NCBI GenBank assembly: GCA_900107185.1
Contig: FNPA01000008.1
Coordinates: forward strand, 62,001-126,000
Direction of reading: 5' to 3'
Source of the DNA: Ruminococcaceae bacterium YAD3003
Lineage (GTDB): Bacteria > Bacillota > Clostridia > Saccharofermentanales > Saccharofermentanaceae
Length of the DNA: 64,000 nucleotides
The notes under the pieces were generated by a model. That model was not told the origin of the DNA and did not search any database. It saw only the letters and a program-made list of their open reading frames with translations. Made by a program: the position numbers and the translations under genes. Positions 1 to 64,000 of this stretch are shown one piece after another (the stretch's first letter is position 1; each line of letters starts with the position of its first letter).

Positions 1-656
1 GTATCAGGAGTATAGATGTACATCTCAACGTCACCGGAAGCATCTCCGCGCTTATCGGAACGGAGAGCAACATAATTTGAATAAATCTGCTGTGCATCTC
101 CTTCTGTCATATCACCGGAAACACCGACCTTAACATACTGACAAGAAAGTCCGTAGATATCGAACTGCTTGTACTCATAATTCGACTCTGAAGTTGAATC
201 AAAGACCTTATCGAAGTCTGCAGTAATAGCTTCTGTCAATGACTTACGGCTAAGGAACATAGGAAGAGCAATCGCAACGATAATAGCTACGATAGCTACA
301 GCACCCACTGCCATACCGATAACGAGCTTCTTAGGAGCCTTAACGTCATTCGGTGAGATCTCGAATTCATTTGCTTTAAGTTTTGCAGAATCAGACTGTG
401 ATTTGGAGGTGATATCCCTCTTTACTGCCTTTTCAACAATATCAGGCATTACAGGATTGGAATAGTAATGTCTGGTACCTTCCTGCTTCTCGAACTTCTC
501 GTTCTTGAACTCATAGTTACCCGGATTCGCAAGAATCTCAGTTGCCTCTTTGGAAGGGAAAACGCAATTGCAGAAAACGCACTCGCAAAGGTCATCTCTG
601 TCATCGAACATAACCAGCGAACCGCAGTTCTTGCACATACCTTGTTTTGTCGCCAT
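1..656 (-). CDS. Zinc-ribbon, single-pass membrane protein (3' end outside the window)
   Basis: The gene starts with ATG at 656 and runs off the left edge, so about 218 residues are visible. The first 35 residues hold two cysteine pairs (CKNCG near residue 8, then a Cys-rich ECVFCNC), which look like a small zinc ribbon. A charged linker follows. A hydrophobic helix lies at roughly residues 116-136 (LVIGMAVGAVAVIAIIVAIA), and a polar domain beyond it is probably outside the cell. There is an AAAGGA site before the ATG and a strong promoter further up. The family is not recognised. The layout (cytoplasmic zinc ribbon, linker, one helix, outer domain) resembles the protein at the right end of the window. 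The function is unknown. Confidence 0.8.
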   Translation of the reverse strand, partial: MATKQGMCKNCGSLVMFDDRDDLCECVFCNCVFPSKEATEILANPGNYEFKNEKFEKQEGTRHYYSNPVMPDIVEKAVKRDITSKSQSDSAKLKANEFEISPNDVKAPKKLVIGMAVGAVAIVAIIVAIALPMFLSRKSLTEAITADFDKVFDSTSESNYEYKQFDIYGLSCQYVKVGVSGDMTEGDAQQIYSNYVALRSDKRGDASGDVEMYIYTPD

Positions 657-795
657 CAAAAAATCGTCCTTTATATTGGAGTATGCGCTTTAAGCTAACC
701 TAAAGCCCTGACGGATAATAGGGATAACAGATTAAACGAGCCGTAAATACGGCATTCCCTGTGCGTAGGCATAGTTATACTTATAGCAATCGTAA

Positions 796-824
796 ATTAT
801 AATATGCTAATTCTAATACGTCAA
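796..824 (-). promoter_or_regulatory. Sigma-A-type promoter for the leftward zinc-ribbon gene
   Basis: On the minus strand TTGACG (824-819), a 17-nt spacer and a perfect TATAAT (801-796) are present. The start would fall near 789, which leaves a leader of about 130 nt before the ATG at 656. The leader contains a short dyad, GCCGTA-AA-TACGGC, at 740-753. Confidence 0.75.
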
Positions 825-842
825 GCACATTTTATAAGTTAC

Positions 843-872
843 TTGACACCCTGTTCTTCCCGTCTGTATTAT
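843..872 (+). promoter_or_regulatory. Sigma-A-type promoter for tadA
   Basis: A perfect TTGACA (843-848), an 18-nt spacer and TATTAT (867-872) are present. Transcription would start near 879, just upstream of the GTG at 902. The site is divergent from, and only about 20 bp away from, the promoter of the leftward gene. Confidence 0.75.
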
Positions 873-901
873 CTTCTAATCAGCACGAAAGAGGTAAATC
901 A

Positions 902-1429
902 GTGACTAAGCCCAGATCCAAATTGTATCCGGATTTCAAGCCTTCCTGTGATAAGGAGAAGTTCATGCTTGAAGCCATCAGGGAAGCCGAGAAAGCTATC
1001 GAGCTCGGCGAATGTCCTATTGGTTGTGTCCTGGTAAAAGACGGCAAGATCTTCGTCAGGGCTCACAATCTCCGTCTTACTCGCGGAAATGCCATTGCCC
1101 ATGCCGAAGTTATCGCCATAGACAAAGCCTGCCGTAAACTCGGCGACTGGCGTTTGGAAGACTTCGACATGTATGTAACCTTGGAACCATGCACAATGTG
1201 CTCAGGCGCTATTATCCAGTCCAGGATTCGCAAAGTGTATTTTGGAGCATATGAACCAAAGAGCGGTGCCGTAGTCTCCTGCAACGATATCTTCGAAGTC
1301 TCACATGGTCACAACCATAAAGTCGAATTCGAAGGCGGCATCCTCGAGAAAGAATGCTCACAGATGATGCTCGATTTCTTCCGTGCCATCAGGAAACGTG
1401 ACGCAGGCAAGAAGCGTTCAAACCTTTAA
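902..1429 (+). CDS. tadA: tRNA-specific adenosine deaminase TadA
   Basis: This zinc enzyme deaminates A34 to inosine in tRNA-Arg(ACG), allowing one tRNA to read several Arg codons. The cytidine-deaminase fold signature is complete: HAE (His zinc ligand and catalytic Glu) and PCTMCSGA (two Cys ligands). The length of 175 aa is slightly long for the family. Two starts are possible. GTG at 902 has GAGG seven bases upstream. ATG at 965 has an AAGGAG six bases upstream and would give a more usual 154-aa protein. The promoter fits the GTG start with a short leader. The stop overlaps the stop of the convergent addA, so no terminator separates them. Fluoropyrimidine or guanine deaminase relatives share the motifs, but TadA is the best fit. 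Confidence 0.88.
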   Translation: MTKPRSKLYPDFKPSCDKEKFMLEAIREAEKAIELGECPIGCVLVKDGKIFVRAHNLRLTRGNAIAHAEVIAIDKACRKLGDWRLEDFDMYVTLEPCTMCSGAIIQSRIRKVYFGAYEPKSGAVVSCNDIFEVSHGHNHKVEFEGGILEKECSQMMLDFFRAIRKRDAGKKRSNL

Positions 1430-4400
1430 ACTTCCACGAACTCTCCGTAACGGACAAGATACAGAAGCTTATGGGCAACATTAAGTCCTTCCTCTTCACA
1501 TGCCGCAGCATAACTGTTCAGCTGGAAAGCGTGTCTCTCCAGAGCTTCTTTCGCTCTGTCTTCCTGACTAACGCCACTTAAACGGTCCGTCTTGTAATCA
1601 AGGATCGTATAACCTTCACCGGTCTTGTAGAGCAAATCGATGATACCCTGAACCAGTACAGAATCTCCTTCCGTACCATCAACGTATACCGAGAATACAA
1701 TAGGCTTTTCCGAACGGGCCGAACCATCTGCAAAGCTGTTGATTACATCTTCGCATTGAGGAGCCTTACAAAAAGCTTCTATACCTTCCCTGAACTCAAA
1801 TGCCACATCCCGCGCATTATCAGGCGAGCAAATGTTGAGATAGCCTTCATTTATCAGGGACTCTATCTCCAGTTCAAACATTGTTGAACCGTTTCTGATG
1901 CCTTCCAGATCAATGAATCTCATTATTCTGTGCAGAATAGTACCTTTCGCGGCAGCAGTAAGCATTGATACATTAGGGCTCTCAAAATCATCTATGCTCT
2001 TGATATGTAAATCAACATGAACATTATCTGAAGAGTTAGTTTCTCCTGTAATGCCTGTTACAGATAACTTGAACGGAATCTCAACGCTGTCCTGATATTT
2101 ATACTCAGGGAAAACGAGTTTACCTTCATCATCAAATTCGGGTTTTGCCTTTTGGGCATCTTCCTGATCTGCAGCTTCAGAAACTTGGGTAACATTAGCC
2201 TTTTGAGCTTCATAGAGCTCCGCGATCTGTTCAGCAGATATCTCACAAACCTCAAAACCTTTAGCCTCATTGCCATCCAGATCGTAGAAAGCAACGGCAT
2301 TGCTCTGTTTCAAATCACCTATTTCAGCAATCTGTCTTAACTTCTCGCCATCTTTACTTCTGGCCAGCGCACTAAACAAACAGTACGGGAGCTTCATGTC
2401 CCCTGCGAGCCAGTGTCTCTCATCAAACTGTTCTTCTTCGAAATCGATTGACTGTGCAAAGGCTTTTCTCATCGGACTTGCTTTGGTCTTATCGTCAACA
2501 TCGCAGCTGGTGATTATGGACAGATTTTCCTCAGCACGTGTAAGAGCAACGTACAACAGTCTGCACGTTTCCGCATTAGCAGCAAGTCTCATTTTCATCT
2601 TATATATGTACTGTTCAAATGAATGCCTTCTAGTGATTGCATCAGCATCGTAATCCTCGGTAAAGAATCCGTAATCACGGTCAAACATAATGCTCTCAAG
2701 AGTATCCTTCTGTTCATCTGAACCGCCTGTAGCAACCAAAATAACAAACGGGAATTCCAGACCCTTACTCTTGTGAAGTGTCATAGTAGTAATCTTGTCT
2801 TTATTTGCATCTGTTACTTCAATATTTGCCTGCTTGATATGTATCTTCATCTGCTCGAGCTCATCAGCTATGCCTGACAAATCAGATCCTCTTAGCTTGA
2901 AACTCTCTGATAACCAATCCTTGAAAACATCGAACTTGCTGCTATCACCTTCTCTTGCCTCGATAGTAGCCTTAATTCCGGTTTCTCTGTAGACAAGTTC
3001 AATGATGTCATCAATATCTGTAACCATAGAACTCATTCTTATCTTGTCGAAAACATCAACAAACGTCTTTACACGTCCAGCAAGTTCGGAATCATTCTTT
3101 TCAATGAACACTCTGAGCCTTAACATCAATGGTTCTTTTTCCAGAGACGGGCCGTTAAGTTCATGAATGAATGCCTGGATCTGAGCTAATTCAGAAATAG
3201 TAAAATTCGAGAACTTATAGTTAGAGAACATTACGCTCGCCAAATACTCATCTCTGTATTCATTACCAAGACAAATGAGGAAATTGATAATTCTGTGGAT
3301 ATCGAGATCTTCAAAGACATCCGTTGTAAATCTTCCGGAGGCTTTTATTTTTCTGCCATCATTTAATGTGCAGCCGTTAAGATATCTGGCTATAGTTTCA
3401 GCCTGATTATTTGATGCTGTAAGAATGCAGATATCTTTTAATTCAGTTGGTGATCCATCAACTCTTGTGCATTCTTCAAGATATCTTTTTACTTCACTCT
3501 CAACTGCTGCAAATACTGCTCTTGATTCCGGCTTTGTCTTGTCACCATCGTCTTTTACTGGAACATTTTTGTCAGTAACGACAATTCTTGGAACGGGTCC
3601 GTGTCTGGTCTCCGAAGCCTTACTCAAACGCTGTTTTTCATCATATTCAATTTCAGATGCATCTTTGCTCATGATCTGTTTGAATATATAGTTCGAGAAT
3701 GCAAGTACTTCGCAGGTACTTCTATGGTTTTCCTTAAGATAATGAAGGTTGCCCTTCTTTCTTCCGCTAATAATGTCATCCATGCTTTTACCGAATATCT
3801 TCGGGTCAGCAAAACGGAATTTATAGATACTCTGCTTAATATCTCCGACTCTGAACACATTGCCGGATTCTCTGTTAAAACAGGCTATTATTGCATCCTG
3901 AAGTCTCGTATTGTCCTGATATTCATCAACGAAAATCTCTTCGAATTTCTCACGGTAAAACGTTGCTGCTTCTTCATGTTTTAAAATTGCATACGCAGTG
4001 TGCTCCAGATCAGAATAGTCCATACCATGCATATTATTCTTCACTTCTGCATAGTACTTATCAGTTTTCTTGATCAATTCCACAAATGACCTGCAGGCTC
4101 TGGTGCCTTCCTTCTGATTCGCAAGTATCTGTTCCGTTGTGAAACCTATAAGATAACTGTATTCCGGGGGTAAGTCATAAGAATTAGCATACTTGATATC
4201 ATCCCATTTTCCCGGTGATATAAAATGTCTCAGTGACACAATAGCAAGGAAAGCCTTGTCATCTCCTCTGAAATCCGCACCCTGGAAAACATTGCTGAAT
4301 TTGAGTTCGCCGAGTTCCTTAAGCGGAGTAAGACTGACAAAGAAATCTGCACCTTTATGAGTTTCATAATAATCCAGGGCATAATCAATTCCGCTGATGA

Positions 4401-5220
4401 GTTTACCCAGGAATTCCTCATTAGACATGTCTTTAATAATCTGGTAGTTTTCATGACACTCGAGCACAGAATCGAATTCGCTGTCCAACAGCATGGATTT
4501 CATTGATTCAAGGTATTCTACTATTGTGCGTGGTATATCATTGTCATCTTCGAAAAATGCTATTTTACCTTCGAGGTCGCGCTTTTCGCGTTTTTGAATG
4601 AGATCTTCACACTTCTGAATATAGTCAGGCAAACTTCTCAATGTCGTATACGTACTTGTTACGATTCCTACAAGAGAACCATCACTTCTGCCGTCACCAA
4701 ATCTTCTCGTAAAACTTATGAAGTCATCATCATCGGAATCGCATTCCTCATACATAGCTTTGATAGCATAATCAACAGCATTCTGAAGTAAAACTCCCTG
4801 CTCGCTCTCGCTTAAGATTCTGCATGAAGGATCAGTAAATTCAGCCATCGGTCCATCTTCAAGGATATATCCCTTCTCCTTGATAACACGGGAACAGAAT
4901 CCGTGCATAGTCTGGATATATGCGTTAGGCAGAAGATCTATCTGTGTGGAAAGGAGCGAAGCTGATTCATTGTTACCGGAAGATACAGCTTCATTTCTTA
5001 AATCCCTGAGCTTATCTTCTATCTTGTCAGCCATATGTGAAGCGGCATCTTCAGTAAATGTAACGACCAGCATTCCATCAACCGTAAGCTTTCCGGTCTT
5101 TACTTCCTCACCTATCCTGGCAGTAAGCACTGTTGTCTTACCGGAACCAGCAGACGCGGAAACGAGGTTGTTATTAAGTTCTGCATCAATTATTTTTTGC
5201 TGTTCATCAGAAAACTTCAT
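1426..5220 (-). CDS. addA: AddA helicase-nuclease subunit
   Basis: AddA is the SF1A (UvrD-like) motor and 3'-strand nuclease of the AddAB complex, which resects double-strand breaks for RecA-dependent recombination. The 1264 residues show Walker A (SAGSGKTTVLTARI, residues 23-36), motif II with DEYQDNTRLQ (family usual DEYQDTN), motif III GDIKQSIYKFR, late helicase motifs TMTLHKSKGLEFP and LLYVALTRA, and a C-terminal RecB-type nuclease with ILDYKTDRL. The length matches the family. The ATG at 5220 follows AGGAGG, three bases after the addB stop, so the two genes are coupled. The last codons overlap tadA by 4 bp in the convergent direction. Confidence 0.95.
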   Translation of the reverse strand: MKFSDEQQKIIDAELNNNLVSASAGSGKTTVLTARIGEEVKTGKLTVDGMLVVTFTEDAASHMADKIEDKLRDLRNEAVSSGNNESASLLSTQIDLLPNAYIQTMHGFCSRVIKEKGYILEDGPMAEFTDPSCRILSESEQGVLLQNAVDYAIKAMYEECDSDDDDFISFTRRFGDGRSDGSLVGIVTSTYTTLRSLPDYIQKCEDLIQKREKRDLEGKIAFFEDDNDIPRTIVEYLESMKSMLLDSEFDSVLECHENYQIIKDMSNEEFLGKLISGIDYALDYYETHKGADFFVSLTPLKELGELKFSNVFQGADFRGDDKAFLAIVSLRHFISPGKWDDIKYANSYDLPPEYSYLIGFTTEQILANQKEGTRACRSFVELIKKTDKYYAEVKNNMHGMDYSDLEHTAYAILKHEEAATFYREKFEEIFVDEYQDNTRLQDAIIACFNRESGNVFRVGDIKQSIYKFRFADPKIFGKSMDDIISGRKKGNLHYLKENHRSTCEVLAFSNYIFKQIMSKDASEIEYDEKQRLSKASETRHGPVPRIVVTDKNVPVKDDGDKTKPESRAVFAAVESEVKRYLEECTRVDGSPTELKDICILTASNNQAETIARYLNGCTLNDGRKIKASGRFTTDVFEDLDIHRIINFLICLGNEYRDEYLASVMFSNYKFSNFTISELAQIQAFIHELNGPSLEKEPLMLRLRVFIEKNDSELAGRVKTFVDVFDKIRMSSMVTDIDDIIELVYRETGIKATIEAREGDSSKFDVFKDWLSESFKLRGSDLSGIADELEQMKIHIKQANIEVTDANKDKITTMTLHKSKGLEFPFVILVATGGSDEQKDTLESIMFDRDYGFFTEDYDADAITRRHSFEQYIYKMKMRLAANAETCRLLYVALTRAEENLSIITSCDVDDKTKASPMRKAFAQSIDFEEEQFDERHWLAGDMKLPYCLFSALARSKDGEKLRQIAEIGDLKQSNAVAFYDLDGNEAKGFEVCEISAEQIAELYEAQKANVTQVSEAADQEDAQKAKPEFDDEGKLVFPEYKYQDSVEIPFKLSVTGITGETNSSDNVHVDLHIKSIDDFESPNVSMLTAAAKGTILHRIMRFIDLEGIRNGSTMFELEIESLINEGYLNICSPDNARDVAFEFREGIEAFCKAPQCEDVINSFADGSARSEKPIVFSVYVDGTEGDSVLVQGIIDLLYKTGEGYTILDYKTDRLSGVSQEDRAKEALERHAFQLNSYAAACEEEGLNVAHKLLYLVRYGEFVEV

Positions 5221-5223
5221 AAC

Positions 5224-8200
5224 TTATTCCTCCTTCCCGTCATTTGTATCTTTTCCTTCGAGAATATCCTTCATTGCAAGAATGGCTATTCTGTCAGCTC
5301 TGTTCATGCTCTTATCTGCACCAATCTTTTTAGTTACGTCATCGTAACCGGGATCTTTTCTTGGTTTTCCGCTCTTTGTAGGCACAGCAAAATCCTCACA
5401 CTTCTTAACGATCGAACCGTACTCACCTTTTGAACTGAGATCAATCTGAGGTCTGAATTTAGGATTGGACGGATCATTACCGCAATAACCCTTATACCTG
5501 CAATAACCGCATGATTTAAGTTTGGGTTCAGCCACAACTGCATCAGATTTGCCATCTGCTATCTGATCAATAGTCTCCTTTATGATCCGCTTAGAATAAT
5601 CAACTGAAATCGACATGGCTTCATTGTCATAGCCTGAGAGCTTGGGACTGCATACTACCGGATCTTCATCGAGTTTTGCGCTAAGCCCGACAAGAACATA
5701 TCCATAGTCATCAACAACAGCTTTACTGCCATCCTTCGTATGCTTATCGAGTATTGCGCCTGAATAAGCCGGGAGCTGTATCTGCGTACCGTTCAATAAC
5801 TTTTCAGACTCTACAGCCTTATCTCCGCTCTTGTAATCTATCGTTCTGAGGTGAATAACGCCATTCTCATCTTTTCTTAAATCATATCTGTCTATGTATC
5901 CGCTAAACTTAAGGTCTATTTCCTCATACGGAATGTCGAGAACCAATTCATCGCTGCCTATGCGAGCCTCCACGCCTTCAGGGACAAAACCGGTCATGAC
6001 AGAATCACCGAGGATATCGCGGAACATCTTAGAGAACATTCTTCTCAATTTCGCACACGTATCCATGTCGAAAATCCTGTCTAAAGGATTGCCCTCTTCA
6101 TCTACAGAGCCATAAGCCGCTCTCGATGCTACTGATTCCTTAAGGCATTTTTCAGTAAAACGTTTATACTCGTCCTCATTCTCAAGAAGATTCTTTGCCA
6201 GATTACTGAACTTCTCAGGGTCTTTATTACTCTCATCTCTTAGTGTCCTGTACGCTGACTCAAACATACCGTGAATAAGAGTACCGAATGAATTCGTCTT
6301 GATCTGTGTATTGTCTTCTCTCTCGGTGATCTTAAGCTGTCTCTCAAGCATGGAATGGAATGCACATTGTCTGTATCCTTCAATTGAAGAAACACTGGCA
6401 TAGATTACCTTACCGCTGGTACCGTCTTCCTTTTTGACGGTAAGAAGTCTCGACATAACATCGGCAGGAATCTTAGCGTTTTCATAGTTATGTCTGAACT
6501 TAACCTGCTCGCCGGCAATAGGATTGCTGAATGTATTAACGATATGAAATTCTTCAGAAACAAAATCTTCAAGATATTCAAACACACGGCTCTTAGGTTT
6601 TCCATATTCGTGAACCATATAGATCATGTCAGTAGCAGAACCTAATAATAGACATGCTGTTACGAATTCTTCCCTCATCTTGTTTTGTGCCTTGTCAGGA
6701 AGTTCTATACTGTCAGTTGCCTTGGATAAGTTCTTAAGTTCAATGCCGCTTAAGAGTCCCTCTCTCATTCTCACATAAGGGAAGTTATCCTTCTGTGCAC
6801 CAATGATAAAAAGTACTTTACATGGCGTTACAAATGCATGTTCCGGTGTAGTTATTTCAATCGAATCAACTTTGAGCGGAATCGTTCCTTCCGTGCGGTT
6901 CCTCATATCAGTTCTGATCATCGAGAGAAAATCTTTCTGACTTATCTCACAATCGTTCATTTCATGTGTAGAACACATAAGGAGACTTATCAGTTCGTCA
7001 TAACCTCTGACTAACGCAACGGCTGCAGAATCATCGCCTCTTTCCAAGAATTCATCACGCAGAGGCTCAATAAATCCTCTCATATCGTTAAAGTATTCAA
7101 GACTCTTTCTGGCCTTACCAGATAAAGTCTTCTCGTTATAGATGGATTCACAGGCCTTCCTAAGAGGAATCAAGGATTTGGTTACTATATAGTCATAGAA
7201 GAACTTACCACAATCAACAAAGCCTTCTCTTACTCCGGGAACAGTTCCTTCAAATATCCAAAGTTTATATTTTTTTCTGTGCTCACCGTCTTCAACATCA
7301 ATATAAGCTTTATCATCAAATATTCTGGCAGCATTAGTTATATTCTTTGCGTAACAATAATTCTCAAAACTGTCTGCAATATAAGGCGGAATCCTGAGCA
7401 TTCCTGAACGCATGGCCTTCATTATAAGTTCTAATGTGTAACCTGCTCTCGGAAGTTCCAACAGGATCTGCATCATATATGGAACAACTGTGCCGCCCAA
7501 AGCAATTTTACGATCAATAAAGATATCAAGACCATATATCTCAGCGGTGCTTCTCATTCTGGTCATAATATCATCATTGCAGCAAACGACTCTTATGTCA
7601 CGATATCTGTAATCGTGATTTCTCGTAAGGTCGATGATCTCATTGAAAATATATCCTACTCTGTCATCCAGACTGGAGAGTTCCGCTAATTTGACCTTCT
7701 CGCCGCTACTGAAATCTTCGAGTTTAATATCCGAAGCAAAACTCCTTACGATTTCGTTTAATGCATCTTCCTTCTTCAATACAGCAAGCGGTGTACCCTT
7801 TGCACCTAACGCTTCGAGTACTGAAATAAAATCTTCGCCTGTCTTATACACAGAAGAATACAGAGATTCAGACTTACCGCTGATTACATTAAATTCAATT
7901 TCGGCACCCAAATCTGATAAGAGTGAGACGAGCCTTATCTCTTTAGGTGTAAGCATACGTGTTGCTCCGAAACCGATAAAAACGATTTTGGATTTCAACA
8001 AAGAAGCAAGACCACTGGAACGTCTTTTGGGCAGGTTATCAGGATTAAACGAAGACAACTTATCGCACGCTAGAGCAATCGGTTCTCTTAGCAGGTTCAA
8101 CCCATAAGTAACATTCAAAGACTCAAGTTCATTCATTATGACGAGAAGATCTCTCAGCTTATTTAAAAAGGCTACATTTGTTGATGAATTATCAAGAGCC

Positions 8201-8673
8201 TCAATAGCTTTCCCAATATCCTCAGGTCCGACACCATATCTGGAGAAGTCACCTAAAAGCGCGATCATAAGGTTGATGTAATCGATTCTGGATGTCAGGG
8301 TGCTGAATGCCTTGAGTTCATGCTTCTTATTTGCCAGGATGTTATAGATTGCATTGCGGAGCATGATCTCGCCGCCCTCAGCAACATAATTCGTGCCGAG
8401 ATCATCAAGAATATTGCCTGCCAGCTTACGGAAGCTCATCACATCGCCGGAAACCAACGAAGATGATAAAGTCAGGACCTTCTCCCCGGCATTGATAGTA
8501 CCGTTTCCTTTTGACTTATCCTGCTTATATGCCAGAACCTCGCGTTCAACCTGCGCCTTGGCAAATTCAGGTGCCACGAAGATAACCTCTTTTCCATTAC
8601 TGTTACGAAAAGCATCTTCAATAGCTTCGCGCGAAACGGGTCTTATCTCACTGTAAGTCTTAAATCCAATCAT
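5224..8673 (-). CDS. addB: AddB/RexB-type subunit of the AddAB nuclease
   Basis: This is the partner of AddA, with an inactivated helicase-like fold and a second RecB-type nuclease domain for the 5' strand. The 1149 residues include the Fe-S cysteines of AddB: an isolated Cys in YRQCAFHS and a C-terminal CGYCRYKGYC (C-x2-C-x5-C). The nuclease residues are seen in LIHGMFE and TIDYKSGDKA. The usual N-terminal Walker A (G-x4-GKT) of AddB is absent: the chain opens MIGFKTYSEIRPVSREA, and an in-frame stop just upstream rules out a longer start. Streptococcal RexB likewise lacks this motif. SD GAGGT precedes the ATG. The gene is first in the addB-addA operon. Confidence 0.92.
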   Translation of the reverse strand: MIGFKTYSEIRPVSREAIEDAFRNSNGKEVIFVAPEFAKAQVEREVLAYKQDKSKGNGTINAGEKVLTLSSSLVSGDVMSFRKLAGNILDDLGTNYVAEGGEIMLRNAIYNILANKKHELKAFSTLTSRIDYINLMIALLGDFSRYGVGPEDIGKAIEALDNSSTNVAFLNKLRDLLVIMNELESLNVTYGLNLLREPIALACDKLSSFNPDNLPKRRSSGLASLLKSKIVFIGFGATRMLTPKEIRLVSLLSDLGAEIEFNVISGKSESLYSSVYKTGEDFISVLEALGAKGTPLAVLKKEDALNEIVRSFASDIKLEDFSSGEKVKLAELSSLDDRVGYIFNEIIDLTRNHDYRYRDIRVVCCNDDIMTRMRSTAEIYGLDIFIDRKIALGGTVVPYMMQILLELPRAGYTLELIMKAMRSGMLRIPPYIADSFENYCYAKNITNAARIFDDKAYIDVEDGEHRKKYKLWIFEGTVPGVREGFVDCGKFFYDYIVTKSLIPLRKACESIYNEKTLSGKARKSLEYFNDMRGFIEPLRDEFLERGDDSAAVALVRGYDELISLLMCSTHEMNDCEISQKDFLSMIRTDMRNRTEGTIPLKVDSIEITTPEHAFVTPCKVLFIIGAQKDNFPYVRMREGLLSGIELKNLSKATDSIELPDKAQNKMREEFVTACLLLGSATDMIYMVHEYGKPKSRVFEYLEDFVSEEFHIVNTFSNPIAGEQVKFRHNYENAKIPADVMSRLLTVKKEDGTSGKVIYASVSSIEGYRQCAFHSMLERQLKITEREDNTQIKTNSFGTLIHGMFESAYRTLRDESNKDPEKFSNLAKNLLENEDEYKRFTEKCLKESVASRAAYGSVDEEGNPLDRIFDMDTCAKLRRMFSKMFRDILGDSVMTGFVPEGVEARIGSDELVLDIPYEEIDLKFSGYIDRYDLRKDENGVIHLRTIDYKSGDKAVESEKLLNGTQIQLPAYSGAILDKHTKDGSKAVVDDYGYVLVGLSAKLDEDPVVCSPKLSGYDNEAMSISVDYSKRIIKETIDQIADGKSDAVVAEPKLKSCGYCRYKGYCGNDPSNPKFRPQIDLSSKGEYGSIVKKCEDFAVPTKSGKPRKDPGYDDVTKKIGADKSMNRADRIAILAMKDILEGKDTNDGKEE

Positions 8674-8705
8674 CAGGCTACCTCAAAACTAATCTTTCTG
8701 CTTAG

Positions 8706-8733
8706 ATTTTACGTATAAAGAATCTTTTTTCAA
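8706..8733 (-). promoter_or_regulatory. Promoter of addB-addA
   Basis: On the minus strand TTGAAA (8733-8728), a 16-nt spacer and TAAAAT (8711-8706) lie about 35 bp before the addB ATG. Confidence 0.6.
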
Positions 8734-8831
8734 AGCCATTAATAGGACAGTTTAATCCAGCAAAACTTTTCTAACAAAAACTAATATTTTTGATTTAAAA
8801 TATATGCATATTTACCCCGGAGGTGACCTAT

Positions 8832-9899
8832 ATGACTTTTGAAGAATTGATGGAGTATGCCATTTCCCGCGACTGTTCCGACGTACATATTACGCAGGGA
8901 ACCAATCTCGCCGTAAGAAGATTTGGTGAGCTGATCATCCTTGACGAAAAGCCCACATTTGAAGAGGCTCAGAACATGATTTACGAGATCTTATCAACAG
9001 ATGAGATCAAGCGTGTTGAAGAAGGCGAAGACGTTGACGTAGGTCGTATGATCGACAATAACGTTAGAATCAGAGCTAATATCTATCATCAGCGTAACAA
9101 CCTCGCATGCAGCATCCGTCTCCTCATGGCTCAGATTCCTGAGTTCGAGGCTTTGGGACTTCCTGAAGTTATCAAGACACTCGCTACAGCAAACAACGGT
9201 ATCATCCTTGTAACAGGTCCTACGGGGTCAGGTAAAACAACTACGCTCTCAGCAATCGTTGACTACATCAATAAGAATGTTGCAAAGCACGTTATCACAG
9301 TAGAGGATCCTATCGAGTATATTTATCCCCACAACCGTGCTATGATCCATCAGCGTGAACTCGGACGCGACGTAGAATCTTTCGCAGCTGCTCTCCACTC
9401 AGCACTCCGTGAAGACCCGGATATCATCCTCGTTGGTGAGATGCGTGATTTCGAGACTATTTCAGCAGCTATCACAGCTGCTGAGACAGGCCACCTCGTC
9501 CTTTCAACACTCCATACACAGAGTGCTGCCCAGACAATCAACAGAATCATTGACGGTTCACCAGCTGATATGAAGTCAACGATTCGTTCCCAGTTTGCTG
9601 CAAGTATCAAGGGCGTTATCTCACAGCAGCTCCTTCCTACTTCCGATGGCAACGGCCGTGTTCTTACAACAGAGATCATGGTTGGTACGAGCGCTATCAA
9701 GAACCTTATCCTTGAAGATAAGATCCACATGATTCCCGGCGCTATCCAGTCAGCTCACCAGCAGGGCATGCACACTCTTAACGATGATCTCGTCAGACTC
9801 AACAATCTCGGCTTGATCAGCAGAAAGACAGCATTGGATGCAGCTTACGATCCTCAGGATCTTGAGAAGGTTCTCGGTGTTTCTAATTTTGGTTTCTAA
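8832..9899 (+). CDS. pilT: PilT-family type IV pilus retraction ATPase
   Basis: PilT is the hexameric cytoplasmic ATPase that depolymerises type IV pili and drives twitching and DNA uptake. Seen: Walker A GPTGSGKTTT, Asp box in HVITVEDPIEYIY, Walker B LREDPDIILVGEMRD, His box TGHLVLSTLHT, and a C-terminal AIKNLILE corresponding to the AIRNLIRE retraction motif. ATG at 8832 is chosen (355 aa) because the strong SD GGAGGTGA at 8819-8826 overlaps the upstream in-frame GTG at 8823. No other pilus gene is in the window, so it is an isolated pilT with its own terminator. It may serve a pilus encoded elsewhere. Confidence 0.9.
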   Translation: MTFEELMEYAISRDCSDVHITQGTNLAVRRFGELIILDEKPTFEEAQNMIYEILSTDEIKRVEEGEDVDVGRMIDNNVRIRANIYHQRNNLACSIRLLMAQIPEFEALGLPEVIKTLATANNGIILVTGPTGSGKTTTLSAIVDYINKNVAKHVITVEDPIEYIYPHNRAMIHQRELGRDVESFAAALHSALREDPDIILVGEMRDFETISAAITAAETGHLVLSTLHTQSAAQTINRIIDGSPADMKSTIRSQFAASIKGVISQQLLPTSDGNGRVLTTEIMVGTSAIKNLILEDKIHMIPGAIQSAHQQGMHTLNDDLVRLNNLGLISRKTALDAAYDPQDLEKVLGVSNFGF

Positions 9900-9923
9900 T
9901 CTGATTTAATTATTCAGAATATT

Positions 9924-9953
9924 AAAGCGGGTGAATATTCACCCGCTTTTTTA
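9924..9953 (+). terminator. Intrinsic terminator after pilT
   Basis: A perfect self-complementary block, AAAGCGGGTGAAT/ATTCACCCGCTTT (9924-9949), is followed by T residues. It abuts the stop of the leftward PurA-like gene and may act in both directions, although the minus-strand T tract is poorer. Confidence 0.85.
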
Positions 9954-11078
9954 CTTGTTTGAATGTGTAACTTCAATTCCATATTTGTCTTTGCAGAAAT
10001 ATATATCACTTATAGAATGCGATAGGGCTTTCTCTACTATTTGCTCCTGATCCAGGTTACCTTCCTGAGAGAGAAATCTCTCATTTGTCTCATCGAAATG
10101 AGTAATAAATAAGGATATCTTGCGAGCTTTAGCACCATCTTTTGATACACGTTTCAGGAGTTCTTCAAAATCCGTTCTTCCAAACCTCATACTGCCCTGC
10201 CACGGATTGCTCTTATTGGTCTCATCGTAAAAATTCAGATCCTTATCCTCATTGAAAGGTCCTGCACCATGTCTTGTGATATATGTTCTGGTTACATAGA
10301 AGACTTCATCGACATTAATCCCATAACTTTGTGCCAGCATAGCGGGGTTAGCGAGTGTTGTGCAGCTCGATGTTGTATGAGGCCACAGGTCTTCCCTGTC
10401 GCTGTCCAGCAAAAGGCCCTGACCACTCTCGAAAACTATATTATCGAAGCCTCCGAGGAATGAGGTTTCATCGCTGATTACATTAACATGTTCAATAGCT
10501 CTCTTAAGATACTTGGTATATATCTTAATATCGAAATCGTAATCAGGAGAAAGCTTTCCAAAAGTCTTAAGGACATAGTTTTCTTTTATTTCCTCTAACC
10601 GTTTAACAATCTCAGCAGGCGTGCTGTTCTTAACTTCCCCCAGAGTCATTCCGAATCCGCTCTCAGTCCTTACCCTGGCTTCCCAGATACCCATTCCGCA
10701 GCTGCCGTGTTTCTTATCGCCACGCCCTGTCTCTTTCATCTGGTTTATAGCTACATCGAAAAGAAGAACTATATTAGTTTTTTCACAACCGTAGATCTGA
10801 GGAATCTCTCCAACCTTGGAAAAGTCTTCCAGTTCTTCTTCGAGCTTATATAAATCAGGATAAAACGTGCTCGCCCAGTAAGTTACAGCGCCATTAAAAG
10901 AACCGGAAGAAAGTTCGTGAAACACAAACCTTCTTCCGTCATTCTTCTCAACTGTGTGTCCTGATTGTGCGCCACCGTTATGGCGGATAACAACATTCCG
11001 GCCAGATCTTGTCAGATAATCAGTAACAAGGCCTTTGCCTTCATCGCCATAATTGGCGCCTATTACAGCGTAGTTCAT
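9951..11078 (-). CDS. Divergent, shortened adenylosuccinate synthetase (PurA) homologue
   Basis: PurA joins IMP and aspartate using GTP to form adenylosuccinate. This 375-aa protein is about 50 residues shorter than ordinary PurA. It keeps the N-terminal loop YGDEGKG with the catalytic Asp at residue 12 and the catalytic His of SGHT at residue 41. The rest of the site is altered: RHNGGAQSGHT instead of the usual GG-x-NAGHT, HGSCGMGIWEA where PurA has its IMP loop, and ESGQGLLLD and TRHGAGPF in place of EGAQG and TRVGEGPF. No good SD is seen. It starts 6 bases after the VWA gene stop, which suggests translational coupling. It is last in a three-gene unit with a kinase-like and a VWA protein, not with purine genes, so a role outside housekeeping AMP synthesis is likely. 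The substrate is unknown. Confidence 0.72.
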   Translation of the reverse strand: MNYAVIGANYGDEGKGLVTDYLTRSGRNVVIRHNGGAQSGHTVEKNDGRRFVFHELSSGSFNGAVTYWASTFYPDLYKLEEELEDFSKVGEIPQIYGCEKTNIVLLFDVAINQMKETGRGDKKHGSCGMGIWEARVRTESGFGMTLGEVKNSTPAEIVKRLEEIKENYVLKTFGKLSPDYDFDIKIYTKYLKRAIEHVNVISDETSFLGGFDNIVFESGQGLLLDSDREDLWPHTTSSCTTLANPAMLAQSYGINVDEVFYVTRTYITRHGAGPFNEDKDLNFYDETNKSNPWQGSMRFGRTDFEELLKRVSKDGAKARKISLFITHFDETNERFLSQEGNLDQEQIVEKALSHSISDIYFCKDKYGIEVTHSNK

Positions 11079-11084
11079 TAACTA

Positions 11085-11927
11085 TCAGAATATAACGTTC
11101 TTCAGCGCTTTGTTAATAATGTTTTCAACGGTTTTATCGAGGTCTCCCAAGATCTCAGAAGCCTTGATTCCCTTACATTTGCAAATAGCGGTGATAATGA
11201 TCTCAGGCAGATAAGTTATTTCAGTTTTTGAAATAAAAATCGTTCTTCCGGGAATAACGGGAGATACACCGCCGATCATGATATGGAAAAGGTTGTACTT
11301 CTCCTCGCACTCTGCAACCGCTTCATCGATCGAAAGGGTCTTATGAACATCATTGAAAATACTCTTAATATCTGATGCTTTGAGATCAGGGTGATTAGGA
11401 GCATCACCGATTGTAAATGCAAAGCCCTTCGCATTTCTCTTCTTTATTGAGTCGGTATCTGTGTGATTAGCAAGGAAATACCAGAAAAGAGCATAGTCTT
11501 CAGGTCCGTCACCGCCTCTGCCTTCGAGCCATAATTCCAAAAGCTGCTCAGCAATACGGATATCGGATTCAAACTGGGTTACCTGCAAAGGTGCATCGTC
11601 AACAACATCACCTACAGCAGCAAACATGAGCTGAGGATCAGGAATGACATTAGATGCATAAAGTTTCTTCATGAGTTCATTCAGGGAGTTCTTAATGATC
11701 TCTTCAGAAAGATAACCCATTGAACCTGTTACATCGACACCGATTGCAATAGGTGTCGAATTCGGATGCTCATCGTTATCTCTTGATTCTCTCATTGAGA
11801 TAAACTTAGGATTAAACTTATCCAGGAGCTGCTTGTTCTTAAACAGATCATTGACCGAAGATTCATCAATAGATCTCGTAGTCTTTAATCTTGACCAGTC
11901 TTTTGCAGTATAACTTCCGTAACCCAT
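11085..11927 (-). CDS. VWA-domain (MIDAS) protein
   Basis: This 280-aa protein has no signal peptide or membrane helix. A von Willebrand A fold is indicated by AIGVDVTGSMG near residue 65 (D-x-T-G-S-M MIDAS, binding Mg or Mn), an acidic AAVGDVVDDAP strand, a Gly-rich ELWLEGRGGDGPEDYALFW segment and FAFTIGDAPNHP as a later metal-site strand. The N-terminal SMRESRDNDEHPNSTP looks like a conserved leader to the first strand. VWA domains of this kind act as protein-assembly or signalling modules; in TerY-type systems they pair with kinases. It is flanked by a kinase-like protein upstream (22-nt gap) and the PurA homologue downstream. The exact function is unknown. Confidence 0.8.
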   Translation of the reverse strand: MGYGSYTAKDWSRLKTTRSIDESSVNDLFKNKQLLDKFNPKFISMRESRDNDEHPNSTPIAIGVDVTGSMGYLSEEIIKNSLNELMKKLYASNVIPDPQLMFAAVGDVVDDAPLQVTQFESDIRIAEQLLELWLEGRGGDGPEDYALFWYFLANHTDTDSIKKRNAKGFAFTIGDAPNHPDLKASDIKSIFNDVHKTLSIDEAVAECEEKYNLFHIMIGGVSPVIPGRTIFISKTEITYLPEIIITAICKCKGIKASEILGDLDKTVENIINKALKNVIF

Positions 11928-11949
11928 GATTATTTATTTCCTTTCGCTT

Positions 11950-12852
11950 TTATATATCAAGCAAATCGAACTTGTGAAAATTGTGTCCGCTGAAACCGTT
12001 CATTATTACATTGTCCCAACGTTCAAAATCTTCATATGCGTTTGAGGCAGGCTCACTATTTAAGAACTCTTCATATAATTTCGGAGGCGCGCTGGTACAG
12101 TGAATCCCTTTTATCAGTTCACGCATACCCTTCAGGTATTTCTTTTCCCTGCCTGCCGGAATAATGTTATGCCAATTATCGAGCAGGAACATCTCATGTG
12201 TTTTGGGATTAATGAACGCATCCTCTATGCTGAGATCCTGCATATCGATTTCACTGAATTCCAATAAACAGCCTATGTTCTCAAATCTGGAAATGATCCA
12301 GGCAGTTGTCTGAGGCTTTAATCCTTCCGAGAACCATTCAAGAGGATAGATGTTTTCAGCCTTATCCAAGAAGACAGCAAATGTACCATCTTCGAGTTCG
12401 CCCGCGAAATAGACGTGCGGAATATATTTATTGAGGCCCTTTATATCAGCAGACGGATACCGAATTTTGCCTAAATTGCTGATAAAAATGTCAGCTACAT
12501 CTTTGCTATCGAAAACAATTACAACTACATCTTTGCCAATGTAAACGGTTCTGCCGGGTCTGTCATAAATTGCAGAGATATATTTATCGATTACTCTGCC
12601 ATTCTTCTGCACGAAATTCTTAATGCTGCTCCCCGAAGAATAGAAACCCAGAATATCGCCATCTGAATTTACGGCATCATTATTGTATTTATCTTTTTGG
12701 AGCATCTCGTCTCTGGTCTTAAGAAAACCCTTAAAATCAGAATCAGACAAATAGACTTTCGAGCCGCAAAAACGGCAGTTCATCTCGCCTCTGGAACTGA
12801 CGCGATATTCAGAACCGCAATTATCACATCTGATATTTAATAGCTTGCTCAT
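11950..12852 (-). CDS. Zinc-ribbon protein with a possible degenerate protein-kinase-like domain
   Basis: Residues 1-35 form a clear zinc ribbon, CDNCG...CRFCG. The remainder (300 aa in total) is not a familiar family by eye. A segment near residues 205-230, with a D-L-S-x-E-D-x-x-I-N pattern then FLLDNW, resembles the catalytic loop and metal-binding Asp of a protein-kinase fold (usual HGDL...N, then IDF/IDW). A preceding strand-rich part could be a reduced N-lobe. The chain ends in an aromatic GHNFHKFDLLDI tail. SD AGGGAT precedes the ATG. A recognisable promoter sits between this gene and the upstream acyltransferase, making it first in a unit with the VWA and PurA-like genes. The kinase link is inference. 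The zinc ribbon is seen directly. Confidence 0.6.
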   Translation of the reverse strand: MSKLLNIRCDNCGSEYRVSSRGEMNCRFCGSKVYLSDSDFKGFLKTRDEMLQKDKYNNDAVNSDGDILGFYSSGSSIKNFVQKNGRVIDKYISAIYDRPGRTVYIGKDVVVIVFDSKDVADIFISNLGKIRYPSADIKGLNKYIPHVYFAGELEDGTFAVFLDKAENIYPLEWFSEGLKPQTTAWIISRFENIGCLLEFSEIDMQDLSIEDAFINPKTHEMFLLDNWHNIIPAGREKKYLKGMRELIKGIHCTSAPPKLYEEFLNSEPASNAYEDFERWDNVIMNGFSGHNFHKFDLLDI

Positions 12853-12887
12853 AGGACTATCCCTGCTTAAAAATAATTTACATAAAC

Positions 12888-12916
12888 ATTATATTACATA
12901 AACAGTGAAATGCGAA
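12888..12916 (-). promoter_or_regulatory. Promoter of the kinase-like/VWA/PurA-like unit
   Basis: On the minus strand TTCGCA (12916-12911), a 17-nt spacer and a perfect TATAAT (12893-12888) lie right after the acyltransferase stop codon. A start near 12881 leaves a short leader. This separates the three downstream genes as their own transcription unit, although read-through from upstream remains possible. Confidence 0.6.
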
Positions 12917-12918
12917 AA

Positions 12919-13794
12919 CTACCATGAACCACGGTAGCCCACACCATATGTACGGGAATAATAATCGATCCTCTGGGAGTTATTAAATTCAGGCTCATAT
13001 ATGTTCTCATCAGGATCTATGCCTACCAGAGCACATACTGCTCTATTTGCTCGGATTGTCAGATCTTTCTCACGGTCCTTGGGGTTCAGGTCGTGATCAG
13101 GAATAACAGGTTCTCCAACATGAAGAGTAAACGCTGCCAACTGGTGGAATATATTCTTTCTGATCCAACCGGGTTCACGATAAGAAAAACCCAACGGAAT
13201 TATCGGTTTATCGTTACTAACGGCAATCATAGCAGCCCCGCGCTTAAAGGGTCTTATCGGTGCATAATATTCCCACATGCTTCCTTCGGCATATATATGA
13301 AGCCATCCGTTATCTGACAGCAGTCCGCCGATTGTCTTAAGAAAGGCCTTCTGCCCTGCAACTGTATTCTCCGGAATAGGAATGCCACCGACTAATCTTA
13401 TTAATGTTCCGTTCTCTCCGTTAATGTTTTTATCCCAGGTCAAAAGATAAGGTTTGTGCGGTCTGATCGCCTTCATTACCGCGATATAATCCCACATATG
13501 AACATGGTTGCAGACGGATACTGCACCATTATCAATCAGATCCTTATATTTCTTCAGATTATCTCTTCCTTCGATCTTAAGACCGAGTCGGGCAGTCGCG
13601 ATTGGAAACACTATTACATTAAGCAGGAGTCTGACCATTTTCTGCTTAAATCTGAATCCTTTGGAATCGTCAATATAAGGATATTTCGAATCGAAAACAA
13701 AACCCCTGTCTTTATGAATCTCCAAATAATGACGATCCGTAATCTCAGGATACGGATAACGAACCGGTTTGGGATCGAAATAGTCCTTTGTCAC
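12919..13794 (-). CDS. PlsC-like 1-acylglycerol-3-phosphate acyltransferase
   Basis: A membrane-associated glycerolipid acyltransferase of 291 aa. The catalytic H-x4-D is NHVHMWD (His97, Asp102), followed by the family blocks GGIPIPEN, YAEGSMWE (EGTR-like motif lacking the usual Thr-Arg) and KPIIPLGF. A hydrophobic stretch near residues 53-68 probably anchors it. It starts with GTG at 13794 in a GTGA overlap with the preceding small gene, so the two are coupled, with GGAG upstream. The long N-terminal extension of about 70 residues and the altered EGTR motif make it unlike housekeeping PlsC. The substrate could be a lysolipid or another acyl acceptor. Confidence 0.8.
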   Translation of the reverse strand: MTKDYFDPKPVRYPYPEITDRHYLEIHKDRGFVFDSKYPYIDDSKGFRFKQKMVRLLLNVIVFPIATARLGLKIEGRDNLKKYKDLIDNGAVSVCNHVHMWDYIAVMKAIRPHKPYLLTWDKNINGENGTLIRLVGGIPIPENTVAGQKAFLKTIGGLLSDNGWLHIYAEGSMWEYYAPIRPFKRGAAMIAVSNDKPIIPLGFSYREPGWIRKNIFHQLAAFTLHVGEPVIPDHDLNPKDREKDLTIRANRAVCALVGIDPDENIYEPEFNNSQRIDYYSRTYGVGYRGSW

Positions 13795-14087
13795 AACTCT
13801 TCTCCGTTTTTAAGGAGCTGTTCCGGTATTGAATGCTTTTTTCCTTCGTATGGATCGTTACCATACTCAAACATAAGATCCTGTTTCTCTGTATCCAGCA
13901 CCTGATCCAGCTTTCTGCTGTAGTTTATATCTTCAGTAGAATATTCATAAATACTGCAGTGCGTTTCTTCTGCATTGATGTACTTTTTCAAAATCAGAGA
14001 CGTAATAAAAAGTGATATTCCGGCACTGACCAGACTCCAGAAGAAGATTGCAAAAACTATTACTATCGGCATAGGAATTCCATACAT
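13791..14087 (-). CDS. Small membrane protein of unknown function
   Basis: This 98-aa protein has one long hydrophobic N-terminal segment (about residues 5-33) and a polar, Tyr- and Glu-rich tail. No family is recognised. It lies 4 nt after the zinc-ribbon membrane protein and overlaps the acyltransferase start by 4 nt, so it is certainly part of that operon and may be a partner of one of the two. Confidence 0.65.
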   Translation of the reverse strand: MYGIPMPIVIVFAIFFWSLVSAGISLFITSLILKKYINAEETHCSIYEYSTEDINYSRKLDQVLDTEKQDLMFEYGNDPYEGKKHSIPEQLLKNGEEL

Positions 14088-14091
14088 AACC

Positions 14092-15243
14092 TTACCCCTG
14101 CCTTTTCTTTACAAATTTAAACATTTCTTCAGACTGCGCGAGACTTAATTTCTTTAAGACATTCTGTATTCCGATAAGCCCCATGGGAAATGCTGCTAGT
14201 CCGAAAATCGTTAGAGCTGATGCGGAATTATTTAACATTCCATTTATTCCGGCGTGTGAAAAAGATATTCCAGAATACAACGCGAGGCCGGTAACCATTA
14301 CAGCAGCAAATATACCGCCGGCAATCTTGTATACCTGTTTCTTTTCCCACGGTATAGTACCTACAACTTCACCTGTCTGACCATTGACCAGCACTGTATA
14401 CGGCTTATCCTGATATCTGAACGAGAAAAACCAAACAGGCATCATCATATAAACCGGATCATCATGAATATCGATCCAATAAACCGAGTCATCGATCTTC
14501 GCATTTCTGGCCGGAATTGATTTGAGCATGTGATCGGAATAGATCTTATGACATCTGTTCGCAGCAGACCCTTTCAGTTCTTCATAAGAAGTGTCTGATA
14601 TATTTGAATAGAATCCGTTAAGATAATCCTCATCAAATTCTTTAGCTTCATCAAGATTGAATGGCTCAAGCCTCATGCTGATGTTGTCGTTTAATATTTT
14701 CGATCCGTCAATCGGAACGTTATTAAATCGGATACTTCCTGCTCTTGAATAATGCTTCTTTATAGTAGTTCTTCCGACACTGATTTCACCAGTAATATAA
14801 TCTGCTTCCGTAAAATCAGCATTTAGTACCCAATACGGAACATAGATACCTCTCAGATTACTGAAAGTAGCCTTCTCCTTAACTTCCTTCGGAGTTAAAG
14901 GCGTAAAGAGTTTATTCTTTATCCTGTCGAGAGCCTGCTCCTTTGTAATCTTAAACGGAATCAATCCGTCAGGTCTTCTCTGCTTTGCTATTCTGGAAAA
15001 TACAATAGCCGGATTACCGCAATAAACACATAATGTAGATGCTTCTGTATCATTTGTAATCACTTCCGCACCACAATGACCGCATACATAGACTCTTGTG
15101 TCATAGTACTTGGAATGAGCTTCCGCATTGATATCCCGGATATCTTCAGGCCTGAAAGAACCTCCGCACGCTTTGCATTCCAACAGTTGCAAAGCCGGAT
15201 TGAATATCAGCTTGCCTGAACAATTTTTGCATAATACTGCCAT
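14092..15243 (-). CDS. TFIIB-type zinc-ribbon membrane protein
   Basis: The 383-aa chain opens with two zinc ribbons (CKNCSG...CKACGG at residues 5-27, then CGHCGAE...CVYCGNP at about 54-78). A long soluble domain follows with LIPFKITKEQA, YVPYWVLNADF and PVWFFSFRYQDKPYTVLVNGQTGEV, and two membrane helices lie near residues 308-330 and 343-363. Proteins of this build are common in Clostridia and are usually annotated only as zinc-ribbon proteins; no reaction is known. The ATG at 15243 has the SD AGGGAGGAT, which lies inside a 14-bp inverted repeat that can hide it. The gene lies 81 bp downstream of cadA, without a typical terminator between. Confidence 0.75.
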   Translation of the reverse strand: MAVLCKNCSGKLIFNPALQLLECKACGGSFRPEDIRDINAEAHSKYYDTRVYVCGHCGAEVITNDTEASTLCVYCGNPAIVFSRIAKQRRPDGLIPFKITKEQALDRIKNKLFTPLTPKEVKEKATFSNLRGIYVPYWVLNADFTEADYITGEISVGRTTIKKHYSRAGSIRFNNVPIDGSKILNDNISMRLEPFNLDEAKEFDEDYLNGFYSNISDTSYEELKGSAANRCHKIYSDHMLKSIPARNAKIDDSVYWIDIHDDPVYMMMPVWFFSFRYQDKPYTVLVNGQTGEVVGTIPWEKKQVYKIAGGIFAAVMVTGLALYSGISFSHAGINGMLNNSASALTIFGLAAFPMGLIGIQNVLKKLSLAQSEEMFKFVKKRQG

Positions 15244-15295
15244 TTTTTATCCTCCCTAATTCCGAGAGTTATTCTACTACAAGGGAGGATAAAAA
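15244..15295 (-). promoter_or_regulatory. Perfect 14-bp hairpin covering the SD of the zinc-ribbon gene
   Basis: On the + strand TTTTTATCCTCCCT (15244-15257) and AGGGAGGATAAAAA (15282-15295) are exact complements around a 24-nt loop. In minus-strand RNA the 3' arm carries AGGGAGGAT, the SD of the gene starting at 15243. No T tract follows the 3' arm, so it does not look like a terminator. A translational gate is the simplest reading. Confidence 0.65.
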
Positions 15296-15324
15296 TCATA
15301 TATTTTTGTGATTGTTGCCTGGAA

Positions 15325-17214
15325 TTACTCAATCTTTCTCATGCATCTCATAGCATTTAAAATCGCAATGATGAGAACACCGACATCTCCGAATACAGCC
15401 AGCCACATATTAGCAATTCCGAGAGCGCCGAGCACAAGGATTATTGCCTTTACTCCCAGCGCGAAAATAATATTCTCCCAGACGATCCTCATCGTCTTTC
15501 TTGCGATCTTTATGCTGTCTGCGATCTTCGACGGTTTGTCATCCATCAGGACGACATCCGCAGATTCTATTGCTGCATCAGAACCCATCGCGCCCATGGC
15601 AATTCCGCAGTCTGCACGCATCAGTACAGGCGCGTCATTGATACCGTCTCCGACAAATGCCAGCCTGCCCTTGCCGTCTTTCAGCAGTTCTTCCACTTTA
15701 GCAACTTTATCTGCAGGCAGGAGCTCTGCAAAAAAGCCCGTTAGTCCGAGCTTGCCCGCAACATTCTCTGCAACGCTCTTCTTGTCTCCCGTAAGCATCA
15801 CGAGGCGCTTAACACCGACATTCTTAAGACTCTTGATTGCTTCTTCAGAATCTTCCTTTATCTGGTCGTTGATAACGATGTGACCTAAATACTCACATAT
15901 GCCATCATCTTCTCTTGCAATGTGGATGATCGTTCCCGTCATATGGCAGTCGTGCCAGTCAGCCTTGCACATTTCCATGAGCTGGCCGTTACCGCAATAG
16001 TATGTCTTGCCTTCAACAACTGCCTTTACGCCTTTTCCTGCGATTTCCGTGACTTCGCCTATCAGGGACTTATCGATATGGCCCTCGTGGGCTCTTACGA
16101 TCGACTGTGCCACAGGATGGCTCGAGAAGCTCTCGCAGCAGGCCGCAATATCCAGAAGTTCAGCCTTGCTGATCAGGTTGGGATGAACGTCATCTACCGC
16201 AAACACGCCCTTTGTAAGCGTTCCGGTCTTATCGAATACTACCGTATCGATCTTGGACAACACTTCCATATATCCGGCACCCTTTATGAGGATACCATCC
16301 TTAGAAGCACCGCCGATACCGCCGAAGAAAGACAGCGGAACGGATACTACGAGAGCACACGGGCAGGATACTACGAGGAATACGCATGCCCTGGTAAGCC
16401 ACGTCTTCCAGACTTCACCATCACCGATCCCGAGGATCAAGGGAGGAATGATACCCAGGATAAGCGCTGCGATAACAACGATAGGCGTGTAATATCTTGC
16501 AAACTTGGTAATGAAATTTTCAACTTTAGCTTTCTTATCCGAAGCATTCTCAACGAGCTCTAAGATCTTCGATACCGTGCTCTGTCCGAACGTGGATGTG
16601 GTCCTGACCTTGATAACACCCGTAAGATTAAGCGTTCCGGAAATGACATTGTCGCTCAATGCCTTATCAACAGGCGCGGATTCACCCGTAAGAGCTGCCT
16701 GGTTAACAGAGCTCTCTCCTTCGATGATGACACCGTCTAACGGGATCTTCTCACCGGGCTTAACGATAATTATCTCACCGACTTCAACTTCATCAGGTGA
16801 TACTTCAATTTCTTCTCCGTCCCTTATCACAGTTGCACTGTCAGGTCTGATGTCCATCAGCTTTGCGATCGATTTTCTCGAACGGCCGACTGCTATGCTC
16901 TGGAACAACTCACCTACCTGATAAAAGAGCATTACCGCAGAAGCTTCAGGATACTCACCTGTTCCAAAAGCACCGACAGTTGCTACCATCATGAGGAATT
17001 TCTCATCGAAGATCTGACCATGGATCAGATTGATGAATGCAGTCTTAAGGACATCGTATCCTGCGATTACATAAGGTATTGCATAGAGTATGAGTTCAGC
17101 CCACCATGGAAGCTCGATAAAGTGCAGTGTAATTGCTATTACCGCTAGTAATGCAAGTGCAACGATTATCCTTATCGTCATTTTCTTCTGTTTTTTGGTG
17201 AGCTTATACTTCAT
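15325..17214 (-). CDS. cadA: Zn/Cd-type P1B ATPase (CadA/ZntA family)
   Basis: A heavy-metal efflux pump in the inner membrane. The 629 residues carry the actuator TGES near residue 176, the transmembrane CPC (VSCPCALVV, residues 284-286), the phosphorylation site DKTGTLT (Asp328), a mid P-domain TGDKKS and GDGINDAP. The N-terminal metal-binding HMA domain usual for this family is missing from the chain and is encoded just upstream as a free protein. VVFDKTG and VVSVPLSFFGG after CPC fit the Zn/Cd/Pb group rather than copper pumps. The start follows TTGGAG. The gene is last in the cadC-HMA-cadA operon behind a leaky hairpin. Confidence 0.9.
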   Translation of the reverse strand: MKYKLTKKQKKMTIRIIVALALLAVIAITLHFIELPWWAELILYAIPYVIAGYDVLKTAFINLIHGQIFDEKFLMMVATVGAFGTGEYPEASAVMLFYQVGELFQSIAVGRSRKSIAKLMDIRPDSATVIRDGEEIEVSPDEVEVGEIIIVKPGEKIPLDGVIIEGESSVNQAALTGESAPVDKALSDNVISGTLNLTGVIKVRTTSTFGQSTVSKILELVENASDKKAKVENFITKFARYYTPIVVIAALILGIIPPLILGIGDGEVWKTWLTRACVFLVVSCPCALVVSVPLSFFGGIGGASKDGILIKGAGYMEVLSKIDTVVFDKTGTLTKGVFAVDDVHPNLISKAELLDIAACCESFSSHPVAQSIVRAHEGHIDKSLIGEVTEIAGKGVKAVVEGKTYYCGNGQLMEMCKADWHDCHMTGTIIHIAREDDGICEYLGHIVINDQIKEDSEEAIKSLKNVGVKRLVMLTGDKKSVAENVAGKLGLTGFFAELLPADKVAKVEELLKDGKGRLAFVGDGINDAPVLMRADCGIAMGAMGSDAAIESADVVLMDDKPSKIADSIKIARKTMRIVWENIIFALGVKAIILVLGALGIANMWLAVFGDVGVLIIAILNAMRCMRKIE

Positions 17215-17254
17215 GGTCTTATCTCCAAGTGAAAAATCCTTCGATCTTTAGTTC

Positions 17255-17290
17255 AAATAAAAGGGATGCCTGAATATTTGAGCATCCCTT
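17255..17290 (-). terminator. Partial terminator between the HMA gene and cadA
   Basis: AAGGGATGC (17290-17282) pairs perfectly with GCATCCCTT (17269-17261) in minus-strand RNA, followed by UUAUUUG. The T tract is interrupted, so it is probably an attenuating terminator that makes the small chaperone more abundant than the pump. Confidence 0.6.
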
Positions 17291-17296
17291 CTATAA

Positions 17297-17515
17297 TTAC
17301 AATAATACGGTGCAGTCAGGTTCTACTTTTGCAATTGCTTTAACAGCAAGCTTTACGATCTTGTCGAATTCTGCATCATCTGCTTCCAAAGTCATCTTCT
17401 GCTTAATGAAGCTTACTTCACATGCCTTGACTCCAGGGATCTTCAGGACGGCTTCCTGCATCTTCATTGCGCAGTTAGCGCAGTCAAGATCTTCAAGTTC
17501 AAATGTTTTCTTCAT
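17297..17515 (-). CDS. Free heavy-metal-associated (HMA) domain protein
   Basis: This 72-aa protein is essentially one ferredoxin-like HMA domain. The metal site is DLDCANCAMKM (C-x2-C at residues 13-16), with the typical IPGV and later hydrophobic strands. SD AAGGAG lies 8 nt before the ATG. It sits between cadC and cadA. The DCANCA sequence is typical of the N-terminal domain of ZntA/CadA pumps, so this looks like the pump's own metal-binding domain encoded separately, acting in trans as a Zn/Cd donor or sensor. A copper chaperone is less likely given the neighbours. Confidence 0.85.
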   Translation of the reverse strand: MKKTFELEDLDCANCAMKMQEAVLKIPGVKACEVSFIKQKMTLEADDAEFDKIVKLAVKAIAKVEPDCTVLL

Positions 17516-17573
17516 AGGTGTATCTCCTTCTAATTTAAATACTATATTATGCGTTCATTTCATAACGAACGGA

Positions 17574-17903
17574 TCATTCTGTAATGTGCTCGTATCCCTG
17601 ACCGATTATGGATTTGACATGTTCGTCTGCCAGACGGTAGTAGATCGTCTTGCCTTCTCTTCTGGAAGCAACGAGATTTGCTGCCTTAAGGACCTTCAGC
17701 TGATGTGATATCGCCGACTGCGTCATCTTCAGAAGATCGGCAATTGCACATACGCACATTTCATCTTCGTAAAGCGCATACATGATCTTGATTCTTGTTG
17801 TATCTCCAAAAACCTTGAATAAGTCACCTAGATCTTGTAGGAGCTCATCACTAGGCATATCGGCTTTAATATGATTTAACAAAGCATCGTGATTATGAGG
17901 CAT
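17574..17903 (-). CDS. cadC: ArsR/SmtB-family metal-responsive repressor (CadC-like)
   Basis: A winged-helix dimer that represses the efflux operon and releases DNA on metal binding. The 109-aa chain has VFGDTTRIKIMYAL, the metal-binding helix EMCVCAIADLL (C-x-C as in CadC), the recognition helix TQSAISHQLKVLKAANLV and wing RREGKTIYYRL. A His/Asp-rich N-terminus (MPHNHDALLNHIKAD) may add ligands. ATG at 17903 is chosen because AAGGAGAT precedes it; a longer in-frame start at 17945 would lie inside the operator and has no SD. The gene is first in the cadC-HMA-cadA operon, directly behind its promoter and operator. Confidence 0.9.
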   Translation of the reverse strand: MPHNHDALLNHIKADMPSDELLQDLGDLFKVFGDTTRIKIMYALYEDEMCVCAIADLLKMTQSAISHQLKVLKAANLVASRREGKTIYYRLADEHVKSIIGQGYEHITE

Positions 17904-17924
17904 ACCGGCATCTCCTTCCCGCTC

Positions 17925-17950
17925 AACATATGAACAATTGCTCATATGTT
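17925..17950. promoter_or_regulatory. 12-2-12 SmtB/CadC operator
   Basis: Half-sites AACATATGAACA (17925-17936) and TGCTCATATGTT (17939-17950) are separated by AT and match as an inverted repeat at 11 of 12 positions. This is the classical layout of ArsR/SmtB-family zinc or cadmium operators. It lies just downstream of the predicted start of transcription and just before cadC, so the repressor would control its own operon. Confidence 0.85.
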
Positions 17951-17962
17951 CATTTGTTCATT

Positions 17963-17991
17963 ATATTATCACCCGTCTTTTGAACTGTCAA
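17963..17991 (-). promoter_or_regulatory. Promoter of cadC-HMA-cadA
   Basis: A perfect TTGACA (17991-17986), a 17-nt spacer and TAATAT (17968-17963) lie on the minus strand. The start would fall near 17956, immediately before the operator. Confidence 0.75.
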
Positions 17992-18078
17992 CACCATAAT
18001 TAGCGGTGTAATAATGTTACAAATCCCTAAAAATAAGGGTTTTTCGAAAAAAATTCTTTCAAAAAGCCTCAAATTCCC

Positions 18079-18107
18079 TTGTTTTTAATGTCAAAGAACT
18101 TTATAAT
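18079..18107 (+). promoter_or_regulatory. Promoter of the HU gene
   Basis: TTGTTT (18079-18084), a 17-nt spacer and a perfect TATAAT (18102-18107). The leader of about 65 nt carries a short hairpin at 18115-18143. Confidence 0.65.
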
Positions 18108-18114
18108 ATCGACA

Positions 18115-18143
18115 TTGTCGGCAGGCCAAGGCCTATTCGACAA
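18115..18143 (+). promoter_or_regulatory. Hairpin in the HU leader
   Basis: TTGTCG (18115-18120) pairs with CGACAA (18138-18143) around an inner AGGC/GCCT stem. It is at the very 5' end of the predicted transcript and well clear of the SD GGGAGGA, so an mRNA-stabilising 5' stem is plausible. No known riboswitch is recognised. Confidence 0.4.
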
Positions 18144-18177
18144 AGTAATTTAACCCATATTCAGGGAGGATTTAATA

Positions 18178-18477
18178 ATGAACAGACAGGAATTAGTTGA
18201 TGCTATCGCTGTAAAGGCTGACATCTCCAAGAAGGATGCTGATGCTGCAGTTAAGGCTTTCATCGAGGTTGTTTCTGATGAGCTTCAGAACAAGGGTAAG
18301 GTTCAGCTCGTAGGTTTCGGTACTTTCGAGACATCTGAGAGAGCTGCTAGAACAGGCCGTAACCCTCAGACAGGCGCTGCTACAAAGATCAAGGCTTGCA
18401 CAGCACCTAAGTTCAAGGCTGGTAAGGCACTCAAGGATAAGGTTAACACAAAGCCTTCCAAGAAGTGCAAGAAGTAA
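18178..18477 (+). CDS. hup: HU-family DNA-binding protein
   Basis: A small histone-like protein that bends and compacts DNA. The 99 residues show the HU dimer core with MNRQELVDAIAVKADISKK, GFGTFETSERAART and the arm tip GRNPQTG. The usual 90-residue chain is extended by a short Lys-rich tail ending KKCKK. Strong SD GGGAGGA precedes the ATG, and the codons are of the kind expected for a highly expressed gene. It is a single-gene unit with its own promoter and terminator. Confidence 0.95.
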   Translation: MNRQELVDAIAVKADISKKDADAAVKAFIEVVSDELQNKGKVQLVGFGTFETSERAARTGRNPQTGAATKIKACTAPKFKAGKALKDKVNTKPSKKCKK

Positions 18478-18505
18478 TCTTAATCAACTGATTATTTGCT
18501 TATAG

Positions 18506-18540
18506 AAGAGGTTGCCCGTAAGGACAACCTCTTTTAGTTT
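18506..18540 (+). terminator. Intrinsic terminator after the HU gene
   Basis: AAGAGGTTG (from 18506) pairs with CAACCTCTT (to 18533) around a 10-nt loop, followed by TTTAGTTTTG. It separates HU from the convergent CPBP gene. Confidence 0.85.
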
Positions 18541-18547
18541 TGTTTAT

Positions 18548-19768
18548 TTATCTGGGTTGGAGTATAAACGCTAAAATACTCGGTAAATAGCTATCCATAA
18601 ACCTGAATATTGCAAAAGCGAAGAATATCCACATCTCGACGCTATGAGTCAGTTTATGCAGTAATTGCTTTCTGCTGAGCTCCCCTATCCAAGGAATCAG
18701 CTTAAATTTCTTCCGTTTAACCATAAGCATTATAAATCCGACAACCTGGAATGAGAAAATCGCAAAAACCCAAATCATTGTCAACAACAGGATTGGAACC
18801 AGCGACATTATCATTTCATCTGTCGGTTCAGACAGATATGCTCCGTTGTTTATATCCATTCCGGCACTTTCCATCAATTTCGTCAAAAGATTTAAAGTAA
18901 TCGTAGAAGTTACGAGATTCATACTCGCATGCATGATCATCGTATAAATGACATTGCCCGTTCTGATATAAACAAAAGCGAACATTACACCTACGAAAAA
19001 CGTAAAGAAGAACTGCTGGAAATTACCGTGCCAGAGACCGAACATAATGCCCGACATCGCACAGCTGATAAACTCTCCATGACGTATTGTTCTGTCTATG
19101 CAGAATTTTCTGAACAGGAGTTCCTCAAATATCGCAGGTAATATGCCGACAGAAATAATTCTGAGAACAGGATTTGATGTTAACAGCATATCAGGCAGAG
19201 AGCTTAAATCTTCTGCAGGCGAGAAAGCTGACAAAACAAGGTGAATCGGCATTCCCATCACCGTACCGACCTGGGTAAGGCCATACATCATCATGATGAG
19301 GAGCAATAAATGACCTATTTTTAATTTGCGTTTCTCTATCTTATATACCGGCAGTTTTCTCATCGAAAGGCCAAGAACTACAGTGCCTACAACACAGACA
19401 TTGAAAGAATTCATAGCCAGATAAATGTTTGCAAAATGCTCTATATAAAAGTCATAAGCGAACAGCTTCCAAAGGAAATCAGCAAAATGAATCAGGAATA
19501 TAAAAAACCAGCCGAAAATCGCATATCTTACACCGATAGACGCTATCAGCTCATCTGCAGTATCTGTTGAAGTACAATAACGGGCCAGAACAATAAGAAC
19601 CGCCAATAGCGGAATCGCAAAAGCTGCAATGAAAGGCTCACCATTTAAAGCAGAAAAATGTCCGAATAAAATTCCGTTGGTTTCACTGAAACAAGTAACA
19701 AAAGCAACAATTGCAACTAATACTATTGCTGTTATTGATAAACCTTTACGTAAAGCCTTATCTTCCAT
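18548..19768 (-). CDS. CPBP-family intramembrane metalloprotease (CAAX/Abi type)
   Basis: A polytopic membrane protein of 406 aa with about eight hydrophobic segments. The conserved glutamate pair is in FEELLFRKFCI, followed by GLWHG and a final MHASMNL with the third catalytic His, the signature of CPBP (Rce1-like) proteases. In bacteria these process peptides or give bacteriocin self-immunity; no peptide gene is visible beside it. ATG at 19768 is chosen because AGAGAGGAT lies just before it and because a TATAAT box sits downstream of the longer in-frame start at 19831. The gene is a stand-alone unit. Confidence 0.85.
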   Translation of the reverse strand: MEDKALRKGLSITAIVLVAIVAFVTCFSETNGILFGHFSALNGEPFIAAFAIPLLAVLIVLARYCTSTDTADELIASIGVRYAIFGWFFIFLIHFADFLWKLFAYDFYIEHFANIYLAMNSFNVCVVGTVVLGLSMRKLPVYKIEKRKLKIGHLLLLIMMMYGLTQVGTVMGMPIHLVLSAFSPAEDLSSLPDMLLTSNPVLRIISVGILPAIFEELLFRKFCIDRTIRHGEFISCAMSGIMFGLWHGNFQQFFFTFFVGVMFAFVYIRTGNVIYTMIMHASMNLVTSTITLNLLTKLMESAGMDINNGAYLSEPTDEMIMSLVPILLLTMIWVFAIFSFQVVGFIMLMVKRKKFKLIPWIGELSRKQLLHKLTHSVEMWIFFAFAIFRFMDSYLPSILAFILQPR

Positions 19769-19813
19769 ATTATCCTCTCTAACGAAGCCATAAATAAACC
19801 AATTCCATAGGTC

Positions 19814-19842
19814 ATTATACTCAAATTGCATTTACTATTCAG
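19814..19842 (-). promoter_or_regulatory. Promoter of the CPBP gene
   Basis: CTGAAT (19842-19837, weak), a 17-nt spacer and a perfect TATAAT (19819-19814) on the minus strand. Its position supports the ATG at 19768. Confidence 0.45.
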
Positions 19843-19948
19843 CAAACAGCAACTGATATTTGATGAATTTAAGGTAATGTTAAGAATGCTTTTCATACAA
19901 TTTGCGTGTATACTGTCGTAGTTATCTTTAAGAAAAGAGGGAAATTTT

Positions 19949-21061
19949 ATGTCAGATTCAAAAGTTTACAGGATATTCGTAGTAAATCCTGGCAGCACGT
20001 CAACCAAAGTAGAGTTTTTCGAGAACGAGAAAAGCGTACTCGAAGGCAATGTATTCCATGATTCAGCTATTCTAAAGAATTTCCCTACCATTAACGATCA
20101 GCTGGATTACCGCATGGAATATGTAATGAAGTGGCTAAAAGATAACAACATTGATCTAACAGGTGTTGATGCCATTGTCGGAAGAGGCGGCGCATGCTAC
20201 CCGATCGAAGGCGGCACATATGAAGTAGATGACAGACTCGTAAATGACATCCGCGAAGCAAAAGGCGGTGTTTACCACTCAAGTATGCTCGGTGTCCAGA
20301 TGGCAAAGAGACTTCACGATGAATTCGGCGGAAGGCTCCTCATGGTCGACCCTATCGTCGTTGACGAATATCAGGATGTCGCCAGGATCACAGGCGTTAA
20401 AGGCATTTACAGAACTTCAGCCACTCACGCTCTTAACCTCAGAGCAACAGCTCATAAATATGCAAAGAGCGTTGGCAAGAAGTACAACGAGATGAACCTC
20501 ATCGTATGCCATATCGATGGCGGCATTACTATTACCGCACATAAGCACGGCAGAATGATCGATGCTAATGACGGCAGCGGTGGAGACGGCCCGATGACTC
20601 CTACAAGAATGGGAACAATGGCAATCACAGACGTTCTCACCAAGTTATATGACAGACCCAAGGAAGAGATCAGAAGCCTCTGCCTCGCAACAGGCGGTCT
20701 CTCCTCCTGGTTCGGTACATCCAATTCAGATACTATTCACGAGATGGTTGATGCCGGAGATCCTAAGGCACAGCTGATCTGGAATGCAATGATCTATCAG
20801 ATCACAAAGTGGATCGGTTCTATGGCATGCGTTCTTCACGGAGAAGTTGACGGAATCGTATTAACAGGCGGTCTCATGCGTTTCCAGGATGTTCTTGACG
20901 GCATCACAGAAGCATGCGGATGGATCGCACCTATCGCTTCCTACCCCGGCGAACTCGAGCACGAAGCTATGAGAGCTGCCGCATTAAGAGTTTTAAGAGG
21001 CGACGAACAGGCAAAGACATATCCTGGCAAGCCGAGATTTGACGGATTCGATTTCCTTTAA
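19949..21061 (+). CDS. buk: Butyrate kinase-type acyl kinase (ASKHA fold)
   Basis: This enzyme interconverts an acyl phosphate plus ADP with the free acid plus ATP, the ATP-yielding step of acid fermentation. The chain of 370 aa has the Buk-type phosphate loop VNPGSTSTKVEFF (acetate kinases have NAGSSSLK), GRGGACYPIEGGTY, HIDGGITITAH, LTGGL and the C-terminal ASYPGELEHEAMRAAALRVLRG typical of butyrate and branched-chain acyl kinases. The downstream partner, 12 nt away, is a phosphate acetyltransferase and not a phosphate butyryltransferase, so the physiological acid may be acetate, propionate or butyrate. SD AGAGGGA precedes the ATG. Confidence 0.85.
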   Translation: MSDSKVYRIFVVNPGSTSTKVEFFENEKSVLEGNVFHDSAILKNFPTINDQLDYRMEYVMKWLKDNNIDLTGVDAIVGRGGACYPIEGGTYEVDDRLVNDIREAKGGVYHSSMLGVQMAKRLHDEFGGRLLMVDPIVVDEYQDVARITGVKGIYRTSATHALNLRATAHKYAKSVGKKYNEMNLIVCHIDGGITITAHKHGRMIDANDGSGGDGPMTPTRMGTMAITDVLTKLYDRPKEEIRSLCLATGGLSSWFGTSNSDTIHEMVDAGDPKAQLIWNAMIYQITKWIGSMACVLHGEVDGIVLTGGLMRFQDVLDGITEACGWIAPIASYPGELEHEAMRAAALRVLRGDEQAKTYPGKPRFDGFDFL

Positions 21062-21073
21062 GGAGGATTATAT

Positions 21074-22084
21074 ATGAGCTTTATCGAGACAATAAAAGCA
21101 AGAGCGAGAAGTGACGTTAAGACTATCGTTCTTCCTGAATCAGAAGACGACAGAACAATATTGGCAGCTGCAAAAGTCCTCGCAGACGGTACAGCAGCCC
21201 CTATCATCATCGGAACTGAAGAAGAAGTTTTAGGTTCCGCAAATAGACTCGGCGCAGACCTTACAGGCGTACAGATCCTTGATCACACAAAGTCAACTGA
21301 GATTGATAAGTACGCAACGCTTCTGGCAGAGATCAGAGCAAAGAAAGGAATGACTTTCGAGAAGGCAAAAGAAATCATTTCAGGTGACAAGCTCACATTC
21401 GGTATCATGATGGTCAAATCAGGCGATGCTGACGGTCTCGTATCAGGCGCATGCCATACATCTGCCGACATGTTAAGACCTGCTCTCCAGATCATTAAGA
21501 CTGCTCCTGAGAGAAAGATCGCATCTATCGCTTTCATGTTCGAACTTCCCGACAAGTCCATCGGTGAAGACGGAATCATTCTCTGCGCTGACTGCGCACT
21601 CATGCAGGATCCTAATCCTGAAGAACTCGCTGAGATCGGTGCAGAATCAGCTGCATCATTCGAAGCACTCATCGGCAAGAAGGCTAAGGTTGCATTCCTC
21701 TGCCATTCAACAAAGGGTTCAGCTGATCACCCCTTCGTTGATAAGGTGGTTGAAGCAGTTAAGATCGCTAAAGAAAAGTATCCTGACGTCATGCTCGATG
21801 GCGAGTTGCAGCTCGATGCAGCAATCATTCCTGAGATCGGCGCATCCAAGGCTCCCGGTTCACCTGTAGCAGGTCAGGCAAATGTCCTCATCTTCCCTAA
21901 CCTCGAAGCAGGAAACATCGGATACAAGCTTATCCAGAGAATCGGCAAAGCAGAAGCTTACAGTTTCCTTCAGGGATTGGCTGCTCCTGTTAACGACCTG
22001 TCCAGAGGATGCAGCGTAGATGAGCTCGCAGGCGTTATCCGCATCACAGCAGTCCAGGCACAGCAGATGGCTCAGTCAAAGTAA
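21074..22084 (+). CDS. pta: Phosphate acetyltransferase
   Basis: Pta converts acetyl-CoA and phosphate to acetyl phosphate, which the upstream kinase can turn into acid and ATP. The 336 residues begin MSFIETIKARARSDVKTIVL, typical of the short Pta class, and contain GDADGLVSGACHTSADMLRP, ALMQDPNP, DGELQLDAAI and FPNLEAGNIGYKLIQR. The motifs are those of Pta and not of phosphate butyryltransferase. The strong SD AAGGAGG lies between buk and the ATG. The final residues lead into a strong terminator, closing a two-gene buk-pta operon. Confidence 0.92.
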   Translation: MSFIETIKARARSDVKTIVLPESEDDRTILAAAKVLADGTAAPIIIGTEEEVLGSANRLGADLTGVQILDHTKSTEIDKYATLLAEIRAKKGMTFEKAKEIISGDKLTFGIMMVKSGDADGLVSGACHTSADMLRPALQIIKTAPERKIASIAFMFELPDKSIGEDGIILCADCALMQDPNPEELAEIGAESAASFEALIGKKAKVAFLCHSTKGSADHPFVDKVVEAVKIAKEKYPDVMLDGELQLDAAIIPEIGASKAPGSPVAGQANVLIFPNLEAGNIGYKLIQRIGKAEAYSFLQGLAAPVNDLSRGCSVDELAGVIRITAVQAQQMAQSK

Positions 22085-22111
22085 AAAATCAGCATAATTA
22101 ATGTAGAATAA

Positions 22112-22146
22112 AAGAAGCGTTGATATTTCAGCGCTTCTTATTTTTT
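22112..22146 (+). terminator. Intrinsic terminator after pta
   Basis: A 12-bp stem with one G-U pair (22112-22123 with 22128-22139), a TATT loop and six T residues follow the pta stop. Confidence 0.9.
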
Positions 22147-22166
22147 GTATAAAGGTTGATTTCATT

Positions 22167-23135
22167 ATGTGGAACGGACTTACGATATCAGAAGCATTTT
22201 TCGAAGAATATGGTCTCCCAATGCTCGAAAGAGATTTCGCAGAATATAAAGATCAGATAGCCGCAGGACTCAGCGGTCAGACATCAGAATGTTTCGGTTA
22301 TGATGACTACATTTCAAGAGACCATGACTATGCACCGGGATTCTGTTTATGGCTTCCTGAAGAAGTAAAAAAGAAGATTGGTGATGACCTGCAAAAAGCA
22401 TATGATGATCTCCCCGTTCAGGACTTCATTTTAAATCACAGAGCCGATGTCGGAATGGCTGAACCAAGCAGGATAATGACAGGTGCCAGAAGTCACCGTG
22501 TAGGTGTACACAGCATAGAAGAATTCTTCTATGAACATACGGGAATGACACATGCACCGGTTACAACGGAGGATTGGCTCGCAACTCCGCAAATGCATTT
22601 ATCCGAAGCCGTTAACGGAATGGTATTCCGTGACGTTTCGGGTGAATTCAGTTCTATTCGAAAAGTTTGGGAAGGATTTTATCCTGAAGATATATTAAAG
22701 AAGAAAGTCGCTGCAGACCTTGCCATGGCGGGTAAAACCGGGCAATTTAATTATGATCGCTCCATAAAGCGTGGTGATATCGGCGCTGCATATTGCTGTG
22801 TTACGGAATTCATATATAAGATTTCCGCGGCATTGTTCCTTCTTAATGGCCGATATATGCCATATTACAAATGGCGTTTCAGAGCGATGAAGGAGTTTAC
22901 CACCTTGAGCTGCTGTGTCGAACCGCTATTAAAGCTCAGTCAAATGAGCGAAGAGGTGAGTTCAGACAAGATCAATCTGATTGAAGAGATTAGCGGTCTG
23001 GTTATCAAGGAACTGGTCGGTCGCGGTTGGTCTTCGGGCCACAGCGACTATCTTCTCGATAATGCAAAACTCGTCGTGAAGACCATTAATAATTCAGAGA
23101 TTGCATCATGGAATATTTTCGTAGGTGAAGACTGA
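22167..23135 (+). CDS. DUF4037-type nucleotidyltransferase-fold protein
   Basis: This 322-aa soluble protein fits the DUF4037 family, whose members have a predicted polymerase-beta-like nucleotidyltransferase N-lobe. The likely metal site is in ECFGYDDYISRDHDYAPGF (D-x-D after a Gly). A helical C-terminal half has NGRYMPYYKWRFRAM, a conserved block of the family. The substrate is not known. SD AAAGG precedes the ATG, close behind the pta terminator, so it is probably transcribed from a weak local promoter or by read-through. No partner gene is adjacent. Confidence 0.75.
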   Translation: MWNGLTISEAFFEEYGLPMLERDFAEYKDQIAAGLSGQTSECFGYDDYISRDHDYAPGFCLWLPEEVKKKIGDDLQKAYDDLPVQDFILNHRADVGMAEPSRIMTGARSHRVGVHSIEEFFYEHTGMTHAPVTTEDWLATPQMHLSEAVNGMVFRDVSGEFSSIRKVWEGFYPEDILKKKVAADLAMAGKTGQFNYDRSIKRGDIGAAYCCVTEFIYKISAALFLLNGRYMPYYKWRFRAMKEFTTLSCCVEPLLKLSQMSEEVSSDKINLIEEISGLVIKELVGRGWSSGHSDYLLDNAKLVVKTINNSEIASWNIFVGED

Positions 23136-23141
23136 TCTGAC

Positions 23142-23375
23142 TCAGCCTATTTCTGGAACAACCAAAGATACATGGCCTGTATCTTCTGCTGTCGTTTCTA
23201 TTCTCGGCTTATCACTATCTGCATAAGCTGAGGAATTGTTCTTTATTCCGGTCCAACGTGCAAACACAATAACAAACACCATTGTGATTGCGAGCAAAAA
23301 GCCCGCAATCACAACAAATCCGCTCCCCATATCTGCGGCATAATTCTTAAATCTAATAGCTAAATCCGGAAACAC
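23142..23375 (-). CDS. Small single-pass membrane protein
   Basis: This 77-aa protein has a helix at residues 18-41 (GFVVIAGFLLAITMVFVIVF) and a polar, acidic tail. It starts with GTG at 23375 behind a strong AAGGAGG, which is the best evidence that it is real. The family is not recognised. It follows the two-component system genes on the same strand after a 99-nt gap. Confidence 0.6.
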   Translation of the reverse strand: MFPDLAIRFKNYAADMGSGFVVIAGFLLAITMVFVIVFARWTGIKNNSSAYADSDKPRIETTAEDTGHVSLVVPEIG

Positions 23376-23474
23376 GATTTGTCCCTCCTTTGCTTAACTT
23401 CTGAGTGTATTATTGCAAAGGGAAAAATCAAAAAAGTACTAAATCGGCATCAAAACGGCATCAATTGTAAATTA

Positions 23475-24215
23475 TCAGAAAGTATCCAGCATTCCGTAAC
23501 CGATATAGACATTAACAGTAATCTCAAAAGTATCATCATTCTCATCTCTGAATATCATTCTGTAACCACGCATATCCTGATCCTGCCAATCCTGAACTTC
23601 GTGATAAGTAATAAACTTTGCATCAATCTTTTCAGTATAGTGTTTGTAGATAGCGTTAAGATATTTCTCGCTGATATCTTTATATGGCTCTTCTAAATCG
23701 TAATAACCGTTAACAAGACTACCCCAATCCTCAGGATCTCCAAAGAATGAACATCTGAGGATTGCACCGGTCTTATCATCAACAAAGCACTGGAAATTCC
23801 ATCCTTCTACGAGGTAGCAATCAATACCCCAAATAACGATAGTTCCTCTGTTATTGGAGAGGTTAACAAGCATAGGTTCGATATTAAACTGTTCCTTTAG
23901 ATCGAAACGGTATCCTGAGAAATCAGCAAGAAAATCACTGACGATCTTTTTGATTTCATCCGCCTGATGGTAAATACCTTTATCGATTGCAATGGCATCA
24001 TCATACTGATAACCGTTATTAACAATATCGATTTTTTGAGCCATGGACAAATCGTCTCTGTAAGACAGATTGATACGTTCGACCTCGAGATCCATCTGCT
24101 TTCCTTCGGATAATTTATCATCAATATTGAATACAGCCACAGGAAGAAACCAACCTAATGTCGCTGCCATAATGACGAAGACTGCTACTATTGCAAAGGC
24201 CGCTGCTCTTTTCAT
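23475..24215 (-). CDS. Membrane-anchored extracellular protein linked to a two-component system
   Basis: This 246-aa protein has one N-terminal membrane helix (residues 4-28) and then a soluble outer domain. Its start overlaps the histidine kinase stop by one base (TGATG), so it is translationally coupled to it. The outer domain includes IWGIDCYLVEGWNFQCFVDDKTGAIL, which resembles a PepSY-like beta hairpin with bound-substrate geometry, but this is a weak similarity. The position suggests a sensor accessory or regulator of the kinase. No catalytic motif is visible. Confidence 0.65.
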   Translation of the reverse strand: MKRAAAFAIVAVFVIMAATLGWFLPVAVFNIDDKLSEGKQMDLEVERINLSYRDDLSMAQKIDIVNNGYQYDDAIAIDKGIYHQADEIKKIVSDFLADFSGYRFDLKEQFNIEPMLVNLSNNRGTIVIWGIDCYLVEGWNFQCFVDDKTGAILRCSFFGDPEDWGSLVNGYYDLEEPYKDISEKYLNAIYKHYTEKIDAKFITYHEVQDWQDQDMRGYRMIFRDENDDTFEITVNVYIGYGMLDTF

Positions 24216-25591
24216 CAGGAGATCTCCTTTATGGTTACTGAAACGCAGGTACCCTCGCCTTCCTTGGAAGCAAAAGCAATCTTTCCGTTATGAAGACTTA
24301 TTATTTCTTTACAAAGTGTCAATCCCAGTCCTGCACCGCCCTGTGCTCTTGAACGCGATTTATCAACTCTGTAGAACGCTTCTGTAATATGCCTGATAGC
24401 TTCTTCAGGCATACCTCTTCCGTTATCTATTACGCGTATCCTGTAATTCCCGTTAATACTCTCGCCCATGATGAGAATGTTACCACCCTTATCCATAGCT
24501 TTACGTGAGTTATCAACCAGGTTCGCAATAACGGAACTGAATAAGTCCGGTTCTACCATACACAATGAGGGCTCGCAGCGACAACGCAGGTCCAATCCCT
24601 TTTTTCTGTAAACAGGCTGAAGATGGTACGTAAGATTTTCAATCATGCTCTTCATATCAGTAGGAACCAGATTGAGATTCTGGTTTCTCATCATGAGGAG
24701 ATCCAAAAGCTTAAAAGACAATGCCTCAAGTCTCTTGCCTTCGGAGAAGATATAATTTGCAGCTTCCTGAGATTCTTCAGGACTCAGAGATTCACTTCGC
24801 AGGAGATCTGCATATCCGATAATCGATGTCATAGGAGTTTTTAACTCGTGCGCAAAGCTTCCCATAAACATCTCCTGATGTTCCATGGACATCTTAAGTT
24901 CATTGATATTCTCGGATAATCTGTCAGCCATGTTATCGAAGTCATAACCTAACTGACCTATCTCATCGTGTGTCTTCGGATTTACTCTGGCATCAAGATT
25001 ACCGGTCGATAAGGCACGTGCGGTTTTAGAGACCTTAACCAACGGCTTTGTCATATAGAATGACATAACCCAGGATGCTATACCTCCGAACAGGAGCATT
25101 ACAAACAACACCTGATGATAAGTCTCGATCTGTCTGTCTCTCGCCAAATATACAGGAGTGATATCGTATAAAACGACCAGTTCCAACGGTTTACCGTTTG
25201 TCGTGATCTCTCCACGTATCTGATAAAGATGTCTGTACTCACGGGTAAATAACAGCGAGCAAAACTCGGATGTGTTCTCTATATCACTCTTTATCTCTTC
25301 ACCGCGTTTATATAGAACCTGGTCACCTTTTTTAAGGCTCATACCAACAAGGCTCTCTGCAGTATTCATCTTGTCTAACGTATCACTGATGTTGGACAGA
25401 TCCTGCTGGATATCAACAAGGTTTACGAGTTCAACCGTCTTAAGGATCATCTTGTAGGATTCTTCATCGTTATTCTGGATCTGGGTCAGACTGCTCTCAA
25501 AATTCTGTCTGATCAGAAGAACGCCTCCCACACCATAACTCAGTGTGAGAAGCCAAACCATTACAAGAACCATCTTCTGACGGAAACTCAT
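24215..25591 (-). CDS. Sensor histidine kinase
   Basis: A classical HisKA-type kinase of 458 aa. Order: membrane helix (residues 7-28), outer sensor domain to about 155, second helix, HAMP domain, H box SFAHELKTPMTSIIGYADLL with the phospho-accepting His, N box VIANLVDNSRKAM, G1 DNGRGMP, F box and G2 GGAGLGL. It lies 4 nt after an OmpR-type regulator and overlaps the anchored protein downstream, forming a three-gene system. The signal is unknown. The copper operon upstream does not by itself show that it senses metal, because a separate promoter precedes the regulator. Confidence 0.93.
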   Translation of the reverse strand: MSFRQKMVLVMVWLLTLSYGVGGVLLIRQNFESSLTQIQNNDEESYKMILKTVELVNLVDIQQDLSNISDTLDKMNTAESLVGMSLKKGDQVLYKRGEEIKSDIENTSEFCSLLFTREYRHLYQIRGEITTNGKPLELVVLYDITPVYLARDRQIETYHQVLFVMLLFGGIASWVMSFYMTKPLVKVSKTARALSTGNLDARVNPKTHDEIGQLGYDFDNMADRLSENINELKMSMEHQEMFMGSFAHELKTPMTSIIGYADLLRSESLSPEESQEAANYIFSEGKRLEALSFKLLDLLMMRNQNLNLVPTDMKSMIENLTYHLQPVYRKKGLDLRCRCEPSLCMVEPDLFSSVIANLVDNSRKAMDKGGNILIMGESINGNYRIRVIDNGRGMPEEAIRHITEAFYRVDKSRSRAQGGAGLGLTLCKEIISLHNGKIAFASKEGEGTCVSVTIKEIS

Positions 25592-25595
25592 CCGA

Positions 25596-26249
25596 TCAAG
25601 CCTCCAGTCTGTAACCGACCTTTGGCACGGCGTGGATTACTTCCTCCCAGCCGAGTTTTTTACGAAGTCTCTGTACGTGAAGATCTACGGTTTTACTGCC
25701 GTATGGGAATGGTTCATTCCAAACACGCTCATAGATTGTCTCACGATACATAGCGATTCCGGGATTCCTCGCGAAAAGAAGAAGCAATTCGTACTCTTTA
25801 GGCGTAAGAGGAATCGGATAACCGTTTTTATAAACAATCATTGCCTTCGTATCAATAACAAGACCAGCGATTTTAATCTCCGTATCTGTCTTGTTATAAC
25901 GACGCAAAACAACATTAACTCTGGCGAGCAATTCGATTATCTCGAAAGGTTTCGCGAGATAATCTTCAGCACCAAGCTCAAGACCCTTTACCCTGTCCTG
26001 TACCATATTCTTGGCCGTCAGGAAAATAACCGGAATCTTCAACGGACGGATATATTGCATCAACGAAAAACCGTCAATCTTAGGAATCATTACGTCAAGT
26101 AAAATCAAATCATAAGGATTGGCAGAAATGAGATTCCAGGCTTCCTCTCCGTCAAAAGCACATGTGCAATTATAGCCTGCTTTTGTCAGACTCATACGGA
26201 TCAGATTCGAAATCGGTTTCTCATCTTCAACTATAAGTATGTGTATCAT
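25596..26249 (-). CDS. OmpR/PhoB-family response regulator
   Basis: Receiver domain with the acidic pair VEDE, phospho-acceptor Asp in LILLDVMIP, Thr of FLTAKN and Lys of YLAKPFE. The C-terminal winged helix has LTPKEYELLLLFARNPG and KTVDLHVQRLRKKLG. ATG at 26249 is taken (217 aa), since the longer start is TTG with no SD; a GGGGG run precedes the ATG. A TATAAT-type promoter lies just upstream. It is paired with the histidine kinase that follows. Confidence 0.93.
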   Translation of the reverse strand: MIHILIVEDEKPISNLIRMSLTKAGYNCTCAFDGEEAWNLISANPYDLILLDVMIPKIDGFSLMQYIRPLKIPVIFLTAKNMVQDRVKGLELGAEDYLAKPFEIIELLARVNVVLRRYNKTDTEIKIAGLVIDTKAMIVYKNGYPIPLTPKEYELLLLFARNPGIAMYRETIYERVWNEPFPYGSKTVDLHVQRLRKKLGWEEVIHAVPKVGYRLEA

Positions 26250-26270
26250 ATTAACCCCCAAAACATATTA

Positions 26271-26299
26271 ATTATACAATATGAGGGAGCCCTAGTCGA
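26271..26299 (-). promoter_or_regulatory. Promoter of the two-component system
   Basis: TCGACT (26299-26294), a 17-nt spacer and a perfect TATAAT (26276-26271) on the minus strand, in the gap between copA and the response regulator. Confidence 0.6.
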
Positions 26300-26309
26300 A
26301 GAAGAATAA

Positions 26310-26519
26310 TTACTTAACGTTAATTACTTTGAAATCTTTTTCCTCAACTGCTTTTGTAAGCACATCATTTGAAACATCACTTTCGAGTTTTACAACAGCC
26401 GTTCCCTTATCGTGAGATACATCAGCTGATACAACGCCGTCTAAAGCTTCAAGTGCCTTTTTAACTGTTGCTTCACAGTGTCCGCACATCATACCTTCAA
26501 TAGTAATAACCTTTTCCAT
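26310..26519 (-). CDS. copZ: Nested CopZ-like copper chaperone (in-frame 3' part of copA)
   Basis: The last 69 codons of the copA frame encode a complete CopZ-sized HMA domain beginning MEKVITIEGMMCGHCEATVK, with the copper site MCGHC. The internal ATG at 26519 has an AAGGAG about nine bases upstream, a normal SD arrangement, and the preceding stretch is a charged Lys/Glu linker. A free 69-aa chaperone could therefore be made from the same message as well as the fused C-terminal domain. This is inference from SD and length; only protein data would prove it. Confidence 0.6.
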   Translation of the reverse strand: MEKVITIEGMMCGHCEATVKKALEALDGVVSADVSHDKGTAVVKLESDVSNDVLTKAVEEKDFKVINVK

Positions 26520-28862
26520 CTTTGCTTTCTCCTTTTCCTTATTAATCATTTCTTCAATTTCACTAATTTTGTTCCTGATATCATTTCTTGATCTGCTATG
26601 ACCTGATTCATAAGGCATTATCAGATTAAGTCTTAGTGCATTCATGCATACCGTAAAACTCGAAATGCTCATCGCAGCCGCTCCAAACATCGGTGACATT
26701 GTAAGGCCCCACATAGCATAAGCTCCGGCAGCAATAGGTATCAGAGCGACGTTATATATGAATGCCCAAAAGAGATTCTCATGAATATTAGTAATCGTTT
26801 TTCTGGAAATTCTTATTGCTGCTGCCGCATCCTTCAGGGTTGATTTAACGAGCACTACATCAGCAGCATCTATCGCAACATCGGTACCTGCACCAATAGC
26901 GATTCCAATATCGGCAGTAGTCAGCGCGGGAGTATCGTTTATACCATCTCCTACCATGATTACTTTGCCGTATTTTTGAAGTTTCCTTACGTATTCTTCT
27001 TTTTCTCCGGGAAGGACTTCTGATATGGTCAGATCTACTCCGGAAGCCTTACCAATATTATCTGCCGTTCTCCTGTTATCACCTGTGAGCATTACCGTCA
27101 GAAGACCCATATCCTTTAACTCAACGATTGCTTCGCATGAGTCTTCGCGGATAGTATCCGCAACAGCAATCATGCCAATATATTTTCCATCTGCTTCGAA
27201 GAAAAGTGGTGTCTTACCCAGTTCCGATAATTGCTGAGATCTAACTTTGGATTCTGATTCAACATTGGAAATAAAACTGAGATTACCGCCTCTGACAGAT
27301 TTGCCTGCCACCATTCCTTCCAAACCGTTTCCTGCATGAACCTTAACATCTTCTGCCTTTAACAAGTCGAGATTCATAGAATTGCAGTAATCAACAACCG
27401 CTTTGCCTAAAGGATGCTCACTGATCTTCTCCAGTGCATAAGCATATTTCAGCAAATCTGCTTCGCTAACATCAGATGCAGGGATTACATCAGTTACCAC
27501 AGGCGTTCCATTAGTAATAGTGCCTGTCTTATCAAGAACTATAATCCCGGCTCTTCCTGTTTGCTCTAATGAAGTTGACGTCTTAAATAGAATTCCGTTC
27601 TTTGCAGAGACTCCATTACCTACCATTATCGCAACAGGTGTAGCAAGACCCAATGCACAAGGACAGCTGACAACCAGTACAGAAATTGCTCTGGTAAGAG
27701 CGTAGCCTGGATCTGCACCTGTAATTAACCAGATGACAAAAACCACGGCTGAGATCAGCATTACAGAAGGTACAAATACAGCTGAGACCTTATCAGCTAT
27801 TCTTGCGATCGGCGCCTTCGAGCCTGCGCTGTCGCTTACCATTTTTATGATCTGAGCGAGTGTAGTATTCTCGCCTACTTTGACTGCGCGGCACTTAACA
27901 TAGCCGGACATATTGATAGTTCCGGCAGATACAGTATCTCCAACCGACTTATCAACAGGTACAGACTCTCCTGTGAGTGCGGATTCATCAGCGGCACAAT
28001 CTCCTTCAATGATCACGCCGTCAACAGGAAAGGCGCCGCCAGACTTAACGATATAAACATCACCGACAACAACTTCCTCTATAGCAACCGTTATCTCTTC
28101 GCCGTCTTTAATTAGAACTGCTGTCTTCGGTTGAAGATTAAGGAGACCTCTTAATGCATTAGTGGTCCTTCCCTTAGAGATTGCTTCCAAAAGTTTTCCA
28201 ATCGTGATGAGAGTCACGATCATGGCAGCTGATTCAAAATACAGATCATTCATCAGATCCATCTGGGATGCATGATCAGCTCCGGCCGTCATGCGTAACA
28301 ATGTTACAAAGCTATAAATATAGGATACTCCGGAACCCAAAGCGACTAAAGTATCCATGTTGGTGCTTCTGTGAATAAGCGCCTTAAATCCGTTTACAAA
28401 GAACTTCTTATTGACTACCAGAACGATGCCTGCCAGCAGCATTTCAATTATTCCCAGTCCAATCATGTTATGTTCCAGGAATTTAGGAGCCGGCCATCCC
28501 CACATCGATACACCCATGGAAAAATACATGAGAATCAACAGGAATACTGAAGAAGTAATCAGCCTTCTGATAAGGACCGGCTTCTCCCTGTCCTTCAGCT
28601 GTTCTTCCATACTCTCGTACAGGTTCGTCCCTGATTCTTTCTGAGAATTCTCAAGACTGGCACCATATCCTGCATCTTTAACGGCTTTAATTACCATTTC
28701 AGGATCAGCTGAACCGGTAACACTCATTGAATTAGTAAGCAGTGACACAGAACAGGAATCTACACCTTCGACACCATTCACAGCTTTCTCAACATGTGCT
28801 TGGCAGGCGGCACAACTCATGCCTGTAACGAGATACTTATCTGTCTTTGAATTGTTCTCCAT
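26310..28862 (-). CDS. copA: Copper-transporting P1B ATPase CopA with C-terminal CopZ-like domain
   Basis: A Cu(I) efflux ATPase of 850 aa. Order: N-terminal HMA domain with TGMSCAACQAHVEK (residues 13-26), eight-helix membrane core, TGES, the copper-binding SCPCALGLATP, phosphorylation site DKTGTITNG, GDGINDTPAL and a final MS in the last helices (MSPMFGAAAMSISS). After the last helix comes a charged linker and a second HMA domain of 69 residues (GMMCGHC). A C-terminal HMA is unusual; most Firmicutes encode this as a separate copZ after copA. The gene lies 24 nt after csoR and is controlled with it. Confidence 0.92.
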   Translation of the reverse strand: MENNSKTDKYLVTGMSCAACQAHVEKAVNGVEGVDSCSVSLLTNSMSVTGSADPEMVIKAVKDAGYGASLENSQKESGTNLYESMEEQLKDREKPVLIRRLITSSVFLLILMYFSMGVSMWGWPAPKFLEHNMIGLGIIEMLLAGIVLVVNKKFFVNGFKALIHRSTNMDTLVALGSGVSYIYSFVTLLRMTAGADHASQMDLMNDLYFESAAMIVTLITIGKLLEAISKGRTTNALRGLLNLQPKTAVLIKDGEEITVAIEEVVVGDVYIVKSGGAFPVDGVIIEGDCAADESALTGESVPVDKSVGDTVSAGTINMSGYVKCRAVKVGENTTLAQIIKMVSDSAGSKAPIARIADKVSAVFVPSVMLISAVVFVIWLITGADPGYALTRAISVLVVSCPCALGLATPVAIMVGNGVSAKNGILFKTSTSLEQTGRAGIIVLDKTGTITNGTPVVTDVIPASDVSEADLLKYAYALEKISEHPLGKAVVDYCNSMNLDLLKAEDVKVHAGNGLEGMVAGKSVRGGNLSFISNVESESKVRSQQLSELGKTPLFFEADGKYIGMIAVADTIREDSCEAIVELKDMGLLTVMLTGDNRRTADNIGKASGVDLTISEVLPGEKEEYVRKLQKYGKVIMVGDGINDTPALTTADIGIAIGAGTDVAIDAADVVLVKSTLKDAAAAIRISRKTITNIHENLFWAFIYNVALIPIAAGAYAMWGLTMSPMFGAAAMSISSFTVCMNALRLNLIMPYESGHSRSRNDIRNKISEIEEMINKEKEKAKMEKVITIEGMMCGHCEATVKKALEALDGVVSADVSHDKGTAVVKLESDVSNDVLTKAVEEKDFKVINVK

Positions 28863-28886
28863 AAGAGATTCCGTTTCTAAGGCTGA

Positions 28887-29189
28887 TTATTTCATAAGCT
28901 TCTGTAAGAGCTCAACCAACTCTTCAGTCTTCTCGTCAGAACCATTCCTGATATCTTCAGCGACACATGTTCTGATATGATTTCCGAGCAGCACCTTTGA
29001 AAAGCTGTTCAACGAACACTTCGCGGCACTTACCTGGGTTAAAACATCAACGCAGTATGCGTCTTCTTCTACCATCTTCCTGATTCCACGGATCTGGCCT
29101 TCGATACGGTTAAGACGCGTAATGAGATCCTTAATCTCGTCTTCAGATCTGTCTTTTGTTCTGCAATGCGGACATTTCTTTTCTGCCAT
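28887..29189 (-). CDS. csoR: CsoR-family copper-sensing repressor
   Basis: A DUF156 helical repressor that leaves DNA when Cu(I) binds. The 100 residues include LITRLNRIEGQIRGIRKMVE, Cys in EDAYCVDVLTQ and the His-Cys pair in LGNHIRTCV, the X-H-C metal site. An N-terminal KKCPHCRTK adds a C-x2-C not essential to the family. ATG at 29189 is chosen because GGAGGTGG lies directly upstream; the longer start at 29240 would lie inside the operator-promoter. The gene is first in the csoR-copA operon. Confidence 0.92.
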   Translation of the reverse strand: MAEKKCPHCRTKDRSEDEIKDLITRLNRIEGQIRGIRKMVEEDAYCVDVLTQVSAAKCSLNSFSKVLLGNHIRTCVAEDIRNGSDEKTEELVELLQKLMK

Positions 29190-29205
29190 ATTTCCACCTC
29201 CGCGG

Positions 29206-29224
29206 TATACCCCCAGCGGGTATA
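29206..29224. promoter_or_regulatory. CsoR operator 1 (downstream of the start)
   Basis: The 19-bp imperfect palindrome TATACCCCCAGCGGGTATA matches the GTATACCCC-GGGGTATAC type of CsoR sites. It lies between the predicted start of transcription and the csoR SD. Confidence 0.8.
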
Positions 29225-29236
29225 TTGTTCTCATAT

Positions 29237-29265
29237 ACAATATACCCCCATAGGGTATTTGTCAA
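29237..29265 (-). promoter_or_regulatory. Promoter of csoR-copA
   Basis: A perfect TTGACA (29265-29260), a 17-nt spacer and TATTGT (29242-29237) on the minus strand. The spacer is occupied by the second CsoR operator. Confidence 0.7.
29241..29259. promoter_or_regulatory. CsoR operator 2 (inside the promoter spacer)
   Basis: The 19-bp TATACCCCCATAGGGTATT repeats operator 1 with few changes, 35 bp away centre to centre. It fills the space between -35 and -10, so bound CsoR would block RNA polymerase directly. Confidence 0.8.
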
Positions 29266-29295
29266 TTCCGCTCACAATCAAAAAAATCAGGAATA

Positions 29296-29304
29296 TGTTA
29301 TAAT
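29296..29304 (+). promoter_or_regulatory. Extended -10 promoter of the yfhO operon
   Basis: TG-T-TATAAT (29296-29304) with a poor -35 region. It points towards the first YfhO gene, about 65 bp away, and is divergent from the csoR promoter. Confidence 0.5.
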
Positions 29305-29368
29305 TAGGTTTGCTTATTAATAATGATTTATTGCTCTTAACAGGGGCAAAAAGGACCTTAACGGATTT

Positions 29369-32029
29369 ATGACAAAGAATAATAGGAAAGCATTGCCTAA
29401 TCTAATAGCAAAATACTCAATATGCTATTTAATATTTGCATTCTTTTGCGTAATCCTGTTCTTTATCGTTGACAAAAAGGCTCTGTTTGATATCAATGAC
29501 GGTCTTAAACAGCAATATAACGGCTTCATTTATAGCGGCATTCTGTTGCGGAAATTCCTAAAAAACATATTCGTTGATCACGTTTATGAGATTCCGATGT
29601 GGGATAGTACGATTGGAATGGGCAGCGATCAGTATATCCTGCTCAACCCGCTCGCATCTCCACTGACTTGTTTGTTTTCAGCTTTAGTTCCTAATAAGTA
29701 TTGCGAATACGCTTTTAACTTCCTGGTAATTCTCAGACTTTTTACAGCCGGATTGACATATCTTCTTTTCGCATATAAAAAAGGTTATAAAAATCTCAAC
29801 GCCATAGCAGGCGCAATGGTTTATGTTTTTTCATCAACCACATTAGTTATCATTTCGCAGATTGGATTTTCAGTCACTTTCGTTCTCTTCCCTCTTCTTC
29901 TCCTAAGCGCTGATATATTATGGGAAAAAGACAAGAGCATCTTATATGTTGTAATACTCTCATACTGCGTCATTATGTCGTTCTATTTTACATATATGAT
30001 GCTGATCCTTCTGTTTATATATTGCGTAATCAAATTCATTTTCGAAGAAAAGAAATCTATTAAACGTTTTTTTTCACTTTTCATCAGATTCTTTATTCTT
30101 TCCGTCATTTCATTCTGCATCGGATCTGCAGTAATCCTGCCCGGCATGCTCGGACTGACTTCATTAAGCAGACTGACAACACGCTATGAACTTTCACTTT
30201 TAAATATCGAGACATTAAGAAGGTTCTTCGCTTATGGCTTTGTATCTATCCAGGCTGACGGCGATTCATTGATAGGCGTATCTTCATTCGTATTTGTTTC
30301 TGCCGTATGCTTATTAATCTCCAAGAAGAAAGCACCTGTATTAAAATGGTGTCTGTCTCTATGCTTCTTGTCATTTGCTTTCCCGATTGTAGGTTCTGTT
30401 TTCAACGGTTTTAATTATTCTTCATACCGTTACATCTTCTCACTGATTTTCTGTATCGCTTACCTGGTAACGGTTTCTTTCGACTCTGTAAACCAGTTCA
30501 AAGGTAAGATATGGTATATCTCTTTAGGCGCATCTGCACTATACGCAGTGATATGTTTCCTTTTTATAGACGGCTATTCCGGTCTGTCTGGAGTATCACT
30601 GTTTATAACTGTATTGCTGGTTGGCCTTATCAACACTTTCGAACGCTATTTCGAGCAAATCCGCGAAAAAGCTTTTCTGGTCGTCATTTTCATCTCATGT
30701 GTAATAATCGGTTATTCATGTATTCATATTGAATTGAATCACGGATTACTCGATAGCGGCACTGCTTATGAAAGAGTATTTCTTGATGGAGGAAATACGC
30801 TCAGACAGACCGTTAATGATCCTAATTACAGAACAGATTCTATCAATGCGGACTTTACCACAACTATTGTTAATGCATCCATGGCAACAGAACTCAACGG
30901 CTTCGATTTTTATCAGTCCAATCAGAACCAATATGTTGAGTTCTACTATACTGATTTAGGTGTCATCAGCCATCCTCTGGGCTTCTCCCGCAACGGATTC
31001 AGAGGCCGCTGCTATTTGGAAATACTTAATACATGCAATTACATTGCCCGTTCAGACGAGAACGTTACATGTATTAAGCCTCCCTACACTTATGAATATG
31101 TAAAAACAGAAGGAGATTACAGTCTCTACAAATCAGGCAGAGGCGTATCTTTGGTCTACTTCTACGATGATGTAATTTCCACCAAAACATACATGAATAT
31201 GGATCCCGTTTTGCGTGAGACAAACCTTATGTATTCTATGGTTTTAGATAAACCCGGACAGCCTGAATCTGATGTTGTTTCTGATGTAATCTCTGTTCCT
31301 TTTGAAATAGAAGCATCTGACAAGGCAGTAATCGACGGATCAAAGATTACCATTCTCGAAGATAACGTCTGCATTATGCTTAAACCCGAGAGAATCGAGG
31401 CAGGTCAGATAAGCGTATGTTTATTAGGTCTCCGATCTTCTGACGTCGAAGACTGGTATTACCGCAATACAATTATTCTTTTGGATGCTGATAACAATCC
31501 AATTGCAATGGACACTTCTGCCCAGTGCAAAACTACGGATACATATTATTATGGTAATGACGATGTCGTCTTCTCATTTGAATCAATCGATGATGAAATT
31601 AATACAATCGGTTTGATTTTCTTCAGCAAAGGCGAATACAACTTAGACAGTATCCGGATATATTCCAGACCGTATGAACTAATGAATAAGACATTAGACG
31701 CATTCTATGACCATGCAGATATGGAAGATATCACTTATGAGTATCACGGAAATCACCTTAGCATTACTGCTTCTGCAGACACAGACAGATATCTGTATAT
31801 AGCTATTCCTTTTTCTAAAGGCTGGCATGCAAAAGTTGATGGTACTCCTGCCCAGATAATCAGGGCAAATACAGCCTTTATGGCTATTCCTTTATCTGCA
31901 GGCTCTCATTCAATTGAGATGACTTACGTTACCCCATATCTCTATTTGGGCTGGATCATATCTGCTGCAGGAATCGTTTTATATTTTGGTTATCTATTTT
32001 TTGAAAAGAAGAAACGCATCACATCATGA
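29369..32029 (+). CDS. YfhO-family polytopic membrane protein, copy 1
   Basis: This 886-aa protein has about a dozen membrane segments in its first 450 residues, a large outer domain (about 450-850) and a last helix (LYLGWIISAAGIVLYFGYLFF). YfhO proteins have a GT-C glycosyltransferase-like fold; in Bacillus, Listeria and Staphylococcus they are the last component of three-component systems that move a sugar from undecaprenyl phosphate to teichoic acids. An early luminal Asp (NDGLKQQY, about residue 46) fits the catalytic acidic loop of GT-C enzymes. The SD is weak. It overlaps a second copy by 4 nt (ATGA). It may use a polyprenyl-linked sugar made by the GT2 in the large cluster nearby; this is inference. 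Confidence 0.85.
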   Translation: MTKNNRKALPNLIAKYSICYLIFAFFCVILFFIVDKKALFDINDGLKQQYNGFIYSGILLRKFLKNIFVDHVYEIPMWDSTIGMGSDQYILLNPLASPLTCLFSALVPNKYCEYAFNFLVILRLFTAGLTYLLFAYKKGYKNLNAIAGAMVYVFSSTTLVIISQIGFSVTFVLFPLLLLSADILWEKDKSILYVVILSYCVIMSFYFTYMMLILLFIYCVIKFIFEEKKSIKRFFSLFIRFFILSVISFCIGSAVILPGMLGLTSLSRLTTRYELSLLNIETLRRFFAYGFVSIQADGDSLIGVSSFVFVSAVCLLISKKKAPVLKWCLSLCFLSFAFPIVGSVFNGFNYSSYRYIFSLIFCIAYLVTVSFDSVNQFKGKIWYISLGASALYAVICFLFIDGYSGLSGVSLFITVLLVGLINTFERYFEQIREKAFLVVIFISCVIIGYSCIHIELNHGLLDSGTAYERVFLDGGNTLRQTVNDPNYRTDSINADFTTTIVNASMATELNGFDFYQSNQNQYVEFYYTDLGVISHPLGFSRNGFRGRCYLEILNTCNYIARSDENVTCIKPPYTYEYVKTEGDYSLYKSGRGVSLVYFYDDVISTKTYMNMDPVLRETNLMYSMVLDKPGQPESDVVSDVISVPFEIEASDKAVIDGSKITILEDNVCIMLKPERIEAGQISVCLLGLRSSDVEDWYYRNTIILLDADNNPIAMDTSAQCKTTDTYYYGNDDVVFSFESIDDEINTIGLIFFSKGEYNLDSIRIYSRPYELMNKTLDAFYDHADMEDITYEYHGNHLSITASADTDRYLYIAIPFSKGWHAKVDGTPAQIIRANTAFMAIPLSAGSHSIEMTYVTPYLYLGWIISAAGIVLYFGYLFFEKKKRITS

Positions 32030-34695
32030 CGGATTTAAAAAAGAACAAGCTGCAAACCACAATTGCCAAATACTCAGTTTGTTTTCTGGTATTCGTTTTC
32101 TTTTGCGTAATTATTTTCTTCTTGTTTGACAAAAAATCCATGATGGATACCGGTGACGGTCTATGGCAGCACTATGTTTATTTTATTGCCAGCGGACAGC
32201 TGATACGTGCTTTTTTCAAAAACATATTTGTTGATCACGTTTTCGAATTGCCGATGTGGAATATGACTATGGGTATGGGAAGTGACCAGCTCATATCTAC
32301 AGTTGCTGCAAACAATTTCCTGTTTGATCCTTTATACTGGGTCTCTGCAATTACTCCGGCAAAATACAGCGAATACGTATTCAATATCATTGTCGTATTA
32401 AAACTTTATATTTCAGGAATAGCTTTTATCCTTTTTGCTAATGAAAAGGGTTACAAAGGAACTAATGCTTTAGCCGGTTCTCTTGTATACGTTTTCTCCT
32501 CTTCTGCATATGCAGTTTTCCTGGAACAAAGCTTCTCCTTTTCTTTCATTGGCTTTCCCCTGCTGCTCCTTGGTGCAGACAGAGTGTGGAAAAGAAAAGG
32601 TGACGTTTTATATGTCTTAGTCCTTTGTTACTGTTTTATACGCTCTTTCTATTTCACGTATATGATGGTCATTCTTTTGTTCGCTTATTGCCTTATCAGA
32701 TATCTATGCGAAAAGGACCACAGTATTAAAAAGTTATTTGCACTGATAGGCAGATATACGATTCTTTCTCTTATCTCAATAAGCATGGGAATCGGAGCAA
32801 TCCTTCCCGGTTTGCTCAACTTATCAGGATTAAGCAGATTGGAAAACAAACAGGTAACCGGAATCATCAATATTGAATTGATAACTAAGCTTTTTTCTTA
32901 TGCCTTCTCAGGAATCCAGGCAGGCGGAGATGCCATGATTGGTGTATCTTCCTTTGCTGCTGTTGCCACTATTTGTTTATTCGTTTTCAAAAAGAAAGAA
33001 CCAATCATTAAATGGTGCTTTTCTTTATGTCTATTATCATTCGCCTTTCCTCTTATCGGATCAGCATTAAACGGATTCAATTATTCATCAACGCGATATA
33101 TCTTTTCACTGCTTCTCTGCATTGCCTATGTGGTTACCGTTTCATTTGATTCCATAAGTAAGTTCAGTGGAAAAGTCTGGTATCTATCTTTAGGTATATC
33201 CGTAATCTATTGCGTTATTTGTTATCTGTTCAATGATATATGCTCGGTCATATCCGCGCTTTCCCTGTTTGTTTCATTGCTCTTAATCGGAACCATTAAT
33301 CTGATTGGCAGAAATTCAGAAACATTGCGTGAGAAAATGTATTTCGCAGTAATATTCATCTCATGTTTATTCTTAGGATATTCATGCCTGCACATGTATC
33401 TCAGTCACATGATGGTTGATTCAGGTTCCATCTATGAAGATGTATATGTCGGCGGAGGAATGAATCTCAGAGTAGAAGTTAATGATCCTAAGTACAGAAC
33501 AGATATCATAAACACCGATTTTGATGATAATGTTATGAATTCATCGACTGTGGCAGAAGTCAGCGGTTATGATTTCTACCACAGCAATCAAAATCAGAAT
33601 ATCGAGAACTATTATTCGGAACTCGCAGTTTTGGGAAATCCGATGGGTTTCTCCCATACAGGTTTCAGATCAAGATGCTACGCAGAAATTCTGAACGCTT
33701 GTAATTATATTGTCCGTTCCAACGACAACAGCGCGTGTATCAGGGCTCCATATACTTATGATTTCGTAAAAAACGAAGGAGATTACAGTCTTTATAAATC
33801 AGGCCGCGGTGTTTCTCTGGTTTACTTCTATAACGATGTAATATCCACAGAAACCTATATTAATATGGATCCTGTAGAGCGCGAGACTAACCTTATGTAT
33901 TCAATGGTTGTCGATGACCCCGGTCAAACCGAATCAGATATAGTCAGCGATACCGTATCTGTACCTTTTGAGATTACAGAAACGAACAACATCACAATTA
34001 ATGGAAACAAAGTATCTGTTCAGGAAGATGGCGGATATATAGTGTTAAAGACTGGTGCTGTTGAGGCAGGTCAGATCAGCGTATATGTAAACGGTCTTAC
34101 GAGCAGCGGTGACTTTGTCAAATACCGTAATGCAATCGTACTGATGGATTCGGAAAACACGCCTGTAGCAATCGATATTTCAGCGCAATACTCAACACTT
34201 GACCGTTACTATTCCGGAAGTGACGATGTGATTTTCTCATTTGAATCCATATCAGAACCTATCGAAAGTATTATGTTTGTTTTTGCTAATAAAGGTGAGT
34301 ACAACTTAGAAGGCATCCGTATATATTCCAGACCTTATGAGCAAATGGATAAGACAATAGATGCATTCTATGAACATGCGGATATGGAAGATATCACATA
34401 CGAATATCACGGGAATCACCTAAATATAACCGCTACTAATGAGTCTGACAGATATTTGTATATAGCCATCCCCTATTCTGAAGGCTGGAGTGCAAAAGTC
34501 GACGGAACACCGGTTGATATAATCAGGGCCAATACCGCCTTTATGGCCATTTCTTTGCCTGCAGGCACTCATTCAATAGAGATGACTTACGTTACACCAC
34601 ACATATATTCAGGCTGGACTATTTCGGCTATTGGTATTATTCTCTTCATTTGTTATCTAGTATTTGAAAAGAAAAGAGTAATAAAGAAGTCTTAA
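32026..34695 (+). CDS. YfhO-family polytopic membrane protein, copy 2
   Basis: A tandem paralogue of copy 1, 889 aa and colinear over its whole length, with nearly identical blocks such as KNEGDYSLYKSGRGVSLVYF and MEDITYEYHGNHL. The corresponding early acidic loop is DTGDGLWQHY. The divergence is spread along the sequence with many silent and amino-acid changes, so the duplication is old and is not an assembly artefact. It starts in an ATGA overlap with copy 1, and its stop overlaps the following EamA start by one base (TAATG). The two copies may differ in acceptor or donor. Confidence 0.85.
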   Translation: MTDLKKNKLQTTIAKYSVCFLVFVFFCVIIFFLFDKKSMMDTGDGLWQHYVYFIASGQLIRAFFKNIFVDHVFELPMWNMTMGMGSDQLISTVAANNFLFDPLYWVSAITPAKYSEYVFNIIVVLKLYISGIAFILFANEKGYKGTNALAGSLVYVFSSSAYAVFLEQSFSFSFIGFPLLLLGADRVWKRKGDVLYVLVLCYCFIRSFYFTYMMVILLFAYCLIRYLCEKDHSIKKLFALIGRYTILSLISISMGIGAILPGLLNLSGLSRLENKQVTGIINIELITKLFSYAFSGIQAGGDAMIGVSSFAAVATICLFVFKKKEPIIKWCFSLCLLSFAFPLIGSALNGFNYSSTRYIFSLLLCIAYVVTVSFDSISKFSGKVWYLSLGISVIYCVICYLFNDICSVISALSLFVSLLLIGTINLIGRNSETLREKMYFAVIFISCLFLGYSCLHMYLSHMMVDSGSIYEDVYVGGGMNLRVEVNDPKYRTDIINTDFDDNVMNSSTVAEVSGYDFYHSNQNQNIENYYSELAVLGNPMGFSHTGFRSRCYAEILNACNYIVRSNDNSACIRAPYTYDFVKNEGDYSLYKSGRGVSLVYFYNDVISTETYINMDPVERETNLMYSMVVDDPGQTESDIVSDTVSVPFEITETNNITINGNKVSVQEDGGYIVLKTGAVEAGQISVYVNGLTSSGDFVKYRNAIVLMDSENTPVAIDISAQYSTLDRYYSGSDDVIFSFESISEPIESIMFVFANKGEYNLEGIRIYSRPYEQMDKTIDAFYEHADMEDITYEYHGNHLNITATNESDRYLYIAIPYSEGWSAKVDGTPVDIIRANTAFMAISLPAGTHSIEMTYVTPHIYSGWTISAIGIILFICYLVFEKKRVIKKS

Positions 34696-35606
34696 TGCGT
34701 CGGACAAAACCTTCTGGAGTAATACTCCTTCTCATAACAGCTGTCATCTGGGGATCATCTTTTGTTGCCCAGTCCATCGGAATGCAGAGTATCGATGCAT
34801 TCACTTTTACGGGTATCAGAACTGTTTTGGGAATGCTGTTTCTTTTGCCTTTCACACTGATAATCAATAAAGGCTTTGATTTTAGCAAGAAGACACTGCG
34901 TAAAGGATTGATCCTTGGAATAGTTTTCTCTATAGCCCAGAACTTCCAGCAGTTTGCTTTTTACTATTCCACTTCCGGTAAGATCGCATTCGTAACTTCT
35001 TTTTACATGTTCTTTGTTTCGTTGTTCTCTGTGATCTTTTTGAAGAAAAAGATAGCAGTCCTTACATGGCTCTCGATTCTTATGGGACTAGTCGGTCTCT
35101 TCTTCCTGTGTATTAACCCCGAAGATGTAACCAATATCAACCTGGGAGATATACTGGCTCTTATCTGCGCTGTCTTCTATGCGGTTCAGATCATGCTGAT
35201 TGACAAATTCCTTGAAGAAGGCACCAGCGGTGTCCAATTGTCATTTATGGAGTTCTTCGTTGCGGGAGTTATATCAGTTATCGCCATGTTTATCTTCGAA
35301 CAACCGAACCTTACAGATATTAAAACCGCAGCTCCTTCCCTGCTTTATTCGGGAATTATGAGCTGCGGCATTGCATATACTCTACAGATCGTGGGACAGA
35401 AAAATGCGAGTCCCGTTGTAGCATCTCTTTTAATGTGCCTCGAATCGGTTTTCGCTGTTATAACTGCAGCAATATTTCTTCACGAAGGCATGTTACCAAG
35501 AGAGATCATTGGTTGCGTTGTTATGTTTTCTGCGATCATCCTTTCGCAGGTTTCTGAGTCTCTTTCTGCAAAGAAGCAGAATCAGGAGTCGGCAAAACTT
35601 TCCTAA
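34695..35606 (+). CDS. EamA-family (DMT superfamily) transporter
   Basis: A ten-helix permease of 303 aa with two EamA repeats: ITAVIWGSSFVAQSIGMQ opening the first, ALICAVFYAVQIMLIDKF opening the second, and the usual end-of-repeat segment LMCLESVFAVITAAIFLHEG. DMT permeases export small metabolites; the substrate cannot be told. It is coupled to the second yfhO by TAATG, so a role in moving a lipid-linked or small precursor for the same pathway is conceivable. The last 71 bases overlap the end of the convergent nhaC gene on the other strand. Confidence 0.88.
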   Translation: MRRTKPSGVILLLITAVIWGSSFVAQSIGMQSIDAFTFTGIRTVLGMLFLLPFTLIINKGFDFSKKTLRKGLILGIVFSIAQNFQQFAFYYSTSGKIAFVTSFYMFFVSLFSVIFLKKKIAVLTWLSILMGLVGLFFLCINPEDVTNINLGDILALICAVFYAVQIMLIDKFLEEGTSGVQLSFMEFFVAGVISVIAMFIFEQPNLTDIKTAAPSLLYSGIMSCGIAYTLQIVGQKNASPVVASLLMCLESVFAVITAAIFLHEGMLPREIIGCVVMFSAIILSQVSESLSAKKQNQESAKLS

Positions 35607-37167
35607 GAACAAGTATCGTTCCGACCATAAGAACAATACCTATAGCAAGAGAGAGTACGGCATTCTTTACGATTCCGGCGATCATATAAGTTACAAATGA
35701 TACTCCTGCACATGTAAGAGCGTAAGGGAGCTGGGTGGATACATGCGCTATGTGATTGCACTGTGCTCCGGCCGAGCTCATGATAGTCGTATCAGAGATC
35801 GGCGAACAATGGTCTCCACATACCGCGCCGGCCATACAAGCAGAAACACAGATTACGGCAAGAGTTGCCTTTGCGGGATCAGGGTCATTGAGCTTGAATA
35901 CTTCAAGAGTGATCGGGATAAGAATACCGAATGTTCCCCATGATGTTCCTGTTGCAAATGACAAGAGGCATGCAATAAGGAAAATGATCGCAGGAAGCAG
36001 CACATTGAAATCACCCTTTCTGCTCTCTACGAAAGCAGCTACAAAATCAGCAGCGCCCAAAGACTCAGTCATAGCCTTTAATGACCATGCAAGAGTAAGG
36101 ATAGTGATCGGGCCTACCATCGCCTTGAATCCTTCTTCAACGCATGTCATGCAGTCCTTAAACTTAAGGACCCTTCTGAAAAGATAGAATATAACTGTGA
36201 AAACGATTCCTCCGAATGAACCATAAGCAAGTCCTACCGAAGCATCACTGTCAGCAAAGGAATTAATGAATCTCGTGAAGAAATTAGGGTCTGCACCTTC
36301 ATCAAAGAATCCGCCGGTGTAGATCATTCCGATAACGCAGCAGAAAATAAGGACGATTACGGGAAGAACAAGGTCAATAACCTTACCCTTCTTCTCGACA
36401 TTCTCTTCTCCTGTTGCAACAGGTGCTTTAACAGTAAAGATATCTCCGTTCTTGGCATTGATCTCGTGACGTGCCATAGGTCCGAATTCGATCTTGAAAA
36501 CAACCATGAGGATCATCATGAGGATAGTTAAAAGTGCGTAATAGTTATATGGAATAGCCCTTATAAATAGCATGAGTCCGTTTGTGCCTTCCGGTGCGAA
36601 GCCGGATACAGCTGCTGCCCAGGAAGATACCGGAGCGATAATACAGATAGGTGCTGCCGTAGCATCTATAAGATAAGCAAGTTTTGCACGGGAGATCTTC
36701 TGTCTGTCCGTAACAGGTCTCATAACAGAACCTACAGTAAGGCAGTTAAAGTAGTCATCGATAAAGATCAGGACACCGAGACCAATTGTTGCAAGCTGGG
36801 ATCCGACTCTGGATTTAACATGCGTGGAAGCCCAGTTGCCGAATGCTGCAGAACCTCCCGCCTTATTCATCAAGGCAACTATAATGCCTAAGAATACAAG
36901 GAAAACCAGGATTCCGACATTATATGAATCAGAAAGAGATGCTATGATTCCGTCCTTGAAAACATGTTCCAATGCAGGAATAGGATGGACCATATAAAGA
37001 TACTTAACAGGGGTTGCAGTAAAAGAATAGATCAAACCGCCTACCGCAACACCGACAAAAAGTGAGCTGTAGACTTCTTTGGTAATGAGCGCTAACACGA
37101 TAGCCACAACCGGCGGTACAAGTGCCCATAAAGTGTTGTACATTAAGGGAATAAATTCGGTTTCCAT
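35536..37167 (-). CDS. nhaC: NhaC-family Na+/H+ antiporter
   Basis: A 543-aa protein with about twelve membrane segments. Family blocks: YNVGILVFLVFLGIIVALMNKAGGS, LIFIDDYFNCLTVGSVMRPV, DATAAPICIIAPVSSW and FATGTSWGTFGILIPI followed by CGDHCSPISDTTIMSSAGA. It exchanges Na+ for protons (malate/lactate exchangers share the fold). SD GGAGGG precedes the ATG. The region upstream is AT-rich with TATAAT boxes, so it probably has its own promoter. Its C-terminus overlaps the convergent EamA gene by 71 bp. Confidence 0.87.
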   Translation of the reverse strand: METEFIPLMYNTLWALVPPVVAIVLALITKEVYSSLFVGVAVGGLIYSFTATPVKYLYMVHPIPALEHVFKDGIIASLSDSYNVGILVFLVFLGIIVALMNKAGGSAAFGNWASTHVKSRVGSQLATIGLGVLIFIDDYFNCLTVGSVMRPVTDRQKISRAKLAYLIDATAAPICIIAPVSSWAAAVSGFAPEGTNGLMLFIRAIPYNYYALLTILMMILMVVFKIEFGPMARHEINAKNGDIFTVKAPVATGEENVEKKGKVIDLVLPVIVLIFCCVIGMIYTGGFFDEGADPNFFTRFINSFADSDASVGLAYGSFGGIVFTVIFYLFRRVLKFKDCMTCVEEGFKAMVGPITILTLAWSLKAMTESLGAADFVAAFVESRKGDFNVLLPAIIFLIACLLSFATGTSWGTFGILIPITLEVFKLNDPDPAKATLAVICVSACMAGAVCGDHCSPISDTTIMSSAGAQCNHIAHVSTQLPYALTCAGVSFVTYMIAGIVKNAVLSLAIGIVLMVGTILVLRKVLPTPDSASLQKETQKPAKG

Positions 37168-37235
37168 AACTTACCCTCCGAAACAAAACGAGTTTTTTAT
37201 ATTATAAGATTATAACTACAGAATAGATGCTGTTA

Positions 37236-37907
37236 TTAGTTTTGTCCAAGGATTATTTCTCGAATCCCAGTACAACTATCAGCTACACCAATAGGATCAA
37301 ATTTCTGTGCCTCTTCAATTGTTTTAAACCCAAAACCATATGTAACAGCTAAAAATACTATACCGACTGTAATCGCTCCGGTTCCGTCACTCTTTCCGTC
37401 ACCAATATAAACTGCTTTGGAATAATCCTTACATCCCATATTATCCAGGCATGTCAGAATAATGTCACTCTTTTTTAATTTGCCTTCAAAATCAGATCCA
37501 AATATGTATTCTGTATATTTGTCAAAACCTTTTTTACATAGAAGCTGCTTAGCAAGATCTTCTCTCTTATAGGTTGCTATGCCGATTGTTACTCCGCTTT
37601 TCTTCAGCGAATCAAACAAATCGAATATTCCTTCATAAGGAACAGCATTTAGCAGATACTCTTCAGATATATATACATCGCGAAAAGCATTTGCCATTTC
37701 AATTGCTTTTTCATCTGAAAGATCAAACAATTTACAAAAAGACTCTTGTATAGGAGGGCCTATAATGCCTTCAAGAACATCCCGAGTCGGAATAGGCATT
37801 TTGTATTTATCCATTATATAAATCGCAGCAGCAATTATGCCTGCCCTTGTATCCAGCAGGGTTCCGTCCAGATCAAAAACTACATAATCGAATCTTCTAC
37901 TACTCAT
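37236..37907 (-). CDS. HAD-superfamily phosphatase
   Basis: This 223-aa protein has motif I FDLDGTLLDT, a helical cap, motif II Thr/Ser in IGIATYK, a Lys in GKLKKSD and motif IV IGDGKSDGTGA. It resembles phosphoglycolate phosphatase and beta-phosphoglucomutase-like enzymes. It is the last gene of the large cluster and overlaps the LuxE-LuxC gene by 4 nt (ATGA). It probably removes a phosphate from a pathway intermediate such as a sugar phosphate. The substrate is unknown. Confidence 0.85.
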   Translation of the reverse strand: MSSRRFDYVVFDLDGTLLDTRAGIIAAAIYIMDKYKMPIPTRDVLEGIIGPPIQESFCKLFDLSDEKAIEMANAFRDVYISEEYLLNAVPYEGIFDLFDSLKKSGVTIGIATYKREDLAKQLLCKKGFDKYTEYIFGSDFEGKLKKSDIILTCLDNMGCKDYSKAVYIGDGKSDGTGAITVGIVFLAVTYGFGFKTIEEAQKFDPIGVADSCTGIREIILGQN

Positions 37908-40204
37908 CTTGATATAGTCCTTGTGAATCTCTCTACAAGATTATATCCGTCCCAAATCAAATCAAAATCCATCGTATGACCTATTTTCGCAACGCGGTCT
38001 ACACCTTTAATACCAGACTCAACAAGAGGCATTATAATTTTCTCGTCACCAAACAAAGCAAGCGTTTGACAACGCGTATCATTGCAAAATTCTCTTAGCT
38101 CTTTTATATCTGAACAGTCATACTCATAAAAGAAACCTGAATTTCCTCTGAATTTCATCAATTCCGGATCAACTTTATTTACTGAAACACGGTAAATATA
38201 ATTGTCTTCGTCATTACTCTTTATAACATTACGCTCAGTACTGTCAGCAGCAACAAGATAAAGATTAGTCAGCTTATCAACGCTCTGAACCGGCTGAATC
38301 ACATATTTTAACAAAACCAGTTGATGCATGTTGCTCCAAAACAGCTGCTTAGCATCATTCAATTGTTCACCATACCAGACAATTACTCTGGGGCTGGTGC
38401 AGGCATTCTGGTCTGACAGATATGTATCATTATAAAAATCAGATACAAAAGAAGAAATAAAACCTTCATTAGATGATTCCTTAAAAAAAGCATCGGCATC
38501 TATTACCGCCAGTGAGTATCTGTCAGCAAAAGTTACATCTGATGCTCTTGGAGGAATCGGAGATTCACGAAGATTTGAAATAGTAGTATCTCCTCCCCAA
38601 ATCACGCGCAGATCACAAACAGAAGACAAATAATCATTTATACTCTTGCTTCGCTCATATCTGATAAGCGTAATATACGGCTTTAATTCAGGATGCATTT
38701 CTAAAGTTTTAATTATCAATTGATTAATGATCTGAACTTGAGGAAAATCCTTAGATGGAACACGAACAATATTTGCATTGCCGCACAAAAGACCGGAAAA
38801 CAATGAATAAGCATAATTTACCGGAACATTAGAAGGGGCAATATGGAAAACAGTACCTCTTCCTACTCTTAAGGAATTCTCATCTATAAATCTTTCTTTC
38901 AGGCTTAACACAGAAGCCCGCCTAAGCCAAAAGCCCAGAGTTGCAACATCCGAATACATTCTGGCTTCACGGCTCTTCATGATAAGGGTCGAAAAATCAT
39001 TGCAGAAATCAATAAGTTTCGCAGAAAACGGCTTTATGGGACTAAGCTTAACGCAATCATCTATCCTATCCCTGTTTCCTACCAGATACTCGATCTGATC
39101 ATAAGTATTGTTAACGGAAACCTTTGCAGCAAACGTGTCGCTGCATCCGCGTATTTCCGCTTTCTGCAATCTTCCTATGATTTTAAAATACTTGCCCTTT
39201 CTTCCACAAGGGCAATCATCCACGCCCAAAACAACGCCTTCATCTTCCGTAAGAAGCGAATGTCCCGGATATGACTCCGGTATAGTTGAAACAACCTGGA
39301 TAATACCTTTCTCTCCAATGGCACATTCCGAGAAATCTTTTGGATTTCTTGTAATAACATCAGAGAAAATACTCGCATGCAGATGACCGCATTCACATTG
39401 CATATAGATGCAGCCGGTCTGTTCAACCATCCCGTAGTAATCGTGAATTCTGTCGATTCCACAAACATTGTTTAGTGCTTTTTGGAAGTCTTCAGGTGAT
39501 ACAGCTTCACTGATGAGTTTTTTCCATCCTCCACCATGAATAAGAACTGATCCGGACAAATCAAATGTAATTCCCTGTTTCTTAAGTCTGAGCAATTCTT
39601 TGTAGAAATACTGCCAAACCATAAATGTAAAACCGAATAGCAGTATTTTCTCACCTTTGAATTTATTCAGAAACTCTGAAACAGCTTCAATATCTAATGT
39701 CATGTCATCTTTCAGAGCATATATCTTTTTAGAGCCGAACATTGAAAACCCTAATATGCCTGCACCTCTAGCAGAAAACATATTTCGGTCTTTAATTACA
39801 GAAGGACAATCGATGATTATCATCGGCATTCTTTCAGAACCGGTAAAAGAACTGACGATCTTAACCATGGTTTTCTGCTGATTGGAAGATGTAGTCCTGT
39901 CAAGATAAATCTTGGAAACCCTCTGTCCTGTAGTTCCGGAGGATGTCATAGTCTTAACTATCTCATCATCTGGGACGCTTTTCAGGTCTAATTCTTTAAA
40001 TAATCTGACCGGAAGAAAAGGAATATCTTTATAGGAAGCAATTTTATTTCTGTCATATCCAACAGACTTAAGGATCCCATCATATGCTTTACAGGCTTTA
40101 CGGTGGCTCTCAGTAAGTTCAGTAAGGCGTTCAGTTAATAGTTTTTCCTTTTCATTACTGTCAAGAGCGTATGGAGCAATATTAATAATGTCATCAAACT
40201 TCAT
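37904..40204 (-). CDS. LuxE-LuxC fusion: acyl-activating synthetase plus acyl reductase
   Basis: A 766-aa fusion. Residues 1 to about 365 match the LuxE/acyl-protein synthetase family (PVRLFKELDL, MTSSGTTGQRVSKIY, YGMVEQTGCIYMQCECGH, LTEDEGVVLG, CPCGRKGKYF and a GCSDT near the domain end that may hold the acylated Cys). Residues from about 375 match LuxC-type aldehyde dehydrogenases (FHIAPSNVPVNYAYSL, VIWGGD, SDQNACTSPRV with the catalytic Cys). Together they would adenylate a carboxylic acid, hold it as a thioester and reduce it with NADPH to an aldehyde. ATG at 40204 with TGGAGAAG is chosen; it overlaps the AMP ligase by 11 nt. A fused form is unusual; the second copy in this operon is split. 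Confidence 0.85.
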   Translation of the reverse strand: MKFDDIINIAPYALDSNEKEKLLTERLTELTESHRKACKAYDGILKSVGYDRNKIASYKDIPFLPVRLFKELDLKSVPDDEIVKTMTSSGTTGQRVSKIYLDRTTSSNQQKTMVKIVSSFTGSERMPMIIIDCPSVIKDRNMFSARGAGILGFSMFGSKKIYALKDDMTLDIEAVSEFLNKFKGEKILLFGFTFMVWQYFYKELLRLKKQGITFDLSGSVLIHGGGWKKLISEAVSPEDFQKALNNVCGIDRIHDYYGMVEQTGCIYMQCECGHLHASIFSDVITRNPKDFSECAIGEKGIIQVVSTIPESYPGHSLLTEDEGVVLGVDDCPCGRKGKYFKIIGRLQKAEIRGCSDTFAAKVSVNNTYDQIEYLVGNRDRIDDCVKLSPIKPFSAKLIDFCNDFSTLIMKSREARMYSDVATLGFWLRRASVLSLKERFIDENSLRVGRGTVFHIAPSNVPVNYAYSLFSGLLCGNANIVRVPSKDFPQVQIINQLIIKTLEMHPELKPYITLIRYERSKSINDYLSSVCDLRVIWGGDTTISNLRESPIPPRASDVTFADRYSLAVIDADAFFKESSNEGFISSFVSDFYNDTYLSDQNACTSPRVIVWYGEQLNDAKQLFWSNMHQLVLLKYVIQPVQSVDKLTNLYLVAADSTERNVIKSNDEDNYIYRVSVNKVDPELMKFRGNSGFFYEYDCSDIKELREFCNDTRCQTLALFGDEKIIMPLVESGIKGVDRVAKIGHTMDFDLIWDGYNLVERFTRTISR

Positions 40205-41606
40205 AATACTTCTCCAGTTCCCTATATAAAGTCTTTCCGGAATCATTTTTGGGAATAACTTCTAACTCGACTACTTTAAATGCAGAAGAATTAAGCCCCG
40301 TCTTAAGTGAGACAAACTGTCTTACCTGTTCGGCATATTGTTCATCAGTCAAAAAGATAAACATCTTATCGTCGACGCCGCCACACGCAACATCTGCGGA
40401 TGGGAATTCACTTTTTATCAATCTCTCGGTCTCGTCAAGATTTATACGATTACCGAAAATCTTAAGAAAACGCTTCATTCGTCCAACAATATAATAGAAA
40501 CCATCTTTATCGAACTGAGCAATATCACCAGTATGAAGAACGCCACTACGCTCGTCACACTTAATCAAATCTTCACCCTTTTCAGCGTATCCTAAAGTTA
40601 CATTGTCGCCATAGTAGACTAATTCACCTGCAGTATCGGGCTTGTCAATAAGCGAACCTTCTACATCAACAAGTTCAAATCTGCCGCCGGGAATGGCGAT
40701 TCCCATCGAGCCGCATTTTTCTAATGCTTTTTCAGCAGGAAGATAGCCCATCCTGGCAGTTGCCTCGCACTGACCATACATAACAAAAAACTTCTTATTG
40801 TTACCGGCAGCATACTCAGCAAATTTACGATGAAGATCTACAGTTAATTTGCCTCCAGCCTGAGTCATATATCTCAATGAAGGAAGCTGCATTCTCTCAA
40901 AACGGAGTTTTGAAAGCATTTCATAAGTGTAAGGGACACCGCCGAATGATGTAGCTTCAGCGCTCTTGAAAAAGGACCAGAAATCTTTCTGCATCAGACC
41001 TCTATCCGTTACAAGGATCCTTGCCCCAACAAACAAGTGGCTATTTATTATGGATAGTCCGTATGTATAATTCATCGGAAGCGTCGTAATCGGACGTTCA
41101 TCTGAAGTCAATTCCAAATATCGGACGATGGAACGGGCATTTGACTCAACATTTTTATAGCTTTGCCTGACGAACTTTGGGCTACCTGTTGAGCCGGAAG
41201 TCGTAAGCATCAGGCAGAGATCATCAAACAACGGGTATTCTATATCAAAAGAAGTTTTAAGGAGCGAATAATCCCATTTAGAATAAACAGAATCAAAACC
41301 TGAGATCTCAGAACTCTTATCATTAGGAAGCCAAATATAAGATGGCTTATAAACACTTATCAGATTGTTCAGCAGCTCTACATCCAGATCAGCATTCAGC
41401 AAAACAGGAACAACACGATTGTTAAGGGATGATACATATCCGATAACAGAACCGATAGTGTTCCTGCACAACAAGAAAACCAGGCATCTTCTGCCAATAT
41501 GACTGTAGAATTCACTGCAAGCTAAATCAAGTGCACTGTATGAAATGCAACTGCCACTCTCATCCTGAAGAGCAACATTACTTGAGAACTTCGCCAGATC
41601 CCACAT
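40194..41606 (-). CDS. AMP-dependent acyl ligase (ANL superfamily)
   Basis: This 470-aa adenylating enzyme has the phosphate loop MLTTSGSTGSPKF, MYGQCEATARM, LHTGDIAQFDKDGF, the hinge GRMKRFLKIFGNRI and the catalytic Lys in NDSGKTLYREL. It follows an acyl carrier protein by 9 nt, so it most likely loads an acid onto that ACP. It could equally make an acyl-CoA. It lies just upstream of the LuxE-LuxC fusion, which could reduce the resulting thioester. Confidence 0.85.
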   Translation of the reverse strand: MWDLAKFSSNVALQDESGSCISYSALDLACSEFYSHIGRRCLVFLLCRNTIGSVIGYVSSLNNRVVPVLLNADLDVELLNNLISVYKPSYIWLPNDKSSEISGFDSVYSKWDYSLLKTSFDIEYPLFDDLCLMLTTSGSTGSPKFVRQSYKNVESNARSIVRYLELTSDERPITTLPMNYTYGLSIINSHLFVGARILVTDRGLMQKDFWSFFKSAEATSFGGVPYTYEMLSKLRFERMQLPSLRYMTQAGGKLTVDLHRKFAEYAAGNNKKFFVMYGQCEATARMGYLPAEKALEKCGSMGIAIPGGRFELVDVEGSLIDKPDTAGELVYYGDNVTLGYAEKGEDLIKCDERSGVLHTGDIAQFDKDGFYYIVGRMKRFLKIFGNRINLDETERLIKSEFPSADVACGGVDDKMFIFLTDEQYAEQVRQFVSLKTGLNSSAFKVVELEVIPKNDSGKTLYRELEKYYEV

Positions 41607-41615
41607 AAACCAATA

Positions 41616-41858
41616 TTATTCGATAGTAATATCGTACTTCTTAAGTATTTCTATACCTTTTTTATATGAACTGAAATCAATGATATCATCAGTATCCATC
41701 ATTATTTCGAAAGCATCTTCCAAAGATGCGATCAATGCCATGTGGCCGACGGAATCCCACTGAGGAACACCCTGATACTCAAGATCTTCTGTTACCTCAT
41801 CAATATTCATTTCAAGGCCTTCAACGAAAGCATTATTGTATTTTTCTAAATTCGTCAT
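41616..41858 (-). CDS. Acyl carrier protein
   Basis: An 80-aa four-helix carrier protein. The phosphopantetheine Ser is in QWDSVGHMALIASLED (standard D-S-x-x-x). It is dedicated to the cluster, lying between the aldolase-like gene and the AMP ligase, and is not the fatty-acid ACP, which is normally near fab genes. It probably carries an acyl group made or loaded by the neighbouring ligase for transfer by the GNAT protein or reduction by the Lux enzymes. Confidence 0.9.
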   Translation of the reverse strand: MTNLEKYNNAFVEGLEMNIDEVTEDLEYQGVPQWDSVGHMALIASLEDAFEIMMDTDDIIDFSSYKKGIEILKKYDITIE

Positions 41859-41879
41859 AACTACTCTCCTTAAGTCTAT

Positions 41880-43481
41880 TTATACATCATAAGCGCTTTC
41901 AGTAATAAATTCAATGTTCATTGAATCACCGGCTGTTCTCTTGAAATCCATGAACATATCCAGGATCTCTGCGTTCAGCTTCTCCCAATCACCTTCAGGA
42001 TTTACGGTTGGCAGAGAAGCATCCGCATATGTCTCATTATAATGCGCCTTGAATTCATCAAATCCGGCAATAGCAACATTTTTGACATGAACAATATTCA
42101 GAAGCCTAAGGCAGTTAATAACCGCATTATCAAAATAATCCCAACCACGCTTAACAACACGGTTGAAATTTACAACTATATCATTCTCTTTGCTATCAGC
42201 ACCGATATTAGACAGCAAGATTTTCTTCTGCTTATCGAACAGCTCAGGATAAATGCTCTTTGAATAATCATATCTGCTGCTAGATATAAGGAACAGATAA
42301 TCAGCATCATATTCCGGGTTGATTGCATTAACTTCAATTACCACAGGATTTTTAGCTTTGATGTATTCTTTGATCTTATATATTTCCGTAAGAGTTGATT
42401 TGCCGGGCGCTATAAGAAGAACGATTCTGTCCTTAAAGGCACTTTCCAATGTTTCAATAGATGCCTTGTCATCAATAACTCTGTTCTGATTCTCTATATA
42501 TTTTTCCTCAAGAAGATCATAATCATACTTTAAACGGTCCTGTGGATCCAATGACTTAATTATCTCATTCATATCTCTGGCGTTTGTTCTATGATTTTTC
42601 AAAAGATAAGCAATATTATTTACATGGCAACAGTACATGCCTGAGATAAAGTAAGGTGTGGAATATCCCCAAGAATAATTAGCTTTGAAGTACTCCATAT
42701 AGAGATCAATAGCATCCAAGATCTGATCCATCTCGTAATTACAGTTGTATTTTCTATTAAGAAAACTGGCTGCTAACTCAGTAGTGGTATTGCCTGCACC
42801 ACGACCCATGCCACACAAACTTGCATCAACGATAACATCACGTTCAGAATACTGTAAACGGTTAACAAAATACTGTGTAAGAGCAAATGACAGCTGCTGA
42901 TTATTATGTGAATGAAAGCCAAGTTTTATACGGGAATCAAGATGCTCATCAAGTTTTTCTATGATACGGTCCAAATCTTCCTCATACATAGCACCAAAGG
43001 TATCTACGATTGACAAAGCTTCAGCATCTATACCATTAACACACTTAGCCAACTCAACAAGCTCATCATCTGAATAAGCTAATGTATTTGCAGCCTGGAA
43101 GTATACTTTGTATCCTTTTTCAAGAATCTTACGGCCTACCTCTATTCCCTCTTTGGCCTTTCCTCTAGGGAAAACTACTCTGATTGCATCGAGAATACTG
43201 TTTTCTTTTTGGGGAAGATAACTGAGATCATATCTGTCCCAATCGATCATGGCAACAAAAACAGCAGTTTCGCTTTTCTTGTTGACATACATGGAAATAT
43301 CTTCCGGCACATGAAAGAAAGTAGTCCCGATCTTATGATCGGAATTCTTCAGCCATCCACATTCAATAATATCGACATTAGCTTTCTGGAGTTTATCGAT
43401 AATTCCCTTGATAGCAGAAGTTCCGAACTTTGCATCAACAATATATGCGCCATCTCTAAGAGTACAATCCAGTAATTGCAT
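41880..43481 (-). CDS. DRE-TIM metallolyase-like aldolase with extra C-terminal domain
   Basis: The N-terminal 300 residues form a TIM barrel of the HMG-CoA lyase / 4-hydroxy-2-oxovalerate aldolase type: LLDCTLRDGAYI with the metal and catalytic residues, IIECGWL, and LGFHSHNNQQLSFA with the His-x-His metal ligands. The rest of the 533 residues (from about 345) is an unassigned Rossmann-like domain, VLLIAPGKSTLTE. Such enzymes make or break C-C bonds next to a 2-oxo acid or thioester; an aldehyde acceptor would fit the LuxC products here. It lies between GNAT (10-nt gap) and ACP. Confidence 0.78.
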   Translation of the reverse strand: MQLLDCTLRDGAYIVDAKFGTSAIKGIIDKLQKANVDIIECGWLKNSDHKIGTTFFHVPEDISMYVNKKSETAVFVAMIDWDRYDLSYLPQKENSILDAIRVVFPRGKAKEGIEVGRKILEKGYKVYFQAANTLAYSDDELVELAKCVNGIDAEALSIVDTFGAMYEEDLDRIIEKLDEHLDSRIKLGFHSHNNQQLSFALTQYFVNRLQYSERDVIVDASLCGMGRGAGNTTTELAASFLNRKYNCNYEMDQILDAIDLYMEYFKANYSWGYSTPYFISGMYCCHVNNIAYLLKNHRTNARDMNEIIKSLDPQDRLKYDYDLLEEKYIENQNRVIDDKASIETLESAFKDRIVLLIAPGKSTLTEIYKIKEYIKAKNPVVIEVNAINPEYDADYLFLISSSRYDYSKSIYPELFDKQKKILLSNIGADSKENDIVVNFNRVVKRGWDYFDNAVINCLRLLNIVHVKNVAIAGFDEFKAHYNETYADASLPTVNPEGDWEKLNAEILDMFMDFKRTAGDSMNIEFITESAYDV

Positions 43482-43491
43482 ATCTTAACTC

Positions 43492-44232
43492 CTACATATT
43501 ATGCTTAACAAAAACATGATTAATGTTGGTTACTGTATATCCATTCGCCAGCAAAGCTTTGCATTGATTCACATTATTTGACGATACATTTGTAGTTACC
43601 AATTTACCGCCAAGAAATTTTACAATTTCCTGTTCTTTTTGAACCATACCAAGCCCGGTCTTTCTGAACTTCTCATATCCTCCACCAAGAACAGAATGAT
43701 AAACAATTCTATCTTTTGTTGTAAGAATGATGAATCCTGCAGGTTCTCCCTTATATGACATTACATAAGGAATAGCGCCACTCTTTAACATTGAAGCTAC
43801 CCAGTTTCTATATCGTCTGGCCGATAGTTCAGGCGAAAAATAGGGATCATTTGAAATGCGGTCACTATCAAACATGCCCTTATTAATCTCAGAATATAGT
43901 GTTGCTACATCATCTTCGTTCATTTCCCTGTAATCAAGAGAATCATACAGTCTTTGAAGAATCCGGTTTCGTTTAACCTCGTGAAGGTCATGCTCAACAG
44001 ATATTAATTCCTCAACAAATCTATAGCCCAAATCCTGAACCAGATTCATTATCTCAAACTTACTGGCAGGAATCTTAACAACGATATACTGATCATTTAT
44101 CGTAGATAATCCGTTCTTTACATCATCAAAACCATCATTCATGTCAATGATGATTTCTTTGGAAGTTACTCCAAGGTTTTCTTTTTCCCAAACGCTATCA
44201 ATTATCTTCATAGGCCAATAATCTTTTATCAA
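43492..44232 (-). CDS. GNAT-family acyltransferase, possibly WecD-like
   Basis: This 246-aa protein has a C-terminal GNAT domain with PYVMSYKGEPAGFIILT, an acyl-CoA pyrophosphate loop in YEKFRKTGLGMVQKEQ and TNVSSNNVNQCKALLANGY. The central DPYFSPELSARRYRNWV recalls the TDP-fucosamine acetyltransferase WecD. As the cluster also has a WecE-type aminotransferase, N-acylation of a 4-amino sugar is a reasonable prediction, with acetyl-CoA or the cluster's acyl-ACP as donor. It overlaps the FkbM gene by 4 nt. Confidence 0.75.
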   Translation of the reverse strand: MIKDYWPMKIIDSVWEKENLGVTSKEIIIDMNDGFDDVKNGLSTINDQYIVVKIPASKFEIMNLVQDLGYRFVEELISVEHDLHEVKRNRILQRLYDSLDYREMNEDDVATLYSEINKGMFDSDRISNDPYFSPELSARRYRNWVASMLKSGAIPYVMSYKGEPAGFIILTTKDRIVYHSVLGGGYEKFRKTGLGMVQKEQEIVKFLGGKLVTTNVSSNNVNQCKALLANGYTVTNINHVFVKHNM

Positions 44233-45371
44233 ACTGGAATTGCATATAAAACGGTTTCTGTAATGTTATCTGAATGATGTCTGATGAAGTATTTATAAAC
44301 ACCATTGCCAACAATATAATTAATGTAAAGAATACAAGAAAACAAATCTTCACTTTTGTGATATATACATACAGCTAGTTTGGGATGATCGCGTTTGATT
44401 ATTTCAGTCGCACCTTTCAAAGCATCAAGTTCACTTCCCTCAATATCCATCTTGATAGTAGTAATCTTATCACCAATTATCGTATCATCCATTCTGCACA
44501 CAGGAACAGATATATAACTCTCTTTATCCTCATAAATATCTCGTCTGGTTTTATCTCCCCACAAACCTGAATCAACAAAATTAGAATACAATGAGCCATC
44601 ATTATAGAATTTCTTTATCTCATTAGTATCTCCTACACCTTTAGGAATAACCTCAATGTTCGAATAATCTGAAGTTATTTGCCTTAACTTATCAGCATTC
44701 TTTTCATCCGGTTCAAACGCAATATATTTGTTGTATGAACCGCTGGTGTAATCTAATAACTCCAGGAAAGTATCACCGTCAAAAGCTCCACAGTCAACAA
44801 ACACTTCACTATTCGAAAGATCTAATAAGCTGTAATCATAACCATATTTAAGCTTGGAGTCATATTTAGAAATCTCCGAATAGTCACCGGATATTCTCGA
44901 GTTTATATGAGCTACAAAAATTTCCTTTGACAATTCATCCTCAAGAAGATCATATGCATTCTGATAGCTAAGTACATTATCAATAAAGAATTTATAATCC
45001 ATTTGTCTGAAGCAGAACAAATCCTCGAAATAACACACCTTTACACCCTTCTCAGCGAGACTATCTCTTAATTCCAAAGCCCGCTTACGATTCTCAAATC
45101 CAATAACAAATTCATTCTCGTTAGACACTAATGAATCAGCATTAAAAACTTTTAAGCCATCTATAAAAGTATCTTCTTTAAAATATGCTGAATCAACACA
45201 AAAACCTATTACACTAATGCCATATTCTTTTAAAAGACTTACAGTATTCTGAGCACATTGACCGGCACCAAAAATATAAATCTTCTTTGTGCTGACAATC
45301 AAATCATGCAAAGCAAGTAATCTACTATCTTTTGAATATTTTATTAAATCAATTATTCTGTTGCTTTCCAT
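44229..45371 (-). CDS. FkbM-family methyltransferase with N-terminal Rossmann-like domain
   Basis: Residues 1-115 form a nucleotide-binding-like fold (IYIFGAGQCAQNTVSLL). Residues from about 175 form an S-adenosylmethionine methyltransferase of the FkbM type: VFVDCGAFDGDTFLELL (motif I), AFEPDEKNADKL, KMDIEGSELDALKGA and the His in CIYHKSEDL. Such enzymes O-methylate sugars in glycan clusters. Length 380 aa. The gene starts immediately after the GT2 stop (TAAATG). Confidence 0.85.
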   Translation of the reverse strand: MESNRIIDLIKYSKDSRLLALHDLIVSTKKIYIFGAGQCAQNTVSLLKEYGISVIGFCVDSAYFKEDTFIDGLKVFNADSLVSNENEFVIGFENRKRALELRDSLAEKGVKVCYFEDLFCFRQMDYKFFIDNVLSYQNAYDLLEDELSKEIFVAHINSRISGDYSEISKYDSKLKYGYDYSLLDLSNSEVFVDCGAFDGDTFLELLDYTSGSYNKYIAFEPDEKNADKLRQITSDYSNIEVIPKGVGDTNEIKKFYNDGSLYSNFVDSGLWGDKTRRDIYEDKESYISVPVCRMDDTIIGDKITTIKMDIEGSELDALKGATEIIKRDHPKLAVCIYHKSEDLFSCILYINYIVGNGVYKYFIRHHSDNITETVLYAIPV

Positions 45372-46319
45372 TTACTCTTCCCTCGCATTATCTAAAGTTG
45401 TTTCTTTTACTACAAATTGTGGTGAATCATTAATGCAAATATATATTCTTCCGATATATTCACCTATTAACCCCAACATGATCATTATTACTCCGCCAAC
45501 TACAAGCATAATAGAGATAATCGAGCTCCAGCCTGCCTCCATATCAGGTGTAATAAACAGCTTGCGAATGACAGTAACAAGTGCAAAAAGAAATCCTAAA
45601 GCCGCAGTAATAAAACCTAAATAGGCACCTAATTCAAGCGGTTTTACAGAAAAAGCAGTAAAACCATTGACCCATAGAGAAATCAATGATTTTAAACTAT
45701 ATCCTGATTTTCCTTCATATCGCTTTCGCTGTTCAATATCTACAAATCCAAAATTCCTTGTAGTTCTTAAAACTAAACCGACCAAATAAGGATAGGGATT
45801 CTTATACCGGATCATTTCATCAATGATAAACCTTTTAGCAACAAAGAAACTGCTGGCTCTATTATTATCTTTATAACTAAACATATAATCTGTCATCTGT
45901 TTAGCAAAATGAGAACCCCATCTTCTAAATAGAGATTGCTTTACTTCTGGATATTGAGCGTAAACAATGTCATATCCTTTATCTAGTCCGTCAATCAGTT
46001 TAAAGACATCACAAGCCGGAGTTTGTCCGTCATCATCTAATGATACAACTATATCTCCGCTGACATTGTTATAGCCTGCCATGAGAGCTGAATGCTGACC
46101 GAAGTTTTTCGCCAGATTAATACCAAATACTTTATCATCAATCTTAGCCCTATCGCTGATAACTTTCCAAACATTATCAGGCGAACCATCATTTACCAGA
46201 ATGATTTCATAATCATATTCAGGGCGCTGAACAACAGTAGTCTCAATCTCTTCAACTACTTTCATAACAGTATTTTCTGATCTGTAACAAGGAATAACAA
46301 ATGATAGTTTCTTACCCAT
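45372..46319 (-). CDS. GT2 polyprenyl-phosphate glycosyltransferase (GtrB/CsbB/ArnC type)
   Basis: This 315-aa protein has a GT-A domain with SFVIPCYRSENTV, ILVNDGSPD, the metal-binding SLDDDGQTP, and RYEGKSGYS, and two C-terminal membrane helices. Enzymes of this build transfer a sugar from a nucleotide to undecaprenyl phosphate on the inner face of the membrane. The lipid-linked sugar is then flipped and used by GT-C enzymes such as YfhO. ATG at 46319 with AGAGG is preferred to the longer start at 46346, which would overlap the TPP enzyme. The paired SMR-like proteins upstream are the natural flippase candidates. Confidence 0.88.
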   Translation of the reverse strand: MGKKLSFVIPCYRSENTVMKVVEEIETTVVQRPEYDYEIILVNDGSPDNVWKVISDRAKIDDKVFGINLAKNFGQHSALMAGYNNVSGDIVVSLDDDGQTPACDVFKLIDGLDKGYDIVYAQYPEVKQSLFRRWGSHFAKQMTDYMFSYKDNNRASSFFVAKRFIIDEMIRYKNPYPYLVGLVLRTTRNFGFVDIEQRKRYEGKSGYSLKSLISLWVNGFTAFSVKPLELGAYLGFITAALGFLFALVTVIRKLFITPDMEAGWSSIISIMLVVGGVIMIMLGLIGEYIGRIYICINDSPQFVVKETTLDNAREE

Positions 46320-46329
46320 TATTGCCTCT

Positions 46330-48129
46330 TTATACTGGTGTTCCATAACTTGTATCCAATGGTTTAACTATCATCTCACTAAAGAAGAGATCTCTATCTA
46401 CATATGGAGCCTGATCCTCGATAGGTCTGAATCCATATTTCCTCTTTCCGTAAGTGACAAGACCATTGTGCAGATCAACTTGTTCAGGATCGCACATTAC
46501 TTCAATAATTGCAGGATTTGAATCAGAAACAAGCTCATCCAAACCACTCTCAATCTCATTGTAATCATTTACTTTTATATATTTAATTCCGAATGCTGCA
46601 GCAAGCTTTCCATAATCAGGAAAATCAAGACCATTAGAAGGATCAGTACCATATGACTTGCCTCTGAAATGGGCTTTCTGTCCGTGTCTGACACCGGAAT
46701 AACCGTTATTGTTGATAATTACGATCTTAATATTGCAATTATTTCTTACCACGGTCTGTAATTCCTGAAGATTCATCATAAAAGAACCATCTCCTGTAAC
46801 AGAGAAAACAGAATCATCAGTCAGAAACGATGCACCGATTGCAGCAGGCAAAGAATAACCCATCTCGCCCTGTGCTAAAGACGATAATGCACGATTGCCT
46901 TTGCCAATGCTACAACTACCTGCGGTTACAGCTCCTGTTAATCCTGCATCTGCAGTAACAATGGCATTAGGGCCGAAACGCTCAGACATCTTATTCAGGA
47001 AGTATTTAACATCTATGAGTTTAGTCTTATCGATATCAGCTGGATATAAAGGAAATACTTCCTTCCAGTGACGGCATTTATTTATCCATTCAGTGAATTC
47101 TTTATCAGGCTTCAATTCAAGAAGTTTATCGATGAATTCCTTTGCATCGCCGTGAATAAATGTATCAATATGAACACCTTTTTTAGAATGTTCAACTTCA
47201 TCAATATCAACAACGATCGTTTTTGCTTCTCTGGCAAACTGTTCTCTCTCAGGACCCGTAACCTCTATAGCCAGTCTGCACCCTATTGAAATAACAAGAT
47301 CAGCATTTTGAACAGTGAAATTGGCAAAACGGTTAGCTCCGCCAGCACCGACAACACCGAAATGAAGATTGCTGTCAGTCGAAATTATGTCATAAGCAAA
47401 TCTGGAAAAAACAACCGGTATGCGATACTTTTCAGCTAATTCATTAAAATCAGATACTGCACCTGCATTTCTGACGCCCTGACCAATCAAAAAGACCGGT
47501 CTTTCCGCCTTGTTGATCGAATCGACAGTTTCTTTAATTAGCAAATCAGAAATAAAAAGGCTGTTGTCTTCTGCTTCATATCTCTTAAGCTTATCTTCGT
47601 TAACCATTGAATTCTGAATATTCAATGGAACATCGATCCAGACAGGACCTTTTCTACCATGCTTTGCAAGGAAGATTGCCTTATCAAGATGATAAGCTAT
47701 CTCTTCTGCATCAGAGACCGTAACAGCATATTTCGTTATAGGTTTTACAATTGTCTCAATATCGGCTTCCTGAATGCCAACCTGTCTTAATGGAAGTCCA
47801 GATGCTTTGACAGTCTGATCATAAGGCTGCTGACCTGATACAACTATCATGGGGATGCTGTCCTGCCAAGCATGAAGGATTCCGGTAAGGGTATTAGTAC
47901 CGGCACAGCCTGTAGTAACAATACAAGCTCCAAAGTCATTATTCTGCAAAGAATACGTCAAAGCGGCCATAGCACAAGCCTGTTCATGATGCATTCCGAT
48001 TCCTGTGATCTCTTCACTTCTTCTTAATGCATCCATTAAGTATACACACTGTCCGCCAGGAACATAGAAGATGTGCTTCACACCCTCCTCTGCAATCCGC
48101 TTTAATATATAATCTGCAACTCTCTGCAT
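46330..48129 (-). CDS. TPP-dependent acetolactate-synthase-like carboligase
   Basis: This 599-aa protein has the three-domain TPP fold: MHHEQACAMAA with the cofactor-activating Glu, central FAD-type domain VVFSRFAYD and IGCRLAIEVTG, and C-terminal TGDGSFMMNLQELQT...INNNGY, the GDG...N metal site. It is an IlvB relative but lies in a glycan-type cluster with no IlvN subunit. Known parallels are YerE-type enzymes, which attach a two-carbon acetyl branch from pyruvate to a keto sugar. A pyruvate-to-aldehyde carboligation using a LuxC product is the alternative. It overlaps the SDR gene by one base. Confidence 0.83.
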   Translation of the reverse strand: MQRVADYILKRIAEEGVKHIFYVPGGQCVYLMDALRRSEEITGIGMHHEQACAMAALTYSLQNNDFGACIVTTGCAGTNTLTGILHAWQDSIPMIVVSGQQPYDQTVKASGLPLRQVGIQEADIETIVKPITKYAVTVSDAEEIAYHLDKAIFLAKHGRKGPVWIDVPLNIQNSMVNEDKLKRYEAEDNSLFISDLLIKETVDSINKAERPVFLIGQGVRNAGAVSDFNELAEKYRIPVVFSRFAYDIISTDSNLHFGVVGAGGANRFANFTVQNADLVISIGCRLAIEVTGPEREQFAREAKTIVVDIDEVEHSKKGVHIDTFIHGDAKEFIDKLLELKPDKEFTEWINKCRHWKEVFPLYPADIDKTKLIDVKYFLNKMSERFGPNAIVTADAGLTGAVTAGSCSIGKGNRALSSLAQGEMGYSLPAAIGASFLTDDSVFSVTGDGSFMMNLQELQTVVRNNCNIKIVIINNNGYSGVRHGQKAHFRGKSYGTDPSNGLDFPDYGKLAAAFGIKYIKVNDYNEIESGLDELVSDSNPAIIEVMCDPEQVDLHNGLVTYGKRKYGFRPIEDQAPYVDRDLFFSEMIVKPLDTSYGTPV

Positions 48130-48869
48130 TACCTTAACCCTCCATCAACTCTCAAAACCTGCGCTGTAATAAAAGATGCTTTGTCTGAACTTAAGAAAGC
48201 AACTGCATCAGCAATCTCACGAGGTTCGCCTTTTCTCTTCATTATATTCATTGTAAGTGCAATTTTCTCGTCTTCTTCATTCATGCTGTTGCCCATATCA
48301 GTTGCCGTAAGACCTGGAGCAACAGCATTTACTCTGATGTTGTAAGGGCCGTATTCCAAAGCCAGACGCTTTACCTCACCTAGTATTGCAGCCTTGCTGG
48401 CGCTGTATTCGATATTCGCACCTCCATCAAAAGCCGCGGAAGATGAAATATAGACTATGCTTCCCTTCTTCTGACGCATCATGTTTCTGACTATCAGCTG
48501 TGTTAAGAGCATTTGTGAGAACAAATTGATCTCAAATACTTCCTTTATTGTTTCCATCTTTGTCATAGCAAGAGAACTTAACGGAAGACCGACTCCGGCA
48601 TTGCAAACAAGAATATCAATCGGTACCTTAGCTGCTAAAATCTGTTTTGCAGCTGCTTTTACGGCTTCTTCATCACTAAGATCAGCGTATACAGGGGTGA
48701 TGTTGACACCATACTTTTGGCTCAATTCATCTTTTATGAAATTAAACTTCTCGGATTCTTGTCTGACAACGGCAAAGACATCAGCGCTGTTCTCAGCAAA
48801 ATTCTCTAAAATCGCTTTGCCAATTCCTCTATTGCATCCCGTAATTACAGCTGTTTTTCCTTTTAACAT
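48129..48869 (-). CDS. Short-chain dehydrogenase/reductase, copy 2
   Basis: This 246-aa Rossmann enzyme has TGCNRGIGKAI (NADPH loop), VCNAGVG, catalytic Ser in YISSSA, YSASK with Tyr-x3-Lys and VAPGLTATDM. It is FabG-like and similar along its length to the SDR at 53 kb (both have NIRVN-AVAPGL-type blocks and MMRQK). ATG at 48869 with TTAGGAG is preferred to the longer start at 48947 inside luxC. It is paired with the acetolactate-synthase-like gene, so it likely reduces that enzyme's keto product. Confidence 0.85.
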   Translation of the reverse strand: MLKGKTAVITGCNRGIGKAILENFAENSADVFAVVRQESEKFNFIKDELSQKYGVNITPVYADLSDEEAVKAAAKQILAAKVPIDILVCNAGVGLPLSSLAMTKMETIKEVFEINLFSQMLLTQLIVRNMMRQKKGSIVYISSSAAFDGGANIEYSASKAAILGEVKRLALEYGPYNIRVNAVAPGLTATDMGNSMNEEDEKIALTMNIMKRKGEPREIADAVAFLSSDKASFITAQVLRVDGGLR

Positions 48870-48886
48870 TGAACCGTCTCCTAAGT

Positions 48887-50107
48887 TTACTTCTCGTATA
48901 TGTATACTATTCTGGACATGTTTTCTATCATCTTGAAACCGTCCCAAACAAATTCCAATCCCATCGTATCACCGATATCTACCACGCGGTCAATACCTCT
49001 GACACCTTTTTCCATCAGGAAGGAAACTACATCCTTCTTCTCTATTCCAAGCACCGCTATCGTCTGACAGGTCTTGTTAAGTATAGGCAAAATATCGTCC
49101 AAACAGGTTGCTGTATATTGATAGAAATATCCGCTGTTCATCTTATAATCCATTATCGTCTCTGAATCTAAAACCAAAGAAGGGATATCGATTACCATAA
49201 GTCGGTTATCAGCAGAAATATCTTCTCTGATCCTGACGCCTTCCATCTTCATGGAGATCTCAGTAAACGTGGACAACTTATCAATAACCTGCACAGGCTG
49301 AATTTCATATCTGCTCTTTACCTCTTCGTTAAGTGCATTCCAAAAAGAAGTTTTAGCAGCTTCATTCTCGCCAAGCCAGATAACTATCCTTGGTGAGCTG
49401 CAGGCATTTTGATCGGAGTAATACGTATCTGTATAGAACTTTTTAGCTATCTCGGAAGGATCTTCCTCAAGATATTTCTCGGGATCGATAATTGCAACCG
49501 AATGCCTGTCAGCAAAACACATTTCAATCGCTCTTGGAGGGATAGGATATTTTCTTATCTGGGCAATAGTATTGTTGCCACCCCAGATTATCCTGACATC
49601 ACAAATACTGGACAGGAATGCGGTTATCTCATCACTGTGCTCATATCTGATAATGCAGATATAAGATCTCATCATTGCAAACTCTTCTTTTGCAAGAACT
49701 CTGTTTATTGCATCACAGATTGTACTTACCTCAACGAACTCTTTGTTCGATACGCGGATTACTGTTATATTGCCGGCAAGCAATGACGACGTCATGGAAA
49801 CGGCAAAATTAACAGGAACATTAGAGGGTGCAATATGAAAAGCAACACCTCTTCCAAGTCTGTATTCCCTTAAGTTATACTTCTGCTTTTCTTTCTCAAT
49901 CGAAGCTTTACGGATCCAATATGCATAAGACATAACGTCAAGATGTTCTCTGATATTTGGAATAGACAATAATTCTTTCGACAAATCAGCAAGAAAACCA
50001 ACCGCGATATCAGAAAACATCGGAAGAGCCGGAATCTTGTCCGACTTTTCCAGGATACTCTCATCACCTGTCAGATATTTAATTCTGTCTTTCAAGTTTA
50101 TCTGCAT
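48887..50107 (-). CDS. LuxC-type acyl-CoA/acyl-protein reductase
   Basis: A 406-aa aldehyde-dehydrogenase-fold reductase that turns an acyl thioester into an aldehyde. Blocks shared with the fusion at 38 kb: FHIAPSNVPVNFAVSM, VIRVSNKEF, RIIWGGNNTIAQI, YSDQNACSSPRIVIW with the catalytic Cys, and GIDRVVDIGDTMGLEFVWDG. ATG at 50107 (MQINLKDRIKYL) aligns with the LuxC domain of the fusion; the gene overlaps luxE by 29 nt in another frame. No strong SD is seen, so it probably relies on coupling. Confidence 0.85.
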   Translation of the reverse strand: MQINLKDRIKYLTGDESILEKSDKIPALPMFSDIAVGFLADLSKELLSIPNIREHLDVMSYAYWIRKASIEKEKQKYNLREYRLGRGVAFHIAPSNVPVNFAVSMTSSLLAGNITVIRVSNKEFVEVSTICDAINRVLAKEEFAMMRSYICIIRYEHSDEITAFLSSICDVRIIWGGNNTIAQIRKYPIPPRAIEMCFADRHSVAIIDPEKYLEEDPSEIAKKFYTDTYYSDQNACSSPRIVIWLGENEAAKTSFWNALNEEVKSRYEIQPVQVIDKLSTFTEISMKMEGVRIREDISADNRLMVIDIPSLVLDSETIMDYKMNSGYFYQYTATCLDDILPILNKTCQTIAVLGIEKKDVVSFLMEKGVRGIDRVVDIGDTMGLEFVWDGFKMIENMSRIVYIYEK

Positions 50108-51170
50108 ATGTATCACTGCAACCTCTGATTTCTGCGCTCTTAATACGTCCCAATATTTGAATATACTTACCCTTTCTTCCGCACGGGCAATCATCTTCAC
50201 CTAATACGATTCCTTCATCTTCAGTAAGGAGCGAATGACCAGGATAGGAATGAGGCAAGACCGATACGACCTGAATCAGTCCTTTTTCGCCATTTTTCTT
50301 AACAGAAAAATCCAAAGGATCTCTTATGATCACATCAGAATAAATACTTGCATGAAGATGGCCACACTCGCATTCTGCATATATGCATCCGGTTTGCTCA
50401 ACCATTCCGTAATGATCCAGGAAATGCCTTATTCCGAAAGTCTCTGTAATTTTCTGTTTGAATACGTCCTGGGAAACACTCTCGGAGATGAGTTTTTTCC
50501 ATCCGCCTCCGGTCATAAGGAATGCATCGGAAAGATCATATTTTGAGAAATCCAATGCATTTGAATTCAGGAACAGACTCTGCCATACAATAAAGGTAAA
50601 ACCAAAAATAATAAATCTCTGACCGCTATACTTCTCAAGAAAATCCTTAACAATGTCAACATTTAACGTCATGTCATCGTTCAATGCATAGACCATCTCA
50701 CGGGCAACTACCTGAAGGCCGATAATAGCAGCACCACGGGCGGAAAAAGAATCTCTGTTCTTGACAGTAGCCTTAGAATCAATAACAAGTATCGGAAGTC
50801 TCTTTTTTCCCCAGTAATCACTAAGGATCTTTACCATGACCTTTTGCTGGATCATTGCAGTCTCTTTATCCACAAAGATCTTGGAAACACGCTGACCGGT
50901 AGTTCCGGATGAAGTCATGATTTTAAACACATCTTCTCTTGGAATACTTAGAAGATCAACATCTTTAAAAGTTCTTACGGGGAAAAAAGGAATATCAGCC
51001 GGTGTCCTTACGCTAACAGGATCAAAACCGACTGCATCAAGATAATTCGAATAGTTCTTACACCTTTCCTTATGAAATGCAGTCAATTCAAGAAGTTCCT
51101 TAGTCAGGAGCTTGCTTTTTGCATCTTTATCCAATTCATATGGCTGTAACTCATAGAAATTATCAATCAT
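50079..51170 (-). CDS. LuxE-type acyl-protein synthetase
   Basis: A 363-aa ATP-dependent acyl-activating enzyme. Motifs: PVRTFKDVDLLSI, MTSSGTTGQRVSKIFVD (phosphate loop), DHYGMVEQTGCIYAECECGH, LTEDEGIVLGEDDCPCGRKG and the terminal GCSDTYAD, whose Cys may hold the acyl group. ATG at 51170 aligns with the fusion protein start and overlaps the transketolase stop by 8 nt. It would hand its acyl group to LuxC encoded next. Confidence 0.85.
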   Translation of the reverse strand: MIDNFYELQPYELDKDAKSKLLTKELLELTAFHKERCKNYSNYLDAVGFDPVSVRTPADIPFFPVRTFKDVDLLSIPREDVFKIMTSSGTTGQRVSKIFVDKETAMIQQKVMVKILSDYWGKKRLPILVIDSKATVKNRDSFSARGAAIIGLQVVAREMVYALNDDMTLNVDIVKDFLEKYSGQRFIIFGFTFIVWQSLFLNSNALDFSKYDLSDAFLMTGGGWKKLISESVSQDVFKQKITETFGIRHFLDHYGMVEQTGCIYAECECGHLHASIYSDVIIRDPLDFSVKKNGEKGLIQVVSVLPHSYPGHSLLTEDEGIVLGEDDCPCGRKGKYIQILGRIKSAEIRGCSDTYADKLERQN

Positions 51171-52164
51171 TGCACTCAACCATAATCCTTCCGGCAATCT
51201 TTTCAGGACTTAATCCGGCTTCGTCCAAAACGAAAGCCTGAGATCCTGCCGGAAGGAAAGTATCATTAAAGCCGATAAACACCTGACGGGGAGCATTAGC
51301 TTTTGTGGCCTTATACTCGGCAACTGCGCTTCCCATACCACCGATAACATTGTGTTCTTCTACACTTACAATTAAATCATAATCAGAAAAAATCTCATCA
51401 AGACCATCTTTATCAATCGGCTTAATCGTATGCATATTGAAAACAGAGCACTTTATATTGCTGCCTTCACTGTTTTCTATAATTTCAGCTGCAGCCAAGG
51501 AACGGGAAACCATAAGTCCTGTAGCAATAATAACTACATTCATTTTACCGGAATGTAATTCAGTATTCTTCAAACACTTAAGCTTACCCGGAACAAAATC
51601 ATAATCTTCTTTATATACTACAGGGCAATTAAGTCCGCCGCTTAATCTGATATATATCGGATCGTCGACAGACGCGGCGTACTGAGTAACTTTAATTGCT
51701 TCAAAAGAATCTGCCGGAGAAAAAACCTTAAGATTAGGAAGCGCTCTGGTAAAAGCAATATCCTCGGTAGCCCAATGCGAAACACCCGATTTGGCTGCTA
51801 CCACACCTGCTGCAGAACCGATAATCTTAACGTTAAGTTTTAAATGCGAAAGATGCTGCCTTACATGTTCCAAACTGCGGACAGCAATAAATGAGGCATA
51901 TGTAGTGGCAAATACCATATCACCATCCATAGCAAGACCAGCAGCTATGCCTATCATATTCTGCTCGGCGATTCCTACATTGATCAGTTTATCCGGATAT
52001 GCAGCCTTAAATCTGTCCATACCTGACAACAAAGCCAAATCCGCTGTAAGCAACTTCAGATTATCGTGTTCAGCAGCAATTTCCGGCATGGCAATAGAAA
52101 AAACAGATCCGCGCTGACCAAGTCTTGACCATGTTTTAATGTTAACAGGAGTAACCTTTATCAT
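51163..52164 (-). CDS. Transketolase, C-terminal half (Pyr and C domains)
   Basis: This 333-aa subunit has LLTADLALLSGMDRFKAAYPDKLINVGIAEQNMIGIAAGLA, with the cofactor-activating Glu of GIAEQN, and a C-terminal domain with VSVEEHNVIGGMGSAV. It forms the active site together with the N-terminal half encoded just upstream (4-nt ATGA overlap). Split transketolases in glycan clusters are usually not the central-carbon enzyme; they transfer a two-carbon ketol unit to an aldehyde acceptor. Confidence 0.88.
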   Translation of the reverse strand: MIKVTPVNIKTWSRLGQRGSVFSIAMPEIAAEHDNLKLLTADLALLSGMDRFKAAYPDKLINVGIAEQNMIGIAAGLAMDGDMVFATTYASFIAVRSLEHVRQHLSHLKLNVKIIGSAAGVVAAKSGVSHWATEDIAFTRALPNLKVFSPADSFEAIKVTQYAASVDDPIYIRLSGGLNCPVVYKEDYDFVPGKLKCLKNTELHSGKMNVVIIATGLMVSRSLAAAEIIENSEGSNIKCSVFNMHTIKPIDKDGLDEIFSDYDLIVSVEEHNVIGGMGSAVAEYKATKANAPRQVFIGFNDTFLPAGSQAFVLDEAGLSPEKIAGRIMVECND

Positions 52165-53015
52165 GATATTCCTCCGGTTAATTCAGCTCTGGCTTTCTCA
52201 TATTCATCCTGTGATAAACGGTGATGATGCCATTCAGGTCTGTTCTCAATAAATGAGACGCCTTTGCCCTTCACGGTATCAGCTATGATCACATGAGGTT
52301 TACCCTTAGGATCTTCAGCAAATGCCTTCAGAAGATCATATGTATCATGTCCGTTGCATTCAGATACGAACCAATTAAAGCTTCTGAATTTATCAGAAAG
52401 ATTCTCAATTGCCATAACTGATTCGGTATCACCGTCATAAGACAAATGATTTCTGTCAATAATTGCAACAAGATTATCGAGCTTATAATGTGCGCCTGAC
52501 ATCAAAGCTTCCCAAATAGAGCCTTCATTAAGCTCTCCGTCACCCATCAGGATATAAATCTTATTTCCTCTGTTTTTTTCTTTCGAACTCAGAGCAAGAC
52601 CAACTCCGACTGAAATAGCCATTCCCAGACTTCCGCCTGAATATTCAAGTCCGATCTCCTGCCTTTGCGGATAACCCGTAAGTCTACCGCCATCCTTTTG
52701 AAACTCCAGGATTTCTTCCCGTTTGATAAAACCGGCTTCTGCAAGAGCAGGAATATGTGAGAGCACACAGTGATTCTTACTGGGAATAAACCTGTCACGA
52801 TCCGGATTCAACGGATTCTCGATATCAAGATGCAAGACCTCTCCATACAAGACAGACATTATTTCAACGCAAGACAAACTGCCGCCCAAGTGAGATCCAT
52901 TATTACCGGAAGCCAATGCCATATCCATTGCATCAAGACGAATACGCAAGGACATGTCAGCTAATCTCTTTGCATTTTCTTCAGATACATTAATCTTTCG
53001 GCTCTTATCGATCAA
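52161..53015 (-). CDS. Transketolase, N-terminal half (TPP pyrophosphate domain)
   Basis: This 284-aa subunit has SGNNGSHLGGSLSCVEI, LMGDGELNEGSIWEALM and, about 25 residues on, AIIDRNHLS: the GDG...N metal and pyrophosphate site. The C-terminal half follows with a 4-nt overlap. The gene overlaps the SDR upstream by 4 nt. The order SDR-TktN-TktC-LuxE-LuxC is unbroken by any gap, which suggests a fixed functional module. Confidence 0.9.
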   Translation of the reverse strand: MIDKSRKINVSEENAKRLADMSLRIRLDAMDMALASGNNGSHLGGSLSCVEIMSVLYGEVLHLDIENPLNPDRDRFIPSKNHCVLSHIPALAEAGFIKREEILEFQKDGGRLTGYPQRQEIGLEYSGGSLGMAISVGVGLALSSKEKNRGNKIYILMGDGELNEGSIWEALMSGAHYKLDNLVAIIDRNHLSYDGDTESVMAIENLSDKFRSFNWFVSECNGHDTYDLLKAFAEDPKGKPHVIIADTVKGKGVSFIENRPEWHHHRLSQDEYEKARAELTGGIS

Positions 53016-53770
53016 ACTCTGCCACCATCCAATATCAATATCTGACCCGTCATGTAAGCTGCATCATCAGAAGCGATATATAAAGCTGCTTTTGCTATTT
53101 CTTCAGGTTTACCCATACGGGAAATACTCATTCTGTCCATAACCTTCTGAAGTTCTTCAGCAGACTTGTAATTCCCCATCTCTGTATCGACCAGTCCGGG
53201 AGCAATACCGTTAACTCTGATATTGTACTGGCCTAACTCTCTTGCCACAGATTTGGTTATCCAGATCAATGAAGCTTTACTCGAACCATAGGCAAGATAA
53301 CCGGGAGAAGTCTCTATCCCGCCAACGGAACATATATTTATTATGCATCCGGATTTCTGTCTCATCATGACCCGCGAAACCAATTGCATAATAAGTACGG
53401 GAGCAAAGACGTTGACCTGATAAACTTCTCTCATCTTATCTGTTGAAGTCATTGTCATAAGAGCACCATAAGCTATACCGGCATTATTCACAAGAACATC
53501 AATAGGTTTTTTATAGCTGATTATCGTCTTAATGCCATTCTTAATCTCATCTTCACTCATCAAATCAAAATAGACAGGTATTAACTCTGTTCCTGTAGAC
53601 GAAGACAAATCCTTAAGGAAAGACTCAAATTCATTATTCTCTGTTCTGGCACAGGCGAACACATCATAGCCGGCAGCAGCAAATGCTTCTACCATAGCTC
53701 TGCCGATACCCCTGTTAGCACCAGTAATTATCGCGGTTCCGGCTCTCTTGCTGATTCCATCATTACTCAT
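53012..53770 (-). CDS. Short-chain dehydrogenase/reductase, copy 1
   Basis: This 252-aa Rossmann enzyme has TGANRGIGRAM, VNNAGIAYG, catalytic Ser in NICSVGG, YGSSK (Tyr-x3-Lys) and IAPGLVDTEMG. It is a FabG-like reductase related to copy 2 at 48 kb. The ATG at 53770 is preferred over a TTG at 53779. The SD is poor, and the gene lies 35 nt after the SMR pair. It probably reduces the keto group made by the transketolase halves next to it. Confidence 0.85.
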   Translation of the reverse strand: MSNDGISKRAGTAIITGANRGIGRAMVEAFAAAGYDVFACARTENNEFESFLKDLSSSTGTELIPVYFDLMSEDEIKNGIKTIISYKKPIDVLVNNAGIAYGALMTMTSTDKMREVYQVNVFAPVLIMQLVSRVMMRQKSGCIINICSVGGIETSPGYLAYGSSKASLIWITKSVARELGQYNIRVNGIAPGLVDTEMGNYKSAEELQKVMDRMSISRMGKPEEIAKAALYIASDDAAYMTGQILILDGGRV

Positions 53771-53805
53771 CAGGATCAAAAACCATCACTAAATATTTTA
53801 TATAA

Positions 53806-54141
53806 TTATAAATTATAGATAATTATACCACAGATGATGAATAACGACCCCAGCACCATCCTGGGGGAAATCTTCTCCTTAAGAAAAAAGAAGCATAATA
53901 AAGGTATATAGATGTATCCTGCCGCTTCCAATAAAGTACCCAATGTGAGCGGTACACCTGTATATGCATACATCGTAAGCAGAGTTGAAAGAATAAAAAT
54001 CGAATAGGCTCCGATAACTCTGACATTCAGATACTCCCTGATAACGCTGTCATATTTTTTGACAGCACTCTTCTTGAGAATTATCTGAGCAACGGAAGAA
54101 ATAAATACAGAAATCAAAAAAATAAGAATGAACTTAAGCAT
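53806..54141 (-). CDS. SMR/ArnE-F-like small membrane transporter subunit B
   Basis: A 111-aa protein with four helices: an N-terminal AQIILKKSA at the end of helix 1, LLTMYAYTGVPLTLGTLLEAAGY and SPRMVLGSLFIICGI, as in EmrE and ArnE/F subunits. It overlaps the partner gene by 8 nt. The paired arrangement of two short DMT proteins in a glycan cluster points to a flippase for the polyprenyl-phosphate sugar rather than a drug exporter. ATG at 54141 follows AGGAG. Confidence 0.8.
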   Translation of the reverse strand: MLKFILIFLISVFISSVAQIILKKSAVKKYDSVIREYLNVRVIGAYSIFILSTLLTMYAYTGVPLTLGTLLEAAGYIYIPLLCFFFLKEKISPRMVLGSLFIICGIIIYNL

Positions 54142-54535
54142 TGTGTCCGCTCTCCTCATCCATATTATTTTTCTTACTTTCCTTTATCTCACCGAAAATG
54201 AATATATACACTCCAATAAGAACTAAAACAGCACCGGCGATCATCTTCCATGTAATTTCTTCTTTAAAAAAAACGATTCCCCAAATGATCCCGTAAATGA
54301 TGCCTATTCCTTTACACGCATATGCAATAACCAGAGAGATCCTCTTTAACACTTGCTGCCACAAGATAGCATAGACAAAGAGAATAAGGATCAAAGCTCC
54401 ATAGAAAACAAAAAACTTAACCGATAAGAATTCCTGTCTTCCTGCCATCTTGGAACATACAGCCCCCAAAGACACAATAAACAGCGCTATCTGAAGTAAA
54501 ACAAAAGCACCTATACTGAATTTCTTTTCGTTCAC
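54134..54535 (-). CDS. SMR/ArnE-F-like small membrane transporter subunit A
   Basis: A four-helix protein of 133 aa ending in a charged Lys/Glu tail. IAYACKGIGIIYGIIWGIVFFKEEITWKMI contains the typical DMT end-of-repeat motif. GTG at 54535 is chosen because AAGGGA lies eight bases upstream; an ATG at 54544 and a longer start at 54592 are possible but less well placed. It is coupled to subunit B. Confidence 0.75.
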   Translation of the reverse strand: MNEKKFSIGAFVLLQIALFIVSLGAVCSKMAGRQEFLSVKFFVFYGALILILFVYAILWQQVLKRISLVIAYACKGIGIIYGIIWGIVFFKEEITWKMIAGAVLVLIGVYIFIFGEIKESKKNNMDEESGHNA

Positions 54536-54555
54536 AGGAAACATCCCTTCAAAAC

Positions 54556-55695
54556 TCAGTTTTCCTGATAAAATGACTCGATCAGGTTGCAAATATACTC
54601 TATTTCATTCAGGTTCAGGTTGTAGTGCAAAGGCATTCTGAGCAGCCTCTCACTCTCTATAGTCGTATATCTGTCCTCTCCGCTGAATCTGCCGTATTTC
54701 AATCCTGCTTCAGCCGAATGTAAAGGAACATAATGGAAAACCGGATTAACTTCTTTAGAACGGAGATAGGATATCAGCCTGGTTCTTTCATCAAGATCTT
54801 TGGTCTTTATATAAAACATATGCGCATTATGTGTGCAGCCATCAGGAATAAAAGGCAATTTGATTCTGTCTTTGAGAACATCACTTGAGCTGAGCAATTC
54901 ATAATACAGCTTCCATTTTTCCATCCTGTCATTAAGGATCTTATCCGCAGCTTCCAACTGCGCCCAGAGATAAGCGGCATTAAGTTCACTCGGAAGATAA
55001 GAACTGCCCTTATCAACCCATGTATATTTATCTACCTGACCTCTGAAGAATTTAGATCTGTTAGTGCCCTTTTCTCTGATTATCTCCGCCTGCTCTATTT
55101 CATCCGGATCTCTTAACAGGATTGCACCACCCTCACCCATACAGTAGTTCTTAGTCTCGTGGAAACTGAAGCAGCCATAATCTCCAATAGAACCCAATGC
55201 CTTTCCCTTATACGAAGCACAGACACCCTGCGCAGCATCTTCAACTACTTTAAGGTTATTGCGCTTAGCAATATCCATTATCGTATCCATCTCACATCCG
55301 ACTCCGGCATAATGAACCGGAACAATTACCTTGGTTTTCTCAGTAATGGCGTTCTCAATGAGTTTCTCATCAATATTCATCGTATCAGGTCTGATATCAA
55401 CGAAAACTATCTTAGCGCCACGCAAAACAAAAGCATCAGCCGTTGAACAGAAAGTATAAGAAGACATTATTACTTCATCGCCTTCTTTAATGTCGCAAAG
55501 CATTGCAGCGATTTCCAAGGCATGAGTACACGATGTCGTAAGCATAGCTTTGGATACTCCGGTCGCTTCCTCCATCCATTTAGCGCATTTATGGGAATAC
55601 TTACCGTCACCGCACAATCTATGCTCTACAGTAACTGCATCCTTTATATAATCCAGCTCTTTGCCGACTAATGTAGGTTCGTTAAAGTTAATCAT
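54556..55695 (-). CDS. wecE: dTDP-4-amino-4,6-dideoxygalactose transaminase (WecE type)
   Basis: A PLP-dependent DegT/DnrJ/EryC1 aminotransferase of 379 aa, very close to enterobacterial WecE (RffA): VGKELDYI, LCGDGKYS, SYTFCSTADAFVLRGAKIVF, VPVHYAGVGCEMDTIM, DAAQGV and HETKNYCMGEGGA with the PLP Lys. It aminates dTDP-4-keto-6-deoxyglucose with glutamate to give dTDP-Fuc4N. It is the first gene of the 18-gene cluster. The dTDP-sugar synthesis genes (rmlA, rmlB) are not in the window. Confidence 0.92.
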   Translation of the reverse strand: MINFNEPTLVGKELDYIKDAVTVEHRLCGDGKYSHKCAKWMEEATGVSKAMLTTSCTHALEIAAMLCDIKEGDEVIMSSYTFCSTADAFVLRGAKIVFVDIRPDTMNIDEKLIENAITEKTKVIVPVHYAGVGCEMDTIMDIAKRNNLKVVEDAAQGVCASYKGKALGSIGDYGCFSFHETKNYCMGEGGAILLRDPDEIEQAEIIREKGTNRSKFFRGQVDKYTWVDKGSSYLPSELNAAYLWAQLEAADKILNDRMEKWKLYYELLSSSDVLKDRIKLPFIPDGCTHNAHMFYIKTKDLDERTRLISYLRSKEVNPVFHYVPLHSAEAGLKYGRFSGEDRYTTIESERLLRMPLHYNLNLNEIEYICNLIESFYQEN

Positions 55696-55723
55696 ATCCG
55701 ACCTTGTTAAAAAAATAATATAA

Positions 55724-55752
55724 ATTTTATCACACGAACACTTTCACAACAA
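55724..55752 (-). promoter_or_regulatory. Promoter of the large Lux/glycan operon
   Basis: TTGTTG (55752-55747), a 17-nt spacer and TAAAAT (55729-55724) with an extended -10 TG-A, on the minus strand. It is the only convincing promoter seen for the 18.4-kb gene string that follows; no terminator lies within it. Confidence 0.6.
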
Positions 55753-55787
55753 AAGAAATAGCAATATTAATTCTATTATTGCAAAGC

Positions 55788-55823
55788 AAATCAAAAGGAG
55801 CTGTTCCGTAATGGAACAGCTCC
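55788..55823 (-). terminator. Intrinsic terminator after the ggGtGRT gene
   Basis: A perfect 11-bp stem, GGAGCTGTTCC (55797-55807) with GGAACAGCTCC (55813-55823), is followed on the minus strand by TTTTGATTT. It closes the two-gene operon before the wecE promoter. Confidence 0.85.
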
Positions 55824-55853
55824 CTTATAGATTTATTCTAATTCAACAGATAA

Positions 55854-56876
55854 TCAGAACTTGCCTGCCTTAGCAGCTTCCTCAACGGATACTGCTGTAG
55901 AAACAGTCATACCAACCATCGGGTTGTTACCAGCGCCGATAAGACCCATCATCTCAACGTGAGCAGGAACTGAAGAAGAACCTGCGAACTGAGCGTCAGA
56001 GTGCATACGGCCCATAGTATCTGTCATACCGTAAGAAGCAGGACCTGCAGCCATGTTATCAGGGTGAAGTGTTCTACCTGTACCACCACCTGATGCAACT
56101 GAGAAGTACTTCTTGCCTGCCTCGAGGCGCTCCTTCTTATATGTACCTGCAACAGGGTGCTGGAATCTTGTAGGATTTGTTGAGTTACCTGTGATAGAAA
56201 CGTCAACGTTCTCCTTCCAAAGAATAGCTACACCTTCCTGAACGTCATCTGCACCATAGCAGTTAACCTTTGCTCTCGGGGATGCAGGATCCTTTGAATA
56301 GCATGTTCTGGAGAGCTCCTTGAGCTCGCCTGTCTTGTAGTCATACTCTGTCTCAACATATGTGAAGCCGTTGATTCTGGAGATGATCTTTGCAGCATCC
56401 TTTCCAAGACCGTCAAGGATAACTCTGAGGGGCTTCTGACGAACTCTGTTAGCCTTCTCAGCGATACCGATAGCGCCCTCTGCAGCTGCGAATGACTCGT
56501 GACCTGCGAGGAATGCGAAGCACTCTGTGTCCTCTTCGAGGAGCATCTTACCGAGGTTACCGTGGCCAAGACCTACCTTACGTCTGTCAGCAACAGAACC
56601 GGGAATGCAGAAAGCCTGGAGACCTTCACCGATTGCAGCAGCAGCGTCAGCAGCTCTTCTGCAGTTCTTCTTGATTGCGATAGCAGCACCTACTGTGTAA
56701 GCCCACTTAGCGTTCTCGAAGCAGATAGGCTGAATGCCTTCGATGAGGTGATAAACATCAAGACCTGCGTCCTTTGTGATCTTCTCAGCTTCTTCAATGG
56801 AAGCAATACCATACTCAGCGAGCTTAGCGTTGATCTGGGGTAATCTTCTCTCGTATGATTCAAATAACTCTGCCAT
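55854..56876 (-). CDS. ggGtGRT protein
   Basis: A 340-aa soluble protein of the Firmicute ggGtGRT family, named for the Gly-rich motif that is seen here as ASGGGTGRTLHPDN. Other features: GLGHGNLGKMLLEEDTE, GHESFAAAEGAIG and the start MAELFESYERR. The function is unproven. It nearly always accompanies an Fe-S scaffold-like gene, as here (13-nt gap). The very regular codon use and strong SD AAGGAGG suggest high expression. Confidence 0.88.
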   Translation of the reverse strand: MAELFESYERRLPQINAKLAEYGIASIEEAEKITKDAGLDVYHLIEGIQPICFENAKWAYTVGAAIAIKKNCRRAADAAAAIGEGLQAFCIPGSVADRRKVGLGHGNLGKMLLEEDTECFAFLAGHESFAAAEGAIGIAEKANRVRQKPLRVILDGLGKDAAKIISRINGFTYVETEYDYKTGELKELSRTCYSKDPASPRAKVNCYGADDVQEGVAILWKENVDVSITGNSTNPTRFQHPVAGTYKKERLEAGKKYFSVASGGGTGRTLHPDNMAAGPASYGMTDTMGRMHSDAQFAGSSSVPAHVEMMGLIGAGNNPMVGMTVSTAVSVEEAAKAGKF

Positions 56877-56889
56877 TTGTCATTCCTCC

Positions 56890-57582
56890 TTATTCCTTAC
56901 GCGGGTCGATGAACTTAACAGCATCGTCAACACGTCCATACTTACCTGAAGCCTTCTTGAGTGCTTCAGCAGGCTCGTCGCCCTTCTTGATGAAGTCCAT
57001 CATCTTACCGAAGTTAACGAACTTGTAGCCGATGATCTCGTCGTTCTCGTCGATTGCGAGGTCTGTGATGTAACCGTCTGTGAGCTCGAGGTAACGGGGG
57101 CCCTTAGCGAGAGTACCGTATGTTGTACCTACCATTGAACGAGCGCCCTTACCGAGGTCCTCGAGACCAGCGCCGATCTGGAGTCCGTCCTCAGAGAAAG
57201 CACTCTGTGTTCTACCATAAACAATCTGGAGGAAGAGTTCTCTCATTGCTGTGTTGATAGCGTCGCAAACAAGGTCTGTGTTAAGAGCTTCGAGAACTGT
57301 AAGTCCGGGAAGGATCTCAGATGCCATAGCAGCGGAGTGTGTCATACCAGAGCAACCGATTGTCTCAACCAATGCCTCCTGAATGATGCCGTCCTTAACG
57401 TTGAGGGACAGCTTACAAGCACCCTGCTGAGGAGCGCACCAGCCGATACCGTGTGTGTAACCGGAGATGTCCTTAACATCCTTTGCGCTAACCCACTTTG
57501 CTTCCTCAGGGATCGGTGCAGCACCGTGATGAACACCCTGATGAACAGAGCACATGTTCTTGACTTCTGTCGAATAAATCAT
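56890..57582 (-). CDS. NifU/IscU-like protein paired with ggGtGRT
   Basis: This 230-aa protein carries a NifU-N-like fold with conserved cysteines in GIGWCAPQQGACKLSLNVKDG, ETIGCSGMTHSAAMASE and TDLVCDAINTAMREL, consistent with Fe-S or metal binding. ATG at 57582 follows AAGGAG; the longer open frame to 57684 runs through the terminator and promoter and is rejected. It is cotranscribed with the ggGtGRT gene. The role is thought to be Fe-S related, but no reaction is established. Confidence 0.82.
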   Translation of the reverse strand: MIYSTEVKNMCSVHQGVHHGAAPIPEEAKWVSAKDVKDISGYTHGIGWCAPQQGACKLSLNVKDGIIQEALVETIGCSGMTHSAAMASEILPGLTVLEALNTDLVCDAINTAMRELFLQIVYGRTQSAFSEDGLQIGAGLEDLGKGARSMVGTTYGTLAKGPRYLELTDGYITDLAIDENDEIIGYKFVNFGKMMDFIKKGDEPAEALKKASGKYGRVDDAVKFIDPRKE

Positions 57583-57645
57583 GTCTATTTCTCCTTTCCT
57601 TTCAAGGAATTTGTTGGTGGAATGAAATATAGTTTCCGAGTAGTA

Positions 57646-57674
57646 ATTATATAAAAGCAAAGGGGTGTTTTCAA
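57646..57674 (-). promoter_or_regulatory. Promoter of the NifU-like/ggGtGRT operon, embedded in the trp terminator
   Basis: TTGAAA (57674-57669), a 17-nt spacer and a perfect TATAAT (57651-57646). The -35 box lies in the loop and 3' arm of the terminator stem of the trp operon. Confidence 0.7.
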
Positions 57675-57687
57675 CCGAAAACACCCC
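57655..57687 (-). terminator. Intrinsic terminator of the trp operon
   Basis: A perfect 11-bp stem, GGGGTGTTTTC (57662-57672 on +) with GAAAACACCCC (57677-57687), and a minus-strand TTTGCTTTTAT tail, 37 bp after the trpA stop. Confidence 0.85.
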
Positions 57688-57723
57688 ATATATTCGGGCA
57701 AATTAAAAAGTTTTAACGATTGT

Positions 57724-58500
57724 TCATTTAATTGCGTCAACCATAGACTTTACATACTCGCCGACATGCTCCGGGGCATCTTTTCCGTACTGTGCGACGA
57801 GCTTTACAATAGCTGATCCGACGATGACTCCATCGGCACTCTGAGACATCTTCTGAGCCTGTTCAGGAGTCGAAATACCGAAGCCGATAGCACATGGTGT
57901 ATCTGATGCCGCCCTAACAGATGCCACAATTGAAGGAATATCGGTTGTGATCTCAGATCTCACACCGGTAACTCCGAGGCTGGAAACAATATAAATGAAT
58001 CCTGAAGCCTCTTTGGCAATCATGGCAATGCGCTCTTCAGATGTAGGTGCGATCAATGAGATCAGGTCAAGACCATAGTTTTTGCAGATTCCGTCAAACT
58101 CATCTTTCTCTTCAAACGGAACATCCGGAAGGATCATGCCGTCGATTCCGGCCTCCGAAGCCTTCTGGCAAAATCTCTCGATACCATATGAGAACACAAC
58201 GTTAGCATATGTCATGAAGACCATAGGAACCGTTACTCCCATCTCGGTGCGGAGTTTTCTTACCATCTCGAAAACCTTATCCGTGGTGCAGCCTGCTTCG
58301 AGAGCTCTGAGGCTTGCTTCCATAATGACCGGACCTTCTGCTGTAGGATCCGAAAAAGGAATTCCGAGTTCGATCAGGGCAGCACCTGCCTTCTGCATCT
58401 CAACAACACACTTGGCAGTTGTCTCGAGATCAGGATCACCGCATGTAATAAAAGGAACGAATGCTTTTCCGTTCTCAAATGCTTTAGCAATATTACTCAT
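57724..58500 (-). CDS. trpA: Tryptophan synthase alpha subunit
   Basis: TrpA cleaves indole-3-glycerol phosphate to indole, which is channelled to TrpB. The 258-aa TIM barrel has [32 protein letters not shown] with the catalytic Glu and Asp, [30 protein letters not shown] and [13 protein letters not shown] at 58500 with GGGGAG upstream overlaps trpB by 8 nt. It is the last gene of the operon. Confidence 0.95.
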
Positions 58501-59683
58501 TGATATTCTCCCCTCTGTAACGTGCGATTGCAGCGCAGTCCTTATCGCCACGGCCGGAGATCGTGATAATCATGATCTTATCCTTAGGGAGCGTAGGTGC
58601 GAGCTTCATAGCGTGTGCTACAGCGTGTGCTGATTCGATCGCAGGAATAATACCTTCTGTTTTTGACAGATATTCAAATGCGTTGACAGCTTCTTCGTCT
58701 GTAACGGCCACATACTGTGCTCTGCCTGAATCGTGGAGCATGGCGTGCTCAGGACCGATTCCGGGATAATCAAGACCTGCAGAAATAGAGTATACAGGCG
58801 CAATCTGGCCATACTCATCCTGGCAGAAATAGGACTTCATGCCATGGAAGATTCCTATCCTTCCTGTGTTGATAGTAGCTGCTGTCTCGAATGTATCGAT
58901 GCCTCTGCCTGCTGCTTCGCAACCGATGAGATTAACGCCCTCTTCCTCAATATAGTGATAGAAAGATCCGATTGCGTTGGAACCGCCGCCGCAGCATGCG
59001 AGAACATAATCAGGGAGACGGCCTTCCTTCTCTAATACCTGAGCCTTTGACTCACGTGAAATAACCGCCTGGAAATCTCTTACGATAGTCGGGAACGGAT
59101 GAGGACCCATTACAGAGCCTAAGCAGTAATGTGTATCGTCAATTCTTGTGGTCCACTCACGCATACACTCGGATACGGCATCCTTAAGTGTTGCAGTACC
59201 TGAAGTGACAGGAACAACATCAGCGCCCAAAAGCTTCATTCTGTATACGTTAAGAGCCTGGCGTTCAGTGTCTACCTTACCCATGAAGACAACACATTCC
59301 ATACCAAAGAGAGCTGCAGCCGTTGCTGTAGCAACACCGTGCTGGCCTGCGCCTGTCTCAGCGATGAGTCTGGTCTTACCCATCTTCTTAGCAAGGAGGG
59401 CCTGACCCAAAACGTTATTGATCTTATGTGATCCTGTGTGATTAAGGTCTTCTCTCTTAAGATAGATCTTTGCACCGCCGAGATCTTTGGTCATCTTCTT
59501 TGCAAAATACAGATTGGACGGACGTCCGGCATAATCGTTCAGGAGTTCTGTAAGTTCCTTATTGAACTCCGGATCATCCTTATAATGGTTATAAGCCTCT
59601 TCCAGCTCAATAATAGCGTTCATCAGAGTCTCGGGGATATACTGTCCGCCGTGTCTTCCGAATCTTCCTTTTGACTCAGGCAT
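58493..59683 (-). CDS. trpB: Tryptophan synthase beta subunit
   Basis: The PLP enzyme joins indole and serine. The 396 aa contain [16 protein letters not shown], the PLP Lys in [40 protein letters not shown] and a C-terminal [12 protein letters not shown] at 59683 has GGAGGT just before it; an in-frame ATG at 59695 is covered by that SD region. Its start overlaps the trpF stop by 8 nt. Confidence 0.96.
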
Positions 59684-60293
59684 TTTTACCTCCATACTTA
59701 ACCGCTTTAATAAATTCAGCTATTTTCTTTTCATCTTTTATTCCGTCTGTTTCAACACCGGAACTTACATCCACCGCAAACGGCTCAAGTAATCTTATCG
59801 CTTCGCCTACAGATTCCGGATCGAGTCCGCCTGCGAGGAAATAATCTCTTTTGAAATTCTTTAAGATGCTCCAATCAAACTTTTGGCCGGATCCTGCTCC
59901 TGAATCGATCATTACATAATCGGCAGAACTGTTGGCTGCTCTATCGAGGGCACCTTCCTCACCTGCTTTGTATGCTTTGATAACAGGTCTGTCCAGCGTC
60001 CTCTTTATGTATTCCACGTATTCTTCAGACTCATGTCCGTGGAGCTGTACCATTTCGACACCGCTTATTCTAGCAATTCTTACAACATTGTCGATGGGTT
60101 CATCCAAAAAGACGCCGACAGGTTTTATATCTGTTCTCAGGAGTTCGATAAGTTCGTTTGCTTTATAAGGATCGACGTATCTTTTTGACTTCTGAAAGAA
60201 AACAAAGCCGGCATAGTCAGCGCCGTGTCTGTTGACGGCAATAATGTCTTCCAAACGGGATAATCCGCAGATTTTCAGTTCAGTACCAAACAT
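59676..60293 (-). CDS. trpF: Phosphoribosylanthranilate isomerase
   Basis: The 205-aa TIM barrel catalyses the Amadori rearrangement of N-phosphoribosylanthranilate. Motifs: [11 protein letters not shown] with the catalytic Cys, [55 protein letters not shown] and [10 protein letters not shown]. Its start overlaps the trpC stop by one base. Confidence 0.93.
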
Positions 60294-61078
60294 TATTCTA
60301 TTCCTTTCAAAGACTTAAGAAATGCTGTCTTATCCTCTGCTCTCATCATTGATTCACCAATGAGGACCGCATCTACTTTTGCAGCTTCAAGAACTGCTAC
60401 TTCTTCTCTTGATTTAACGCCGCTCTCAGCAATGAAGATTGCCTGGTCTCCAACATAATCTCTTAATCTCAGACAGTTAGTCGGATCAACAGTGAAATCT
60501 CTTAAATTACGGTTGTTTACTCCGATTACTCTGGCACCTTCGCCAAGAGCCATATCGCATTCATTCTTATCATGTGCTTCAACAAGAGCAGTAAGTTCCA
60601 ATTCATCGCAGATTCTTATGTATTTACCAAGAGTCTGGGAATCGAGAATCGAACAGATAAGCAGAACAGCGGATGCCTTTTTTGCACGAGCCTCATAGAT
60701 CATGTATTCGTCTATCGTGAAATCCTTACGGAGAACGGGAATGCTCACCTCCGAAGCTATCTGTTCAAGATAGTCAACCGAACCCATAAACCATTTAGGT
60801 TCAGTAAGACAGGAGATGCATGAAGCTCCAGCCTGCTCGTAAGATTTCGCAATTTCAAGATAAGGGAAATCCTCAGCAATAACACCCTTCGAAGGAGAAG
60901 CTTTCTTGCACTCGCAAATAAAGCTCATTCCATCTTCTTTGAGTTTATTCTCGAAAGCGAATTTCGTTGAAGGAGCAGCATAAGCCATATCCTTCATTTC
61001 GGAAAGCGATACTTCAAGCTTTCTGTCGAGATATATAACTCTGTTATGCTCCGCGATCTGTTCGAGAATATCTGTCAT
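60293..61078 (-). CDS. trpC: Indole-3-glycerol-phosphate synthase
   Basis: The 261-aa TIM barrel closes the indole ring. Motifs: FICECKKASPSKGVI with catalytic Lys residues, CISCLTEPKWFMGS, LRKDFTIDEYMIYEARAK, EAHDKNE, GVNNRNLRDF and IAESGV. SD AAAGGA lies upstream, 20 nt after trpD. Confidence 0.95.
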   Translation of the reverse strand: MTDILEQIAEHNRVIYLDRKLEVSLSEMKDMAYAAPSTKFAFENKLKEDGMSFICECKKASPSKGVIAEDFPYLEIAKSYEQAGASCISCLTEPKWFMGSVDYLEQIASEVSIPVLRKDFTIDEYMIYEARAKKASAVLLICSILDSQTLGKYIRICDELELTALVEAHDKNECDMALGEGARVIGVNNRNLRDFTVDPTNCLRLRDYVGDQAIFIAESGVKSREEVAVLEAAKVDAVLIGESMMRAEDKTAFLKSLKGIE

Positions 61079-61098
61079 TGGATTTTTCCTTTACTTAA

Positions 61099-62124
61099 TT
61101 ACTTGTTTGATTCTTCAACAAACTTGTTTAGTGTAGCGAGTGCAGCACCGCTGTCGATAAGGTTCTGAGCCTTGCCTACACCCTCTTCGATTGTCTTAGC
61201 CTTGCCTGCAGCATAGAGAGCAGCACCGGCATTCATGCAAACTACATTTCTCTTGGGTCCTGTGATCTTACCTTCGAGGATGCCTCTCGTGGTCTCTGCG
61301 TTCTCAGCAGGTGTGCCTCCTACAATATCATCCTTAGTTGCTCTCTCAAAACCGAAATCCTCAGGCTTGATCTCATAAGTAGTAATTGTACCGTCTGCCT
61401 TGAGTTCTGCAACAAATGTCTCAGCAGAACCGGAGATTTCATCGAGCTTGTCTTCGCCATATACGACCAGAGCACGCTTAGCGCCCAATGACTTCAAAAC
61501 GTGTGCAACGGGTTCAGCAAGATACTGATCGTAAACACCCAAAAGATAGAAATCAGGTGTAGCAGGGTTTGTCAAAGGTCCTAAGATGTTAAATACTGTT
61601 CTGAATCCCAATTCCTTGCGGATGGGGCCTACATACTTCATTGATGTGTGATACTTCTGTGCAAAGAAGAAGCAGAAGCCTACATTTTTAAGAAGCTCTA
61701 CACACTTCTCAGGTTCGAGGTTAATATTTGCGCCAAGAGCTTCCAGACAGTCAGCAGTACCTGACTTTGAAGAAGCTGCACGGTTTCCATGCTTAGCAAT
61801 CTTGATGCCTGCAGCAGCTGCAATAAAAGCTGATGTTGTTGAGATATTGAAGCTTCCTGCTCTGTCTCCGCCTGTTCCTACGATCTCAAGGACTTCCATA
61901 TCGCCCTTATCTACCTTCAGAGCGTGCTCACGCATAGCTGTTGCGCATCCTGTGATCTCATCGATAGTCTCAAATCGCGCACTCTTTGTGGACAAAGCAG
62001 CGAGGAATGCTGCATTCTGGGTGGATGTAGACATACCGCTCATGATCTCATTCATTGTCTCATAAGCCTCTTCGTATGTGAGGTCTTCCTTGTTTACGAT
62101 CTTTTCAATTGCCGCCTTAATCAT
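61099..62124 (-). CDS. trpD: Anthranilate phosphoribosyltransferase
   Basis: TrpD joins anthranilate to PRPP. The 341 aa show the PRPP site [52 protein letters not shown] and [16 protein letters not shown] at 62124 follows AAGGAG; the longer open frame to 62271 runs through the T-box and is rejected. It is the first structural gene of this operon; anthranilate synthase genes trpE and trpG, usually upstream, are absent. Confidence 0.95.
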
Positions 62125-62159
62125 TTCTTCTTTCTCCTTCCGGTTGGTTCTGCCGGAAA

Positions 62160-62423
62160 TAAAAAATCCCCAGCAGGAATTTAAGTGTTCCTGCCGGGGA
62201 CGAATTAATGCTAATCCGCGGTGCCACCCTGGCTTTGCGTTTGTGAGACGCCACTCATAGGATACCAACATATCCCGGACTACTTACGCGAGTCTTACGT
62301 TGCACATTTAATGCACCCTCCGCGGTCCATTTGATAATCCGGTTCCCGCTTCACTCTCAGCATCGGAAGCTCTCTGTAGGGCCTACTACTATCTTTATCT
62401 CCGCATCAACGGTTTGATTGTTA
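62160..62423 (-). ncRNA. Tryptophan T-box leader with terminator/antiterminator
   Basis: The 345-nt gap between trpD and the next gene holds this leader and its promoter. The T-box core AGGGTGGCACCGCGG lies at 62230-62216 on the minus strand. A Stem I region with AGAGAGC and GAGAGTGAAGCGGG lies upstream, and TGG at 62329-62327 followed by A is the likely specifier codon for uncharged tRNA-Trp. The terminator is CCCCGGCAGGAA (62199-62188) with TTCCTGCTGGGG (62179-62168) and a TTTTTT tail. Uncharged tRNA-Trp should stabilise the antiterminator and turn on trpDCFBA. The exact 5' end is inferred from the promoter. Confidence 0.9.
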
Positions 62424-62429
62424 TGACAA

Positions 62430-62458
62430 AGGATATTACTGAATTTTTGAAAAGTCAA
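62430..62458 (-). promoter_or_regulatory. Promoter of the trp T-box operon
   Basis: TTGACT (62458-62453), a 17-nt spacer and TATCCT (62435-62430) on the minus strand. It begins just after the stop of the zinc-ribbon gene at the right end. Confidence 0.65.
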
Positions 62459-62469
62459 TCCCTTTGTTT

Positions 62470-63957
62470 TTATCTTCCCATGGCATAAGTATCTTTTACC
62501 ATCTCGTAAGAAGCTATGTCACTGTCAAAATATTCGACAGAAACATAATGGAGCATTGTGTACTCATCTACAAAATACCAAACCGTAAGATACATTCCGT
62601 CCTGATACTGTCCTGTAACAGTATAGGCAGTAACACCTCCCAAAGTAGTTGTTTCCATGGAAACATTGAAATAACCATCTGTTTCCATGCTTGTCTTTGC
62701 TGCTTCAGCCAGAACCTGGGCGGCTTCCGGTTTGTATGAATCTTTGAAAACCGAAAGATTGATAATCGTTCCGGTCTCCATGTTCATCTTTCCATATCTC
62801 GACAGATACATATCGCTCTGACCGTCAGCCTCTGTCCAATCAGCCCATGTTCCCTGAGTTAAGGCAATAGTGCCGCAGATAGGATCGCCTACAATCTCAT
62901 AACCGCTGTAGTCTGAAGTTTCAGCAGTAGTTGAAACAGTTGTAACCGGATCATTTGAACCAGCGAAATCAGAGTACTGATCTTCTCTAATGAGCGTTAC
63001 ATAAGAAGCTGCCTGCATGTTGCAAATGTCGAGGATATCATATGTCTTTCCGTCCTGTTCGGGCTGGATGTAGAATCCGTAATAATCAACGGTATAAGGA
63101 TCTCTGTCCTGCTTCTCGCCATCTTTTATCAATTCTTCGTGGTCGCAGCAGATAACGATAAGATTATCTTCGTTATAATCTGAATTGTTACGGATCATCT
63201 GACGGACCTCATCCCTGGTAACACCAAGATTGCTTAAGTCATCAGTAAGGTAATCCATAGCATCGTCTCCGACATAAACTCTGACCTTGCCTGAATAGTA
63301 GTTATCAGTTGTATCTGTGTAAGTCATATAGTATTTGAAAGTCATGTTCTTCTTGTCAAAAACCATATAAGAACCGTCATGTACAGATATCCAGTTATTC
63401 TTTAAGATCATCTTCTCGTAATCCGGTGTATCGATATCTTCAGTAATATCAGTATCTCTGGCTGTTCTTGAAGGGGATGCGGTGCTGGCTGTATTAACAT
63501 AATCACTTATAGGCGCCAACAAACCGAAACAATAAAACACAACTAAAGATGCGAGCATAATGACCGACATAATAATACCGGCAATTGCTTTGCCCTTTCC
63601 GCCTTCCTTCTTTTTACCGGAAACTATTAATCCGATAACTGAGAAAATCAATCCGAAGAAACTTGTAAGTCCAACAGTGAACATACCGATGAGGGATAAA
63701 ACAAAACCAGCGGTGCAGAGACCGTTATTCTTTACAGGCGGATTAACGGGTTGAACTGCCTGCTGATAAACCGTAGGCTGATAAACGGGCTGCTGGTATA
63801 CAGGCGGAACTATAGGCTGGGCAACCGGTTGTGCCACCGGTTGAGGCTGAACAGGCTGAGCGGTATAAACCGGCTGTTCTGCCGGAAGAGGTGAACCGCA
63901 GCTGCCACAGAACTTTCCGCCTGCGTTATTTGCTCCGCAATTAGGACATACTGACAT
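62470..63957 (-). CDS. Zinc-ribbon, Pro/Gln/Val-rich membrane protein with DUF4190-like helices
   Basis: A 495-aa protein. Residues 4-22 form a zinc ribbon CPNCGANNAGGKFCGSCG. Residues 25-75 form a low-complexity linker of repeated QPV/VYQQ units. Two or three helices (about 80-160), with the Gly/Lys-rich GKKKEGGKGKAIAGIIMSVI between the last two, resemble DUF4190. The long C-terminal part (from about 165) is probably extracellular, with SDYVNTASTASPSRT near its start and a Thr-rich VTTVSTTAETS linker before a last globular domain. SD GGGAGGAG precedes the ATG. No enzyme motif is seen. A role as an envelope sensor or secreted-domain anchor is possible. Confidence 0.78.
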   Translation of the reverse strand: MSVCPNCGANNAGGKFCGSCGSPLPAEQPVYTAQPVQPQPVAQPVAQPIVPPVYQQPVYQPTVYQQAVQPVNPPVKNNGLCTAGFVLSLIGMFTVGLTSFFGLIFSVIGLIVSGKKKEGGKGKAIAGIIMSVIMLASLVVFYCFGLLAPISDYVNTASTASPSRTARDTDITEDIDTPDYEKMILKNNWISVHDGSYMVFDKKNMTFKYYMTYTDTTDNYYSGKVRVYVGDDAMDYLTDDLSNLGVTRDEVRQMIRNNSDYNEDNLIVICCDHEELIKDGEKQDRDPYTVDYYGFYIQPEQDGKTYDILDICNMQAASYVTLIREDQYSDFAGSNDPVTTVSTTAETSDYSGYEIVGDPICGTIALTQGTWADWTEADGQSDMYLSRYGKMNMETGTIINLSVFKDSYKPEAAQVLAEAAKTSMETDGYFNVSMETTTLGGVTAYTVTGQYQDGMYLTVWYFVDEYTMLHYVSVEYFDSDIASYEMVKDTYAMGR

Positions 63958-64000
63958 AGATAATCTCCTCCCTTTTTTCCTTTTGAATTTGAAAATGAAA

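Follow-up and report, generated by a model that had tools for sequence, protein, structure and literature searches.

Several described systems share single components with the locus analysed here. In Ter systems, for which a nucleotide-type metabolite has been proposed (PMC7824862), a VWA protein (TerY) is paired with a kinase-like partner, and in MoxR-vWA pairs the vWA protein acts as a metal-dependent co-chaperone alongside an AAA+ MoxR ATPase. ARG-centred conflict systems are NrtR-regulated and associate a Nudix (NrtR-type) transcription factor with a vWA chaperone, for which a role together with ADP-ribose has been proposed; their core enzyme is an ADP-ribosylglycohydrolase, and their description makes no mention of PurA or adenylosuccinate (PMC9503650). 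Short PurA paralogues, namely PurZ and PurZ0, are also known from phages, PurZ having its catalytic Asp replaced by Ser; among 481 phage PurA homologues surveyed, only 147 were PurZ and few fell in the canonical PurA group (PMC12884076).

The window, i.e. the whole stretch of 64 000 nucleotides analysed from Ruminococcaceae bacterium YAD3003, contains three consecutive minus-strand open reading frames, hereafter K (11950–12852), V (11085–11927) and P (9951–11078), separated by gaps of 22 bp (K–V) and 6 bp (V–P). An earlier note, made from the sequence alone, had described them as an independent unit encoding a zinc-ribbon/kinase-like protein, a MIDAS VWA protein and a short PurA homologue, and all of these assignments were borne out. 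The promoter-like site that it reported ahead of the genes, TTCGCA-N17-TATAAT, was located at 12888–12916 on the minus strand (10/12 consensus matches). Such a match is nothing unusual in the region, which has 10 sites of equal quality for 7.8±3.4 expected; the TATAAT box is, however, kept approximately 35–40 bp before K in five congeners. Around this −10 box, an exact 11-bp direct repeat, TGTTTATGTAA, occurs with a period of 16 (12878–12904, minus strand). When the same stretch was resampled with a first-order Markov model, 1.7% of the resamples contained a repeat of 10 bp or more inside 30 bp; TGTTTATGTAA could possibly be an operator, albeit a weak candidate since relatives lack it. At the other end, a terminator-like hairpin (9924–9949; 26 nt, 11 pairs, T-run on the plus strand) lies between P and a convergent pilT-like gene.

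Acyltransferase, pilT-like and metal-ATPase genes (Pfam) neighbour the unit in the window. In relatives, the acyltransferase and pilT-like genes lie far apart or on separate contigs, so that a clean empty site was not available. The block itself recurs: 10 of 34 congeners carry it, and all 10 P carriers have K-V-P in a single order, the flanks differing from one genome to the next. Scanning GTDB genomes by way of the VWA protein retrieved at least 538 relatives; among the best 80 genome loci, 72 displayed K-V(-V)-P and 79 contained P, so that the neighbourhood search suggested by the earlier note confirmed the co-occurrence of VWA and PurA-like genes. The median V–P gap in bacteria is −4 bp. 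In IMG/VR, P adjoins nearly all VWA relatives, and a reverse viral scan starting from P found V with 75 of 80. The unit is also present on megaplasmids and in large phages, many phages having V and P without K and some bacteria having two V genes. K-V-P is one block that recurs in hundreds of bacteria, plasmids and large phages. Its occurrence is sporadic outside these pockets, as even sampling of the phylum over 399 genomes recovered V in a single one, that of the window.

K (300 aa) combines an N-terminal CxxC...CxxC zinc ribbon (C9, C12, C26, C29) with a predicted pseudokinase domain (residues approx. 75–300). Its structural model (pLDDT 91.4) has a kinase fold, matching protein kinases of the PDB (Foldseek, E from 4e-6), and its orthologue in mycobacteriophage I3 passes the Pkinase cut-off (8.7e-9) and also shows a weak DnaJ match. 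In phages and most non-clostridial bacteria a J-domain replaces the zinc ribbon, K-type proteins giving DnaJ matches of 1.3e-5 and 1.7e-4 and most phage forms having the HPD motif. Among 97 non-redundant K proteins, the catalytic Asp is present at the HRD-type position in 19 and in the DFG motif in two, consistent with a pseudokinase whose catalytic residues are usually lost. The K of the window has Asp at both positions, lost in most relatives, so that some kinase activity of this copy is conceivable.

V (280 aa) has no match in Pfam, but matches PHROG 2971 (2.7e-38), and its AlphaFold model (pLDDT 91.5) resembles solved vWA/I-domains. Together with this vWA fold, it presents the DxSxS/T...T...D signature of a MIDAS, as D65-x-T67-x-S69 (11721–11735, minus strand), T156 and D175. 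These residues are near-invariant among 79 non-redundant homologues, the three motif positions being D in 79, T in 78 (S once) and S in 79. PADLOC matched neither V nor P, and gave one weak zinc-ribbon match for K (14.3 bits, E 0.0035).

P (375 aa) belongs to the PurA family (PF00709, 1.1e-39, positions 4–278) and scores far from an authentic PurA, with 111.6 bits against the NCBIfam equivalog for a cut-off of 402. A second, ordinary full-length purA is encoded on another contig of the same genome (C18, 38240–39502; 526 bits), which excludes P as the housekeeping enzyme. With this gene elsewhere and the block recurrent, neither outcome that the earlier note held against its proposal, a missing second purA or a missing co-occurrence, was encountered.

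As the earlier note had stated, P keeps the catalytic Asp and His and is altered elsewhere. It shares with PurA the fold, the GDEGKG motif and the Gln of EGAQG. Asp13, Lys16, His41 and Gln224 of the Escherichia coli enzyme correspond to Asp12, Lys15, His41 and Gln220, without a single substitution among 137 non-redundant homologues (one row gapped). In contrast, both substrate pockets are re-shaped. The invariant His270 (10269–10271, minus strand; 137/137) changes TRVGAG to TRHGAG and stands at a Val of PurA that belongs to the base pocket (PMC8342488). The aspartate-binding TTGRxRR loop, GATTGRPRR in the genome's own ordinary PurA, is replaced by NxWQGxxR in the P family (NPWQGSMRFG in the window, 10179–10208, minus strand); in the alignment, TTGR is absent from the P family members compared, whereas Gln294 is found in 137/137 homologues and Arg298 in 135/137 (Lys in two). 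In addition, GTTGRGIG of PurA becomes HGSCGxGI, the guanine-recognition TKxD becomes THxD/N or TCxD, and the C-terminal part is shorter (375 versus about 425 aa in total). P further differs from PurA in being nearly always accompanied by V.

Like PurZ and PurZ0, P is a short PurA paralogue found in phages. However, the catalytic Asp is retained in all 136 sequences with this column filled, and P of the triad is monophyletic, separate from both PurA and PurZ (99/96 support, 100% of bootstrap trees), PurZ being represented there by a single long-branched row, the PurA-like protein of Arthrobacter phage Misaeng, which reads GSEAKG. The kept Asp and the separate clade exclude P as a PurZ/Z-DNA enzyme.

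Each of the 11 J-type bacterial units examined has an NrtR-like gene (NUDIX plus winged helix) next to it; four of five such genes tested pass the Pfam winged-helix cut-off, and the gene is split in one locus. In the open-access literature, a search for NrtR together with vWA turned up ARG-centred systems alone; no ADP-ribosylglycohydrolase is annotated next to those K-V-P units whose neighbours were read, and the enzyme of K-V-P is a PurA homologue. Beside zinc-ribbon (clostridial) units, the window's included, an NrtR gene is rare (one case), and the link to NAD may therefore fail for the window's unit. A minority of phages have NAMPT or NMN-adenylyltransferase-NUDIX genes near the unit, a proximity that could stem from shared early-gene clustering. 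The 111 immediate neighbours of bacterial units comprised 136 Pfam families, none of them in more than three and no phage family being shared; with PADLOC, likewise, no family occurred in more than three and known defence families were not enriched. Neighbours this diverse provided no lead to the function, but show that the unit is self-contained. A defence module is possible: the unit is accessory and present on plasmids and phages, yet large phages carry it themselves.

We consider it about as probable as not (approx. 0.5) that K-V-P is a single working unit, in which a purine-nucleotide ligase of altered specificity is assembled by an adaptor and a VWA protein. The three products would probably form a complex. 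P would derive from PurA and be a purine-nucleotide ligase of the GTP type, whose kept Asp, His, Lys and Gln machinery would activate by phosphoryl transfer an oxygen on a purine-like base; this base would differ from that of PurA, and the nucleophile would be other than free L-aspartate. V may act as a metal-dependent docking scaffold, and K as an adaptor bringing in clients, in which a pseudokinase is joined to a zinc ribbon in Clostridia or to a J-domain in most other bacteria and phages; the latter form would work together with Hsp70. The product is expected to be a modified purine nucleotide, serving as a signal, protective or conflict metabolite during stress or phage–host conflict; the nucleotide signal or modified nucleotide suggested by the earlier note is thus retained as a reasonable idea. 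In J-type bacteria, the NrtR-like protein, as an ADP-ribose sensor, probably controls the unit, so that NAD consumption would turn it on. More tentatively, the unit may represent a nucleotide-conjugation system common to bacteria and large phages, in which the PurA-derived ligase, with its new base and nucleophile, would yield a purine signal or a nucleotide–protein conjugate, directed to targets by K and V and triggered through ADP-ribose when NAD is attacked.

Other explanations account for part of these observations. If P acted on a protein client, presented by K (J-domain/Hsp70) and by MIDAS docking on V, and coupled a purine nucleotide to one of its amines or other groups, the nucleophile would be a protein residue and the free-aspartate pocket would consequently be lost. 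The replacement of the aspartate-binding loop by one with an invariant Gln and a near-invariant Arg fits this scenario, as do two partners of client-handling type, but the presentation part is variable (two V genes in some bacteria, no K in many phages), so that we regard it as rather unlikely. Auxiliary nucleotide metabolism, with P making adenylosuccinate or a dNTP precursor for the phage or host and K and V helping assembly, would agree with the PF00709 homology and with phage copies located among nucleotide and NAD metabolism genes. It becomes improbable in view of a host already equipped with purA and of the conserved changes in both pockets. Moreover, no metabolic PurA is known to be strictly coupled to V and K.

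The shortened C-terminal part and the modified TKxD motif might instead denote a catalytically dead P, acting as the nucleotide-sensing subunit of a K–V complex; four unsubstituted catalytic residues exceed what is expected of a dead enzyme and make this quite improbable. The adjacency of VWA and kinase-fold proteins had led the earlier note to liken them to TerY-type phosphorylation systems, a reading that finds no support, since the catalytic residues of K are not conserved, K is missing beside V and P in many phages, and no PP2C or Ter partner (TerB, TerC or TerD) adjoins the window's unit, a PurA-like enzyme being found instead; we therefore discard it as very improbable. The window's unit has no adjacent AAA+ MoxR ATPase either, the place of which is taken by the J-domain or zinc-ribbon pseudokinase. 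Very improbable, too, is a virion-assembly chaperone of phages, kept by bacteria as prophage remnants: the unit is frequent in large phages, with some copies near T4-type tail or neck genes, but bacterial copies are maintained intact in diverse chromosomal settings without any shared phage family.

Should P make a new purine derivative, the ligase unit that we favour would introduce a chemistry new to nucleotide signalling or to conflicts between phages and hosts; its link to NAD and ADP-ribose is testable. The open-access literature searched yielded no description of the K-V-P combination, unfamiliar to the earlier note, although the bacterial species and phage contigs that have it number in the hundreds; there, the genes bear the labels ‘adenylosuccinate synthetase’ or ‘hypothetical’. 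The unit is likely the home of much of the remaining phage PurA homologues, which thereby gain a testable context. Some databases also give the triad protein a label similar to that of PurZ; phage records annotated ‘2-aminooxy adenylosuccinate synthetase’ bear a transferred label, to which no evidential weight was given.

On the minus strand of the window, three open reading frames encode K, a zinc ribbon joined to a kinase fold (12852–11950), V, a MIDAS VWA protein (11927–11085, 22 bp after K), and P, a short PurA homologue (11078–9951, 6 bp after V). A search of other genomes for this co-occurrence, suggested in the earlier note, bore it out: 10 of the 34 congeners searched carry a P clearly nearer to that of the window than to ordinary PurA, with V adjacent in all 10, and show K-V-P or K-V-V-P in constant order and strand, with different flanking genes in each. 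A VWA-profile scan of GTDB (one genome per species) returned at least 538 relatives, the best 80 of which comprise 53 KVP, 19 KVVP, 7 VP and 1 V, so that P occurs in 79; V duplication is common among Clostridia. In IMG/VR viral contigs, the scan returned 531 relatives (best 80: 37 KVP, 37 VP, 3 KV and 3 other). A reverse search from P placed V beside it in 75 of 80 viral loci; among the five exceptions, L266 and L312 lie near contig edges, and the contig of L278 has V slightly farther off. Since the VWA-profile scans find P by way of V, and the reverse search finds V by way of P, the two are tied in both directions. In some T4-like phages (L196-L199, L210), tail-sheath stabiliser and neck genes adjoin V or separate it from P.

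Among phages, the unit is seen, for example, in Vibrio phage phiKT1024, Rhizobium phage RHph_Y65, mycobacteriophage I3 and approximately 190 mycobacteriophages, and megaplasmids carry it in Allorhizobium, Acetobacter, Rhodococcus and Tsukamurella. When 399 genomes were sampled evenly across the phylum, V was found in the window's own genome only; the distribution is therefore patchy, as for an accessory unit. Solitary V homologues with neither P nor K nearby were also seen (L068 in congener G031, 4246-5160; L093, 7001-7873).

That P is the housekeeping PurA was rejected: the ordinary purA proposed as a check does exist at full length on contig C18 (526 bits, against 136 for P), and P falls far below the NCBIfam cut-offs for both PurA (111.6; cut-off 402) and PurZ (55.9; cut-off 300). 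The ordinary PurA itself (L001, C18:38240-39502) has EGQLGTMKDPDMG in place of the canonical EGAQGTLLDIDHG, its usual IMP-contacting Gln being displaced by one residue, and the clade's housekeeping enzyme is perhaps itself unusual. A tree places the triad P proteins in a single group, distinct from ordinary PurA and from a PurZ-type protein (99/96 support; 100% of bootstrap trees), the latter represented by a single row on a long branch. PurZ has Ser at the catalytic Asp position in all phage members (PMC12884076), whereas triad P keeps the Asp. The same study counted 481 PF00709 homologues in phages and assigned 147 phage sequences to PurZ and 251 sequences to the PurA group, of which 246 are prokaryotic. 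Most of the remaining phage homologues would then, by difference, belong to neither, which fits the triad P family.

The proposal of an altered PurA with its catalytic Asp and His retained holds among 137 non-redundant sequences. Indeed, Asp12, Lys15, His41 and Gln220 (E. coli Asp13, Lys16, His41 and Gln224) show no substitution, His270 and Gln294 are invariant, and Arg298 is conserved in 135. His270 replaces a Val lining the base pocket of PurA (PMC8342488), the positions being equated through the TRVGAG/TRHGAG alignment, and the PurA loop TTGRxRR, which holds the aspartate and the Arg303 contact, is NxWQGxxR in P. As judged from sequence and model, P thus descends from PurA, retains the residues for phosphoryl transfer and has altered base and nucleophile pockets.

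In the AlphaFold model of K (pLDDT 91.4), a linker helix joins a zinc ribbon to a kinase-like domain, and Foldseek matches in the PDB are mainly to protein kinases; a mycobacteriophage orthologue scores above the Pkinase cut-off. Clostridial units have a zinc ribbon at the N-terminus of K, whereas those of phages, Alphaproteobacteria, Actinobacteria and Desulfosporosinus, and one from Lachnospiraceae, have a J-domain there (HPD or HTD; DnaJ matches at E 1.3e-5 and 1.7e-4). Of 97 non-redundant K proteins, 19 have the HRD-type Asp and two the DFG Asp, whereas nearly all keep His219 and Trp227; the family is best described as a pseudokinase. The window copy has Asp at both positions and may retain some activity. 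In 12 K-less phage loci (L050, L051, L166, L175, L181, L184, L190, L192, L193, L200, L206, L219), a different zinc-ribbon-type frame lies immediately upstream of V; one member of this small family matches Zn_ribbon_Top1 at 3.3e-5, and it perhaps replaces K. The V model (pLDDT 91.5) matches the vWA domains of Ku80 and Rpn10 and integrin I-domains, and its MIDAS residues (D65, T67, S69, T156, D175) are conserved.

All 11 bacterial J-domain units read, which are not all independent lineages as three are Rhodococcus, have an NrtR-like gene (a NUDIX domain with a winged helix) as their immediate or divergent neighbour: pAtS4e, Acetobacter (frame-split), two other alphaproteobacterial plasmids from Rhizobium and Rhodovulum, Pseudoroseomonas, Desulfosporosinus, one Lachnospiraceae and four actinobacterial plasmids. 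The Pfam NrtR_WHD cut-off is passed at L053, L137, L145 and L147, and at the zinc-ribbon unit L110; L056 is sub-threshold, and L057 has NUDIX with a weak NrtR-family match. All four plasmids sampled once the pattern was seen (L232, L233, L235, L236) show the gene; L234 and L237, sampled alongside, have neither an HPD-bearing K nor a NrtR-like gene. At L233 (Rhodovulum plasmid pRSMBA), no PurA-like gene lies beside K, V and the divergent NrtR-like gene, a decayed or P-less version. NrtR senses ADP-ribose (PMC9503650). NAMPT, NMN-adenylyltransferase/NUDIX or NADAR genes are found close to a minority of phage units (some 7–12 of 80 viral loci), and zinc-ribbon units, that of the window included, mostly have no NrtR gene.

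At the level of sequence or model, three proteins are conserved together: a scaffold bearing a MIDAS, an adaptor in which a (pseudo)kinase is joined to a J-domain or zinc ribbon, and the PurA-derived enzyme. P would use a nucleoside triphosphate to activate a purine-type substrate and couple it to a nucleophile, K and V would set the timing or target, and the output would be a modified nucleotide or nucleotide–protein conjugate, for NAD stress or phage conflict. The stress or defence module first proposed stands in part: patchy distribution and plasmid or phage carriage are consistent with a conflict or stress role, but defence is not established, because no defence genes were enriched among 111 immediate neighbours of bacterial units (PADLOC, Pfam). 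The combination appears, as first proposed, to be undescribed, no account of it having turned up in the open-access literature searched. Closest in concept are operons built around an ADP-ribosylglycohydrolase, in which Nudix regulators are combined with vWA chaperones; the paper on them (PMC9503650) makes no mention of PurA. We rate the composition of the unit as categorically new, its component folds being known.

As proposed, the unit is separate from the acyltransferase gene upstream of K, whose homologues in congeners map to other places (in G007, to contig C37, with the triad on C5), and a hairpin (9924–9949) ends it against a convergent pilT-like gene. The promoter-like site TTCGCA-N17-TATAAT precedes K on the minus strand (12916–12888); given the high local AT content, such sites are no rarer than expected by chance, but a promoter serving the unit is likely because five relatives have a TATAAT comparably far ahead of K. 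A direct repeat of 11 bp without mismatches (TGTTTATGTAA; 12878-12904, period 16), not conserved in relatives, spans the -10 box and is a candidate operator. Farther along the window (15325-17945), a heavy-metal P-type ATPase gene adjoining an ArsR-like regulator resembles an ordinary metal-efflux pair.
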